Positions 1-40,279 of a DNA stretch of 40,279 nucleotides are shown here, one piece after another. Made by a program: the position numbers and the translations under genes. The DNA lies in IMG/VR virus record IMGVR_UViG_3300007725_000009, positions 1 to 40,279 of that record; one strand, written 5' to 3'. Source of the stretch: a virus. Numbering within the stretch: position 1 is the first letter of the stretch; every line of letters starts with the position of its first letter. Below the pieces are notes generated by a model. That model did no database searches, had not been told where the DNA came from, and was given only the letters and a program-made list of their open reading frames with translations.

Positions 1-42
1 AAAGTGTCAGTTGTGTGTATTGATTAATAAGGAAACTATATT

Positions 43-198
43 ATGTTTATGATGAAAAGAATTACATTGAAGTCTGGTGGTACATTAATCACTCGTAGTG
101 AAGTTGCTTTAGAGCAAGTTAAGGAAACCTTTAAAGATCAGATCGTTAAGATCGAGGATACCAATTATTCTGAATTGAACACTACAATGGAACAGTAA
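43..198 (+). CDS. hypothetical protein, 51 aa
   Basis: I do not recognise this small ORF. It runs from ATG at 43 to TAA at 196-198. An AAGGA ribosome-binding site at 29-33 sits about nine bases before the start, which is why I accept it despite its size. The product is charged and soluble-looking, beginning MFMMKRITLKSGG, with no cysteine and no membrane segment. The next small ORF starts nine bases after its stop, so the two probably share a transcript. The first 42 bases of the window probably hold the end of an upstream gene, but two reading frames are possible and I cannot choose between them. Confidence 0.5.
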   Translation: MFMMKRITLKSGGTLITRSEVALEQVKETFKDQIVKIEDTNYSELNTTMEQ

Positions 199-206
199 GG
201 TGTTGA

Positions 207-314
207 ATGACACGGATAGACAAAGAAGTAATTGCAAATGGTGTGTTCGAACTCATAAGACTCGTAGCATACATTTTAATTTGCATAGCTACAATTAAGT
301 ACATTGCATATTAA
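207..314 (+). CDS. small predicted membrane protein, 35 aa
   Basis: This very short ORF runs from ATG at 207 to TAA at 312-314, with AAGG at 197-200 as a plausible ribosome-binding site. About eleven polar residues (MTRIDKEVIAN) are followed by a single hydrophobic stretch of about 20 residues, so a one-pass inner-membrane peptide is likely. Small membrane peptides of this kind are common in the accessory regions of T4-like phages. I do not recognise the family. Its stop lies just before the 1-kb region that has no genes and is rich in RNA hairpins. Confidence 0.4.
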   Translation: MTRIDKEVIANGVFELIRLVAYILICIATIKYIAY

Positions 315-329
315 CAAAAGGATCCCTGA

Positions 330-384
330 GTCCCCCATGTGTTGGTTGGCGTGAAGAGAAATCTTCCGAGAGGTTGGTGGGGAC
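330..384 (+). other. RNA hairpin domain with GAAA tetraloop
   Basis: The outer helix GTCCCC (330-335) pairs with GGGGAC (379-384). Inside it lies the perfect hairpin GAAGA-GAAA-TCTTC (353-366). That hairpin extends by C350-G368 and G351-C367 with one bulged base. GNRA tetraloops are typical of folded RNAs with tertiary contacts. This is probably the 5' domain of the candidate large RNA. Confidence 0.55.
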
Positions 385-544
385 ACGAGACGAAGATAGA
401 GGTTGGTGTTTTAAAAGGGGTTAATATCCCCAATAGACCTGTGAGTCAACTTCTTATGTCGCAAATGAAGGAACTGAAATCCGTATTGTCGACGGTGGGA
501 CGTTCCGGAAAACAGTCGTTCCGTATGGGTGTGGCCAATCACCC

Positions 545-552
545 TATAAATA
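545..552 (+). promoter_or_regulatory. T4-type late promoter motif TATAAATA inside the RNA region
   Basis: This is an exact match to the T4 late promoter -10 element. Transcription would start near 559. The resulting RNA would cover most of the structured region and could read into the receiver-domain gene at 1321. A chance AT-rich match cannot be excluded, because this 8-mer is expected a few times in 40 kb. Confidence 0.4.
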
Positions 553-831
553 AAGCAGAGTGTAAGCGGTGGGCTTCAAACCCCATTTAAGGAAACAGGT
601 AGACAAATAGCAACACCTCAGTGACATGTTGGCAAGTTAAAGTTAGTCGTAAAACGCCATAGACTATCTACTTAAGATCACTAGGTTGGGATTGGAAGTT
701 GCGATGCTGATGACTCCCATAGGTCAGCACTATATCTCAGGGTCTTAGTTGTTACGATCTCTCAGTTAAAAGCTGTCGTAACGTAAAGCGAAGTCCAATA
801 TGATTAGCTCCTAAGGGTGCCCTGAGGCCAA

Positions 832-934
832 TTTTAGAAAGCAGATTGGGTAAAGCGTGGAAAGTGTGCTAGCCTCCACAGCGAGAAGTACCGATACGGC
901 TTCTCTCAGCCATGGTCCAGTCTGTTTTCTAAAG
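832..934 (+). repeat. RNA module A: 19-bp closing helix with branched interior
   Basis: Positions 833-851 pair continuously with 915-933 (19 base pairs, four of them G-U or U-G). Inside are two hairpins: GTGGA/TCCAC (857-861/875-879), and GAGAAG/CTTCTC (883-888/900-905) with an inner CCG/CGG. The layout suggests a three-way junction with single-stranded AAAGC at the branch. Sequence elements AAAGCAG, GTAAAGCGTGG and CAGTCTGTTTTCTAAA recur in module B at 1230-1307. The downstream helix 931-942/977-988 shares bases with the last pairs of this helix, so the two may exchange. Confidence 0.6.
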
Positions 935-988
935 AGCATCACCCCAGTTAAGTCTGGAGCACATCTGATAAAGTGTGTGGTGCTCTTT
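931..988 (+). other. 12-bp RNA hairpin downstream of module A
   Basis: AAAGAGCATCAC (931-942) pairs with GTGGTGCTCTTT (977-988) over 12 positions with a single U-G pair. The 34-base loop contains an inner CCAG/CTGG stem. The wobble pair again favours the plus strand as the transcript. Confidence 0.55.
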
Positions 989-1193
989 CTAAAGTACATT
1001 GAAAACACAGCAACTAGATCCCCTTACATGGCTGCAGTTTGGGATGGTGTTCTAGGAAAGCGGATCAGTGTACTTTCTAATTCACAGTGATGCTCAAATC
1101 AGGCTCCACTACTCCAGTGTATGGAAGATAGAGAGCCTAAGCCTATCCTGAGAAGAACCTCCTTGTAATTCCTATGTGCACGTAGGTTGATAA

Positions 1194-1227
1194 TACTGGA
1201 TAAGGATCGAAAGGTCGGGAGCCAGTA
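1194..1227 (+). other. RNA hairpin enclosing a second GAAA tetraloop
   Basis: TACTGG (1194-1199) pairs with CCAGTA (1222-1227). Inside, GATC-GAAA-GGTC (1205-1216) forms a short hairpin with one U-G pair and a GAAA loop. It lies just upstream of module B. Confidence 0.5.
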
Positions 1228-1229
1228 AC

Positions 1230-1307
1230 TTTTACAAAGCAGGCTGCGTAAAGCGTGGTAAGGTTCAGCGAGTACGTAGAAGACCACGTACAGTCTGTTT
1301 TCTAAAA
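1230..1307 (+). repeat. RNA module B: diverged copy of module A, next to a start codon
   Basis: Positions 1230-1234 pair with 1303-1307 and 1236-1246 pair with 1291-1301, separated by one C-C mismatch. Compared with module A the helix position is kept while bases change: U846-G920 becomes C1244-G1293, and A845-U921 becomes G1243-U1294. These are compensatory or pairing-neutral changes. Inside is either GTGGT/ACCAC (1255-1259/1283-1287) or GTACGT/ACGTAC (1272-1277/1286-1291); the two are mutually exclusive. The 3' strand ends just before the weak ribosome-binding site (GAGA at 1309-1312) of the receiver-domain gene, so it could act as a 5' leader element. Confidence 0.55.
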
Positions 1308-1320
1308 AGAGAAACCCCTA

Positions 1321-1683
1321 ATGAAAAAGAAAGTCCTAATAGTAGACGACGATTTAACAATCATTAATGTATATAAACGAGTCCTCGCTAAGAACGGGTA
1401 TGAACCAATAGTGATGCGTTCCCCTCGTAAAGCGGACCTTGAAAACATACCTGAAGTCGACATCGCGATAGTCGATATGGTAATGCCTTATGTAAGTGGA
1501 TTTGATTTTGTGTTGTACTTACATGAAAAGAAAATCAATATACCAGTACTGATAGTGTCCGGCGATAAAGGAATCGCCAGGATGGTTACAACTATCAGAA
1601 GGGGTGAACTAACCGATGGTTGGTTGTATAAACCTGTCGCAGGTCACCAACTAATCGCAAAGATTGAGGAAATCCTTTCTTGA
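1321..1683 (+). CDS. stand-alone CheY-like response regulator receiver domain
   Basis: The 120-residue product is a complete REC domain with no output domain. All key residues are present: acidic pocket Asp9-Asp11 in KKVLIVDDD, phosphoacceptor Asp52 in IVDMVMP, Ser80 in VLIVSGD and Lys104 in the YKPV motif. Such proteins take a phosphoryl group from a histidine kinase and bind a partner; CheY, for example, binds the flagellar switch. No kinase gene lies in the window, so any kinase would come from the host. That makes interference with host two-component or chemotaxis signalling a reasonable inference. The ribosome-binding site is weak, and the leader is the structured RNA region, whose module B ends 13 bases before the ATG. 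Confidence 0.85.
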   Translation: MKKKVLIVDDDLTIINVYKRVLAKNGYEPIVMRSPRKADLENIPEVDIAIVDMVMPYVSGFDFVLYLHEKKINIPVLIVSGDKGIARMVTTIRRGELTDGWLYKPVAGHQLIAKIEEILS

Positions 1684-1706
1684 TCTAACAAAATAGGAAT
1701 TAAGTC

Positions 1707-2015
1707 ATGAAAAAACTAATCCTCGCTGCGGCATTGTTTTCTTCTGTAACATTTGCTTCTCAACCTAATGCTCAACTCCCCGCTGTTTGCATGCCCCTCG
1801 CCGACTTCCTAGAAGGGATGAAGAAGTATAACGAAGAGCCCGTATTCATGGGCGAAGTTATGATCGAGTCAGACCATGAAATATTCAAGCTTGTATTTGT
1901 CAACGACGAAACTGGTTCTTGGACTTCTGCGCTTGTGAATAAAACTGTAAAGGCTGCGTGTGTCGAATCGACTGGCGTTGGGTTCAATAGCTTCGCTGTC
2001 GGGACCCGATTGTAA
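1707..2015 (+). CDS. small exported protein of unknown function
   Basis: The 102-residue product begins with a classic signal peptide (MKKLILAAALFSSVTFAS, cleavage probably near residue 18), so the mature protein of about 84 residues should be periplasmic or secreted. Two cysteines at about 28 and 85 could form a disulfide. A G-[ST]-W-T-type stretch (ETGSWTSALV) is shared, as far as I remember, with unnamed small exported proteins of many marine myoviruses. AGGA at 1695-1698 gives normal ribosome-binding spacing. It follows the receiver gene by 23 bases and may be cotranscribed. Its function is unknown; a role in envelope modification or superinfection exclusion is only a guess. Confidence 0.65.
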   Translation: MKKLILAAALFSSVTFASQPNAQLPAVCMPLADFLEGMKKYNEEPVFMGEVMIESDHEIFKLVFVNDETGSWTSALVNKTVKAACVESTGVGFNSFAVGTRL

Positions 2016-2064
2016 CATATACTTAAATGTTATAACGATATTCTAAAATATTTTTAAAAATCGC

Positions 2065-2093
2065 TTTACTTTCCAGCAACCTTCAACTATAAT
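2065..2093 (+). promoter_or_regulatory. sigma70-like promoter for the ArdC-like/gp33/gp59 block
   Basis: TTTACT at 2065-2070 and a perfect TATAAT at 2088-2093 are separated by exactly 17 bases, preceded by an AT-rich tract (2040-2062) that could act as an UP element. The first gene starts 30 bases downstream. The same hexamers and spacing recur before gene 32 at 3818-3846. Confidence 0.65.
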
Positions 2094-2123
2094 ACATGTA
2101 TAAATTGAGTTGAGGAATATATC

Positions 2124-2387
2124 ATGATTAACTTTGTAACTGGAAAACCTTACACTGGTGAAAACGCAATGATCCTTGCGGAATCAGGTTTTTCTGACCA
2201 GCGTTTTATGACATTCAACCAAGCACGTAGCTGTGGACGCAAAGTCCTTAAAGGTTCTAAAGGCATTCAGCTGATGCGCGTCATTGAGAAAGAAGTTCGA
2301 AACGAAAAGACTGGTAAGCTGGAAAAGAAAAAGCTGCCAAAACGTTTCACTGTATTCAATGTAGCCCAGACTGAAGAGGTGGCTTAA
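2124..2387 (+). CDS. ArdC N-terminal-like antirestriction/ssDNA-binding domain protein
   Basis: The 87-residue product resembles the N-terminal domain of ArdC antirestriction proteins (DUF1738). It has the opening Y-T-G-x-N-A pattern (KPYTGENAMIL), a W/F-M-T-F-x-Q-A segment (RFMTFNQARSCG), a G-x-K-V-x-K-G-x-K-G segment (GRKVLKGSKGIQL), and the end signature V-F-N-V-x-Q-T-E. In ArdC this domain binds single-stranded DNA and is followed by a metallopeptidase-like domain; here the latter is absent and the protein stops right after the signature. Likely roles are protection of incoming or replicating phage DNA, or simple ssDNA binding. It is first in the block led by the promoter at 2065-2093, which fits early expression. 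Confidence 0.65.
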   Translation: MINFVTGKPYTGENAMILAESGFSDQRFMTFNQARSCGRKVLKGSKGIQLMRVIEKEVRNEKTGKLEKKKLPKRFTVFNVAQTEEVA

Positions 2388-2388
2388 T

Positions 2389-2700
2389 ATGAGCACCTCA
2401 GCCCGCAAGAAGGAGCAGCGGCAGCGAGAAATGAAAGCTGCAGCTGCTCGCGCCAAGTACGAAAAAACCCGTATCAAAAAACGCAAAACGGAGTTCAAAG
2501 AATATGTGCCCACGGAGAGCTACGCTCGTGAAACGCCAAGCTACGAAAGCCTCAAGACAACGTTGTGCGATACTTCTAGACCAGGAGATAAGCGATACAC
2601 CGGAGACTACATCACCGGAATCACAATCGTCCACAAAAGCGGACTGGCTCCAGTTTCAAGAGGAATTGATCCGAAAGATTACGCAACGATGCGGAGGTGA
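2389..2700 (+). CDS. hypothetical phage protein, basic N-terminus
   Basis: The 103-residue product starts one base after the previous stop (TAATATG), so translation is probably coupled. The first about 35 residues are rich in Lys, Arg, Ala and Glu (KKEQRQREMKAAAARAKYEK) and look like a charged helix that could bind nucleic acid. The second half contains YTGDYITGITIVHKSGLAPV, a stretch I associate with unnamed phage proteins of similar size. No function can be assigned. Its 3' end carries the strongest Shine-Dalgarno sequence in the region, serving the next ORF. Confidence 0.6.
   Translation: MSTSARKKEQRQREMKAAAARAKYEKTRIKKRKTEFKEYVPTESYARETPSYESLKTTLCDTSRPGDKRYTGDYITGITIVHKSGLAPVSRGIDPKDYATMRR
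2693..2700 (+). promoter_or_regulatory. perfect Shine-Dalgarno for a 16-codon ORF
   Basis: GGAGGTGA matches the anti-SD over eight bases, and the following ATG (2704) is at ideal spacing. The only ORF it can serve is the 16-residue one at 2704-2754. Confidence 0.6.
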
Positions 2701-2703
2701 TAA

Positions 2704-2754
2704 ATGAAACATATTATATTGACTGTATTCGAAACAACCAAAGGAGTGAATTGA
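2704..2754 (+). CDS. 16-residue leader or micro-peptide
   Basis: ATG at 2704 follows an ideal Shine-Dalgarno and encodes MKHIILTVFETTKGVN. The stop is one base before the ATG of the next gene at 2756, and that gene's AAAGGAG site lies inside the micro-ORF. The arrangement suggests translational coupling, where ribosomes finishing the peptide feed the next start. Alternatively it is a real peptide with its own role. I see no run of rare or regulatory codons typical of attenuation leaders. Confidence 0.4.
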   Translation: MKHIILTVFETTKGVN

Positions 2755-2755
2755 A

Positions 2756-3010
2756 ATGTTTAACCGTGATGAAATGTTTACTGCCCTCTCTACTGGAATT
2801 TACCGTGTAGTATTTGAGAAGGTTAATGGGGAAACTCGAGATATGACTTGTACTCGCCAACTTGATCGCATCCCTGAAGACAAACGTCCTAAAGGTGACG
2901 CTAATATCACCGCTCCAGGCGGACATGCAGTACCAGCGTTTGATACTAGCAAGCAGGAATGGCGTTCGTTCCGTGCTGACAAAGTAACAATCTTTGAGAA
3001 GAAAGGGTAA
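2756..3010 (+). CDS. SH3-like beta-barrel small phage protein (DUF2693-like)
   Basis: The 84-residue product resembles the small phage proteins annotated as SH3 beta-barrel fold or DUF2693. It has an F-x-K-x-x-G-x-x-R-x-M-x-C-T strand pair (FEKVNGETRDMTCT), an R-x-x-P middle segment, and the end pattern W-R-S-F-R-x-D-x-V-T. Family members are found in replication/accessory regions of T4-like phages without a proven role. AAAGGAG at 2740-2746 is its ribosome-binding site, within the preceding micro-ORF. The gene is followed at once by gene 33. Confidence 0.55.
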   Translation: MFNRDEMFTALSTGIYRVVFEKVNGETRDMTCTRQLDRIPEDKRPKGDANITAPGGHAVPAFDTSKQEWRSFRADKVTIFEKKG

Positions 3011-3011
3011 A

Positions 3012-3236
3012 ATGGAAGAACAATTTCTCAATCCCAAGAAGTTCTCCATGTTAGTGGAACAGCGTGTCAAGGTTAGCTCTACTGGCTACCTTGATACCAT
3101 TATGGAACTTTGCGACGAAATGAGCCTCGACTTTGAGGACATACCTTCCCTGATTACTAATGTGATCAAAGGTAAAATTGAAGCTGAGGCAATACAACTT
3201 AACTATATGAAGGGTGGTAACACTTTACCAATATGA
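3012..3236 (+). CDS. 33: late-transcription coactivator, gp33-like
   Basis: The 74-residue product matches T4 gp33-type coactivators of marine phages: an FLNPKKFSMLVE opening, a helical middle (TGYLDTIMELCDE) and the end pattern I-E-A-E-A-x-x-L-N. In T4, gp33 binds the beta flap of host RNA polymerase and links it to the gp45 sliding clamp, so late promoters fire on replicating DNA. I start at ATG 3012 rather than the upstream in-frame ATG at 2994, because AAAGGG at 3002-3007 fits and the extra residues overlap the preceding gene. Its stop overlaps the gene 59 start (ATGA). The order 33-59-32 is the T4 order. Many TATAAATA motifs in this window are its expected targets. Confidence 0.75.
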   Translation: MEEQFLNPKKFSMLVEQRVKVSSTGYLDTIMELCDEMSLDFEDIPSLITNVIKGKIEAEAIQLNYMKGGNTLPI

Positions 3237-3829
3237 CTATGGCACTTGAACCTTTTGACGCTTACCGATTTTACAACGCTCTCAAATTACATTTTGGTGG
3301 AACGTATGACGCCATAAAATATCAATACAAGACGAGCGCTAACCAGAAATCGTTTTGGAAGAGAAAGGACAAGTTCTTCTTCGCTAAAATTGCCAAGAAG
3401 TTCAACGATCCGCATGACCTGATCAACTACTATGTATCATTCTTCGTCAATGACTCAAAATGGGTCGGTGATATGCTAAAGGACGAAGATACATATTTGA
3501 AATGGTTAAAGAAAGTTGAATCTCTTGGCTACTTGGTGGAACAAGATCTCTATACTCTAGAATCTTCGCACGGCTCGTTCGACGACTTATTCAAAGTTGA
3601 AGACGGTCAGTATCCCCCAATCATCCAGAGTTATCTCGCCGATGAAATCATGCTCGAGACTGTCGTAGTCTTAGATCAAATGCTTGGTTTCGTTAGGAAA
3701 GCCGATAAGAAGGTTACAGATACAATAATGTGGCCAGACATAAAGACCAAAATCGAAAAGTATAGTCCCTTCTTATCGGTGGACCAAAATAAAGTCAAAA
3801 AATCTATTCTAAAGGTATTTACTTCTTAA
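3233..3829 (+). CDS. 59: replicative helicase loader, gp59-like
   Basis: The 198-residue product matches T4 gp59 (217 aa) in its all-helical pattern and its start: PFDAYRFYNALKLHF, then Y-D-A-I-K-Y, a lysine-rich SFWKRKDKFFFAK segment, and DLINYYVSFFVNDSKWVGD. In T4, gp59 binds fork DNA and gp32 and loads the gp41 helicase. Neighbours gp33 and gp32 support the call. ATG 3233 overlaps the gene 33 stop; a second in-frame ATG at 3239 is an alternative. After the stop, 80 bases carry the gene 32 promoter. Confidence 0.85.
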   Translation: MTMALEPFDAYRFYNALKLHFGGTYDAIKYQYKTSANQKSFWKRKDKFFFAKIAKKFNDPHDLINYYVSFFVNDSKWVGDMLKDEDTYLKWLKKVESLGYLVEQDLYTLESSHGSFDDLFKVEDGQYPPIIQSYLADEIMLETVVVLDQMLGFVRKADKKVTDTIMWPDIKTKIEKYSPFLSVDQNKVKKSILKVFTS

Positions 3830-3846
3830 TGAAAACCCTATATAAT
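3818..3846 (+). promoter_or_regulatory. sigma70-like promoter for gene 32
   Basis: TTTACT (3818-3823), 17 bases, TATAAT (3841-3846). Gene 32 starts 63 bases downstream, leaving an A-rich leader (3850-3909) in which autogenous gp32 binding is conceivable. No MotA box (TGCTTTA) was seen at the T4 middle-promoter position. Confidence 0.6.
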
Positions 3847-3909
3847 AGGCTCTCGTTATGAATAAAGTGGATAATTAAAACATACTAAGCAATACAAGGA
3901 TACATACAT

Positions 3910-4815
3910 ATGTCATTTGCATCTCTAAAAAAATCTCGCTCATCTTCTATGGACAAACTGCTTAAAGCGGCAGAAAAAGTAGGTGGTGGTGAAAAGAAAT
4001 CTTATGGTGACGACCGTCAGTGGAAACCAACTCGCGATAAAAGCGGCAATGGTTACGCTGTAATCCGATTCCTACCGCCAGCAGAAGGTGAAGACCTTCC
4101 ATGGGTCCAGTACTGGTCACACGGCTTCCAAGGTCCAACTGGTAAATGGTACATCGAAAATTCTTTGACTTCAATCGGTCAAACTGACCCAGTCTCTGAA
4201 TACAACTCAACGCTTTGGAATAGCGGTTCTGAAGAGGACAAAGAACAGGCTCGTAAGCAGAAACGTCGACTACACTACGTAGCAAACGTTCTTGTTGTTT
4301 CCGACCCAGCTAATCCTCAGAATGAAGGTCAGGTAAAACTCTACACCTTTGGTAAGAAAATCTTTGATAAAATCATGGATAAGATGCAGCCAGAGTTTGC
4401 GGGTGAAGAGCCAATGAACCCATTCGATATGTGGGAAGGTGCTGAATTTAAGATTAAGATTCGTCAGGTTTCCGGATACCCTAACTACGATTCTTCTGAA
4501 TTTGCGGCTCCTTCTGAACTATTTGAAGGCGACGATGAGTCTAAAGAAGAAGTATACAACAAACTGTATAAACTTTCTGAGTTCACCGACCCAGCTAATT
4601 ACAAATCGTACAGTGAGTTGAAGAAGAAACTTGATCAGGTTCTCGGCGGTAACTCTACCCCAATGACTACTGCTGAGTCAATCGACCTTGATGAAGTTGC
4701 TCCTGCGCCAGTGCAAAAGGTAGCTGCCCCAAAACCAGCGCCAGCTGTTGAGGAAGAAGTTGAAGAAGACGATGACACTCTATCGTACTTTGCTAAACTG
4801 GCTTCTGACAGTTAA
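3910..4815 (+). CDS. 32: single-stranded DNA-binding protein, gp32-like
   Basis: At 301 residues this equals the length of T4 gp32. It has a basic/serine-rich N-terminus (SLKKSRSSS) like the LAST motif used for cooperative binding, an OB-fold core including RLHYVANVLVVSDP and GKKIFDKIMDKM, and an acidic tail (EEEVEEDDD) expected to recruit replication partners. The zinc ligands of T4 (His64, Cys77, Cys87, Cys90) are not kept: the matching region around residues 71-100 (ENSLTSIGQTDPVSEYNS) has no cysteine, and the whole protein has none. It must therefore fold without the zinc ribbon. It has its own promoter upstream and a strong terminator downstream, as expected for a gene needing high separate expression. 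Confidence 0.92.
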   Translation: MSFASLKKSRSSSMDKLLKAAEKVGGGEKKSYGDDRQWKPTRDKSGNGYAVIRFLPPAEGEDLPWVQYWSHGFQGPTGKWYIENSLTSIGQTDPVSEYNSTLWNSGSEEDKEQARKQKRRLHYVANVLVVSDPANPQNEGQVKLYTFGKKIFDKIMDKMQPEFAGEEPMNPFDMWEGAEFKIKIRQVSGYPNYDSSEFAAPSELFEGDDESKEEVYNKLYKLSEFTDPANYKSYSELKKKLDQVLGGNSTPMTTAESIDLDEVAPAPVQKVAAPKPAPAVEEEVEEDDDTLSYFAKLASDS

Positions 4816-4823
4816 GACTAGGA

Positions 4824-4842
4824 GGGAGCCCCAGTGGCTCCC
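4824..4842 (+). terminator. intrinsic terminator after gene 32
   Basis: GGGAGCC (4824-4830) pairs with GGCTCCC (4836-4842) around a five-base loop and is followed by ATTTATCC, a weak T tract. It lies between the gene 32 stop and the endolysin ribosome-binding site. It also argues against an endolysin start at GTG 4834, which falls inside the loop. Confidence 0.7.
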
Positions 4843-4860
4843 ATTTATCCGGAGGATATG

Positions 4861-5382
4861 ATGGAATCAAATTTTAACAAATGCCTCGATATCATACTAA
4901 AGCACGAAGGGGGATATGTCAACCATCCATCCGATCCTGGCGGTATGACTAATCTTGGCGTGACTAAACGTGTATATGAAGAGTGGGTCGGTCATGACGT
5001 TGATGAATCAGTAATGCGTTCATTGACTATTGATGATGTAGCACCAATCTATAAACGTAATTATTGGGATAAGGTGAAAGGTGATGAACTTCCTTCTGGG
5101 CTTGATCTTTGCGTGTTTGACTTTGGGGTCAACGCTGGCACTGGGCGTGCGGCTAAGTACCTCCAGTCAATTATCGGGGCAACAGCTGATGGCGCTATCG
5201 GTCCTAGGACTATTAAGCTTTTGGGCGATTATCTTGATAAGCATACTGTAGAAGATCTTGTTGAACATTACCAAGCGGATCGTCAGTCTTATTATGAACG
5301 CCTAAAACATTTTGAAACCTTCGGTCGTGGTTGGACTCGTCGGGTTAACGAAACAACTGAACTAGCATTAGGAATGATATGA
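4861..5382 (+). CDS. endolysin, GH108-type muramidase
   Basis: The product is about 173 residues. The N-terminal signature E-G-G-Y-V-N-x-P-x-D-P-G-G (residues 16-28) with Glu16 as catalytic acid is diagnostic of glycoside hydrolase family 108, and TNLGVTKRVY follows as expected. The C-terminal half (ADGAIGPRTI) matches the usual peptidoglycan-binding part. It cleaves the murein glycan backbone for host lysis; no holin lies beside it, though the EF-hand membrane protein at 8001-8267 is a candidate. I chose ATG 4861 because GGAGG at 4851-4855 is five bases upstream; ATG 4858 is too close. There is no signal peptide, so a holin is needed. The stop overlaps the next start (ATGA). Confidence 0.85.
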   Translation: MESNFNKCLDIILKHEGGYVNHPSDPGGMTNLGVTKRVYEEWVGHDVDESVMRSLTIDDVAPIYKRNYWDKVKGDELPSGLDLCVFDFGVNAGTGRAAKYLQSIIGATADGAIGPRTIKLLGDYLDKHTVEDLVEHYQADRQSYYERLKHFETFGRGWTRRVNETTELALGMI

Positions 5383-5942
5383 GGCACACTCTAGACTTTA
5401 TAATGGCAATTGAAAGGGCTCTTCCCGCTCGTGTGTGCGAATCCCTCATCAAAAAGTTTGAGAAATATTCAGAAGACCAAATCGATAGGGATGAGTCGTA
5501 TTACAAGTTCAAAGAGATAAACCTCCATGAACACGGTGGGTTTGAGGAAGAAATTGAAGTCATCAAGAATAGCGCTGAACATGTATTAAAACATTACAAG
5601 CACGAACTTGGTATAAAGTATTTTCCTAAGGAATTCGACCTAGAACAATTTCGTATGAAGAGGTACGACCCCAACGATGAAGACCAGTTTGACTGGCACG
5701 TTGACGTTGGCGACCGCGCTTCAGCAAAAAGGTTTATGGTGTGTTTGTTCTACTTGAACGATGTTGAGGAAGGCGGTGAAACCGCATTTGATTGGGACAA
5801 TGATGAAGAGAGGGCGGTTGTATCACTTGCCCGTCAAGGCAACGTTGTATTATTCCCGCCATTGTGGATGTACCCCCACAAAGGAACCAAACCTAAGTCT
5901 GGTCCGAAGTACATCCTTTCAACTTACGCACACTACTTATAA
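5379..5942 (+). CDS. 2-oxoglutarate/Fe(II)-dependent oxygenase (prolyl 4-hydroxylase type)
   Basis: The 187-residue product carries the complete iron-binding facial triad: His107 and Asp109 in DWHVDVG, and His167 in YPHKGT, with Lys177 (PKYIL) as the probable 2-oxoglutarate anchor. GGETAF and LFYLNDVEEGG are typical of the prolyl-4-hydroxylase-like subfamily common in marine T4-like phages. Its substrate is unknown; tail or baseplate proteins, or a host protein, are possible. It overlaps the endolysin stop by four bases and ends tail-to-tail with the minus-strand gene, overlapping it by six bases with no visible terminator between them. Confidence 0.85.
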   Translation: MRHTLDFIMAIERALPARVCESLIKKFEKYSEDQIDRDESYYKFKEINLHEHGGFEEEIEVIKNSAEHVLKHYKHELGIKYFPKEFDLEQFRMKRYDPNDEDQFDWHVDVGDRASAKRFMVCLFYLNDVEEGGETAFDWDNDEERAVVSLARQGNVVLFPPLWMYPHKGTKPKSGPKYILSTYAHYL

Positions 5943-8000
5943 TATGCCATTAGCAAACGTTGATTGTTCTCTGAAGTAATCATCGTTATCGTTTGATGGC
6001 GTAGTGGTCATCTGTATGGTGGGGGCGCTAACTGAAGAGTTAGAGATTGTGTCCCCACCTCTATTCATTAGTATTGCCCCGAGAATTCCCGTACCACTAA
6101 GGTCATTATTCTCTGCTTGGTTATCTCTCAAAGCACTATTCCCGCCAAGGTACTCCATCATAAGATCGTCAGCAGATTTGCCAATCATAGGCGATTCTAT
6201 CTTAGGAATGCCCATTCTATTTTCAGCTTCAATAGCAGCTTTGTAATCAGCTTGTGCCGCATCATTTGCTGCCGCAATCTTAGCTCTTACAGAATCTTCT
6301 TCTAAGCTATTTCTTGCCATAGATTGCTCAATCGCAGCCATCTTGTCAGCAATTGAAGAAGCATTAGGATCTTCATATGTAAATCCGTCAGCCCCCATCT
6401 TATAGCCTTTAGCTTCCATTTCAGCTTCGAATGCTTTGAGTTCAGCAGACTCTTGTTCAGCTTTCTGACGTAGTCTGTTTTGTTCATCAATGGCTTTTTG
6501 ATGTTTTTCTTGCTCTAGCCTAGCAGCTTCATTTTCAATAGCAATTTGCTCTAGTCGAGTAGCCTCAGCGGAATTCAAACGATCCTGTTCGGCAGCAGCT
6601 TTAGCCGCTTCGCGTTCAGCTTTCTTAGCGATACGAGTCTGTTCAGCGGCAGCGCGACGAGCTTCCTCAGCCTCAATCTCTTCATCAGTTAAGCCACCCA
6701 ACCAAGAAGGAGCTTTCTTACGGACATAGAAAATGACGTCATCGGCTAGTTGAGAAAAGTAATCAATAACATCGCTCATCATATCACTAATAGCACCAAC
6801 TGGGTCCATAGCATCAAGTTCAGCTGCCAATTTATCAAACCCAAACATATCGAGGAAGTACACACTGACTTCTTTGAGTAGGTTTATTGGCCAACCTAGA
6901 AAATATCCAGTAAACTTACTAAACAGTGATTTTAACGCCTCGCCGATAGAACCCGTTTCTTTGAATGTATCGTAAGCATCTTGAACCGATTTTACCAAAG
7001 CTCCGAGGGTCAATGCTAAAAGTGCGCCAATAGCTACGAATGGCGCCATAGCTACGATGGCTGGCGCAATAGTAGTTGTTACTATACCCATCAGCCCTGA
7101 GATCAAGCTAGTAATCCCTGCCAATAGCGATGCGCTTAAAGTGGTTATCCCAGCCCAAATAGCAGGTATAATCGTCCTGAATAGCGTAGCAGCCATTGAT
7201 TTGAATCCACCCCAAAGCGCTATAACGCCTGTGTACAGGGTAGTCGCTAGTGAAGCGACCGCACCCCAAAGTGCTGGCAAGATACGCATAAAGAAAAACT
7301 TGCCGATACTAAAAATCAATGACCCAAACTGGAATACCCTAAAACCAAGAGAACCGATGAATTTACCAACGTTGAGCAATAATGTTGAAACAAACGCAAA
7401 CTTAGATACCACCCACAACGCAGAAAGTGAAGTCAAAATTACATTATCTTTCATGAATTGCATTGCGGGCTCTAGATCGCCAGCCAACGCTTGGTTGATG
7501 CTATCGAAAGCGCCAGTAAAGAAATCTCTAATTTCCACGATAGCATCGATAACTGTCATTGGATCAAAGAAAAGTGTCAATAGACCCAAACCTAAAGCAG
7601 CCTTTGCGCCTTGGTCCAAAAGATTGGATATTCCTTTCTCTATGTTTTGAACGCCTTTGACTAATCCATCAAACCCTTTAGATATACCTTCGAAGAACTT
7701 GTTTTGCTCTCGCTTTTCTTCTTTGCTAGCAGGGTCGTTGTTTTCATTTTTAGGTTTCTCGAACTTATCGCCCAAATCTACGGTCATACCTGAGATAGCG
7801 GAAACTATCTCAGTTGTCTGATCGATGATCATTGTATTCAGCATCGAGAAGCTGTTACTCAAGACATTGGTTTGAGCCAATACTGCTTGCTTAACAGTCT
7901 TCAGCGAGTTGTCTTTACTGTTCCTGGTATAGCTGCCTTCTTTTCGAACACGTTCGATAAGTTCAGCCATTCCTGGCATATTAGTTGGATTGTTAGCCAT
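5937..8000 (-). CDS. probable tail tape-measure protein
   Basis: I infer tape measure from architecture and position rather than a named motif. The 687-residue product has a coiled N-terminal part, a long hydrophobic helical section (about residues 130-350, with several membrane-like segments such as LISGLMGIVTTTIAPAIVAM), and a charged Ala/Glu/Lys/Arg coiled coil (about 438-530). The low-complexity end is Asn/Ser/Thr-rich. Tape measures have this mix, and its length is near T4 gp29 (590 aa), consistent with a contractile tail of ordinary length. It is the last gene of the minus-strand operon, after a tail-tube-fold protein and the frameshifted gp26, which is the usual place. A membrane-associated structural protein is the alternative. 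Confidence 0.55.
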   Translation of the reverse strand: MANNPTNMPGMAELIERVRKEGSYTRNSKDNSLKTVKQAVLAQTNVLSNSFSMLNTMIIDQTTEIVSAISGMTVDLGDKFEKPKNENNDPASKEEKREQNKFFEGISKGFDGLVKGVQNIEKGISNLLDQGAKAALGLGLLTLFFDPMTVIDAIVEIRDFFTGAFDSINQALAGDLEPAMQFMKDNVILTSLSALWVVSKFAFVSTLLLNVGKFIGSLGFRVFQFGSLIFSIGKFFFMRILPALWGAVASLATTLYTGVIALWGGFKSMAATLFRTIIPAIWAGITTLSASLLAGITSLISGLMGIVTTTIAPAIVAMAPFVAIGALLALTLGALVKSVQDAYDTFKETGSIGEALKSLFSKFTGYFLGWPINLLKEVSVYFLDMFGFDKLAAELDAMDPVGAISDMMSDVIDYFSQLADDVIFYVRKKAPSWLGGLTDEEIEAEEARRAAAEQTRIAKKAEREAAKAAAEQDRLNSAEATRLEQIAIENEAARLEQEKHQKAIDEQNRLRQKAEQESAELKAFEAEMEAKGYKMGADGFTYEDPNASSIADKMAAIEQSMARNSLEEDSVRAKIAAANDAAQADYKAAIEAENRMGIPKIESPMIGKSADDLMMEYLGGNSALRDNQAENNDLSGTGILGAILMNRGGDTISNSSVSAPTIQMTTTPSNDNDDYFREQSTFANGIL

Positions 8001-8267
8001 TTACTTCTTTCCCATCCAAGCAGACACACCAAAGAATGCCGCTACAATACCACCCATAGTGATATAAAACATTGAAAATATATCGGAAAGCGCGTCAACC
8101 CTTTCTACAGGAACGATCGGCGACATAAGAATTCCGGTGAACACGACCATAGCTATCACGGATCCACTTGCCATCCGTCTCTTAGCCACAACCTTTCTTT
8201 CGTACATTTTAAATTCTTGTTCAGTCACTACACCATCACCATCTAAGTCAGGGTTAAAGTTTTCCAC
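8001..8267 (-). CDS. small membrane protein with N-terminal EF-hand
   Basis: The 88-residue product starts at GTG 8267, chosen because AGG lies upstream and the reading begins directly with a calcium loop. The loop is DLDGDGVVTEQEF, with Asp7, Asp9, Asp11, Gly12, Val14 and Glu18 at canonical EF-hand positions. Two transmembrane segments follow: about residues 33-52 (GSVIAMVVFTGILM) and 66-84 (FYITMGGIVAAFFGVSAW), ending in MGKK. A basic linker (KVVAKRRM) joins them. Size and two-helix topology recall class II holins, but a tail-tip or injection role fits equally well because it sits between the gp26 frameshift product and the tape-measure-like gene. The stop is directly followed by the next ATG (TAAATG). 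Confidence 0.6.
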   Translation of the reverse strand: MENFNPDLDGDGVVTEQEFKMYERKVVAKRRMASGSVIAMVVFTGILMSPIVPVERVDALSDIFSMFYITMGGIVAAFFGVSAWMGKK

Positions 8268-8272
8268 TTCGC

Positions 8273-8467
8273 TTACCTTTTTTGTTGCTGTTTAATTCGC
8301 TCGTTTTCTTCTTTTATATGTTCAGTCAACAGAGCGACATAAATCTGCCTTTCCCACGGTATCATTCCTTCAATTTCATCAAGCGAATACTTGTGGAATT
8401 GCATCATTGCGAAGTTTGTTTTATAGTAGTTTTCTATGGACTCGTGGGCAAGGCCAATTAGAAAAAA
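8273..8467 (-). CDS. -1 frameshift extension of gp26 (62 extra residues)
   Basis: In the -1 frame relative to gp26 an ORF is open from the slippery site to TAA at 8273-8275. It adds 62 residues after the slip, including IENYYKTNFAMMQFHKYSL and MIPWERQIYVALL. A stop lies just 5' of the slippery site in this frame. No ATG, GTG or TTG occurs until ATG-ATG 19 codons in, which lacks a ribosome-binding site and would cut off the ENYYKTNF part. I recall similar 'NYY...M..H.YSL.ELE.MIPWER.IYV.LL' sequences as small gp51-like proteins in marine T4-like phages. The likely product is a gp26-extension fusion of about 296 residues. Confidence 0.6.
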   Translation of the reverse strand, partial: FFLIGLAHESIENYYKTNFAMMQFHKYSLDEIEGMIPWERQIYVALLTEHIKEENERIKQQQKR

Positions 8468-9162
8468 TTATTCAGCCCCTCTACCGAAATGTCATTATCA
8501 TGTCCACACTTCTCGCACTTAAAGTCGTGCTTAATAGCAACAGTCGGTAGATCTTGGAACATCTCTACAATCTGTTGGAAGCTTCTGGTCGATAGGGACT
8601 CAACGAATTCTACTAGTTCTTTTTGCGTTTGTTCTTCGGCAGGGTAAACATCGTCCGCATCATAGATAGATTCAATACAATTGGCAATAACCAGAATTGA
8701 TCCTTCTGCTGATTCAGGGTTTACCTTACCTAAAGCATCCGCAATGTTGAATCGTGGGTAGCGTAAAACGATACCAACTTCATCAGTAACTTTAATGCGC
8801 ATAGACTTTTCTAGATCGCCTTTAATCTGCGCATCTTCTAGGTTGATAACTGCGTCATTCATGTGACCACATTCAGAACAACCTAATTTAATCTCTGAAG
8901 TTTCGCCGACCGACTTAGCTCGAATCTGTAGGAATACGTATTCAAAGTCGAACATAGTCAAATCGTTCGGATTAACTTTATTGAAAGTACAAGCTGAAAT
9001 CAGGTCTCGAGTTGCCCGAATCATTTGTTTCTGATCGTCAGACTCTCGAGCCAATAGTAGAACTTTCTGCTCCTTAACTTCAAATGGTCGAAACTCAATT
9101 TCTTCTTTCGTTGAAGGAATAGTTAATACATATCTTGGGGCATTTAACTTAGGTAAAGCCAT
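8458..9162 (-). CDS. 26: baseplate hub/tail assembly protein, gp26-like
   Basis: The 234-residue product matches the T4 gp26 family (PF12322, T4 base plate protein): the opening LPKLNAPRYVLTIPS, an EIEFRPFEVKEQKVLL segment, and a four-cysteine zinc site formed by two distant CxxC pairs (Cys95/Cys98 in GCSECGH and Cys216/Cys219 in KCEKCGH). In T4, gp26 is assigned to the central baseplate hub. Here its end carries a slippery site leading to a -1 extension, and a tape-measure-like gene follows. Together these suggest it works as a tail assembly chaperone pair, short and long forms, as lambda G and GT do. It starts 21 bases after the tube-fold gene. Confidence 0.75.
   Translation of the reverse strand: MALPKLNAPRYVLTIPSTKEEIEFRPFEVKEQKVLLLARESDDQKQMIRATRDLISACTFNKVNPNDLTMFDFEYVFLQIRAKSVGETSEIKLGCSECGHMNDAVINLEDAQIKGDLEKSMRIKVTDEVGIVLRYPRFNIADALGKVNPESAEGSILVIANCIESIYDADDVYPAEEQTQKELVEFVESLSTRSFQQIVEMFQDLPTVAIKHDFKCEKCGHDNDISVEGLNNFF
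8461..8467 (-). promoter_or_regulatory. slippery heptamer T-TTT-TTC for -1 frameshift
   Basis: Read on the minus strand, the last sense codons of gp26 are TTT TTC preceded by T, giving U UUU UUC, a canonical X XXY YYZ slip site, directly followed by the TAA stop. Slipping back one base bypasses the stop and enters the downstream open frame. I see no strong stimulatory hairpin within the next 30 bases. Confidence 0.65.
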
Positions 9163-9183
9163 TCATATCACCTCATGGTAGTT

Positions 9184-9726
9184 TCACTTCCCTTCGTATA
9201 GGGAAACATATTTGTCATATTTGAAAGTAACAGTCAATCTAGCAAATTCGTTTTCTGACGCATTACTTAGTTCTGTATCTGAAATTGTGGCAGGGTATGC
9301 GTTTTCCAACCTCATACCGTATTTATAGTTCCCTTCTGCGTCTAGCATATCGATGTAGACGTCGGATACATATTCTTCTTTGTAGTTTAAGCGGTATGTC
9401 TCAGGGTCGCCAATGGCACGTTGCCAAGCATCAAATACCTTTCGGGCGTATGAGTCGTTGGTGACTAAAAAGGTAGCACTAACGTCACCGTCTATAAACG
9501 TATATGGTTGAGCTTTTTGGAAACCGCCTGCCTCGTACTCAAACGTCGAATAGTTCCTGCCTGGGAGCGTAACCGATTCGCATAAAAACCTTAGATCCCT
9601 AGTGTTTTCACCACCAAGGTAAGAGTTGGCCAATGGCTTGAGCGCAAAACTCAATTGAAACCTATTTGACCGAGCGACACCATCGCGTCTGTTTATGACT
9701 GTTATAAGGTTATCTATTGAAGCCAT
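9184..9726 (-). CDS. tail-tube-fold protein, gp19 family (possibly gp54-like tube initiator)
   Basis: The 180-residue product has the T4 gp19 tail-tube pattern: R-S-N-R-F-Q-L near the start, the strand C-E-S-V-T-L-P-G-R, then G-D-V-S-A-T-F with D-P-E-T-Y, and a Y-P-A-T-I-S-D-T-E-L-S end with a final hydrophobic beta strand. Because it sits in a baseplate/hub operon, it may be the baseplate tube initiator (gp54 role) rather than the main tube protein; the major tube gene may lie outside the window. Its ATG overlaps the stop of the preceding gene (TAATG). A TATAAATA on the same strand within this gene (9320-9327) may help express gp26. Confidence 0.7.
   Translation of the reverse strand: MASIDNLITVINRRDGVARSNRFQLSFALKPLANSYLGGENTRDLRFLCESVTLPGRNYSTFEYEAGGFQKAQPYTFIDGDVSATFLVTNDSYARKVFDAWQRAIGDPETYRLNYKEEYVSDVYIDMLDAEGNYKYGMRLENAYPATISDTELSNASENEFARLTVTFKYDKYVSLYEGK
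9320..9327 (-). promoter_or_regulatory. internal T4-type late promoter motif (minus strand)
   Basis: TATAAATA is read on the minus strand inside the tube-fold gene, about 160 bases before the gp26 start. It may be a secondary late promoter or a chance codon match. Confidence 0.3.
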
Positions 9727-10310
9727 TAGATTTTCTTCCTAGAATCTGCCCATACGGTTCGAGTAGATTTTGTGAAGTGCTCTGTTGGCAAAAACACGGC
9801 AATCTCCCACTCAGGCGGTTCAACTAAAACGATAGACGAATCGACTTGAGACGTCAGGTAATGTTTAAAACAAGGTTTATATGCGCTCAATTTGTTAACC
9901 GACTGCAGTATCTGGTAATTCAATTTGAACTTTGTGGATTCGTCATACCGTTTGTTGTTAGTCGTTTCCAACAGTCTATCAAATAAAGTCGCACGGAGCT
10001 TGATCGGTAGATAGTGAAGGTTCAAACCATAGAACCCACCTGGAGCTGGACCAACCATAATAGTCAACGGAAACATATCGTAATACGGCAAAGTCTTACG
10101 GTGCTTGGCATCGTAGAAAAACATATACATGTTTCCTATACCGAACCGCTGACGCTTCTTCAATGCTTCGTCTTTCAATAATGACTGACGGTTGATGTTC
10201 TTCATGTCTTTGAGGCGGTTTTGAAACCAATCCCTTGATTGCGCTGTGCGTGGGGCGATACCCTTACGGAACGCTTCATACTCTACTTTTTGGAAAATTG
10301 AATCAGCCAT
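9726..10310 (-). CDS. DNA end protector, gp2-like (tentative)
   Basis: The 194-residue product contains N-M-Y-M-F-F-Y-D-A-K, LPYYDMFPLTIM, GGFYGLNLHYLP and EWEIAVFLPTEHF, a pattern I associate with the protein annotated as DNA end protector (gp2) in cyanophages and related viruses. In T4, gp2 joins the packaged head before tail attachment and protects DNA ends from RecBCD. Adjacency to gp4, as in T4 (genes 3-2-4-53), supports this; the name rests on memory of the family rather than a catalytic motif. A TATAAATA on its strand at 10334-10341 lies 24 bases upstream of the ATG. Confidence 0.5.
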   Translation of the reverse strand: MADSIFQKVEYEAFRKGIAPRTAQSRDWFQNRLKDMKNINRQSLLKDEALKKRQRFGIGNMYMFFYDAKHRKTLPYYDMFPLTIMVGPAPGGFYGLNLHYLPIKLRATLFDRLLETTNNKRYDESTKFKLNYQILQSVNKLSAYKPCFKHYLTSQVDSSIVLVEPPEWEIAVFLPTEHFTKSTRTVWADSRKKI

Positions 10311-10333
10311 ACAATACCTTAATTTCTTTTATA

Positions 10334-10341
10334 TATTTATA
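10334..10341 (-). promoter_or_regulatory. T4-type late promoter for the gp2-to-tape-measure operon
   Basis: This is an exact TATAAATA on the minus strand, 24 bases upstream of the ATG at 10310 and directly after the gp4 stop. Its location between genes and its distance are ideal for a late transcript reading towards 5937. Confidence 0.7.
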
Positions 10342-10788
10342 CTACAGAATTTTAATTCCTAATGACTTCAACGTTTTTTCTGTCCATACGTAGAACTCTG
10401 CCCCATTATCTGCCGCGAATTCTCTCGCTGCCTTCCACTTGGATTGGTTCTTGACATAGGTTAGTTGTTCAGTGAGATAGCGTTTGGTCCTACGCTTTGG
10501 CGTCTTAGGTGGCATAGTCTCTTTGTCAGGTTTTATCTCTATCAAGTAAACTTTACCAGCCGTTGTTTTGAAGTATATGTCTATGAAATAACGGTGTCGC
10601 TTGCCATCAGTAGAACATATATATGGTATCACTATTTCTTCAGCAGCCCATTCTTTCACGTCTGGGTTGTCTTCGAGATACTTAAAGACTGCCCTCTCCC
10701 AGCTACTTCTGTAGACTACCTTATTTGGGTCGCCCTTGTACTTCTCGGGCTTCTTAAGTTTGTACGTACCTTTGTAATATTGTCCCAT
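10342..10788 (-). CDS. 4: head completion nuclease, gp4-like
   Basis: The 148-residue product matches the T4 gp4 head-completion family with a restriction-endonuclease-like fold: Y-R-S-S-W-E (Glu31), RYFIDIYF (Asp70) and the E-x-K core LIEIKPD (Glu84, Lys86). The residues E, D, E-x-K are all present, so it should be an active nuclease that finishes packaged heads before tail joining. It is the first gene of the minus-strand cluster and diverges from gp48; the 65 bases between them hold late-promoter motifs for both directions. Confidence 0.85.
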   Translation of the reverse strand: MGQYYKGTYKLKKPEKYKGDPNKVVYRSSWERAVFKYLEDNPDVKEWAAEEIVIPYICSTDGKRHRYFIDIYFKTTAGKVYLIEIKPDKETMPPKTPKRRTKRYLTEQLTYVKNQSKWKAAREFAADNGAEFYVWTEKTLKSLGIKIL

Positions 10789-10806
10789 AACGAATCCTTT
10801 ATTCTA

Positions 10807-10814
10807 TATTTATC
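10807..10814 (-). promoter_or_regulatory. late-promoter-like motif before gp4
   Basis: On the minus strand this reads GATAAATA, one base from the T4 late consensus, about 19 bases upstream of the gp4 ATG at 10788. It is almost back-to-back with the plus-strand motif at 10817-10824. Confidence 0.45.
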
Positions 10815-10816
10815 CT

Positions 10817-10824
10817 TATAAATA
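10817..10824 (+). promoter_or_regulatory. T4-type late promoter for the baseplate operon
   Basis: An exact TATAAATA sits 29 bases before the gp48 start in the divergent intergenic region. It is the likely main late promoter for gp48, gp53, gp27, gp5 and the PAAR gene. Confidence 0.7.
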
Positions 10825-10853
10825 AACAAAAGAACATTCAACGGATTCATAAA

Positions 10854-11597
10854 ATGTCAATTCTAAAATATCCGCTCAACCTTAGCGACTCTGCTGACCG
10901 AGTACAGATACTGGGCTTTGACCCAACAACAGGCGAGAATCAGTGGATTCACTTATACTGCCCCAACAACCTACAAGTTGGAGACGGTGCTTCTTACGGT
11001 AACTTCGACCTCGGCGTACTCGGCGACGGAGTCGGGGAAGCGCTGTTGACCCAAGATTCTAAAGCTTTAGAGAATACATTAAGAACCAAATTTGGTTCCG
11101 GTTCAAGTATGGACGCGGCAGTTCTTTCTAAGTCTTTCAGTAACTTTGGACTTGGTTCGAGCACAGTAGATAGAGCGCGAGACATGTACTTGTATGATCA
11201 AAAAAGGGCAATTAACCCTAACACCGTTCTACAGTACACCAACTCAGAGCTACGTTCGTTCTCCTTTGAGTTTAAAATGGTAGCCACTTCTTCAGACGAA
11301 GCCAAAGCAATAAAGAAAATTGTTGATTCTTTTAGGATAAACATGTATGCCGAAAAAGAAAATTTGACATTAAAATACCCTTGGCTTTGGGTTATTATGT
11401 TCTACAGTAACGGAGCACCAAATCCTTACTTGCCTATGATTTATGAATGTTATCTTTCCACGATGAATACAGTTTACAACGCAAGCGGTAATATGACCCA
11501 CTATGATGGTGCGCCTACCGAAGTTTCATGTCAGCTTACTTTCCGTGAGTCTAAGGCATTGAGTCGTGATGAAATTAGAACTTTGTCTGGAGTATAA
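10854..11597 (+). CDS. 48: baseplate tail-tube cap, gp48-like
   Basis: The 247-residue product opens MSILKYPLNLS and contains the gp48 signature N-P-N-T-V-L-Q-Y-T-N-S-E-L-R-S-F-x-F-x-F-K-M-V-A near residues 122-145, then the P-W-L-W-V-I-M-F segment. T4 gp48 (364 aa) caps the hub and starts the tail tube; it shares the tube fold. The protein is shorter than in T4, as in marine relatives. It is the first gene of the plus-strand baseplate block, driven by the late promoter at 10817-10824, and gp53 begins two bases after its stop. Confidence 0.75.
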   Translation: MSILKYPLNLSDSADRVQILGFDPTTGENQWIHLYCPNNLQVGDGASYGNFDLGVLGDGVGEALLTQDSKALENTLRTKFGSGSSMDAAVLSKSFSNFGLGSSTVDRARDMYLYDQKRAINPNTVLQYTNSELRSFSFEFKMVATSSDEAKAIKKIVDSFRINMYAEKENLTLKYPWLWVIMFYSNGAPNPYLPMIYECYLSTMNTVYNASGNMTHYDGAPTEVSCQLTFRESKALSRDEIRTLSGV

Positions 11598-11599
11598 CG

Positions 11600-12367
11600 A
11601 TGTCTTTTTTCAATAAATTTCCAACTACAGAGTACGACATCTTTGGGCGCAACCTGAAGAGCAAGATTCCGGACATATTCAAACAAGTCAGGATTGTTGA
11701 TAAAAGATTTGATTCTATAACGCCATATCGTTTGTTAGAAATAGCGGATCAGCGCCCAGACCAACTCTCGTATGAACTTTACGGCACCACCGATTTTCAT
11801 TGGACTTTCTTTATAATTAACAACCACTTGAAATATGGTCACACAGATTGGCCAATGACGGATAAACAATTTGAAGAGTATGTTAGCGAAAAGTATCAAG
11901 GGTATGCTATAACAGGACATCGCACTGTCGAAGATGATATGAACCTAAACTCAGTACAAGGTTTCTTTGCCATAGGTTCTACTTTAAGTTATGATAATGC
12001 TGGTACGATAACGCCAAATGCTATTGTTACTGCGCGCAACGCAAAAGTGAATCAGATAGCGTTTAAATACACCGGAAATCACGTATTCACGCAAACGGAA
12101 AACATTTATGGTCCGAACACAACTTTCTTCGGTAATCCTGAAGGGACTGGGTTCACGATCCGCCCTTACGCTGAATCGGTTCACCACTATGAAGACGAAG
12201 ATGGTAATTTAATCAGCAACTTTGAAAACTACCGTTTGCCTCTGCGAGAAATTTCTTATTATGATTATGAAAAAAGAATGAATGATGAAAGAAGATCTAT
12301 TCGGGTTCTGAAGCGAGAGTACATAGAAGACTTCTCTATTGAATTCAGGAAGGCTGTAAATGCTTGA
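11600..12367 (+). CDS. 53: baseplate wedge protein, gp53-like
   Basis: The 255-residue product matches the Phage_gp53 family: start F-F-N-K-F-P-x-T-x-Y-D, the central RPDQLSYELYGTTDFHWTFF-type stretch where the LysM-like core lies, and the end YDYEKRMNDERRSIRVLK. T4 gp53 (196 aa) clamps the gp6-gp7-gp8 wedges around the hub during baseplate assembly. About 60 extra residues fall in the middle (residues 110-190). The stop overlaps the next gene by eight bases. Confidence 0.8.
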   Translation: MSFFNKFPTTEYDIFGRNLKSKIPDIFKQVRIVDKRFDSITPYRLLEIADQRPDQLSYELYGTTDFHWTFFIINNHLKYGHTDWPMTDKQFEEYVSEKYQGYAITGHRTVEDDMNLNSVQGFFAIGSTLSYDNAGTITPNAIVTARNAKVNQIAFKYTGNHVFTQTENIYGPNTTFFGNPEGTGFTIRPYAESVHHYEDEDGNLISNFENYRLPLREISYYDYEKRMNDERRSIRVLKREYIEDFSIEFRKAVNA

Positions 12368-13670
12368 TAAGTATAAAATAACTCCTGGTCACTTTAAACT
12401 CCACGAAGCTGTGTTGGTCAATTACGCTGGCAAGCGTATAGACATTAGCAAAATAATTGATGAGTTTACTGTAACCGAAGGAATAACATCGCTCTTCAGC
12501 CTTTATGAATTTACCATAGTTGATGCTGTAAACCTTATTGAAAAATACATCATAACAGGTAATGAAAAGATAGAGTTGACCTTGATTAAGGTTGATGAAT
12601 ATGACGGCAATCCGGTCCAAAAAACAAAACACCTAATTGTGCTGGGCATAGGCGCATACGCAAGACCAAGTAATGAAGGTCAGGCGTACAAACTAAAAGC
12701 TATTTCTGAAGAATCATTTGCGGCTTCATCTAAACGTATCTCTCAGTCAGTCAACGGCAATTTAACTGATATACTCAACACATTGTATGGACATATTAAA
12801 AATAAATTGGCGTTGAATGTTTTAGACGGTTCTATCGAAGGTAACTACAAAGCAGTTCTCCCTAATAAAACGTACATCGACACATTTAAGATGCTTTTGT
12901 CTAGGGCACAAAAGAGCAACGGTTCTATGTTTTTCATGTACGAAACCTTGTGGAACGACATACAATTAAATTCGTATGACACCATGATATCCTCCGAACC
13001 AGTCAATAAGTATGAATTGCGCTCAGAAAATAGTTCCGACTCTGCTCATAATAAAAAGTCATACGACGATAATAAGATACGAATAAAGTCTATAGACAGT
13101 AAACTTGGTTCTTCTCAATATAAGAATGTAAAGAACGGAGCTTACAATAGCATCATAAAAGAGGTCGACATCTCAACCAAAAAGTATACAAAGGTTGAAT
13201 ATAATGCGTTCTCGGAAAGTGTGCCCAAAATGGATAAGGAATACACCGGAACTTCAGCGCTAACTATTTCCGGAAAGTCGATGGGTGATTATATCAACCC
13301 AGTTGAGTTTTTTATAAACGAAAACACGATGGCGTTTGAAGGTGCGGATAACCTTAACAACAAAATTGCTGATTCTATAGCCAAACAAAATACCATACGT
13401 CAAAACGCATTTGCTGTATCGCATACCGTAACCTTGCATGGTGACTCTAACCTGTCTGTCGGAAAGACGATAGAGATTAAAGTTCCGCCTGCGTTGGACC
13501 CTGGGACTGTCAGTGAACATGAAGATGCTTTGATGTCAGGTAAATATGTGGTATACAACATCGTACATAAGTTCAACCGAAAGGGGATTTATGACGTCGT
13601 ACTAACAGTTCGAAAAGACTCAATCAATAGATCCTTGATTGAAGGTCGATATGATAATTTAGGTGGATAA
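12360..13670 (+). CDS. 27: baseplate hub protein, gp27-like
   Basis: The 436-residue product has the layout of gp27/gpD-type hub proteins: an N-terminal tube-like beta domain (VTEGITSLFSLYEFTIVDA, residues 37-55), a central alpha/beta part with the F-K-M-L-L-S-R-A-Q segment, and a C-terminal beta domain (SVGKTIEIKVPP, GKYVVYNIVHKFNRKG). T4 gp27 (391 aa) forms the trimeric base on which the gp5 spike sits. Direct overlap with the gp5 gene at 13670 supports the role. I call it by architecture and position; the overall sequence resembles marine-phage versions more than T4. Confidence 0.7.
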   Translation: MLDKYKITPGHFKLHEAVLVNYAGKRIDISKIIDEFTVTEGITSLFSLYEFTIVDAVNLIEKYIITGNEKIELTLIKVDEYDGNPVQKTKHLIVLGIGAYARPSNEGQAYKLKAISEESFAASSKRISQSVNGNLTDILNTLYGHIKNKLALNVLDGSIEGNYKAVLPNKTYIDTFKMLLSRAQKSNGSMFFMYETLWNDIQLNSYDTMISSEPVNKYELRSENSSDSAHNKKSYDDNKIRIKSIDSKLGSSQYKNVKNGAYNSIIKEVDISTKKYTKVEYNAFSESVPKMDKEYTGTSALTISGKSMGDYINPVEFFINENTMAFEGADNLNNKIADSIAKQNTIRQNAFAVSHTVTLHGDSNLSVGKTIEIKVPPALDPGTVSEHEDALMSGKYVVYNIVHKFNRKGIYDVVLTVRKDSINRSLIEGRYDNLGG

Positions 13671-14614
13671 TGAATAATTTTGAATGGTTTACTGGAGTTG
13701 TTGAAGATATTCACGACCCAGAAAAAATGAATAGGGTTCGCGTGCGCATGTTCGGTATCCATACTGAAGACACCACTCTCATACCTACCGAAGATTTGCC
13801 TTGGTCAACTGTGATGATGCCCGCAACTTCTTCGGGTATATCCGGACTAATGGAATCTCCTCATGGGTTACTACAAGGTTCTTGGGTAGTTGGTTTCTTC
13901 AGGGATAATGCGTATCAAGACGCAGTCGTCATGGGTTCTATTGCTTCTAAGTTTGAAGAGAAACCTAGTACATCTGGGTTCAAAGACCCTGATGGCAATT
14001 ACCCGAAAGAAAAGTATATCGGCGAGCCTGATGTTAACAAACTTGCTCGCGGTGAAGATACAGAAGATGAAATAGTTAAGGCTAAGAAGGATGGTGTTGA
14101 CAAATCAGTTAAAACTCCGGTCGGGACTTGGGATGAACCACCTACAGAGTTTGCTGCTGAATACCCCTACAACCGTGTACACCAAACTACATCGGGTCAC
14201 ATATTTGAAGTAGACGATACCGAAGGCGCAGAGCGTATCCACGAATACCATAGAACAGGTACGTTCCGAGAAGTTCACCCAGATGGAACTATTGTCACTA
14301 AGATAGTCGCAGACAACTACACAATTGTGGCAAAGGATGATAATGTCCATGTGATGGGTAACGTCAATCTAACAATAGACGCCAACTGTAATATGTACAT
14401 TAAAAAGGATTGGAACATTGATGTGGACGGTAATGTAAATATCAATGTTAAGAAAAACTGGACTGAAAAAATCGACCAGAACGTAACTTCTAAAGTCGGT
14501 AAAAACGTCACCAAAAATATTGGCGGTTCACGTAAAACAGATATTGGATCCACTGAGACTCGAAACTCAGGCGGTAAAATGTCGGATAACGCACCAACAA
14601 TTCACCACAACTAA
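13670..14614 (+). CDS. 5: central spike gp5-like, lacking the lysozyme domain
   Basis: The 314-residue product has an N-terminal OB-fold as in gp5/VgrG (WFTGVVEDIHDPEKMNRVRV, residues 5-24; WVVGFFRDN), a linker, and a C-terminal beta-helix rich in V-x-V-x-G-N-V-N-type repeats (residues about 220-300: VHVMGNVNLTIDANCNMY, IDVDGNVNINVKK). T4 gp5 (575 aa) carries a lysozyme domain between these parts; here the linker is only about 60 charged residues, so cell-wall digestion at infection must come from another protein or is not needed. The PAAR tip gene follows at once. Confidence 0.8.
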   Translation: MNNFEWFTGVVEDIHDPEKMNRVRVRMFGIHTEDTTLIPTEDLPWSTVMMPATSSGISGLMESPHGLLQGSWVVGFFRDNAYQDAVVMGSIASKFEEKPSTSGFKDPDGNYPKEKYIGEPDVNKLARGEDTEDEIVKAKKDGVDKSVKTPVGTWDEPPTEFAAEYPYNRVHQTTSGHIFEVDDTEGAERIHEYHRTGTFREVHPDGTIVTKIVADNYTIVAKDDNVHVMGNVNLTIDANCNMYIKKDWNIDVDGNVNINVKKNWTEKIDQNVTSKVGKNVTKNIGGSRKTDIGSTETRNSGGKMSDNAPTIHHN

Positions 14615-14624
14615 GAGGTACACT

Positions 14625-14927
14625 ATGCCAGCAACTGTAAGAATAGGCGACCCATTATCAACTGGTCACCCTTGTACTGGCTCAACAACCTTGGCGGGCG
14701 CAGCGCAAGGATCAGTCTACGCTAACGGTATCTTGATTGCTGTCCCTGGAGCACCAACTGCGGTACACACCATTGGTGCTGATCCACCTTGTGTACCTCA
14801 CGTTGCTGCTCTTAACGCTGGTTCACCTAACGTATTTTGCGAAGGTAGTCCGATGGGTAGAATAGGGGATAGTGCTGACGCTGGCGCTATGACTGGCGGT
14901 TCTCCAAACGTATTCGCAAATGGTTAA
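14625..14927 (+). CDS. PAAR-domain spike tip protein
   Basis: The 100-residue product is a PAAR repeat protein equivalent to T4 gp5.4. It starts PATVRIGDPLSTGHPCTGS, has G-S-V-Y-A-N-G-I and a second H-x-x-G...C-V-P-H part, and ends with G-G-S-P-N-V-F-A-N-G. Conserved His and Cys residues (GHPC near residues 14-17, PPCVPH near 55-60) are likely ligands of the single metal at the tip. It sharpens the gp5 beta-helix. I start at ATG 14625 because AAGAGG at 14613-14618 fits; the longer upstream reading lies inside gp5. Confidence 0.85.
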   Translation: MPATVRIGDPLSTGHPCTGSTTLAGAAQGSVYANGILIAVPGAPTAVHTIGADPPCVPHVAALNAGSPNVFCEGSPMGRIGDSADAGAMTGGSPNVFANG

Positions 14928-14933
14928 TTAAGG

Positions 14934-14941
14934 TATAAATA
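14934..14941 (+). promoter_or_regulatory. T4-type late promoter motif just before gp25
   Basis: TATAAATA ends five bases before the gp25 ATG, so transcription from it would begin around the start codon (near 14948). It can hardly express gp25 in the normal way but could serve gp6 and gp7. AAGG just upstream (14930-14933) may be the gp25 ribosome-binding site. Confidence 0.4.
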
Positions 14942-14946
14942 ACCGT

Positions 14947-15387
14947 ATGAGCATTAGAAACTTATCAGACGCTGTTAGTGACAGCAAGTCATCGGTCACG
15001 GGTCTTGTACAAGAATACAAAGACCTCAGCCTCGCATTTAAACTACATCCGGAGTTCGGTGACGTTCGTCCAGTAAAAGACTTGAACGCAATAAAGAATT
15101 CCGTTAAGAACATATTGCTAACCAAAAAAGGCGAACGTCCGTTTAATCCATTACTCGGATGTAACCTTAAGAAGTATTTGTTCGAACCTGCTGACGGCTT
15201 CACGAAGAATGCTATCGAACACGAGATCCGGACATCGATCGGCGAACAAGAACCAAGAGTCAAAATTATTGATTTAATTGTAGCATATAATGCTGACAAA
15301 AACTCTTACGAAATTACAATAACGGTGTCTATTGTCGGTTCGTCACGCGAACTTGACATCGAACTTTACTTAGAGAGATTACGATAA
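14947..15387 (+). CDS. 25: baseplate wedge protein, gp25-like
   Basis: The 146-residue product is the gp25 family, universal in contractile injection systems. It includes F-x-x-H-P-E-F-G-D-V (residues 31-40), the G-E-R-P-F-N-P-L-L-G-C segment, and the E-P-R motif (Glu102-Pro103-Arg104) that pairs with gp6. It ends with the usual ITVSIVGS strand and a basic tail. T4 gp25 (132 aa) links the inner baseplate to the first sheath ring. Its stop touches the gp6 start (TAAATG). Confidence 0.9.
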   Translation: MSIRNLSDAVSDSKSSVTGLVQEYKDLSLAFKLHPEFGDVRPVKDLNAIKNSVKNILLTKKGERPFNPLLGCNLKKYLFEPADGFTKNAIEHEIRTSIGEQEPRVKIIDLIVAYNADKNSYEITITVSIVGSSRELDIELYLERLR

Positions 15388-17229
15388 ATGAGTAACTTAA
15401 CCGACCTATCAAAGCTAGACTTCGATTCCATAAAAACTAAATTAAAGGAATTCATGGAGTCTCAGGACGAGTTCACCGATTACGATTTTGATGGTTCGGG
15501 CTTGTCAGTTATGCTAGACGTGCTTGCTTACAATACGCAATATAATGCTATGTTGGCGCACATCAACTTAAACGAAACCTTTCTGGATACCGCAAAGGTT
15601 CGCTCGAGCGTTGTTTCTCACGCACAACAACTAGGCTACATTCCCAAGTCAAGAACTTCCTCAGAAATATCTGTTGACGTCCACATTCAGGGGAACGAAT
15701 CTTCTAATAGCCCCTTGACAATTAAACGTGGGCAAAAGTTTAGTGGTAAAATAAACAACCAGACATATACTTTTATCACCCTAACGCCATATTCAGCGAT
15801 AAAGGCGACCGATAATTCATTCAAGTTTTCCAACGTTAATTTATACGAAGGTGAATTGAAAAGTATAAGTTATCGAATAGACGGTCTCAATAAGTTCGCG
15901 AAATACGAAATCCCTTCCGATAACGTAGATATGACGACTTTGAGTGTTAAAGTGTTCCCCAACCCAAACACTGAAGAATTCTCTAGTTACACATATTATG
16001 AAGATATAACTGAAATAGGTTCTGATTCGGAAGCTTTCTATTACAGAGAAAACTCATTCGGGCGTTATGAGGTATATTTCGGCGATAATTTCTTAGGCGG
16101 TACACCTCCTTCTGGTGCTGTTGTTAAAATTGAATACGTAGATTGTAATGGTAAAGAAGCTAACAATATCCGAACACTTTCAGCAAACGATTCAATAGAC
16201 GGTGAAAGTTCAATCGTTGTATCTTTGTCAGAAGGGTTTACAAAAACTTTCAATGGCGCAGAACGCGAGAATATTGACTCTATACGTTTCAACGCTCCTA
16301 TAAAATATTCTTCCCAGAACCGAGCAGTTACAGCAGACGATTACCGTTCATTAGTTCTAAACCAGTTTGAGAATATTCAAGACGTTGCTGTTTGGGGTGG
16401 AGAAGATAACGATCCGCCAGCTTACGGTAAAGTCTTTATTGCTCCAGCACTAAAGAACGAAGAGCGTGTCACTTCGGCGTTTATGAATTCAATCAAAAAC
16501 TTTTTGAAGACCAAAAATATAGGCGCGATTACAACTGAAGTAGTTCCTGCTGAATACACCAACCTAGCTATTACAGTTCAATACAAATATGATTTGAACA
16601 AAACTGTAAAAACCGCTGGCGAGTTAAAATCTATTGTATACGACACTATTGTCGCTCATAACGATAAGAACTTGAATAGATTTAATGGGGTTTTGCGTTC
16701 ATCAAACCTACTATGCGATATTGACGATGCTGATCCAGGCATACTCAACTCAATAATTAAACTTAAAATGTTTAAATCGTTTAGACCAAACCCATTAAAA
16801 AATGAAGATTATATTATTACATTCTCCAACCCAATTTACGTTTCTTCTGAAGAAGAATCAACCTTGGAATCTTCTACTTTCTTCTATAACGGAGTTTTGT
16901 GTGCGCTAAAAGACGAACCATTGGTCGGGCAAGAGCCTCTGCGCAATATCTATATGGTAGACACCACCACTGGTTATAAGGTCACTGGCGCAACTTCCAT
17001 AGGTACTGTCAACCCATCCAAAGGTACTGTTACATTAAATAATTTGAAATTTGATTTGTCGAACGAAATAACATTAACAGTCAAGCCAGATTCTTTTGAT
17101 ATCGCCCCTAAATATAAACAGCTAATTCGTATCGTTCCGGCTGAAATAGTTGTCGAAGGTGAATCTGATTCAGTATCTATCCTCGGCTCAACAGGCTTGT
17201 CGGGTTACACTACATTCTCGAGACATTAA
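15388..17229 (+). CDS. 6: baseplate wedge protein, gp6-like
   Basis: The 613-residue product matches T4 gp6 (660 aa), relative of gpJ/P2-type wedge proteins. It opens with a helical N-terminus and the signature D-V-L-A-Y-N-T-Q-Y-N-A-M-L-A-H-I-N (residues about 45-61), then FLDTAKVRSSVVSHAQQLGY. The central R-A-V-T-A-D-D-Y-R-S-L-V (residue about 313 on) and A-V-W-G-G-E-D-N-D-P-P-A-Y-G-K-V segments are classic. Gp6 dimers form the inner iris that opens on contraction. gp25-gp6-gp7 adjacency is as in T4. Confidence 0.9.
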   Translation: MSNLTDLSKLDFDSIKTKLKEFMESQDEFTDYDFDGSGLSVMLDVLAYNTQYNAMLAHINLNETFLDTAKVRSSVVSHAQQLGYIPKSRTSSEISVDVHIQGNESSNSPLTIKRGQKFSGKINNQTYTFITLTPYSAIKATDNSFKFSNVNLYEGELKSISYRIDGLNKFAKYEIPSDNVDMTTLSVKVFPNPNTEEFSSYTYYEDITEIGSDSEAFYYRENSFGRYEVYFGDNFLGGTPPSGAVVKIEYVDCNGKEANNIRTLSANDSIDGESSIVVSLSEGFTKTFNGAERENIDSIRFNAPIKYSSQNRAVTADDYRSLVLNQFENIQDVAVWGGEDNDPPAYGKVFIAPALKNEERVTSAFMNSIKNFLKTKNIGAITTEVVPAEYTNLAITVQYKYDLNKTVKTAGELKSIVYDTIVAHNDKNLNRFNGVLRSSNLLCDIDDADPGILNSIIKLKMFKSFRPNPLKNEDYIITFSNPIYVSSEEESTLESSTFFYNGVLCALKDEPLVGQEPLRNIYMVDTTTGYKVTGATSIGTVNPSKGTVTLNNLKFDLSNEITLTVKPDSFDIAPKYKQLIRIVPAEIVVEGESDSVSILGSTGLSGYTTFSRH

Positions 17230-17231
17230 TA

Positions 17232-20200
17232 ATGGCGAATAAAGAACAAAACCGAGTACCCTCAGTCATACCTGAAGACCTTGTCAATGTTGGCGGGTCT
17301 TTCGTTGAATTCATTAAGAAATATTATGAGTTCTTGAATCAAGATGGAATGCCTTCTGACATAATCAACTCCCCTTCTATACAGAGGGATTTGACGGATG
17401 CCGCTGACAATTTCTTAGATACGGTTCACGGAGAATTTGGTTTTGGATATCCGATCAACAAAGATTCTGATCGTGTAAATATTATTCAAAATATGTCTCG
17501 CATTTACGCGACGAAAGGTTCTCTAGATTCAGTCAAAATGCTTTTCCGAATTATGTTCGGAGAAGAAGTTGAAATTACCCTACCAAAAGATTACATCCTA
17601 AAACCTTCTTCTGGTACATGGCTCAGCGAATATTCAATTATGGCTGACCTAGCCAGCGGAGACCCTTATGAGTTAATCGGTAAATTCGCTGAAGTTGAAA
17701 CTAACTTTCCTGGTTCGCCTCCACAGACTTTTGAGGTTGAGGTAAACCGTGTTGTAAACAAAGGCAACAATACTTACCAAATATTTTTCAACCGCTCGTT
17801 CGTCGGTTTCTTTTATAATGGGAGTATCATCCGTCTCGGCGATGTTAAATTAATCCATAAACCTTCATTGAGTAAAATCCTTTCCATTCAAGATGGGGGT
17901 TCAGGTTTCAGGGTTGGTGAAACGTTTGATGTAGTTTCTTACGAACGTGATAATGCGTACAATGACGTTCTTGGTATCCCTGACATTTACTTGCGAGAGA
18001 AAATAACCAGGAGATCTCGTTGGGGCAGACGTTCGCGCACGTACTATCGCCTAATCCCTGTTGAATATACAAGAGATATAACAAACGAAAGTGTTGATAT
18101 TGACGTTCGTTCTGACGGTACGTTGACTGAACAGATTCAGATTGAAACTCGTTTGGGTACGGTTGAAGTCACTAACATCATTCGCGGTAATGATAAAACC
18201 GTTCGTGTAAAATACCCTAATGGTACAGTCACTGAAGTTAATGAAGAGTTGTCTGGATACTTCAGTTACGTCAAAGTTTTGGACGGAGGTACTGGCTATA
18301 CAGTTCCGCCTGAAATTTCTATAACTGGTGGCGGGAATATAACCACGCCAGCTGAACTTGATTATACGCTTAAAGACGGTTCGTTGGATGAAGTTTTCAT
18401 AGATAACGCTGGCGCAGGTTATAACGATTACCCAGAAGTCACAATAGATGCCCCGTATACAGCTGGCGCTACTGCCAATTCTTTTATCACGGGCGACGCT
18501 GTTACTAGTATTGCTGTTGTTGATGGCGGTTTCGGTTACAAATACCCACCTAATGTGAATATCACAGGGGACGGCATAGGCGCTCGCGCAGAGGCTGTAA
18601 TTAACTCTAGAGGCGTTGTGACGGCAATTAACGTAACTGACGGTGGTAGTGGTTACAGTTCTGCTCCGACTGTTACAATGGCTCTGCCGACCGATCAACA
18701 TAACGCTATCCTAGAGCCTGTTATTGTTGATGGTGAAATCACCAGCGTTGATATTGTATATCCAGGTTACAATTATGACCTTAACAATAGAAGAAGCTAT
18801 CGTGTCACATTCGTCAGAACTAGCGCTGTTACAGGTACAGTCGATGATGGCGTAACTGCTTCCGCTAAGGTGGAGTTCGACCTAAACGGCAGCGTGACCG
18901 CTGTGGTGATGGACACGTTCGGTACAAACTACGCTTCTGCGACCGCAGGCGTTTATATACCAGCACAAAACGTGTCAGGTGGCGTTCGAGCAACTGCTAC
19001 ATTAAACGTTGACCATTCTACTGGTGGTATTGCTTCATTATCTTCTATATCTACTGGATACGGGTACGAAGGCGTAGATGCTATTGAATCGGGTTCTGGT
19101 ACTCCAACCCGAAGAGCTTCTTACAGTGTTGAAATTACTGGCGGTGTAATAAGCGCAGTTGAAGTTGATGAAGCTGGTTCTGGATATCTATACCCTGAAT
19201 TGACAGTAGAAGATTCTGGCGCTAACCCAGGATCGGGTGCTAGAATATACCCAATCTACAAAAACGGTGGGTTAGATGAAATAATTGTATTAAATGGTGG
19301 TACAGGTTATAATGTAGGAAACACTGGCATTGCTGACATCCCAGGATTCACTGTTCAACCTTCACTATTCTTCAGTTACGATTCTAATGGAACAATCACA
19401 AACGTTGAGGTGACTGATCCAGGTTCTGGTTTAGACACCCCTTCTATTTCATTATATGATGGCGCAAGCACGCCTTTAGTAACAGCAGTCGTTTATCCTC
19501 GAGTTTATCTAGGCAGTATTCTCGATGTTGAAATTTCATCTGGAGGTTCAGGTTATTCATGCCCAGAAGCTGTTGTTTCAGGGTTCACAACCGACCCCGC
19601 TTTATTAGATGTAGTCACACTAAACGGATATGTAACAGACGTTGTTATTTCAGATCCTGGGAGCCTATACACCCCAGTAATAACACTAATCTCCGCAAAT
19701 AAAGTCACAGGGACTGATGCTGTAATAGTTCCAGAAACTTCAGGCGGTTCCCTCGTTGGCACTACCATCGTTGAGCGCGGAACCAATTACTCCCCTAGAG
19801 CGGTAATTAGCGTTGGCGGAAATGTTGAAATAAACGAAGTTGCTTCAATCTACCCTGTCGTTTCTTCGGTCGACTCTTCAATAGAATCTGTTGAGGTTGT
19901 TGTACGAGGTCAAGGTTACGACCCAGTTCGAACAACTGTGACTATCGAATCCGACCAAGGTGACGGTGCTGTAATTCAAGCTATCGTTGTTCCTGAAGGT
20001 GGCTCTGTAACCCCTAACTTGGATATCAACTGGGATGCTATTGCAGACGCCTTAACAAGTTTGGCTAATTTTGACCCAACTGGCGAAGGAATAGTTGACA
20101 CAGGGTTTGCGAACGAATTTGCGGTATTCTTAGGAAGCTTAGATACATCGGTAGAACCTCCACGTAGATACGGTGACTTGAATAATAGTGGTAGTGTCAG

Positions 20201-22430
20201 TTCTTCCGATGCGCTTGCCGCCCTCAAAGCATTAGTTGGGCTAACAGTTACTGCGGAAGTTGCGACCAACGTAGCAAAAATACAGGCTGTGTATCCTAAT
20301 GTCGGAGAGTTGTCTCTGGCATTGAGCATCCTTCGACTTGCGGTAGGTCTAGATGACGATACACCGCCAGAACAAATAGTCAACGACTGGGTTACTGGAA
20401 TTCCGGAAGGCGGTGTTTATCAACGTGCTGATATAAGTCAAAGCGGAAATATTGATGCCGACGACCTACAGAAGCTCGCATATTACGCTTATTATGAATA
20501 CGATCAAGCAGGCGTACACACGTTTGATGGGTTCTACTCTCAAGCAGATAAAGATAATATTGAAACGTTTTTGTTAGCTGAAGGTGGACCATTCCAAGAT
20601 TACTTAAACGTGACTGAAGTAGAGTTCACTAACTTAGTTCTTGCTTCACTCCCAGACTTTGAAGATACTTCTTCTGAAAAACTGAAATCGTTCCTACTAC
20701 AAGAAGACGTGGACTTCCCAGGTTTCTGTCGAGGCGACATAAACAACGATGGATTTATCGGCACAGACGATATGATTCTGTTGATGCGTCGAGCTTCAGG
20801 TTTAGAAGTTGAGCCTCAACAATTACGTTGGATCGACGAGACCATTGCCGAACCACTTATCGGTTCGATATGGAACCCATTGCTACAACAAGGTAATGGT
20901 AGCGGAGCGAAAGCTGTTGTCCGTTCAGTCGATGTTAATGGAGCAATAACTAGCCTAGATTTCAACTCTTTTGGTTGGGATTATCCCGAAACGTTTTCTT
21001 CAAGCGTTTCGCCTAAATTACTATCGGGCACCCCAGCAACAATAGCGTACAGTAATGATATTGTAGGTATAACGAACCCAGCTTACGTTGACCGACAAGG
21101 TTTCTTGTCAGATATAGTAAAAATTCATGATAATTTCTATTACCAAGACTATTCTTATGTAATTGATACTTCGGTCGACTTTACTGACTTTGAAGATATT
21201 GTTCTTCGTTCAGTTCATCCGGCTGGTATGAAAGTGTTTGGTCAACAAAGCATAAACGAAAGCATTGACGTTGAAGTTGGTGTCGACGAGGCTTTGGCTT
21301 TCCATTACAACCTGTTGTTCACATACTCCAACCCACTAGAATTGCCTTTAGTTGATGGCGTCGATAGCTACGGTGAAGCAGTATTCTTTGACGATAACAA
21401 TGACGATGAAACCTTTGCTATCTACAAAGATTTAACCCACACATATAATCGTGGGGACAACGTAGACAATATAGTTCAAGACGAAACTTGGTACTTCACC
21501 AAAGACCTCACTAAAGATTCCGGTCGCGGTGATAATGTAGACGACATAGTTCAAGACGAAACTTGGTACTTCACGAAAGACCTGACCAAAGAATCTGGGC
21601 GTGGCGATAATGTAGATGATATCGTTCAAGACGAAACTTGGTACTTCACCAAAGACCTTACACAAGACACTGGGCGTGGTGACGAAGTAGATAACCCTGT
21701 CGACGACGATACATTAATTATCCTTAAGGACTTATCGGAGGCTTCTGGTCGAGGCGACCGTATAGCACCAGAAAGAGTTGTTCAAGACGAAACTTGGGAA
21801 TTTGAGAAAGACCTTACTGAGGCAACCAACAGGGGCGACCGTATTGCCCCAGAAAGAGTTGTTCAAGACGAAACTTGGGAATTTGAGAAAGAACTTACTC
21901 AAGCTACTGGTCGAGGAGACGAAGTAGATAATCCAGTACAAGAAGATTACTGGAGTATGGGTAAAGCCCTTGTTGACCCAGCTGTCCTAGTTCGTGTGGA
22001 AACTCAAACTAATTTCATAACATTCGGATTGAACCCAAGCGCCAATAGGGATTCAAAGGCTGTTACAGGTTCTGTTCTTGGGAAAGACTTCATATTTGCT
22101 GAAGATAAATCAGAATTTATAGATACAATTGATAATAGCAGGTTTGACGATGTCATTGCCTTCTATAGAACTAAACTTCTTGGTCCAGAATTAATAGATC
22201 CTACAAGATTCGTTGATAATGGAACATACAATTTTGTAAATAAACCGCTCGTTTCATCTACTTCAATCCCTGGAAGTGTTGCTGAAATGAGTATAAATAA
22301 ACCATATAGCAGTCCAGCTGTTACGGCAGGAAGTTCTGTCGCTGGCACTAACTCTAGCCCCTATATACAATCAGGCGGATCGTATTTCGAAGATGTATTT
22401 GATTACGCGACCGACTACCAAAACTTTTAA
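17232..22430 (+). CDS. 7: giant baseplate wedge protein, gp7-like, with dockerin-like and tandem repeats
   Basis: The 1732-residue product sits in the gp7 place between gp6 and gp8; T4 gp7 is 1032 residues. Residues 1-125 (IPEDLVNVGGSFVEFIKKYY; IYATKGSLDSVKMLFRIMFG) are the wedge-anchoring part typical of marine phages. Residues about 340-980 are beta repeats of the type V-x-x-G-G-S-G-Y-x-x-P-P-x-V. Residues about 980-1195 contain three dockerin-like calcium loops, GDLNNSGSVSSSD, ADISQSGNIDADD and GDINNDGFIGTDD. From about 1395 to 1575 run 25-27-residue tandem repeats with QDETWYFTKDLT and RGD. The rest is Ser/Asn-rich. The wedge role is inferred from position and N-terminus; the middle probably projects outwards. 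Confidence 0.65.
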   Translation: MANKEQNRVPSVIPEDLVNVGGSFVEFIKKYYEFLNQDGMPSDIINSPSIQRDLTDAADNFLDTVHGEFGFGYPINKDSDRVNIIQNMSRIYATKGSLDSVKMLFRIMFGEEVEITLPKDYILKPSSGTWLSEYSIMADLASGDPYELIGKFAEVETNFPGSPPQTFEVEVNRVVNKGNNTYQIFFNRSFVGFFYNGSIIRLGDVKLIHKPSLSKILSIQDGGSGFRVGETFDVVSYERDNAYNDVLGIPDIYLREKITRRSRWGRRSRTYYRLIPVEYTRDITNESVDIDVRSDGTLTEQIQIETRLGTVEVTNIIRGNDKTVRVKYPNGTVTEVNEELSGYFSYVKVLDGGTGYTVPPEISITGGGNITTPAELDYTLKDGSLDEVFIDNAGAGYNDYPEVTIDAPYTAGATANSFITGDAVTSIAVVDGGFGYKYPPNVNITGDGIGARAEAVINSRGVVTAINVTDGGSGYSSAPTVTMALPTDQHNAILEPVIVDGEITSVDIVYPGYNYDLNNRRSYRVTFVRTSAVTGTVDDGVTASAKVEFDLNGSVTAVVMDTFGTNYASATAGVYIPAQNVSGGVRATATLNVDHSTGGIASLSSISTGYGYEGVDAIESGSGTPTRRASYSVEITGGVISAVEVDEAGSGYLYPELTVEDSGANPGSGARIYPIYKNGGLDEIIVLNGGTGYNVGNTGIADIPGFTVQPSLFFSYDSNGTITNVEVTDPGSGLDTPSISLYDGASTPLVTAVVYPRVYLGSILDVEISSGGSGYSCPEAVVSGFTTDPALLDVVTLNGYVTDVVISDPGSLYTPVITLISANKVTGTDAVIVPETSGGSLVGTTIVERGTNYSPRAVISVGGNVEINEVASIYPVVSSVDSSIESVEVVVRGQGYDPVRTTVTIESDQGDGAVIQAIVVPEGGSVTPNLDINWDAIADALTSLANFDPTGEGIVDTGFANEFAVFLGSLDTSVEPPRRYGDLNNSGSVSSSDALAALKALVGLTVTAEVATNVAKIQAVYPNVGELSLALSILRLAVGLDDDTPPEQIVNDWVTGIPEGGVYQRADISQSGNIDADDLQKLAYYAYYEYDQAGVHTFDGFYSQADKDNIETFLLAEGGPFQDYLNVTEVEFTNLVLASLPDFEDTSSEKLKSFLLQEDVDFPGFCRGDINNDGFIGTDDMILLMRRASGLEVEPQQLRWIDETIAEPLIGSIWNPLLQQGNGSGAKAVVRSVDVNGAITSLDFNSFGWDYPETFSSSVSPKLLSGTPATIAYSNDIVGITNPAYVDRQGFLSDIVKIHDNFYYQDYSYVIDTSVDFTDFEDIVLRSVHPAGMKVFGQQSINESIDVEVGVDEALAFHYNLLFTYSNPLELPLVDGVDSYGEAVFFDDNNDDETFAIYKDLTHTYNRGDNVDNIVQDETWYFTKDLTKDSGRGDNVDDIVQDETWYFTKDLTKESGRGDNVDDIVQDETWYFTKDLTQDTGRGDEVDNPVDDDTLIILKDLSEASGRGDRIAPERVVQDETWEFEKDLTEATNRGDRIAPERVVQDETWEFEKELTQATGRGDEVDNPVQEDYWSMGKALVDPAVLVRVETQTNFITFGLNPSANRDSKAVTGSVLGKDFIFAEDKSEFIDTIDNSRFDDVIAFYRTKLLGPELIDPTRFVDNGTYNFVNKPLVSSTSIPGSVAEMSINKPYSSPAVTAGSSVAGTNSSPYIQSGGSYFEDVFDYATDYQNF
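21440..21950 (+). repeat. tandem DNA repeats (75-81 bp units) in gp7-like gene
   Basis: GTTCAAGACGAAACTTGG recurs at 21474, 21549, 21624, 21780 and 21861: steps of 75, 75, 156 (two units) and 81 bases. Each unit encodes 25-27 residues. The first three share long stretches of nearly identical DNA, which points to recent duplication; the later ones carry the variant R-G-D-R-I-A-P-E-R-V. Confidence 0.85.
22292..22299 (+). promoter_or_regulatory. internal T4-type late promoter motif
   Basis: TATAAATA lies near the end of the gp7-like gene, 150 bases before the gene at 22449. It is a possible secondary late promoter for that gene and gp8. Confidence 0.35.
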
Positions 22431-22448
22431 AACCGGAGTAATTCTTAA

Positions 22449-22943
22449 ATGAAAAAAGCAGAATTCGTAAGTGCTAATGGTAAACTTTCTATTAGCAAAA
22501 CCAGTGGACGTACTGGCGAAACTGAAGTTGTTTACACAGAGAACCTTGTCGTTGATATAGGTCTTAAATGGATCGCTGCGCGCATGACCACTGGTCTATC
22601 TTCTGCGGCAGATATCACAGCAATGGGGGTGGGGACAAGCGACGTTGAAGCAGCAAAAGGTCAGCAAAAACTTATCGCTGAAGTTCACCGCAACTCTCTA
22701 CAGTCACCTGTATCACTAACTGTCGACGATGACTTCACCATCATCGCTTCAGCACTTTTTGGTGTTGATGAAGCAAATGCTGCCCTAACAGAAGCTGGTC
22801 TATTTACTAGCACTACAGATAACGCTGGTGGCGCAACTGTAGATAACTGTATGGTTTGTCGTACTACTTTCCCTGTAGTAACTAAAGAGCAAGGCGATAC
22901 TATCACTATCACTTGGACTATCCAGATTACTCCAAACCCATAA
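22449..22943 (+). CDS. tail-associated domain protein, paralogue of the 37609 gene
   Basis: The 164-residue product shares its whole layout with the protein at 37609-38094. Both have an N-terminal strand region, then G-x-K/E-W-I-A-A-R-M, M-x-V-G-T, an L-I/L-A-E-V stretch, A-L-T/Q-E-A-G-L/I-F, and an end M-V/L-C-R-T-T-F-x-x-V-T-K-x-x-G-D-T-x-x-I-T-W-T. Such domains are common in phage and prophage tail regions, but I know no assigned function; beta-rich fibre or collar protein is a fair guess. It is placed unusually, between the wedge genes gp7 and gp8. Ribosome-binding site GGAG at 22434-22437. Confidence 0.6.
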   Translation: MKKAEFVSANGKLSISKTSGRTGETEVVYTENLVVDIGLKWIAARMTTGLSSAADITAMGVGTSDVEAAKGQQKLIAEVHRNSLQSPVSLTVDDDFTIIASALFGVDEANAALTEAGLFTSTTDNAGGATVDNCMVCRTTFPVVTKEQGDTITITWTIQITPNP

Positions 22944-22964
22944 TTTAGATTGGAGTAAATAGTC

Positions 22965-24650
22965 ATGCCAACGGTACTAAAGAATGATATACATGCTAAT
23001 ATAGCATCTATCGTCTACGAAGGTATTCGAACAAACACGACTAGGGCTTTCTTCTTCCTGGGGCGTCCTTTGCCCTGGGAAGGGGATGGCGATCAACTAG
23101 CCCCCATACCAACAGCAGACCGAAAGTTTGAGTATGAAACACGTCAAGGTATAATTGGCATGCGTCCAATTACATCTACTGACGTCTCATTCGTTATCCC
23201 AAGGGAAGATTGGAAATCCGGTACAATATACGATATGTATGATACCAGATACTCGGCATCATTCCCAGCACCTTCTTTAGCCGAAGATATCGCTGACGCT
23301 AAAATGTTTGTTGTTACTGACGAATATAACATTTACAAATGTATATCAAACAACTACGGCAAACCATCGACTGTCAAACCTACAGGTACTGATACAGACT
23401 ATATTGGTCCGTTTGAAGACGGGTACATTTGGAAGTACATGGCGACTATAGGTCTAATCCCTAGATCTAAATTCGCAACCTCAGAATATATTCCAGTAGA
23501 AAAAGCCGTTGCTGGTCGCTACCTAACTCAAAGGATTGAATTGGGCAGTTTTACTGGAGGTCAAGGATATCAGTCTGAACACACATATGTGACAGTTAGC
23601 GGTAATGCTGGAGCCTTCGGCGCTGAGATCTCTCTCACTATCGACGAATCTAACGGTCCTGGGGATCCAGGTACTATAACAGCAGTAACAATTCTAAATC
23701 CTGGTGAAAACTATACTTCGGCAACAGCGAATATAAACCAAGACGAGGGGTTTGTCACTGGTACTGGCGGTAGCATAACGCTTGACCTCAATGAAGGTGA
23801 TGTGACTAGCACTCAGGCTGGTGTTGAATTAGGTGCTGTTGATGGTGACATCAGTTTTGTTTACGTCAACGATGGTGGTTCAGGTTATTCAAACCAAACA
23901 ACCCTAACAATTGTAGGAAACGGTGTTAATGGTGCTTGTACCCCAGTTATAGACCCTGAAACTGGGACTATAACTTCAGTGACAATCACCGATCATGGCG
24001 AAAAATACACTCAAGCGGAAGTTCAAATATATGACCCTCTTGGCACTGGATCTGGCGCTTCAATAGACGTTATTATATCTCCGGTTGGCGGACATGGTCG
24101 AAACATCATAGAAGAGTCTTACGCATCAATACTTGGCTTCCAGGTTAGTACTGAAAACGACAGCAACCAAGGCGTTGCTTTGAGGAACGATTACCGTCAA
24201 AGCGGGTTGATATTTTATCCAAGGAAATATGTAGTTGCTGACGAGACGCAATTACCTGTTTATTCTGAAGGTTCTTGTTGTTTCCTACTTAACGTAGAAA
24301 GTCAATCACTATCAAAACAAGATTTTGAGCTTGATGAAATTCTATACGAATCCGCTACAAGAACGCCTTATAACATTGTTGCGGTTGAAGACCTTAAGGA
24401 TGGATCTTCAAATGTTATTGGTGTTAAATTACTTGTACAACAAGCTGATGATATTCCACCGGAAGCTGGAGACGTCCTATTGAGGGACGACCTAACCACA
24501 ATCGCTGTCACCGTTGGTTCTAATGAGGGTGATATTGTATACCCTCAGATTGATAAATTTTCAGGTTCGATGGTGTTTATAAATAACCGTACACCGTTCC
24601 GTAAAAGTGCGGCACAGATTGTAAACTTGAGAACATTCATCAAATTCTAA
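22965..24650 (+). CDS. 8: baseplate wedge protein, gp8-like
   Basis: The 561-residue product shares with T4 gp8 (334 aa) the opening with R-x-F-F-F-L-G-R and W, the segment GPFEDGYIWKYMATI (residues about 147-161), and the signature P-V-G-G-H-G-R-N (residue about 372 on). The end is NRTPFRKSAAQIVNLRTFIKF. About 200 extra residues (190-375) form G-S-G-Y-type beta repeats like those of the gp7-like protein, inserted before the P-V-G-G-H-G motif. In T4, gp8 dimers clamp the wedge and bind gp10. It follows the paralogue gene by 21 bases. Confidence 0.75.
   Translation: MPTVLKNDIHANIASIVYEGIRTNTTRAFFFLGRPLPWEGDGDQLAPIPTADRKFEYETRQGIIGMRPITSTDVSFVIPREDWKSGTIYDMYDTRYSASFPAPSLAEDIADAKMFVVTDEYNIYKCISNNYGKPSTVKPTGTDTDYIGPFEDGYIWKYMATIGLIPRSKFATSEYIPVEKAVAGRYLTQRIELGSFTGGQGYQSEHTYVTVSGNAGAFGAEISLTIDESNGPGDPGTITAVTILNPGENYTSATANINQDEGFVTGTGGSITLDLNEGDVTSTQAGVELGAVDGDISFVYVNDGGSGYSNQTTLTIVGNGVNGACTPVIDPETGTITSVTITDHGEKYTQAEVQIYDPLGTGSGASIDVIISPVGGHGRNIIEESYASILGFQVSTENDSNQGVALRNDYRQSGLIFYPRKYVVADETQLPVYSEGSCCFLLNVESQSLSKQDFELDEILYESATRTPYNIVAVEDLKDGSSNVIGVKLLVQQADDIPPEAGDVLLRDDLTTIAVTVGSNEGDIVYPQIDKFSGSMVFINNRTPFRKSAAQIVNLRTFIKF
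24578..24585 (+). promoter_or_regulatory. internal T4-type late promoter for the giant structural gene
   Basis: TATAAATA lies near the end of gp8, 89 bases upstream of the 2431-codon gene. Transcription would start near 24592, giving a leader of about 80 bases. Confidence 0.45.
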
Positions 24651-24673
24651 GATGAGCATTGGAGAAAATGTAG

Positions 24674-27600
24674 ATGGCAGTAAATTTAGAAGGTGCGCCA
24701 TATTATGACGATTACTTAGAGGATAAACAGTTTTACCGAATTCTGTTTAAACCTGGAGTTTCCGTCCAAGCGCGAGAGCTTACCCAGATGCAAACGATCA
24801 TACAAAAACAGATCGAGCGTCATGGTAGGCATATTTTCAAAGATGGTGCGGCTGTATTAGACGGCACCTTTTCGTATGTAAACAACTTTAATGCGGTAAA
24901 ACTTAATCCCGCAAACGGTTCTTTTATCGTAAACGAATACCTTGATCAACTAGTCGGAAAGACTATTGTTGGTCGAGAAACTGGTATTGTTGCCCGAGTG
25001 ATTACTTACGAAGAGCGCACCGAGACCGACCCACCAACAATATATGTTTCGTATGTCAACGCATCTAAAGACCGTGTAACATCTACATTTGCCGATAACG
25101 AAGAATTATATTCTACAAGCGAAACTACAATCAACGGTATCGCCAAAGGGTTTACTGTAGCGGTCACTGCTACTAATAACGCAAAAGCGGTCGCTTCATC
25201 TGCTGCTATCACCAAAGGCGTTTACTTCGTAAAAGGTCACTTTGTACTAGTAGACGAACAGCGCATTGTAATTTCTAAGTATGACAATAAACCAAACGCA
25301 AGGATTGGTCTAAAGGTCGTAGAGTCTATTGTTACTGCTTCTGAGGACGATAGCCTTCTAGATAATGCTAGTGGTACTCCTAACAACTCTGCTATAGGCG
25401 CAGACCGTTACTCTTTAGATTTGGTGCTAACGCATATTCCTCTGGATTCCACTGATGATGCCGATTTTATCGAACTATCTCGAGTTGTTAATGGTGTCCA
25501 ACAAGCTAAAGCTAAACCAACTGAATATTCAGTACTTGAAGAAAACCTTGCTCGCCGAACTTTCGACGAATCAGGGGATTACATTGTCAAACCATTCTCG
25601 TACAAGATCAGAGAATCTTTGGACGACGGTATTAATGGCGGTGTATATGAAGTGGACCAGACTACTGAAGACGGGAATACGCCTTCGAACGATTTGATGA
25701 CGCTTCAAATCTCTCCAGGTAAAGCGTATGTTCGAGGTTATGAAATCGAAACAGTTGTACCTCGTTTCATTGATATCGAAAAACCTCGAGACACGAAACG
25801 TGTTGATGGCGCAATTTCTACTATGGAAGTCGGCAACTACATTCGAGTCAATAAAGTAGTTGGTATGCCTGATACTGTTGGCGCTTCTTCTGAGATTCAA
25901 GACTACCCAGTCGTGAACCTTTATGACCAACCTGGAGCAACTGGTGAAATAATCGGACAGGCGCGTGTACGTGGCTTTGAATTCGATAGCGGAAACCAAG
26001 CTTCCGACAACGATGTATTCGGCGAAAACGATCAGTTCAAGCTTTTCCTATTTGATGTTAAAATAGGCACTAAACTTGTGATGAACGATTCTCTTGTTGC
26101 ATCGCAGCTTACAGTCGGTTCTTACATTACTGGTGTCACTTCTAGGTCAAGTGGTTATGTCCGCGAGATCGATACTGACAACAACGTTATTTGGGTCAAC
26201 TCAGCCACAGGTAAATTCATTACTGGTACTAATGGCGAGAACATAACTTCAAATAATAGCGCAGAAACTAATAACCTAGTCACAAACTCCGGTTCAACAG
26301 CCTTGAAGATTTCTTCTGCTGTTTACAATACGTTTGAATATGTTAAAAGTTTTTCTCTTTCTGACGCAGAAGACGTTGCTTCAGGCGGTCTTGGTGCTGG
26401 GGCAACAACATTCCAAGCTGATTCTGTACTAGAACGTTCAACTCAAATCTCAGGGTTTGTGTCAACCACGGCTGCTTCGGCAACAATCAACGGCTTCAAT
26501 ACCCTATTTGAGCAAGACCTTCGTGTCGGTGACGCAATTTCTATACCTTCTGGGGCTGGTGGCGTTAATCAGATATTCTATATCTCTCAGATTAATTCTA
26601 ACACCAGTTTGACAATTGATGCCGCAACATCAACTACTACCGAAAACCCAGACGGACTACCAGATGTAAGCGTATCTTCTGTCGCTGCTTATCGCAGACG
26701 TTCAGTACTGAACGACCAAGATAAAAACATCTTGGTTCGCAAACTTGCTACCGATTACATCTCAACGCTTAAACCAGACGGAATCAACGTAAATACAATT
26801 GCGGCTACAGTTCGCGAAGAATTCGTTGAATCTGCTAATGAAGGTAAAATTTCAATAAGCGCGGCAGGTAGATTCTCTGCTGAATCCAACTACAACTACC
26901 AAGTTGTTGTATTAAATCCTGGTGTTGGGGCTTCTGCTTCTGCTGGCGATTATGTTAACATGGAAAATGCTGGTGTGTCAATTACTGGTGCCGATACTGG
27001 TAGCAGCAAAATTGAAATCAATGTACCAGTTAGCATTATCGGTTCTGGTTCTTCTGTACCAGTAAAAGTAATCGCAACTTACACCAAAACCAATGCTGCT
27101 CCGAAATCTAAGAGTGCAGCAATCAATAAACTATTGGTCCGTAACATCTCTGGAGTTGCTGACTATGGTACTAGCACAAACCATAGAGATTGGTCTCTTG
27201 GTACTGCTGACGTTTATAAGTTGTTGGCTGTGTATGATTCTGGTACTGTCGGAACTGCCCCTACTATTCCGAACATCGTATACAACAATTTGTCTGGAAG
27301 TCAGTTCCAGCAAGGCGAGCTCCTTGTAGGTGAAGATTCTGGCGCAGTTGCTATGTACATTGAAAATGTCAATAGTACATTAAGAGTTGTGCCTCAGAGT
27401 AACACCAGATTCGTTGCTGGCGAGTTAGTTACTGCCCAATCGAGCGGTATCACTTTCAACGTCACTTCTTACGAAAAGGGAAGTACTAATATTACTGGCC
27501 AGTTCCTTCTTGACACTGGACAGCGCGATAACATATACGATATAGCAAAACTTGTTAAGAAGAACGTTTCGTTCAAACCTACTGGCGATGTTGTTGTATT

Positions 27601-30600
27601 GTTTAAATCGTTCTCTCATGGTACTGGCGATTTCTTTACTGTCGACTCTTACTTCGGTTCTGTTGATTACTCTGAGATCCCTCAGTATAACTCGACTCGC
27701 GTTGATACCGAAACTCGTGACCCTGACGGTAACTATGACCTAGAATCTTGTGTTGACTTCCGCCCACGTGTTGCTGACGCTATTACTGCGGTGGATGGGA
27801 CTAGCGGATTCAAATACGTAAATGCGCCTTCTTTGGACTTCAATAACCGTAACTTCTCAGGCTTGGGGTCTTCTGTAAGCCTAGTTCCTGCAGATAACTC
27901 AAACTTCTTGTACGATTATGAATACTATTTGCGTAGGAATGATTCAATTTTCTTGACTAAGAAAGGTAAATTCGTCCACGTAAAAGGTATACCAAGCGAA
28001 CAACCTAACCGTCCTCTTGATATAGAGAATGCTATCCGCTTGATTGATATCGACATGGCTCCTTATGCTTCTGATGTTTATAATGAAGTCCTTGTTAAAA
28101 AGACTAGACATAAACGTTATACAATGAAGGATATTAGTCGCCTTGAAGATCGAATCAGCACCCTTGAATATTACACTTCTTTGACTCTACTTGAAAAAGA
28201 CGCTGCTTCTCTACAGGTTAAAGACGCGAACGGTCTAGACCGTTTTAAATCTGGATTTGTAGTTGATAACTTTGCTGGTCATGCGACTGGTGACGTTCTA
28301 GCTCGCGATTACCGCTGTGCTATGGACATGTCTTCTCGAGTTTTGAGACCTAAGTATTCGATGCGAAATATAGCATTGACAGAAAATGATCTTGAAGGAT
28401 CTAACTACAAGGTCACTGGCAATATCGCTACTCTCGATTACGAAAACGTTGTTTCTATAGAACAGGTTTATGCTTCTCGTATTGAAAACCTAAACCCAGT
28501 ATTGAATTTCTCTTGGGCTGGACGAGTTAAATTAGAACCTTCTTCTGACGAATGGTTTGAAATTAACCGCCTACCTGATATTACAATCAACCAGGAAGGT
28601 AACTTCAATACAGTTTTGGCTCAGAACGCGAATGCCCTTGGTACAATCTGGGATGCCCCAACACTACAATGGAGCGGAAATACCACAACATCTTCCACGG
28701 AATGGAGAGAAACACAGTTCGGTAATGGTCCTAACGGTGCGCGTGCCCCACGTCGAATATTGAGAACTACAACTACTACAGAAACTGGTACCGCAACGCG
28801 GACTGGTGTTTCTACTCAGGTAGTGCAGCAGATCGATATTGAGTCTCAAGGCGATGCTCTGTTGTCATCTGAACTTATCCCATACATGCGCTCTCGCGAT
28901 ATCTACTTTGAAGCAAATGGTCTTAAACCGTTCACTCGTGTTTACCCATTCTTCGATAAAGTTAATGTTAGCAATTATGTACAACGTGCTACTGGCGCGT
29001 ATGAACCTATAGATCCTAATGCAGTGAAAGTTGCTACTGTCGGCGATAAGAAGTGGACTAAGATATCTAAAGTCGAGATCTTCTATGACGGTAACAGAAT
29101 TGTTAATACAATATACCTACAATGGAAACAGAACCCAGACGACGATTGGCGTCTGATTGGGCGTGTAGCTTCCGAAAACTCAGGCGGTGTCGCTTCTCCT
29201 AATGGATACAATGTTGCTGCGTTTAATCTGGGAACAGATAGCTATGTAGAACCAAACGAGAACGGGTTGGTCTACTTCCGCGTACTTGTTAACCGTCGTA
29301 ACATGAACATCCCTGCCTCAGACGGCAGCTATGGTGGCGCTTACACTGAGTACCTTTCCGTTCAGTTAAGTGAAATACGTTCTTATGCTGTATTGGAAAA
29401 CCCTGCTGAAGCTGAAGAAGGCACTGATCCAAACTACTACTTGTTGGACAACCCTACTCGCGCTGAAGTTACTTCCACTTTCAATATATCGAAAAAGAGT
29501 TGGGAATGGATCGTACCATGGTACGATAGTTTCATTAGAGGATACCCAGGGGTTTCTAAACTTGCCGACCAGTCTGGTTCAGCTAAAAACTTGTTCGATG
29601 GCGTTGTAAACTATGACTCCAACCGTTCAAATTTATCTGAAGCCTATGCATCTAACTCTAGACATGATATCGTGGTTGAGTGGAAGATGCGCGGTGGCGT
29701 TTCTTCAAGCGGTGCTGCAGAAGAGTTGTTTATATCTCCAGATAATATTTCTCTCGACGATGGCGCACTGGTTACTGACGGTGCCGGTCGAGTTGCTGGT
29801 GTATTCACAATCCCTGACTCTACTATAGCTGGTAATCCTGCGTTCTTGACAGGTGAACGTCTGTTCCGCCTATCTTCATCTCCGACTAATGCCGATGAAG
29901 GTGTTGAAACATTCGCTCAGGCTCCATATACTGCTAAAGGTATTCTGGAAACGCGCCAAGAAACTTTCACAGCCACTCGTAACGGTGTTGTGACAACTAG
30001 GGACGTCAGTGAAACGGTGAACGTTTCTCGAGTAGTTGACAGAACTACTACCCAAATTGGTTGGTGGGACCCTCTAGCTCAGTCAATCATGCCTTCTACT
30101 GAAGGTGGCGAGTTCGTCACTAAGGTTGAAGTATTCTTCCATAGTAAAGACCCTAGCCTACCAGTAACATGTGAACTTCGCGAGATGGTTAATGGTTACC
30201 CAACAACCAAAGTTCTTCCAATGGCGTCTAAGACTCTTACTCCTGATGAAGTATATACTGACCCATTGAAAGGTGAAGTTGGTACGAGTTTCGTATTCGA
30301 TTCTCCGATCTACCTACCTCAGAACGTAGAAGTTGCTATTGTACTTTGGACCGATTCCGACAAATACTTGACTTGGATTAGTCGAATGGGTGATAAGGAT
30401 ACTAATGGTCGTACGATTTCTGAACAGCCTTACCTTGGTGTGTTGTTTAAATCGCAGAACAACTCAACTTGGACTGCTTATGATTATGAAGACCTCAAGT
30501 TTAGAGTATATCGCGCCAAGTTTGATATTTCTCAGCCTGCAACTATTGTCCTAGAAAACGATAGTGATAAAATGGTCGAGCAAATTCGAAACTTTAACCC

Positions 30601-31969
30601 AATATCTCTTACTGCTGGAAGCACTGTGGTGAAAGTTAATCACAGCGACCACGGTATGTACAGCGGTAGCGATTATGTGACGCTCTCTGGCTTGTCTTCT
30701 AACGTAGTTCAACAGATGATCACTGAAATCGACTCAGTATCTTCCGGAGTTTCTTTCTTTGTGGGTGACGCAACTACTGTGACATCTCCTTGGAATGGAA
30801 TGCCAGACCCTACTGATACAGTGACTGAACACTACTTTAAAATATACAATTTGGCTCAGTTTGAAGAACAACCTGAGATTATCAAAGGTACTGTTTCTTT
30901 GGATACTGAACCGACTAGTGGTCAGACTCGCTACAAGATTACAGCTACTCAACGTGGTCTATTCGGGACACTAGCATTAACATTCCCATTGATAGATGTT
31001 AATGGCGACGGTTCTTTGTACGCTGGATCTCCGGTTGAGCTTTATGAATATAATGGAATACCATTGTCAGATATTAATGCGACGCATAAAATTATCGACC
31101 ATGGTCTGGATTATTACACAATTGACATCTCAGACGTTGATTCTTATTCTGGCGCAGTTCCTTCTATCACTGAGAATATCGGTGGCGAAAGGGAAGTGAG
31201 AGCAACGTTTAATGCTATGGCTGACGCTTATCAGTTGATGATACCGATTATCAATTACCCTGAAACTTCTGTTCGCACAGAACTACAGATGGTAACGGCT
31301 ACTTCACCGAGCGGCAATCAGGCGCCATACATAAGCACAGGATACTTTGAAACAACTGTCGGTGATCGTGTTGAGTTCGCTGATCCGCATATGATTGCTT
31401 CGACTACTAACGAAGCTAAATCAGCTGGCGGCAATAAGACGTTCAGAACCCGCATCACTCTTCAATCTACTGTAGATAACTTATCTCCAGTCGTTGACCT
31501 TGAGCGTAAATCTATCACCACGTACTCTAACCGTTTGGATAACATTAAGAGTGCTAATGATGTGTTCCCAGCAGAAAGTTTTGTTGAAGCAACTGAGCCA
31601 GAAGGCGATAGCGGCGAATCTATCTACATTACTAAACGAGTTCAGCTAGAAACTCCAGCAACTTCAATCAAGGTACTTCTTGATATTATTCGAGATGCTT
31701 CTGCTGAAGTTCAAGTTATGTACAAGATTCTACGTTCTGATGACTCTACTGACTTCGATGAAATCGGTTGGACTTACTTCAACGGAACTGGTGGTCCTGA
31801 TAAAAATGTATTGCCAGTAAGCGATCTTTTGACTTACAAAGAATATGAGTTCACAGAAGACGAACTTCCTGAATTTATCTCTTTTGCTGTTAAGATCAAG
31901 ATGAATGGTACTAACTCTGCTCGTCCTCCTCAATTGAAGAATTTACGAGCAATAGCATTGGCGGTATAA
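24674..31969 (+). CDS. giant virion structural protein, DUF4815-type
   Basis: The 2431-residue product begins with the DUF4815 signature seen in T4-like marine phages: PYYDDYLEDKQFYRILFKPG (residues 8-27), VQARELTQMQTII, then R-H-I-F-K-D-G. Such proteins are virion components, probably in the outer baseplate or long fibres, taking the place of T4 gp9/gp10/gp12 or fibre hinge proteins; the exact role is not known to me. Most of the chain is beta-rich with conserved blocks (RYTMKDISRLEDRISTLEYY, residues about 1150-1170, a helical part; WWDPLAQSIMPSTEGGEFVT, about 1798-1818). GGAG at 24660-24663 is the ribosome-binding site. The gene takes up 18% of the window. Confidence 0.8.
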   Translation: MAVNLEGAPYYDDYLEDKQFYRILFKPGVSVQARELTQMQTIIQKQIERHGRHIFKDGAAVLDGTFSYVNNFNAVKLNPANGSFIVNEYLDQLVGKTIVGRETGIVARVITYEERTETDPPTIYVSYVNASKDRVTSTFADNEELYSTSETTINGIAKGFTVAVTATNNAKAVASSAAITKGVYFVKGHFVLVDEQRIVISKYDNKPNARIGLKVVESIVTASEDDSLLDNASGTPNNSAIGADRYSLDLVLTHIPLDSTDDADFIELSRVVNGVQQAKAKPTEYSVLEENLARRTFDESGDYIVKPFSYKIRESLDDGINGGVYEVDQTTEDGNTPSNDLMTLQISPGKAYVRGYEIETVVPRFIDIEKPRDTKRVDGAISTMEVGNYIRVNKVVGMPDTVGASSEIQDYPVVNLYDQPGATGEIIGQARVRGFEFDSGNQASDNDVFGENDQFKLFLFDVKIGTKLVMNDSLVASQLTVGSYITGVTSRSSGYVREIDTDNNVIWVNSATGKFITGTNGENITSNNSAETNNLVTNSGSTALKISSAVYNTFEYVKSFSLSDAEDVASGGLGAGATTFQADSVLERSTQISGFVSTTAASATINGFNTLFEQDLRVGDAISIPSGAGGVNQIFYISQINSNTSLTIDAATSTTTENPDGLPDVSVSSVAAYRRRSVLNDQDKNILVRKLATDYISTLKPDGINVNTIAATVREEFVESANEGKISISAAGRFSAESNYNYQVVVLNPGVGASASAGDYVNMENAGVSITGADTGSSKIEINVPVSIIGSGSSVPVKVIATYTKTNAAPKSKSAAINKLLVRNISGVADYGTSTNHRDWSLGTADVYKLLAVYDSGTVGTAPTIPNIVYNNLSGSQFQQGELLVGEDSGAVAMYIENVNSTLRVVPQSNTRFVAGELVTAQSSGITFNVTSYEKGSTNITGQFLLDTGQRDNIYDIAKLVKKNVSFKPTGDVVVLFKSFSHGTGDFFTVDSYFGSVDYSEIPQYNSTRVDTETRDPDGNYDLESCVDFRPRVADAITAVDGTSGFKYVNAPSLDFNNRNFSGLGSSVSLVPADNSNFLYDYEYYLRRNDSIFLTKKGKFVHVKGIPSEQPNRPLDIENAIRLIDIDMAPYASDVYNEVLVKKTRHKRYTMKDISRLEDRISTLEYYTSLTLLEKDAASLQVKDANGLDRFKSGFVVDNFAGHATGDVLARDYRCAMDMSSRVLRPKYSMRNIALTENDLEGSNYKVTGNIATLDYENVVSIEQVYASRIENLNPVLNFSWAGRVKLEPSSDEWFEINRLPDITINQEGNFNTVLAQNANALGTIWDAPTLQWSGNTTTSSTEWRETQFGNGPNGARAPRRILRTTTTTETGTATRTGVSTQVVQQIDIESQGDALLSSELIPYMRSRDIYFEANGLKPFTRVYPFFDKVNVSNYVQRATGAYEPIDPNAVKVATVGDKKWTKISKVEIFYDGNRIVNTIYLQWKQNPDDDWRLIGRVASENSGGVASPNGYNVAAFNLGTDSYVEPNENGLVYFRVLVNRRNMNIPASDGSYGGAYTEYLSVQLSEIRSYAVLENPAEAEEGTDPNYYLLDNPTRAEVTSTFNISKKSWEWIVPWYDSFIRGYPGVSKLADQSGSAKNLFDGVVNYDSNRSNLSEAYASNSRHDIVVEWKMRGGVSSSGAAEELFISPDNISLDDGALVTDGAGRVAGVFTIPDSTIAGNPAFLTGERLFRLSSSPTNADEGVETFAQAPYTAKGILETRQETFTATRNGVVTTRDVSETVNVSRVVDRTTTQIGWWDPLAQSIMPSTEGGEFVTKVEVFFHSKDPSLPVTCELREMVNGYPTTKVLPMASKTLTPDEVYTDPLKGEVGTSFVFDSPIYLPQNVEVAIVLWTDSDKYLTWISRMGDKDTNGRTISEQPYLGVLFKSQNNSTWTAYDYEDLKFRVYRAKFDISQPATIVLENDSDKMVEQIRNFNPISLTAGSTVVKVNHSDHGMYSGSDYVTLSGLSSNVVQQMITEIDSVSSGVSFFVGDATTVTSPWNGMPDPTDTVTEHYFKIYNLAQFEEQPEIIKGTVSLDTEPTSGQTRYKITATQRGLFGTLALTFPLIDVNGDGSLYAGSPVELYEYNGIPLSDINATHKIIDHGLDYYTIDISDVDSYSGAVPSITENIGGEREVRATFNAMADAYQLMIPIINYPETSVRTELQMVTATSPSGNQAPYISTGYFETTVGDRVEFADPHMIASTTNEAKSAGGNKTFRTRITLQSTVDNLSPVVDLERKSITTYSNRLDNIKSANDVFPAESFVEATEPEGDSGESIYITKRVQLETPATSIKVLLDIIRDASAEVQVMYKILRSDDSTDFDEIGWTYFNGTGGPDKNVLPVSDLLTYKEYEFTEDELPEFISFAVKIKMNGTNSARPPQLKNLRAIALAV

Positions 31970-31970
31970 T

Positions 31971-32201
31971 ATGAAAAATAAAATACTACCAGTAAAGGAG
32001 CGCCCCGATCTGGGGCGCGACGTTAATTCCACTGCCATAATCAATACTGATAGAGAGGCATACCAAAAAGCTGTCGAGGAATATAAAATCGCAAAAGCTC
32101 GAGCCGAACGCGCAAAAGCTGTTGAAGAGGATATAAATAACCTAAAGACAGAATTAAGCGAGATAAAATGCTTGCTGAAGAATTTACTGGAAAAGGTATA
32201 G
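31971..32201 (+). CDS. small coiled-coil protein
   Basis: The 76-residue product starts one base after the previous stop. It opens with VKERPDLGRDVNSTAIINTD, then a charged helix (YQKAVEEYKIAKARAERAKA) and a heptad-like end (INNLKTELSEIKCLLKNLL) that should form a coiled coil. Similar small proteins sit next to fibre genes in marine T4-like phages; a linker or fibre-assembly role is possible but unproven. A perfect GC-rich hairpin (32000-32018) lies in codons 10-16 and a late-promoter motif (32132-32139) in the second half. Confidence 0.65.
   Translation: MKNKILPVKERPDLGRDVNSTAIINTDREAYQKAVEEYKIAKARAERAKAVEEDINNLKTELSEIKCLLKNLLEKV
32000..32018 (+). other. strong GC-rich hairpin within coding sequence
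   Basis: GCGCCCC (32000-32006), loop GATCT, GGGGCGC (32012-32018). It has terminator-like stem strength but no T tract (GACGTT follows). It lies 31 bases after the end of the 7.3-kb gene and may slow polymerase, protect the mRNA 3' end or mark a processing site. Confidence 0.5.
32132..32139 (+). promoter_or_regulatory. T4-type late promoter before the tail fibre gene
   Basis: TATAAATA lies inside the small coiled-coil gene, 68 bases upstream of the tail fibre ATG. Confidence 0.45.
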
Positions 32202-32206
32202 ACTGA

Positions 32207-35200
32207 ATGGCAAATTTAACTTTAAGAAACTCAAAGGCAAATATTGAGGCGGAAATTGGGACTATATCCGATACAACAGGATATACCTTTAAAACTACCC
32301 CATTGAATACTATCGAGATGGACGAAAACCTTATTGAGCTGGAAACAGATGTCTCAAATAGGGTTTCGAAGTCTTCGCCTTCAACAATAACCTTTACCGA
32401 TAATGCTTCGCAGAACAACTTCACTGGTCTTACAATAGACCACAATATGAGTGGCTCAACTACCTTCACAGGCAACAGGGCTCACAAGTCTATATTCATT
32501 GACATTGATAGTTCGGCGACTGGCGGTACTACCGCAAACGAACATCAGATCTATGGTATTGATAAGAATATATCAGTAACTGGTGACTCTGACCTAGTTA
32601 TTGGTGATAACACATACCTATCATTAAACCAAGGTAACAATGCTATATCTGCGGTTTATGGTACAAAGGTCAGCATCGATTTGTCCGGAGACAACTTTAC
32701 CGACGTTTATGGTACACAAGTAGTTGTTTCTAAGAAAGGTACGAACGCAGATATTGGAATCAACATCTACGGTGCGATGAACAATGTTGTACTTGAGGCG
32801 GGAACTGCTCAATCAACAAATGTTATTGGTACACTGTCAAGAATAACAAATAACTACAATGCTACTCCAGCTTCTTCACTCACAGCGTTGTTCTATGGCG
32901 ATTTCGATGGTACTATAACCGATCTATCTAACGCCAATACATACGGCTTATACATCCCTGACAACGTTAAAAACTACGTTGGTGGCAACCTAACAGTTGG
33001 CGGAGATCTCCTTGTAACGGGCGATATAAATCGCATAAACGTTACTGACTTATATGTATCTGATAGAAAGATCCTGTTAAATTCCGAATATACCGATGCT
33101 CCAGTCGACGCGAACGATGCGGGCATTGAAGTTGAGCGCGGAACTGGAACTAACACTTCAATCTATTGGGATGAAAGCGCTGACCGTTGGGTTTTCCAGG
33201 ATATAAGCGGAACATCCGGAGCGGCTAAAGCATACAACATGTTCCGTCCAGGTTCAGATACTTCCATAACTATCACTTCAGACGGAGCCGGAAGTACTGC
33301 GCTAAAAACCAGCGATACATTGACAGTTGCTGGCGGAAATGTGATAACCACGTCACATTCTGCTGGAACAATTACAGTTAAACATGATGATGTATCAAGT
33401 AACCTAACTGGGACCACTACTTCAGCGCCATCCTTCGGTGGAACATTCACGGCTATCTCTGGGATAACTGTCAACGCGCAAGGTCACGTAACAGCCGCAA
33501 CAACTAAGACTGTTACTATTCCTTCACTACCAACCCTCGATAACTATGTTTCTTGGACGTTGTCTGGTGATTCAGGGTCTCAAACTATAGGTTCCGGAAA
33601 CAATGCCAAGTTCCTTGGCGGGAATTCTATAACAACAGCCGCCAGCGCTACTGACACATTGACTATTGACCTAGACGATACGATTTATATCACTGACATT
33701 AAAGTTCCGGATACAACCGGAACTACTGTAGCGTCAGACTTAAGTATTAATGGCGGGAAAAACATTGATTCAACAAGGAATCATGGCGCAGGGCAGATTG
33801 TAATAACTGATGCGTACTCGACTGGTGGTTCTTCCTCAATTGCTGGCGGACGCACCCGAGTAGGTATTAATGGTGGCTCAGGAGCCCTTATCCAAGCTAG
33901 TGGGGCAGACCCAAATACTACCCCTAAAGGCGGTGCGGCATATATCGCTGCTGGTGCTGGTATCAATTCTTCCGGTTCAACAAGTCGGACGAATGCAGAA
34001 ATATTGCTCGACGGTGGTCGTGCGGACGGAGCAGAAAGTGGTAGTGTAACCATCACCTCTAGTAGCGCATCAGGTGTCACTAACCAAGGTGGCGCTGATG
34101 TTATAGTCAACTGCGGGCAGGGTACTGGTACTCAGTTTGGCGGTGATTTTAAAGTATACTCATCCTATTCTGGATCTTCAGGCAGCACAACAAATCCTCT
34201 CGAACTAGTTTTTGCTGCCAACGCTAGTGGCGGAATTGTTGTAAATAGGGGTGGTATATCTCTAAATGCTGTTGGTAGTGCGGATGCTAACATATACTCG
34301 GGGAGAGGCGACTTAACCCTAAATGCTGGTAAATTAAGGGTATTTGGCGGACAAGCAGCTGGGTCATCGGCAAACGGTCAAGCTTCAACAATTTATGGTG
34401 AAGATGCGGTTGGAACGGACAAGACAGGCGGCGACATAGTTTTCCGCACAGGTCGAGGGACCGGAACTGCGGTTGGTTCAAAATACCAGTTCAATACTGT
34501 TATACCTTCAGGATCAAGCTCAAGCAGCCTGCAGGCTTTTAGTGTGGCAATGGAACTTGGGCATGGACAGCTTAAGTTCCCTGGTTTTGGTGGCGGTCTT
34601 GCTATACTAAATGGCGGAAGCCGTGCTAGTAGCGCCACTCTCGGTGGGCATACTCCAACCCTTACAAGTCATATTAACCTCATTGACTACCTTGAAAATG
34701 GTAATCCTGGCGCGTTGATAATATCTCACGATAACACAACAGCTGAAGATGCCGATACTGAGCTTCTCTACATCGACAAAGATTTCTTCGAATGGAAGGG
34801 CAGTAAAATATGGCATGCGGGTAACGATGGGTCAGGTTCGACACTAGATGCCGATACTGTAGACGGTGTCCATGCCTCTTCTTTATTACGTTCAGATACA
34901 GCGGATACTAAAACCAGTGGCGCTTTAATATTTAATGATAATGTCAATGCTAATTTTGGTTCAGGTTCTGATATTGAAATATTCTGTAATGGAAGTAACT
35001 TCTACACCGATATCAATAACGGTATGAATTGGTATCTACGTGATGGTAATAGCTCAAACGCTACAAGGTTCACTTTTGATATTGATACCGGAGACTTGAC
35101 TCTAGCGACTGGCGCTTTGATCGAATCTTCAGATGAACGCTTGAAGACTGATATTAAGCGTATAGATAATGCGTTGGATAAAGTATCTGAGCTTGCTGGT

Positions 35201-35398
35201 TACACCTTTATGAAGGAAGGTAGCAATGTTCGTCAAACAGGCGTAATCGCTCAAGAAGTCGAAAAGGTTCTACCAGAAGCTGTAAGTGAAGGTGAAGATG
35301 GCTATAAGGGTGTTGCTTATGCCAATATGGTAGGTCTTTTGATTGAGGCAATTAATGAACTACGTGCTGAAGTAAACGATATTAAATCTAAAATCTAA
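32207..35398 (+). CDS. tail fibre/spike with C-terminal S74 intramolecular chaperone
   Basis: The 1063-residue product is a beta-rich, Gly/Ser/Thr-rich fibre with a C-terminal peptidase S74 domain (residues about 975-1063): SDERLKTDIKRI with catalytic Ser975 and Lys980, then GVIAQEVEKVLPEAV and a terminal coiled coil (EAINELRAEVNDIK). The S74 part trimerises the fibre and then cleaves itself off just before Ser975. The motif L-D-A-D-T-V-D-G-V-H-A-S (about residue 883) is typical of receptor-binding fibres. N-terminal residues 1-60 probably attach to the baseplate. A strong terminator follows, so it ends its transcription unit. Confidence 0.88.
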   Translation: MANLTLRNSKANIEAEIGTISDTTGYTFKTTPLNTIEMDENLIELETDVSNRVSKSSPSTITFTDNASQNNFTGLTIDHNMSGSTTFTGNRAHKSIFIDIDSSATGGTTANEHQIYGIDKNISVTGDSDLVIGDNTYLSLNQGNNAISAVYGTKVSIDLSGDNFTDVYGTQVVVSKKGTNADIGINIYGAMNNVVLEAGTAQSTNVIGTLSRITNNYNATPASSLTALFYGDFDGTITDLSNANTYGLYIPDNVKNYVGGNLTVGGDLLVTGDINRINVTDLYVSDRKILLNSEYTDAPVDANDAGIEVERGTGTNTSIYWDESADRWVFQDISGTSGAAKAYNMFRPGSDTSITITSDGAGSTALKTSDTLTVAGGNVITTSHSAGTITVKHDDVSSNLTGTTTSAPSFGGTFTAISGITVNAQGHVTAATTKTVTIPSLPTLDNYVSWTLSGDSGSQTIGSGNNAKFLGGNSITTAASATDTLTIDLDDTIYITDIKVPDTTGTTVASDLSINGGKNIDSTRNHGAGQIVITDAYSTGGSSSIAGGRTRVGINGGSGALIQASGADPNTTPKGGAAYIAAGAGINSSGSTSRTNAEILLDGGRADGAESGSVTITSSSASGVTNQGGADVIVNCGQGTGTQFGGDFKVYSSYSGSSGSTTNPLELVFAANASGGIVVNRGGISLNAVGSADANIYSGRGDLTLNAGKLRVFGGQAAGSSANGQASTIYGEDAVGTDKTGGDIVFRTGRGTGTAVGSKYQFNTVIPSGSSSSSLQAFSVAMELGHGQLKFPGFGGGLAILNGGSRASSATLGGHTPTLTSHINLIDYLENGNPGALIISHDNTTAEDADTELLYIDKDFFEWKGSKIWHAGNDGSGSTLDADTVDGVHASSLLRSDTADTKTSGALIFNDNVNANFGSGSDIEIFCNGSNFYTDINNGMNWYLRDGNSSNATRFTFDIDTGDLTLATGALIESSDERLKTDIKRIDNALDKVSELAGYTFMKEGSNVRQTGVIAQEVEKVLPEAVSEGEDGYKGVAYANMVGLLIEAINELRAEVNDIKSKI

Positions 35399-35407
35399 TA
35401 GCGTAGC

Positions 35408-35425
35408 AGGGGTCGAAAGACCCCT
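35408..35425 (+). terminator. intrinsic terminator after the tail fibre gene
   Basis: AGGGGTC (35408-35414), tetraloop GAAA, GACCCCT (35419-35425), followed by TATATTC. It is a perfect 7-bp stem with a stable GNRA loop, like T4 terminators, ten bases after the stop codon. Confidence 0.8.
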
Positions 35426-35485
35426 TATATTCACCCCGCCCCGAACAGTAGTTCTATTATACTACGACTTTAATGAAAAGTAAAG

Positions 35486-35493
35486 TATAAATA
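35486..35493 (+). promoter_or_regulatory. T4-type late promoter, intergenic
   Basis: An exact TATAAATA lies 24 bases before the gene at 35518 and after the terminator, the clearest stand-alone late promoter in the distal region. It would express the small adhesion-type genes that follow. Confidence 0.7.
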
Positions 35494-35517
35494 TTAAAAA
35501 CTTTAGAGAATAATTCG

Positions 35518-35853
35518 ATGGCAACAATCAGAAATCTAATAATCGATCAAGGTTCTACGTTCGGAGCCATTATCACCATCTCAAACGATGCTGGAAACCC
35601 ATTCGTCTTAACAGATTACACGGCAGAAGCTCAAATGAGGAGGTCTCCTACTTCCCAATCGCCTGCTGCGATATTCACTTGTGATATTGTAACCCCAGAA
35701 GAAGGCAAAGTCGCTATATCATTGACGGATGAAGAGACTATGGTGTTAAAGCCTGGAAGGTATGTTTACGACCTTTATGTTGAAGATATTGATGGCAGAA
35801 GATATCGAGCAATCGAAGGGATTGTTACTGTAACACCTACCGTCACCAGATAA
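35518..35853 (+). CDS. small beta-sandwich structural protein (unnamed)
   Basis: The 111-residue product looks like a single Ig- or BppU-like beta domain: IRNLIIDQGSTFGAIITISN, then DYTAEAQMRRSP, a P-E-E-G-K-V-A-I-S-L-T-D-E segment and G-R-Y-V-Y-D-L-Y-V-E-D. I associate such proteins with the distal structural region of cyanophages and their relatives, without a proven role; attachment of fibres or decoration is possible. It directly follows the late promoter and lies three bases before the next gene. Confidence 0.6.
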   Translation: MATIRNLIIDQGSTFGAIITISNDAGNPFVLTDYTAEAQMRRSPTSQSPAAIFTCDIVTPEEGKVAISLTDEETMVLKPGRYVYDLYVEDIDGRRYRAIEGIVTVTPTVTR

Positions 35854-35856
35854 CCC

Positions 35857-37545
35857 ATGTCTATCAAAAAGATTAAGGCAGCATTAGAGGTTCTAAATCC
35901 ATTTGGTAATACGAGCGCTTCCGTAGACGTTTCATCATCTATAAAAAGCTCGTCAGAATATAATGACCCTATTCTTTTATCTGACATTGAAAATGAAAAT
36001 GTAATAAGTTCATTATTGGTTGAAGGCGGCTTTCGTAAAATTCTGCCGTCCAGTTCTAATGTTGTTATTGACCTCAGCAACCTTAACTTCTTAAAAGAAA
36101 TTACAAGCGCTTCATCCGCTGAAGACAGTATAATATTTGGGCAAGGGAAGGATGTTTCGTCGGAGATTGTTTCTGACAGTTTAACTACATTATACCTCGT
36201 TAGACCGGATTTGGCAAGCGATTCAAGTCCAGAAGACGTCAATACACTTTTATTCTCTAAGGAAATCGATAGTTCTGCGGTATCTTTAGATGTTGAAACC
36301 TTCGAGCTCTTTAAACCTGAATTTGATGAAGTTGAATCGTCAGACCTAAACACGCTCAGAATAACTGCGCCAAAATTTGATACCGCAAATACTGATGACT
36401 CTAATATATTTTCAGTCAGTGCCCCAAAATTTGATGATATAACCCCAGATTCTTTGGCGCAACTTGCGTACGGAAAACCTCTATTCGACGAGACTGATGG
36501 AACGCTTTCTGTTGCTTTATTGAAACCTATATTGTCTAAGCAATCTTCGACGTCGCCTTCTGATTCGCATATATTTGACTTAACCAAGGTTTTCTTTAGT
36601 GACGTTAATGCTTTAGATTTGATAGGCGTTACTGATGGATTACAATATCAATTCAACGATACACAGAATTCTTCTAACACGAGCGCCTCAGACGAGTTTG
36701 TTAGGATATTCAATGCTGTAAGGGATTTCCCTGAGACGATAAACCCTTCTGATATAAATGTATTAGAAGTTCAAAAGTCAATAAACGATCCAGTTGTCGC
36801 TGATTCAACGCAAATATTTAATTTTAATAGACCGATAGCAGAAACTACTACGACTGCTAGTTTAGCTGAAATTGAATATCAGAAGCCTGTGGCCAGTTCT
36901 ACTGCTGGGGCTGAATCGACTCATGCGTTGGACTTTAGGTCAACGGAATCTTCTTCTGTTGTAAATACTGACGATAATATTATGTTGTTGTCAAAAGATA
37001 TATCTTCCTCTGTAACGGTTGAAGACCTTTTGGCGTTTGGTGTCAAATTTGATTTAAGCCCAGCAAGCGCATCCGACGATAGTAATCTGTCTTTATCTAA
37101 AGAAGTTTCATCAGAACTTTCGGCAATATCTTCGTTAATCTTTAGTTTAGATACTAATCTAGATTCTTCTTCTACGGCTTCTTCCCTTAATTCTATGGAA
37201 TTGAGGAAACCTATCTCTTCTTCGAGTTCAGCTTCTTCTGCTATAGATTCAATGGGCATAGGCAAAGTAGAATCTTCTATAGCTGTTAGCTCAGACTCTG
37301 ACATATTTGAACTTACGAAGATATTTTCATCGGAACCTTCTGTAGAATCTTTCCCAGAGAAAGAGTTCGTGACTAGTTACCAGTCTCAAACTGGAAATTC
37401 TAGCGATAACGCTACATTAAATGTTGGCTTGGTGCCAGTATCTGTCCAAACAACTTCGGACACAACTAGTGGCATATATCAAGGGTATTCCGAAGATATG
37501 TCATACTGGGCTGAAGTTTACACTGGCGGAACATTTACAGTATAA
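35857..37545 (+). CDS. Ser/Asp-rich repetitive adhesin-like protein
   Basis: The 562-residue product has a short N-terminus (SIKKIKAALEVLNPFGNTSA), then about 15 imperfect repeats of 25-35 residues. The pattern is a hydrophobic strand ending in K-P, K-x-F or K-x-I, then D/E and a Ser-rich S-D/S-S turn (PSDSHIFDLTKVFF; DSDIFELTKIFSSEPSVES). The end (SGIYQGYSEDMSYWAEVYTG) is not repeated. The repeats resemble the 'S-D-S-x-x-L-x-x-x-K' repeats of phage tail fibres, and more distantly the C-terminal part of the gp7-like protein. A fibre or receptor-binding role is inferred. A 270-codon antisense ORF here is an artefact of the serine-codon bias. Confidence 0.6.
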   Translation: MSIKKIKAALEVLNPFGNTSASVDVSSSIKSSSEYNDPILLSDIENENVISSLLVEGGFRKILPSSSNVVIDLSNLNFLKEITSASSAEDSIIFGQGKDVSSEIVSDSLTTLYLVRPDLASDSSPEDVNTLLFSKEIDSSAVSLDVETFELFKPEFDEVESSDLNTLRITAPKFDTANTDDSNIFSVSAPKFDDITPDSLAQLAYGKPLFDETDGTLSVALLKPILSKQSSTSPSDSHIFDLTKVFFSDVNALDLIGVTDGLQYQFNDTQNSSNTSASDEFVRIFNAVRDFPETINPSDINVLEVQKSINDPVVADSTQIFNFNRPIAETTTTASLAEIEYQKPVASSTAGAESTHALDFRSTESSSVVNTDDNIMLLSKDISSSVTVEDLLAFGVKFDLSPASASDDSNLSLSKEVSSELSAISSLIFSLDTNLDSSSTASSLNSMELRKPISSSSSASSAIDSMGIGKVESSIAVSSDSDIFELTKIFSSEPSVESFPEKEFVTSYQSQTGNSSDNATLNVGLVPVSVQTTSDTTSGIYQGYSEDMSYWAEVYTGGTFTV

Positions 37546-37548
37546 ATA
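37541..37548 (+). promoter_or_regulatory. T4-type late promoter overlapping the previous stop
   Basis: TATAAATA shares its first bases with the stop codon of the repeat protein and lies 60 bases before the ATG at 37609, in a 63-base gap. Confidence 0.6.
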
Positions 37549-37608
37549 GTATTATGTTGACAACAACATGCGCATGTTTTAAACAAATTTTTAATGGAGA
37601 AACCCATA

Positions 37609-38094
37609 ATGATTAACGATTTTCTAAAAGCTACTGGCGAACTTGACGTCAAGCTTATCGGACCAGACGGCAACTTGAAGGAAGAAATTCATATTCCTAA
37701 CACAGTTGTAACTGTTGGTAAAGAGTGGATTGCCGCTCGTATGAAAGACACTGGTATCACTACTCAGATGACTCATATGGCAGTTGGTACTAACGGTGGT
37801 TCTGTAGGCGATGTAGCTCAAACTGACCTACTTGCTGAAGTAGCTAGTTCACGTACAGCACTAGCAACTGCTGGCGGTACTGTTACTAATAACCAAGTTG
37901 TATACGAATGTACTTTCGCTCCAGGCGTTGGTGATGGCGTGCTTCAGGAAGCTGGTATTTTCAATGCTGCTACCCCTGCTACGACTGTAGATTCAGTTGT
38001 TGGTGGTATCATGCTTTGTCGTACAACTTTCGGTTCAGTAACAAAAGGCTCAGGCGATACTCTAGTTATCACTTGGACTGTTACAATCAACTAA
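37609..38094 (+). CDS. tail-associated domain protein, paralogue of the 22449 gene
   Basis: I start at ATG 37609 because GGAG at 37596-37599 is the ribosome-binding site; the earlier ATG at 37594 overlaps it. The product (161 residues) shares with the 22449 protein the segments G-K-E-W-I-A-A-R-M, M-A-V-G-T, L-L-A-E-V, L-Q-E-A-G-I-F-N, M-L-C-R-T-T-F and V-T-K-G-S-G-D-T-L-V-I-T-W-T. It is probably a virion or tail-fibre-associated beta domain. Its own late promoter and leader suggest strong expression. The domain is widespread in phage tails but I know no assigned function. Confidence 0.6.
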   Translation: MINDFLKATGELDVKLIGPDGNLKEEIHIPNTVVTVGKEWIAARMKDTGITTQMTHMAVGTNGGSVGDVAQTDLLAEVASSRTALATAGGTVTNNQVVYECTFAPGVGDGVLQEAGIFNAATPATTVDSVVGGIMLCRTTFGSVTKGSGDTLVITWTVTIN

Positions 38095-38112
38095 TAGTAT
38101 AGGGGCTTCCTA

Positions 38113-38337
38113 ATGGCAATCAAAACACGCGAAACAGACGCGACTGGGGTTACCAATAAGGGGGCTCCTCTTACTAACGCTGAGGTCGATCAGAACTTCA
38201 TCGATCTTCAGCAACTTAAATTAGATTTAACTGGGGGAACCCTTTCCGGAAATCTGGAAGCCCCGAGTTTTACAGTCAATTCAGTGAATGTTGCAACAAT
38301 AGACGATGCAACAGCTATGGCTATAGCATTAGGGTAA
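38113..38337 (+). CDS. small fibre-related protein with N-A-E-V-D-x-N-F motif
   Basis: The 74-residue product carries KGAPLTNAEVDQNFIDLQ, a short helical motif found near the N-termini of many phage tail fibres, then a L-T-G-G-T-L-S-G-N-L motif typical of fibre shafts. Here it is a separate small protein, perhaps the attachment part of a split fibre or a free adaptor. GGGG/GGCTTCC near 38101-38110 gives a weak ribosome-binding site. The next gene starts five bases after its stop. Confidence 0.6.
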   Translation: MAIKTRETDATGVTNKGAPLTNAEVDQNFIDLQQLKLDLTGGTLSGNLEAPSFTVNSVNVATIDDATAMAIALG

Positions 38338-38341
38338 TAAG

Positions 38342-38641
38342 ATGGCAAATACATTTACAAGGTACACAGGTTCAGGAATTACTACTGCGACAACTGTGTT
38401 GACTGCTACAACTACAACTACAGTCATAGGTCTTTCGATTGCTAACACAGGCGCTTCGGATGCTTCGGTTGACGTACAATTGAATGGAACTTATTTGATA
38501 AAAGGTGCTGATGTTCCAGTTGGTTCTGCTGTGGTGGTGATCGGTGGTGACCAAAAGTTGGTTATGATCGACACGGATACAATAGTTGTTACTTCTACCA
38601 TATCAGTTGATGCTGTTATCAGCGTGTTGGAGATAACATAA
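38342..38641 (+). CDS. small beta-rich structural protein
   Basis: The 99-residue product is rich in Thr, Val and Ala, with alternating patterns (TTTTTVIGLSIANTGASDAS; VDVQLNGTYLIKGADVPVGS) that suggest a compact beta-sandwich. Proteins of this shape occur near tail fibre genes of marine T4-like phages. Function unknown; decoration or fibre cap is possible. It is separated by one base from the next gene and so is translated in the same operon. Confidence 0.55.
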   Translation: MANTFTRYTGSGITTATTVLTATTTTTVIGLSIANTGASDASVDVQLNGTYLIKGADVPVGSAVVVIGGDQKLVMIDTDTIVVTSTISVDAVISVLEIT

Positions 38642-38642
38642 T

Positions 38643-40103
38643 ATGAGTTACATAGGCGTAGATAAGACCAAAGCCTTACAAGAAGGTAATTGGACGGTTG
38701 ACCTCGGAGCTACCGATAATGCCGTCTTAGATTCAATCGCAACCAATACTGCGAATACAGCAACTGCGGTACAATTAATCGACAACGCTATTTCTGGAAA
38801 CGAAATGCAGGTGGACGTTGTCGGTTCGCTTCCAGCTGGTAATAATAACATTGGTAATGTTGACTTAGCTTCTGCTATTCCGGCTGGTTCTAACACAATA
38901 GGTTCGGTTAATCAAGCCGGAACTTGGACCACGACGGTAACTCAGGCGACAGCCTCAAACTTGAATGCTACTGTTACAGGTACAGTTGAACTAGGGGCAA
39001 CGTCTCTTGAAGCTCTCGAGAATATCTCTGTAACAATTCCTGGCACGGTTGATATTGGCACAGTTTCCCTTGAAGCTCTTGAGACAATTACTGTTCAACA
39101 ATCAACAGCTTCCAACTTCCTCAATAAACCTTATGGATCAGTTACAACAGCTGCGCCAGCATACACTAACGGTACAGACAACGCCTTGAGCTTAACAACT
39201 CAGGGTTCGCTACGAACTGCAGTATCTGAGTCCCTCCCCTCTGGTAACAATAACATTGGTAATGTTGACCTAGCTTCTTCTATCCCAGCTGGCTCTAATG
39301 TTATAGGCGGTGTTACTCAATCTGGGTCATGGACTGTTACCGCTAACTTATCAGCAACTGATAATGCTGTACTGGACGATATCCTGGCGGATACCGCTTT
39401 GATGGTTCCAGACATTGATGCTATTAGAGTTGCGGTTGAAACAATCGATAATGCTATCTCCGGTAATGAGATGCAGGTCGACGTTGTAGCTTCTCTACCA
39501 GCTGGGGACAATAATATCGGTAATGTTGATATTGCCTCAGCACTTCCTACTGGTTCAAATGTTATTGGTGCTGTTACTCAATCTGGTACGTGGAATGTCA
39601 ATATTTCAGACAATTCTGGTTCAATAACCGTTGACGGTACAGTCACAGCAAATCTATCAGCAACAGATAATGCTGTACTGGACGAGATCCTGGCGGATAC
39701 CGCTTTGATGGTTCCAGACATTGATGCTATCAGAGTTTCTACTGCGGCTATTGATACATCACTGAATAACATCGAGGCTTGGGCTAAGGATTCTGGTACT
39801 ACCGGAACAACTACGCTGCGGACGGTTGAAGCGGGTGCCGATACTTCTAGCGTGACGTCAGTTGCCTCTTCTGCTACAGTCGTAACCTTAAAGGCAGCTA
39901 ATACATTGAGGAGAGGTTGTACTGTTTACAATAACAGCACACAGATTCTTTATGTCAAACTTGGTTCTTCGGCTTCAGCTTCCTCATTTACAGTTAAAAT
40001 GCAACCTGATGATTATTATGAAGTCCCAGCAAAATACAACGGTATTATTACAGGAATATGGGCTGCTGCTAACGGGGCTGCGCTAGTAACGGAGATCACC
40101 TAA
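38643..40103 (+). CDS. repetitive fibre-like protein
   Basis: The 486-residue product contains at least four copies of L-P-A/S-G-x-N-N-I-G-N-V-D-x-A-S (or a shorter S-N-x-I-G-x-V-x-Q-x-G-x-W form) and three blocks around A-T-D-N-A-V-L-D. Two of these include an almost identical 27-residue stretch (ILADTALMVPDIDAIRV). The last about 110 residues form a different, globular-looking domain (RRGCTVYNNSTQILYVKLGS, IITGIWAAANGAALV) that I think is a C-terminal decoration/fibre-head domain found in many phages. The repeats suggest a long thin beta shaft. It overlaps the next start (TAATG). Confidence 0.6.
   Translation: MSYIGVDKTKALQEGNWTVDLGATDNAVLDSIATNTANTATAVQLIDNAISGNEMQVDVVGSLPAGNNNIGNVDLASAIPAGSNTIGSVNQAGTWTTTVTQATASNLNATVTGTVELGATSLEALENISVTIPGTVDIGTVSLEALETITVQQSTASNFLNKPYGSVTTAAPAYTNGTDNALSLTTQGSLRTAVSESLPSGNNNIGNVDLASSIPAGSNVIGGVTQSGSWTVTANLSATDNAVLDDILADTALMVPDIDAIRVAVETIDNAISGNEMQVDVVASLPAGDNNIGNVDIASALPTGSNVIGAVTQSGTWNVNISDNSGSITVDGTVTANLSATDNAVLDEILADTALMVPDIDAIRVSTAAIDTSLNNIEAWAKDSGTTGTTTLRTVEAGADTSSVTSVASSATVVTLKAANTLRRGCTVYNNSTQILYVKLGSSASASSFTVKMQPDDYYEVPAKYNGIITGIWAAANGAALVTEIT
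39351..39737 (+). repeat. 81-bp near-identical direct repeat, 306 bp apart
   Basis: Positions 39351-39431 and 39657-39737 match at all but three bases. Both copies are in frame within the fibre-like gene, so loss or gain of 306 bp by recombination would keep the frame and shorten or lengthen the protein by 102 residues. Confidence 0.85.
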
Positions 40104-40279
40104 TGCCATTATACAGAAAGTCGTTCAATACAAGTAATGATGGATCTGGGTCAGGTTTAGACGCAGATAAACTAGACGGCTCAGAACTCTCGGCGATTAC
40201 ACATTCAGGGGATTCAGTAGCTCTTACTGGTGACGTCACAGGTTCTACTACTGTTGCTGCAGATGGTTCGATCAGTATT
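40103..40279 (+). CDS. tail fibre protein, N-terminal part (cut by window end)
   Basis: The ATG at 40103 overlaps the previous stop (TAATG), and the frame stays open to the last base (59 codons). The start PLYRKSFNTSNDGSGSG is followed by L-D-A-D-K-L-D-G-S-E-L-S, the same receptor-fibre motif as in the 32207 protein, then L-T-G-D-V-T-G-S-T-T-V, typical of fibre shafts. It is probably a further tail fibre; its length and receptor-binding end lie outside the window. Confidence 0.7.
   Translation, partial: MPLYRKSFNTSNDGSGSGLDADKLDGSELSAITHSGDSVALTGDVTGSTTVAADGSISI

Follow-up and report, generated by a model that had tools for sequence, protein, structure and literature searches.

A probable array of exchangeable small-RNA modules with an abiF-like core in a marine T4-like virus

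The DNA analysed here (the window) is the 40,279-nucleotide IMG/VR virus record IMGVR_UViG_3300007725_000009, and it carries at positions 320–1318 a plus-strand structured non-coding RNA tract of about 1 kb in a marine T4-like virus of bacteria. Very probably, this tract is an array of discrete modules rather than one giant RNA, because the order and content of the modules are shuffled among related phages, promoters and tRNAs occur between them, and single modules stand alone. Homology and covariation link the tract to its relatives; two relatives carry a consensus abiF motif, and the window has what seems to be an abiF-like core in permuted form. The resemblance to an antitoxin RNA suggests that RNAs of this kind may help the phage against the defences of its host. 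The best overall explanation, to which we give about even confidence, is that exchangeable small-RNA modules are strung into a polycistronic array, some of them possibly acting as antitoxin or decoy RNAs.

The window was assigned to T4-like myoviruses from its genes for a gp59-type loader, gp32 and gp6-type baseplate proteins; the nearest annotated relatives of its gp32 show ~55–57% identity (cyanophages, phage C48C1 and Methylophilales phage Melnitz). Over the stretch compared, it is identical to part of a 59.6-kb IMG/VR contig, IMGVR_UViG_3300026125_000003. The tract occupies the approximately 1 kb between a small ORF and a response-regulator gene (1321–1683, plus strand) that bounds the tract and lies outside it. 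This downstream gene encodes a stand-alone receiver domain (PF00072, E = 1.5e-13), here found in a T4-like phage immediately 3′ of an RNA tract, and a search for it gave a match in the window's own contig only. No defence toxin was found among eight scanned neighbour genes. Two very long ORFs are located at 17232–22430 (1732 aa) and 24674–31969 (2431 aa).

No credible gene lies within 320–1318, in line with the initial annotation, which saw no gene with a ribosome-binding site; the ORFs there are short and mechanical. The helices named in it are indeed present, namely 832–851/915–934 (20 pairs), 931–942/977–988, 991–1002/1065–1076 and 1230–1246/1291–1307, and the small helices 497–502/517–522 and 1205–1208/1213–1216 (GAAA loop) are evident from the sequence itself. 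The fifteen or more complementary segment pairs taken as a signal are not above chance in number, stems of at least 8 pairs amounting to 7 in the tract and 7.0 ± 1.4 in shuffles. Folding energy of the whole tract (z = −2.0 on the plus and −2.9 on the minus strand) provides neither strong support nor a strand direction, because z is modest on both strands. Real structure is visible only from a few long stems, the exceptional ones being 832/934, 931/988, 991/1076 and 1230/1307, and, above all, from conservation and covariation in relatives. The plus-strand direction proposed earlier is confirmed by a basal-stem position at which 13 of 23 homologous beads have U·G, which would be C·A on the other strand, and by the homologues being encoded on the strand that also carries their tRNAs. 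Neither a tRNA nor a promoter-like site was found within the window's own tract.

All of the modules in the window are on the plus strand. Module H, the 5′ domain (313–592), contains helices 330–336/377–384, 398–406/446–454, 527–531/540–544 and others, and pieces of it are 76–84% identical at 15235–15464 of a related contig, L015. A consensus of these sequences (n = 2 sequences only) has 13 compensated pairs, e.g., GUCCCC/GGGGAC versus GCUCUC/GAGAGC. The segment TGTTGGTTGG of this module (341–350) is also found at ~222–231 of locus L133, where it immediately follows a promoter-like TAATAC box that precedes a different gene. Module M3 (628–672), a short hairpin GUUGGCAAGUUAAAGUUAGUC...GACUAUCUACU with 84% identity to L015 15598–15642, is followed by a window-specific stretch (680–830; helices 735–743/819–827 and 750–758/775–783), for which no homologue was found. 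Bead module A (832–934) has a 20-pair basal stem and the core GUAAAGCGUGGAAAGUGU.CUAG.CUCCAC.GCGA...CUCAGCCAYGGUC; its relatives are two blocks in L004 (2613–2662, 94%; 2732–2759, 93%) and L015 16613–16714 (77% over 102 nt). Bead module G (931–988) forms a three-way junction with the core CCAGUUAAGUCUGGA....AUCUGAUAAAG, and the bead at 991–1076 has its own core on a 12-pair basal stem, AAAGUACAUUGA/UCAGUGUACUUU. Next are the abiF-like module C (1077–1229), in which GAUGCUCAAAUC at 1089–1100 and a downstream CCUAAGC appear to form a permuted version of the abiF internal loop, and module A′ (1230–1307), which repeats module A in shortened form with 16 of 17 stem pairs formed and 85% identity over 33 nt (to 832–864) and 81% over 31 nt (to 915–945). 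The tandem repeats of one unit with a toxin gene that mark type III toxin-antitoxin systems are not seen in the tract, which has only the two diverged copies of module A.

Homologous tracts, gathered by pattern search and among the neighbours of gp52 and gp59, are present in no fewer than four further contigs of marine T4-like phages, L004, L015, L135 and L138 (a small set, n = 4, with three from one metagenome study, 3300045135). The tract follows gp52 and a tRNA in L004 and tRNA-Asn in L135, lies ahead of five tRNAs in L138, and in L015, where it is 1.8 kb long, has tRNA-Cys inside and tRNA-Met at its end; its position relative to gp52 and gp59 varies among phages. Pieces common to the tracts share 70–94% identity, and their order differs: H-M3-x-A-G-bead-C-A′ in the window (x, the window-specific stretch), H-promoter-M3-bead-tRNACys-beads-E-B-bead-A-D-C-tRNAMet in L015, tRNA-B-A-D-E in L004, tRNAAsn-C1(abiF)-F-bead-E-B-C2 in L135 and D-E-C-promoter-F-beads-five tRNAs in L138. 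For example, E comes after B-A-D in L004 but before B and A-D in L015, while C precedes F in both L138 and L135, the latter having a second C at its end. Between phages, then, domains change place, go missing or are present twice, and tRNAs and promoters lie among them. The promoter between H and M3 in L015 matches at 10 of 12 positions, and a sigma-70-like promoter between C and F in L138 at 12 of 12; promoter-like matches of this kind are common by chance, and 12/12 occurs nowhere else among the matches listed. Furthermore, modules stand alone elsewhere: C in L035, G in Roseobacter podophage CRP-143 and in permuted tmRNAs, and E in Vibrio and Enterobacter phages and contig L145. The homologues show many indels between them and no conserved frame. 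Near and distant blastn searches of phages with the window tract gave nothing at 1e-5, and at E 10 only CRP-143 plus chance Listeria matches.

Twenty-odd hairpins across the tracts, here called beads, have a near-constant basal stem, UUUAGAA...UUCUAAA, with exchangeable cores. The stem follows the pattern UUUAGAA-AG.ACAYU / AGUGU.CUUUCUAAA; pairing is kept in almost all beads, with compensatory types at most variable positions, a count that is only descriptive because the arms were aligned by hand. When 1.65 Mb of loci was scanned, basal stems of at least 13 pairs were confined to the tracts and to the surroundings of module G in the contigs with tmRNA described below, the longest stem elsewhere having 12 pairs. 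Beads occur directly 3′ of tRNA CCA ends in L004 and L015. As far as the literature searched and Rfam show, a constant-stem bead with exchangeable cores is undescribed. The L004 bead array begins directly after a tRNA-Arg-like gene (2466–2527) that has a CCA end and is missing its 5′ acceptor strand, Rfam covering positions 10–63 of 71 only. One bead core in L015 (15697–15849) includes three tRNA T-arm-like hairpins, GGTTCGATTCC, GGTTCGAGTCC and GGTTCAAATCC, and no complete tRNA; as a speculation, this would suggest tRNA mimicry, possibly against tRNA-cutting defences.

Module C gives the best candidate for a function. At L135 3655–3624 (minus strand), the abiF consensus (RF03085) is matched at 32 of 32 aligned positions (45.4 bits, gathering threshold 37), and an abiF element of 45.4 bits is found in L035 in a stand-alone RNA of ~215 nt after tRNA-Pro, whose end is a T-run with a promoter-like TTGACA...TATAAT behind it (read by eye). 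Both module C counterparts begin with this consensus motif, and their 3′ part is common to module C of the window, L015, L138 and the second copy of L135. In the window this 3′ part reads GAAGAACC..UUGUAA..GUGCACG..GAUAAU..GAUAAGGAU; module C matches L138 with 76% identity over 70 nt (E = 9e-10) and L015 over 67 nt. In all four of these module C copies, the 5′ part contains GAUGCUCAAAUC and, after a hairpin, ..A-AGC, the strands of the abiF loop in exchanged order. In the window the loop is GAUGCUCAAAUC-A-GGCUC...GAGCC-UA-AGC, so that of the abiF loop GCU-CAAAUC-G / C-A-AGC the exact GAUGCUCAAAUC is present, but permuted and with UA replacing A. Across the loci searched, both strands included, the exact 12-mer GATGCTCAAATC has three occurrences, in the abiF RNAs of L035 and L135 and in module C of the window. 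The latter thus looks like a circularly permuted abiF core, a reading based on the 12-nt match and 3+5 pairs, looser versions of which occur elsewhere by chance. The Rfam abiF model gave no match in the window at E ≤ 10 and none in G000, and homology of module C to the L135 and L035 RNAs is firm only in the 3′ part, because strand order differs in the abiF part. Like abiF RNA, the antitoxin of AbiF/Abi_2 HEPN toxins, the window's module keeps GAUGCUCAAAUC and AGC/GCU plus a stem that pair like the internal loop; it differs in being apparently permuted and below Rfam detection, and in its extra 3′ domain. We judge it somewhat probable that module C derives from abiF RNA or imitates it.

In C. 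difficile, abiF RNA neutralises AbiF by direct binding (PMC12373285). Phage abiF RNA was reported in cyanophage S-CREM1, with no mechanism proposed there (PMC9964418), and none is proposed in a 2025 review. AbiF RNAs are also found in phages Acj61, S-SZBM1 and CRP-143; because the complete genomes of these and of S-CREM1 have no Abi_2 gene (PF07751), abiF RNA in the four phages is not part of a toxin-antitoxin pair. In total, the Abi_2 toxin gene is absent from 13 phage records including the window, another difference from the bacterial system. A search with the long abiF-type RNA of L035 gave only two partial, abiF-length matches in plasmids and none in E. coli, so a bacterial RNA sharing its 3′ domain could not be demonstrated. 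AbiF-like motifs were also seen in unannotated stretches of many mycobacteriophages and of Aeromonas T7-like, Arthrobacter and Salicola phages.

Module G has a different distribution. Its core, CAGUUAAGUCUGGA....AUCUGAUAAAG (window 931–988), was found in seven further IMG/VR contigs, in CRP-143 (L146) and in one Rhodobacteraceae bin whose flanks equal those of a phage contig (L147 = L152). Both the IMG/VR contigs and the bin have this core inside a permuted tmRNA, where the acceptor piece with its CCA end stands on one side and the 5′ end of the coding piece on the other; tmRNA_permuted is called by Rfam in L147, L148, L149, L150, L151 and L154, ARAGORN calls a permuted tmRNA in L148, L150, L151, L153 and L154, and the context in L152 was judged from its identity with L147. 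The intervening hairpin of the two-piece tmRNA (RF04321) is module G in seven marine phage contigs, whereas the window's 59.6-kb contig has no RF04321 match that would place tmRNA pieces around its own module G. Among six distinct sequences, 7 of 22 stem pairs are changed on both sides, a value reached in 0 of 500 shuffles (slid controls, 0–2), and a 28-nt core is conserved while the stem varies. A covariance model of module G found nothing further on the modelled strand in 1.38 Mb. Near the permuted tmRNA of L147, a second bead, AAAGCACACTGG...CCAGTGTGCTTCTGAT, is located at 5498–5568 after another CGCCTCCACCA. A possible parallel to module G, a glutamine riboswitch within Melnitz's permuted tmRNA, was rejected because the riboswitch is located 3′ of the tmRNA.

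How might such an array work? At least seven separately folding small-RNA modules would be strung together, many of them beads with exchangeable cores, in arrays that sit among tRNAs of marine T4-like phages and are probably shuffled by recombination. The tract would most likely be transcribed together with its neighbours and may then be processed into several discrete RNAs. Module C may bind host RNA-gated toxins (such as the HEPN RNase AbiF) as their own antitoxin does and keep an AbiF-type toxin silent during infection, and other modules would perhaps act likewise; we know of no AbiF-bearing host for the window's phage. Most known anti-defence genes of phages encode proteins, and RNA antitoxin mimics are known from few cases. 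An analogy for module C is the pseudo-ToxI of phage PhiTE against ToxIN (PMC3475682), where too a non-coding RNA from a phage would imitate the RNA antitoxin of a bacterium, although that RNA consists of tandem repeats of one 36-nt unit, whereas the window array combines different modules with a putative function. The cores of A, B, D, E, F, G and H matched no known antitoxin, and the decoy idea leaves the recurrent place of module G inside permuted tmRNA unexplained. Counter-defence as the main use of the array is possible, with our confidence somewhat short of even. A more general picture, an RNA cassette system in which a constant basal stem would accept antitoxin-like, tRNA-like and other cores, with arrays recombining as a counter-defence island and lodging in loops such as that of permuted tmRNA, is more doubtful.

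The initial annotation took the tract for one giant ornate RNA, a member or analogue of GOLLD and ROOL or a new class of this kind. A single folding unit, perhaps multimeric, with the modules as domains would fit the size of ~1 kb, the T4-like phage, the relatives' tracts near tRNAs and the window tract free of internal promoter-like sites; GOLLD and ROOL are likewise large structured RNA tracts borne by phages in the vicinity of tRNA islands, and tRNAs may be contained in the linkers of GOLLD (PMC12286853). However, the Rfam search, which covered GOLLD, ROOL, OLE, HEARO and group I/II introns, gave no match to the tract either at gathering score or at E ≤ 10, leaving membership in GOLLD/ROOL unsupported. 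Where these have one conserved global secondary structure, domain order, number and content differ across the five tracts, relatives' tracts contain tRNAs and promoters, and single domains occur alone in other phages, so that one giant RNA is quite improbable. What stands of the earlier proposal is a structured phage RNA, supported by homologues and many compensated base pairs: indels and absent covariation had been named as signs against it, and covariation within domains is clear, whereas global architecture is not conserved. The same covariation refutes in practice a decayed coding sequence with chance stems. Although the stem count equals that of shuffles, the compensated pairs reach a value seen in 0/500 shuffles, and the many indels and the lack of a conserved frame among homologues leave this reading practically negligible.

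Alternatively, the beads may be hairpins that act in the processing of tRNA/tmRNA-type transcripts or as spacers within them, or else small mobile hairpins that insert into loops of non-coding RNAs, with cores that processing nucleases recognise and that have no other role. Module G separating the CCA end from the 5′ piece in permuted tmRNA and the L004 and L015 beads directly after CCA ends speak for it, but a 28-nt core conserved despite a varying stem is needless in a spacer, the window tract has no tRNA, and modules C, D, E and H are not beads; we regard this as rather unlikely. Very improbable is a long cis-regulatory leader of the response-regulator gene at 1321. The tract ends 14 nt upstream of the start codon, and aptamer-like manA, wcaG and glutamine RNAs occur in T4-like phages (PMC2864571, PMC9964418), but in relatives the corresponding modules precede unrelated genes or tRNAs in variable order.

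A layout close to a modular array is the tRNA/ncRNA cluster of the T4-like S-CREM1 (PMC9964418), in which wcaG, manA and abiF are similarly interleaved among tRNAs; its modules are Rfam families, unlike those of the window, and constant-stem beads are not reported for it. If the array does act in this counter-defence role, RNA counter-defences could be sought in the non-coding stretches that lie among the tRNAs of phages, and each core would be a lead to an RNA-binding host target. For large structured phage tracts in general, module order should be checked in relatives before one giant RNA is called.

Together with module G, motif E is a short, deeply conserved and unnamed RNA motif. It reads CCWGUAACAWGGUCRAGUCCGUGACGGUAA and is found in L004, L015, L135 and L138, being absent from the window, and also in non-coding tracts of Vibrio phages, Enterobacter phage MY742 and contig L145. 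Searched as an exact pattern, it was absent from 84,980 species genomes of bacteria and archaea; two further pattern matches, L134 and L136, were rejected as chance matches in GC-rich coding sequence. Conservation of the sequence is strongly supported, and its structure weakly, because just one pair is compensated. In Vibrio phage 1.012.O (L141 1938–2032), a 19-position stem around a tRNA-like T-arm adjoins a tRNA-Tyr-like gene and motif E. In Vibrio phage 1.193.O (L142 2155–3440), motif E lies in 1.3 kb without annotated genes after tRNAs, and the related phages 1.063.O and 1.187.O, which have motif E matches too, could supply covariation.

Follow-up and report, generated by a model that had tools for sequence, protein, structure and literature searches.

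The window analyzed here, i.e., the whole stretch of 40,279 nucleotides of the virus record IMGVR_UViG_3300007725_000009 (IMG/VR), carries two similar hairpin-forming segments, A (832 to 934) and B (1230 to 1307), and the question raised by this locus is what these segments belong to. A preliminary description, made from the sequence alone, had read them as a repeated functional RNA domain with compensatory changes between its two copies. According to our analysis, A and B represent a single module type that has been duplicated, and they lie in a conserved, phage-borne, multidomain RNA of approximately 1 kb, which contains at least four hairpins in all, has other conserved parts as well, and has modules that are common to several RNAs. 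Stem-closed hairpins of this general kind also occur in permuted tmRNA genes.

The A/B repeat is a genuine duplication, above chance. The matching blocks are collinear and keep their order between the copies, with positions 832 to 864 being 85% identical to 1230 to 1262 (33 nt) and positions 915 to 945 being 81% identical to 1288 to 1318 (31 nt); B is the shorter copy. The top ungapped self-match of positions 300 to 1322 scored 41, whereas 300 dinucleotide shuffles of this region averaged 20 and peaked at 28; for the two-block collinear repeat, the score was 75, and the best of 60 shuffles reached 43. Folded separately, A and B each form a closed hairpin that beats its shuffles (z of −4.8 and −3.0, respectively), with 18 of 18 closing-stem pairs in A and 16 of 17 in B. 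The sequences and coordinates in the preliminary description held exactly, as did the pairs U846-G920, corresponding to C1244-G1293 in B, and A845-U921, corresponding to G1243-U1294. Its claim of compensatory changes held only in part. Because the 3' arm, CAGTCTGTTTTCTAAA, has the same letters in A and B, all the stem changes inside the window are one-sided, i.e., G-U/G-C swaps that are consistent with pairing but not doubly compensatory, and G837-C929 of A becomes a C-C mismatch (C1235/C1302) in B; the term "compensatory" is therefore too strong for the window alone. A third copy proposed at 552 to 572 failed as a module: no CAGTCTG partner was seen for it, it sits within a stretch kept in a related locus, L113 (AAAGCAGAGTGTA.GC.GTGGG), and it overlaps the T4-late-promoter-like TATAAATA. 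The recurrence of GTAAAGCG at 783 likewise found no support as a module. A distal pairing, CGUGG/CCAYG, was found in all four A-type copies and might substitute for the local GUGGA/UCCAC stem predicted by folding. The palindromic loop GCUAGC/UCUAGA of A was considered as a dimer contact and set aside, since there are just two loop variants and a local stem explains them equally well.

The relatives of A provide a stronger test of its stem than the comparison within the window, and they contain true double compensations. The module is present outside this genome, at L012:2606-2768 (94% over 50 nt) and at L113:1545-1651 (−). Copy number, determined by pattern search of the fetched records, is two in this phage (counted via the L008 record, which is identical to the window over the whole RNA), one in L012, and one in L113. 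In the closing stem of L113, G848-C918 is replaced by A-U, G844-C922 by C-G, and G837-C929 by U-A, with pairing kept each time, and the last of these replacements is found in L012 as well. The inner stem GAGAAG/CUUCUC of A is GAUAA/UUAUC in L012. A change in one strand of the closing helix without the other, which the preliminary description had named as grounds for refutation, occurs solely at individual outer positions, namely, at C1235/C1302 in B and at the outermost pairs of the A stem, which are lost in L012 and partly kept in L113. The reading as a repeated RNA domain not due to chance is supported by the shuffles and by the relatives, while "functional" is inferred from the conserved pairing and no function has been shown.

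When positions 300 to 1322 were compared with L113 by BLAST, seven collinear blocks were obtained, running from position 313 to position 1207 of the window, and an eighth match was an A/B cross-match. The homologue in L113 occupies an intergenic gap of approximately 2 kb without conserved genes, where the longest ORF on the same strand has 67 amino acids. In the window, A and two further hairpins, epsilon and module 3, abut at 832 to 1080, and B comes after the conserved 3' domain, as shown in Table 1. In the absence of expression data, we deem the existence of this RNA and its modular makeup very likely.

Table 1. Features of the predicted large noncoding RNA, in positions of the window
Feature	Position	Strand	Support or remark
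Whole large noncoding RNA	313..1310 (ends approximate)	+	L113 collinear blocks; no long ORF with relatives
Conserved 5' domain	313..600	+	Alignment with L113 and L141
TATAAATA, T4-late-promoter-like, within the RNA	545..552	+	10 in window versus 2.7 expected; absent from L113
Conserved block GTTGGCAAGT.AAAGTTA	628..672	+	84% over 45 nt to L113
Hairpin module A	832..934	+	Closing stem 832-849 with 917-934
Hairpin module epsilon, three-way junction	931..992	+	Also a permuted-tmRNA intervening segment
Hairpin module 3	989..1080	+	Closing stem 991-1002 with 1065-1076; matched by stem-pattern search
Conserved 3' domain	1080..1207	+	To L113, 76% over 67 nt, plus a 21-nt block
Hairpin module B	1230..1307	+	Second, shorter copy of A

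In the 5' domain, 18 of 38 consensus pairs are altered on both sides among the window, L113, and L141, compared with 1 to 3 two-sided pairs when the partners were slid by 1 to 3 columns. Because these sequences also served to derive the consensus structure, the test is biased in its favor, and the L141 relative is a fragment at a contig end. Taken by itself, the window sequence of the 5' domain folds no better than its shuffles; the single-sequence folding of the long RNA reaches a z of only about −2 and that of module 3 only −1.3, and a homologue of the module 3 interior was sought and not found. Scanning with a 5'-domain motif returned 28 matches, among which the relatives beyond this phage are L113 and L141 only; L113 is the sole full-length relative, L012 and L141 being partial. 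A relaxed scan with the GTAAAGCGTGG motif gave 25 further loci, chance-like by inspection, and missed L113 because TG was required before the motif. No Rfam family matched the window RNA at gathering or loose thresholds. A T4 late promoter as the main start of the RNA (at approximately 558) was rejected, since TATAAATA is not kept in L113 and the similarity reaches upstream to approximately 313.

The epsilon hairpin was identified by BLAST as a stand-alone element in the Roseobacter podovirus CRP-143 and by pattern search in seven further phage contigs, where it exactly fills the space that separates the CCA end of a circularly permuted tmRNA from its 5' end. The Rfam permuted-tmRNA matches leave it in an unpaired or inserted stretch. 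Across nine sequences, eight of them distinct, 8 of 21 pairs have two-sided changes and paired cells make up 97.6% of the total, and neither the two-sided-pair count nor the paired fraction was reached in any of 500 shuffles. The interior of the hairpin is nearly invariant, and its stem is variable. One Rhodobacteraceae bin has three epsilon hairpins, each inside a permuted tmRNA by sequence, and 197 other Rhodobacteraceae genomes have none; epsilon therefore looks phage-borne, and we infer that the bin likely includes phage contigs. Five of 13 loose epsilon matches (L063 to L067) were discarded as chance-like, and a hammerhead-like reading of the epsilon CUGAUAA was dismissed, no GAAA partner being present in the sequence. 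Forms of tmRNA and the two-piece tmRNA of phages have been treated previously (PMC11915505 and PMC9004378, respectively), and the open-access literature searched yielded no report of a conserved hairpin within the intervening segments of phage tmRNAs. A second, decayed hairpin with a different interior was observed in a permuted-tmRNA intervening segment at L009:5395-5480, and the same one is present in L093.

The closing stems of A, B, epsilon, module 3, and alpha, a hairpin common to L012 and L113, are alike (near AAAGYACAYUR / YARUGURCUUU) and enclose different interiors. A search of viral contigs with one stem form and any interior allowed led, beyond this phage and L012, to L113, to three beta-type permuted tmRNA contigs, to L112/L116, whose matches lie on contigs with tRNA genes, and to L114, which was taken for chance. 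A second stem variant led to L119, near a GOLLD RNA; its match in L118 is coding and was attributed to chance. Over all fetched loci, the stem scan gave 48 matches versus 5 in shuffled copies, a figure that is descriptive only, since related patterns had served to select part of these loci and some of them are duplicates. Besides alpha, L012 and L113 have A, a 3' block, and a segment beta in common, and the order of the blocks differs, beta being 3' to A in L012 but on its 5' side in L113. Alpha also occurs in Kuravirus and Chaseviridae, beta in Vibrio phages and one Mosigvirus, and another L012 segment recurs in Serratia phages. The loop GGCC and the 3' GGCC of alpha become GGUC and GACC in L113, a single change that hints at a possible pseudoknot. 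The alpha carriers are L094, L099, and L100 and the beta carriers L095, L097, L102, and L103; both hairpins are unannotated and conserved, and the coliphage and Vibrio phage groups that carry them have been studied well.

The carriers of the whole or partial RNA are all likely T4-like. The window phage has gp59, gp32, and T4 baseplate genes, L113 has topoisomerase II subunits, L141 has a ribonucleotide reductase and an exonuclease, and L012, as we read its ORFs, has a T4-type topoisomerase. Inspection of gp32 synteny at 50 gp32-bearing loci revealed a nucleotide match to the RNA only in the window's own phage (L013). No tRNA was found in the window; tRNA genes lie near the RNA in L113 and L012. 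Directly 3' of the window RNA is a gene for a receiver-domain-only response regulator (1321 to 1683), followed downstream by one for an ArdC N-terminal-domain protein (2124 to 2387), and the gene downstream of the RNA is a different one in L113.

GOLLD (Rfam RF02032) is a phage-borne RNA of >800 nt, often near tRNA genes, with a conserved and a less conserved part, and ROOL is a large phage RNA of elaborate structure, often near tRNA islands; cages of both have been described (PMC12286853). The window RNA is like GOLLD in being large and phage-borne and in having relatives near tRNA genes, and like ROOL in being a large phage RNA by context, but it matches neither model. The GOLLD covariance model, which covers the conserved 3' region, found nothing in the window at gathering or E values up to 5 and nothing in L012 or L113 at E values up to 2, while the same search detects GOLLD in L105 and L119; the ROOL model had no match in the window, L012, or L113 at any threshold used. 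Since such matches are missing, the structural analogy to GOLLD and ROOL rests on context only. Stem-closed modules of the window type do lie upstream of the L119 GOLLD. The long RNAs of ICP1 (~800 nt) and phage K, which are abundant, have no ORF and no known role, and are likened by their authors to GOLLD/ROOL (PMC7567579, PMC9241854), resemble the window RNA as long phage RNAs without an ORF; phages of these types were not among its BLAST matches, and no direct comparison was made. In comparison with permuted tmRNA (RF04321, RF01849), where epsilon is the intervening segment in several phage contigs, the window has neither a tRNA nor a tmRNA and thus lacks the tRNA-like domain and the tag reading frame that surround the segment there; only the intervening-segment hairpin is common to both. 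Being phage-borne and long, with no ORF and with conserved base pairing, the window RNA shares these features with the giant structured phage RNAs and likely represents a new family of this class, GOLLD/ROOL-like in context only and distinguished by its exchangeable hairpin domains.

In the mechanism that we propose, the locus would encode a large structured noncoding RNA of a T4-like phage, with conserved 5' and 3' domains and a variable set of hairpins between and after them, whose modules have a similar closing stem and different interiors. Comparison shows that such RNAs acquire, lose, and swap modules, and that the swaps also involve permuted-tmRNA intervening segments and stand-alone hairpins of unrelated phages. 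The RNA would be made during infection as an architectural RNA comparable to GOLLD and ROOL; its stems would be helical connectors, interchangeable with one another, through which folded knobs are docked onto a scaffold, and the RNA may conceivably form a multimer or be a platform for a protein. The architectural role, inferred by analogy with the GOLLD/ROOL context and without a known partner, remains slightly on the doubtful side, whereas for the statement as a whole, i.e., a large structured modular RNA of architectural nature, we see the balance as modestly favorable.

The main rival, which remains possible, holds that the stems are processing sites, of the RNase III type or for a tRNA-processing enzyme, which free tRNA, tmRNA, or other RNA pieces and leave the interiors as by-products. 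In its favor, the stem begins directly after a CCA end in the permuted tmRNAs, after a tRNA-Cys in L113, and after the tRNA-Arg-like sequence in L012, and the permuted tmRNA transcript is cleaved into two pieces by processing enzymes (PMC11915505). Against it, A, epsilon, and module 3 abut in the window with nothing between them to release and no tRNA, and a by-product would need no such constancy as that of the epsilon interior, which varies less than its stem. A reading of the hairpins as mobile RNA elements, selfish or neutral, which spread between phages by recombining via their similar stem arms and bring the phage no benefit, seems unlikely: the presence of the hairpins in unrelated phages and positions and the differing block orders of L012 and L113 would fit, but the stem compensation and invariant interiors point to selection on the RNA, and conservation extends to the 5' and 3' domains. 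Finally, the region might be coding or a regulatory leader for the downstream receiver-domain gene, with incidental repeats, as an 83-amino-acid ORF across 339 to 590 and the start of that gene at 1321 could suggest. This reading is very unlikely and already contradicted by the repeat statistics and the compensation, by the different downstream gene in L113, and by the ORF itself, which was rejected as a gene because it has no PHROG or phage relatives and no ORF is listed on the same strand in the matching part of L113.

Returning to the modular RNA, a bolder reading, which is no more than possible, is that phages draw on one shared set of folded RNA modules, which can be exchanged, have a similar, recognizable closing stem, and are plugged into several RNAs. 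The destinations might be giant RNAs, tmRNA intervening segments, and tRNA clusters, with some factor recognizing the stem. If true, RNA would have its own equivalent of the domain shuffling known from proteins. GOLLD and ROOL are conserved, elaborate giant phage RNAs with no known function, and a family of small hairpins that also occur alone or in tmRNA genes makes the puzzle divisible into pieces of 60 to 100 nt, which can be folded, bound, and deleted singly. Moreover, the intervening segments of phage permuted tmRNAs, unstructured in the Rfam models, can contain conserved folded domains.

Several minor observations concern tRNA-like sequences and the surroundings of GOLLD. The tRNA-Arg(TCT)-like sequence at L012:2466-2530 has an anticodon arm, a T-arm, and CCA and leads straight into the alpha hairpin; no matching 5' acceptor strand was found upstream or in the tested downstream variants. 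At L113:2403-2555 (−), a stem-closed module has three T-arm-like hairpins inside (GGTTCGATTCC, GGTTCGAGTCC, and GGTTCAAATCC), which, as read from the sequence, would amount to tRNA mimicry within the large RNA. Positions 2060 to 2480 of L100, the Erwinia phage Faunus, contain several odd tRNA-like units ending in CCA and no annotated genes. In the Ruegeria phage vB_RpoS-V10 (L105:343-1338), GOLLD lies immediately upstream of a permuted tmRNA. The GOLLD match of L119, a 192-kb phage contig, includes a tRNA-Asn, and more tandem hairpins with similar stems are located downstream of it (L119:2870-3060).

Follow-up and report, generated by a model that had tools for sequence, protein, structure and literature searches.

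Organization of the locus

The window, by which we mean the whole stretch of DNA analysed, is a virus record of 40,279 bases (possibly a fragment) that carries T4-like tail, baseplate, gp59, and gp32 genes. It also encodes a gp26-like gene whose end overlaps a second open frame, offset by −1; the whole arrangement sits on the minus strand. The following features are relevant:

5937..8000, minus strand: tape-measure-like gene, 687 aa (weak matches to three PHROG tape measure families: 6.9e-6, 1.6e-5, and 0.0011)
8001..8267, minus strand: 88-aa ORF, starting with GTG and separating the chaperone frames from the tape-measure-like gene (phrog_27150, 1.4e-13)
8273..8467, minus strand: −1 frame, 64 codons (8467..8276) plus stop (8275..8273); putative gp51-type C-terminal domain (C-domain, TAC-C) of a long form (phrog_634, 1.5e-28; codon periodicity)
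8458..8460, minus strand: gp26-frame (0-frame) TAA stop, immediately after the heptamer
8461..8467, minus strand: slippery heptamer T TTT TTC, read 8467 to 8461
8468..8470, minus strand: −1-frame TAA stop, immediately before the heptamer
8476..8481, minus strand: Shine-Dalgarno-like GAGGGG, 8 nt before the heptamer; tentative candidate stimulator (computed duplex −8.7 kcal/mol; GAG favoured over GAA at its codon)
8458..9162, minus strand: gp26-like gene, putative short form (TAC-N), 234 aa, ending in LNNFF (PF12322, 2.8e-63; phrog_150, 5.7e-68)
9184..9726, minus strand: tail tube protein gene, just upstream of gp26 (phrog_45, 1.3e-34)

The gp26-like protein is a member of PF12322, scoring 214 bits against a curated cut-off of 24.5 with residues 9-234 covered. 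The chaperone frames occupy the position expected of a tail chaperone pair, between the tail tube gene and the (weakly matched) tape-measure-like ORF, with one 88-aa ORF intervening. An earlier reading, made from the sequence only, had placed a tape-measure-like gene after gp26; such a gene does lie downstream (8000..5937), but the 88-aa ORF (8267..8001) keeps the two from being adjacent.

The 88-aa ORF encodes an EF-hand-like loop and hydrophobic segments; its match to EF-hand_1 (E 0.0082) falls below that family's cut-off. Among the 106 representative relatives described below, the next ORF after the −1 frame is complete in 43, with lengths of 60-249 aa. A strongly hydrophobic stretch is present in 42 of these 43, and an EF-hand-like loop in 20. 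A small membrane-type, calcium-binding-like protein is an odd occupant of a tail module. Two other observations concern the plus strand of the window. A 2OG-Fe(II) oxygenase family protein (5379-5942; PF13640, 1.1e-10) adjoins a GH108 lysozyme gene (4834-5382), and a very hydrophobic 56-aa ORF (5081-5251) lies in another frame within the lysozyme gene; the latter could be a nested holin-like gene or could be due to chance.

The slip site

The gp26 3' end reads AAT AAT TTT TTC TAA, and the −1 frame across the same site reads TTT TTT CTA ATT. As the sequence-only reading had stated, U UUU UUC (8467..8461) stands directly before the gp26 stop (TAA, 8460..8458), and the −1 frame is closed just upstream by the TAA at 8470..8468. 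In the window phage, a shift to the −1 frame must therefore occur on the heptamer itself. The open frame, originally given as 62 codons, comprises 64 when counted from the heptamer and 62 after the two Phe codons. A slippery heptamer in the short-form frame, close to its stop codon, is one of the features by which a frameshifted chaperone pair is recognized.

The heptamer is rare in the window: T TTT TT[TCA] occurs in phase at 2 of 11,441 codon positions in 23 ORFs, one of which is the gp26 site. The other, also T TTT TTC, is at the third codon of a baseplate wedge gene (11600-12367, plus strand) and is probably a chance occurrence.

Conservation among viral contigs and named phages

Viral contigs were scanned twice, first with the −1 product as query (best 80 of 582 confirmed hits kept) and then with the C-domain alignment minus its first seven residues, and hence without Phe-Phe (best 80 of 597 kept). 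Because each scan retained the best 80, close relatives are favoured. The pooled 160 loci, with some contigs present in both scans, represent 133 distinct regions and 106 representatives at less than 90% identity. One locus from the first scan (L003) shows 100% identity across the query and so comes from the window's own phage or a very near one.

The sequence-only reading had called for a comparison of gp26 ends across T4-like phages. Near its end, the gp26 frame carries six T residues in an identical phase in 80/80 loci among the best of 582 hits and in 80/80 among the best of 597, or 160/160 of these best matches, as well as in 19 of 25 named phages. The seventh base of the heptamer varies across the 106 representatives: C in 54, T in 39, A in 12, and G in one (L156, T TTT TTG). 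The gp26 stop follows closely, with two sense codons from the heptamer to the stop in 30/106, three in 71/106, and four to eleven in 5/106. If both frames keep Phe-Phe, however, this dual coding would by itself require six T residues; conservation of the run and the coding evidence given below are thus partly linked.

The named phages were drawn from 27 annotated regions picked by hand. Of these, 25 were scored, while Aeromonas phage 50AhydR13PP and Klebsiella phage phiKp_23 were used for gp51 only. Carriers of the site are eight cyanophages; Pelagibacter phage Mosig; marine virus AG-345-E15; Vibrio phages ValKK3, D484, and EniLVp02; and the phages Stenotrophomonas YB07, Pseudomonas pf16, Sinorhizobium phiN3, Rhizobium RHph_I1_18, Nitratidesulfovibrio SRB7757, and Pseudoalteromonas XG4. 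The runs in pf16 and phiN3 contain seven T residues. The site is absent from six of the 25: T4, Konradin, Vibrio K353, and the three Ackermannviridae tested (Bue1, BX-1, and cp18).

Four of the gp26 relatives without six T residues nevertheless retain a C-domain-like −1 frame: Vibrio BX-1, Erwinia Bue1, Klebsiella cp18, and Vibrio K353 (L104, L091, L105, and L088, respectively). At the site, BX-1 reads GTTTTTC, which resembles the GTTTTT motif reported for Pseudomonas phage Adele (PMC12846349); Bue1 and cp18 read ATTTTCATTTAA; and K353 has no such run. In BX-1 and K353 the frames overlap by TAATG.

Coding signal and start codons in the −1 frame

The −1 product matches phrog_634, annotated as 'baseplate hub assembly catalyst', at 1.5e-28, which bears out its original description as a gp51-type protein. 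It also matches the phrog_150 profile at positions 231-282, exactly where gp26 ends. In 35 representatives from the first scan, variation between the slip site and the first ATG is 0.217, 0.122, and 0.504 at −1-frame codon positions 1, 2, and 3, respectively. After the first ATG the values are nearly the same: 0.237, 0.081, and 0.476. This pattern shows that the stretch from the slip site to the first ATG is already coding in the −1 frame.

The sequence-only reading held that the −1 frame has no usable start codon. In the window, that is correct in part: an ATG at 8407 and an adjoining ATG do exist (codons 21-22), but both are downstream of conserved coding sequence. Of the 106 representatives, 93 have their first ATG no earlier than codon 20; it lies at codons 10-19 in two, at codons 0-9 in ten, and upstream in one. 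If GTG and TTG also count as starts, the earliest start falls at or beyond codon 20 in 62/106. In 25/106, a −1 stop precedes the T run by at most one codon. A start codon for the second frame in relatives had been named beforehand as evidence that would count against frameshifting, and here no start common to all 106 representatives was found, but an ATG is present at codons 4-6, near the gp26 stop, in 11 of the 19 named carriers (ACG-2014f, P-SSM2, S-PM2, S-SKS1, P-SSM4, ValKK3, D484, phiN3, EniLVp02, YB07, and XG4). Given that ATG, these 11 phages may have a second, start-codon route to the C-domain.

Could the −1 frame instead be a small gene of its own, with translation beginning at an internal codon such as the ATG at 8407 (44 aa) or a rare non-AUG codon? 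The ATGs at codons 21-22 of the window frame and those at codons 4-6 in the 11 named carriers would suit such a gene, as would the short gp51 annotated in many public records (for example, the 44-aa gp51 in Pelagibacter phage Mosig). However, the 20 codons preceding the first ATG are conserved as protein; the position of the first ATG is scattered, and none is shared; the entire 59-aa −1 frame of SRB7757 is without ATG, GTG, or TTG; and the gp51 proteins of the T4 group are fused exactly at the junction (see below). An independent start is very unlikely in view of the coding periodicity before the first ATG, the late first ATGs, and the upstream −1 stops, and we regard a separate gene as highly improbable. 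An overlapping, coding −1 frame that lacks its own start is, by contrast, a second feature by which a frameshifted chaperone pair is recognized.

RNA polymerase slippage on the T run would generate mRNAs one base longer or shorter, and thereby the same fused protein. A run of at least six T residues in all loci is compatible with this, but the constant X XXY YYZ phase is not required by transcript slippage (dual coding could also fix the phase), and six bases are short for efficient slippage by the polymerase. We judge this explanation to be no more credible than a separate gene. Finally, a sequencing error or mis-assembly, a pseudogene, or a random open frame, suggested by nothing except the shortness of the frame, is ruled out by the same arrangement in 160/160 loci (133 distinct regions) and 19/25 named phages, together with the family match to phrog_634.

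Candidate stimulators

A Shine-Dalgarno-like element may, tentatively, stimulate frameshifting. In relatives, the mean duplex energy is −6.8 kcal/mol, compared with −5.2 for synonymous re-draws; on average, a fraction of 0.32 of the re-draws does as well or better. GAG is used over GAA at the element's codon in 15/20 cases, versus 191/764, in one set of relatives. Likewise, GAG accounts for 32 of 55 GAR codons at position −14, compared with 555 of 2385 elsewhere in gp26 (p 4.5e-8, which is not a true probability because the sequences are related). Nearby codons are also raised in GAG (15/30 at −20; 15/36 at −26), and for this reason the stimulator role is put forward as tentative.

Downstream RNA structure was considered as a stimulator and rejected. 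For the interval from +12 to +72 the mean z is −0.63, with 7/35 representatives below −2, against −0.05 and −0.38 for two downstream controls, and no consensus downstream fold was found among the 35. The hairpin predicted in the window (z −1.84) pairs the slip site itself.

Modelled folds

The AlphaFold2 model of gp26 has a pLDDT of 89.3. VIA-align matched its first ~90 residues to 3klu (YqbN; Z 7.5), the HK97 tail assembly chaperone 2ob9 (Z 7.3), and 3fgx (Z 7.2); the next rows have Z 5.1 and then 2.9. YqbN is related to prophage tail chaperones. The 2ob9 alignment covers 83 residues with an rmsd of 3.9, its Z is below 8, and Foldseek alone gives a weak match (E 1.3). From a viral library, Foldseek returned gp26 relatives, the best of which bears the name baseplate hub assembly chaperone. 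The modelled amino-terminal fold of gp26 appears to resemble that of the HK97 chaperone. For the C-domain, the model is helical and has a pLDDT of 72. Solved structures searched by sequence yielded no match for this locus.

Relation to T4 genes 26 and 51

The window gp26 is homologous to T4 gp26 over its length. In T4, however, genes 26 and 51 are separate, on opposite strands, and without the heptamer; T4 gp26 retains Phe-Phe as TTC TTT.

The gp51 proteins of T4, Konradin, Aeromonas, and Klebsiella phages are 247-251 aa long, and the PF12322 domain is present in 4/4 tested. A profile of the −1 product was built from 50 C-domain rows, two of which (pf16 and phiN3) are fragments of 3-4 aa as a result of their seven-T runs. 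It matches the C-termini of 4/4 gp51 proteins, from the junction Phe on (E 6.5e-11 to 4.7e-4; 7 targets), and does not match the three gp26 proteins tested. Each gp51 is thus a PF12322, gp26-like domain joined in frame to a C-domain at the slip junction, so that T4 gp51 has the layout of a frameshift product. The 40,279-base record, itself possibly a fragment, contains one PF12322 match.

This comparison bears on gp51 in other phages. According to Sullivan et al. (2010; PMC3037559), the gp51 of cyanophages and marine vibriophages lacks the first ~200 residues of T4 gp51 and is treated as a reduced gene. The region concerned is the same C-terminal region as that described here. At the present locus, the missing part would instead be supplied by gp26, and joining through a frameshift would account for the ~200 residues.

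A model for chaperone synthesis

We conclude that a programmed −1 frameshift very probably makes a short and a long tail assembly chaperone in this marine T4-like phage. The proposal that gp26 and its long form are the chaperone pair, already advanced in the sequence-only reading, draws support from the conserved slip site, the coding −1 frame, the lack of a shared start, the gp51 fusion, and, more tentatively, the modelled fold. Most ribosomes would stop at the end of gene 26, producing the short form. Some, in which tRNA-Phe occupies both sites on U UUU UUC and the stop codon comes next, would slip back one base and read the −1 frame; their product would be a long form extended at its C-terminus by 64 residues, probably helical. 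By analogy with lambda gpG and gpGT, both forms would act jointly on the tape measure protein, binding it while the tail assembles. Slippage and its efficiency, the chaperone function, and tape measure protein binding are what we infer from the sequence comparisons.

The likeness to lambda is that a short and a frameshifted long product are encoded before the tape measure gene. The lambda heptamer is G GGA AAG; here it is U UUU UUC, the gp26 stop is directly behind it, and the 88-aa ORF precedes the tape-measure-like gene. Xu, Hendrix and Duda are said to have described, in 2004, a conserved tail frameshift that includes lambda gpG/gpGT. For T4-like phages, Vladimirov and colleagues reportedly concluded in 2022 that frameshifting is kept in several groups, whereas T4 uses separate genes 26 and 51.

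A link between the T4 and lambda assembly schemes had been presented as novel in the sequence-only reading, but it was already proposed by Vladimirov, Gautam, and Davidson (2022), who identified the T4-like tail chaperone genes. Two later papers refer to that work. PRFect (PMC10885494) cites it on the point that some T4-like phages do not frameshift but have two TAC genes, one short and one long and fused, and the Adele paper (PMC12846349) attributes to it the poly-T −1 signals of T4-like TAC-N genes. The Adele TAC locus, as described there, is similar to ours in having a −1 frameshift at a poly-T motif at the TAC-N end; it differs in belonging to the Vandenendeviridae and in its invariant GTTTTT motif, compared with T TTT TTC here. 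Our literature search found no paper on a gp26 frameshift beyond Vladimirov et al. (2022) and works citing it. The comparative evidence presented here is fresh; the general claim of frameshifted chaperones in T4-like phages is not new.

A wider scenario, which we consider possible and yet rather more likely to fail than to hold in all its parts, combines regulation with ancestry. GGAGGG located 8-10 nt upstream of U UUU UUC, with a stop codon directly or nearly directly behind the heptamer, would tune frameshifting and be kept across marine T4-like phages. Frameshifting would be ancestral; T4 gene 51 would be a copy of gene 26 plus the −1 tail, fused at the slip junction; and the heptamer in T4 gene 26 would then have decayed.

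Implications

A frameshifted chaperone pair explains the stub-like annotation of gp51 in cyanophages relative to T4. In many public records the second frame is either missing or entered as a tiny gene whose start is arbitrary. Moreover, the locus offers a clear substrate for testing how phages switch between recoding and gene duplication as strategies of assembly.
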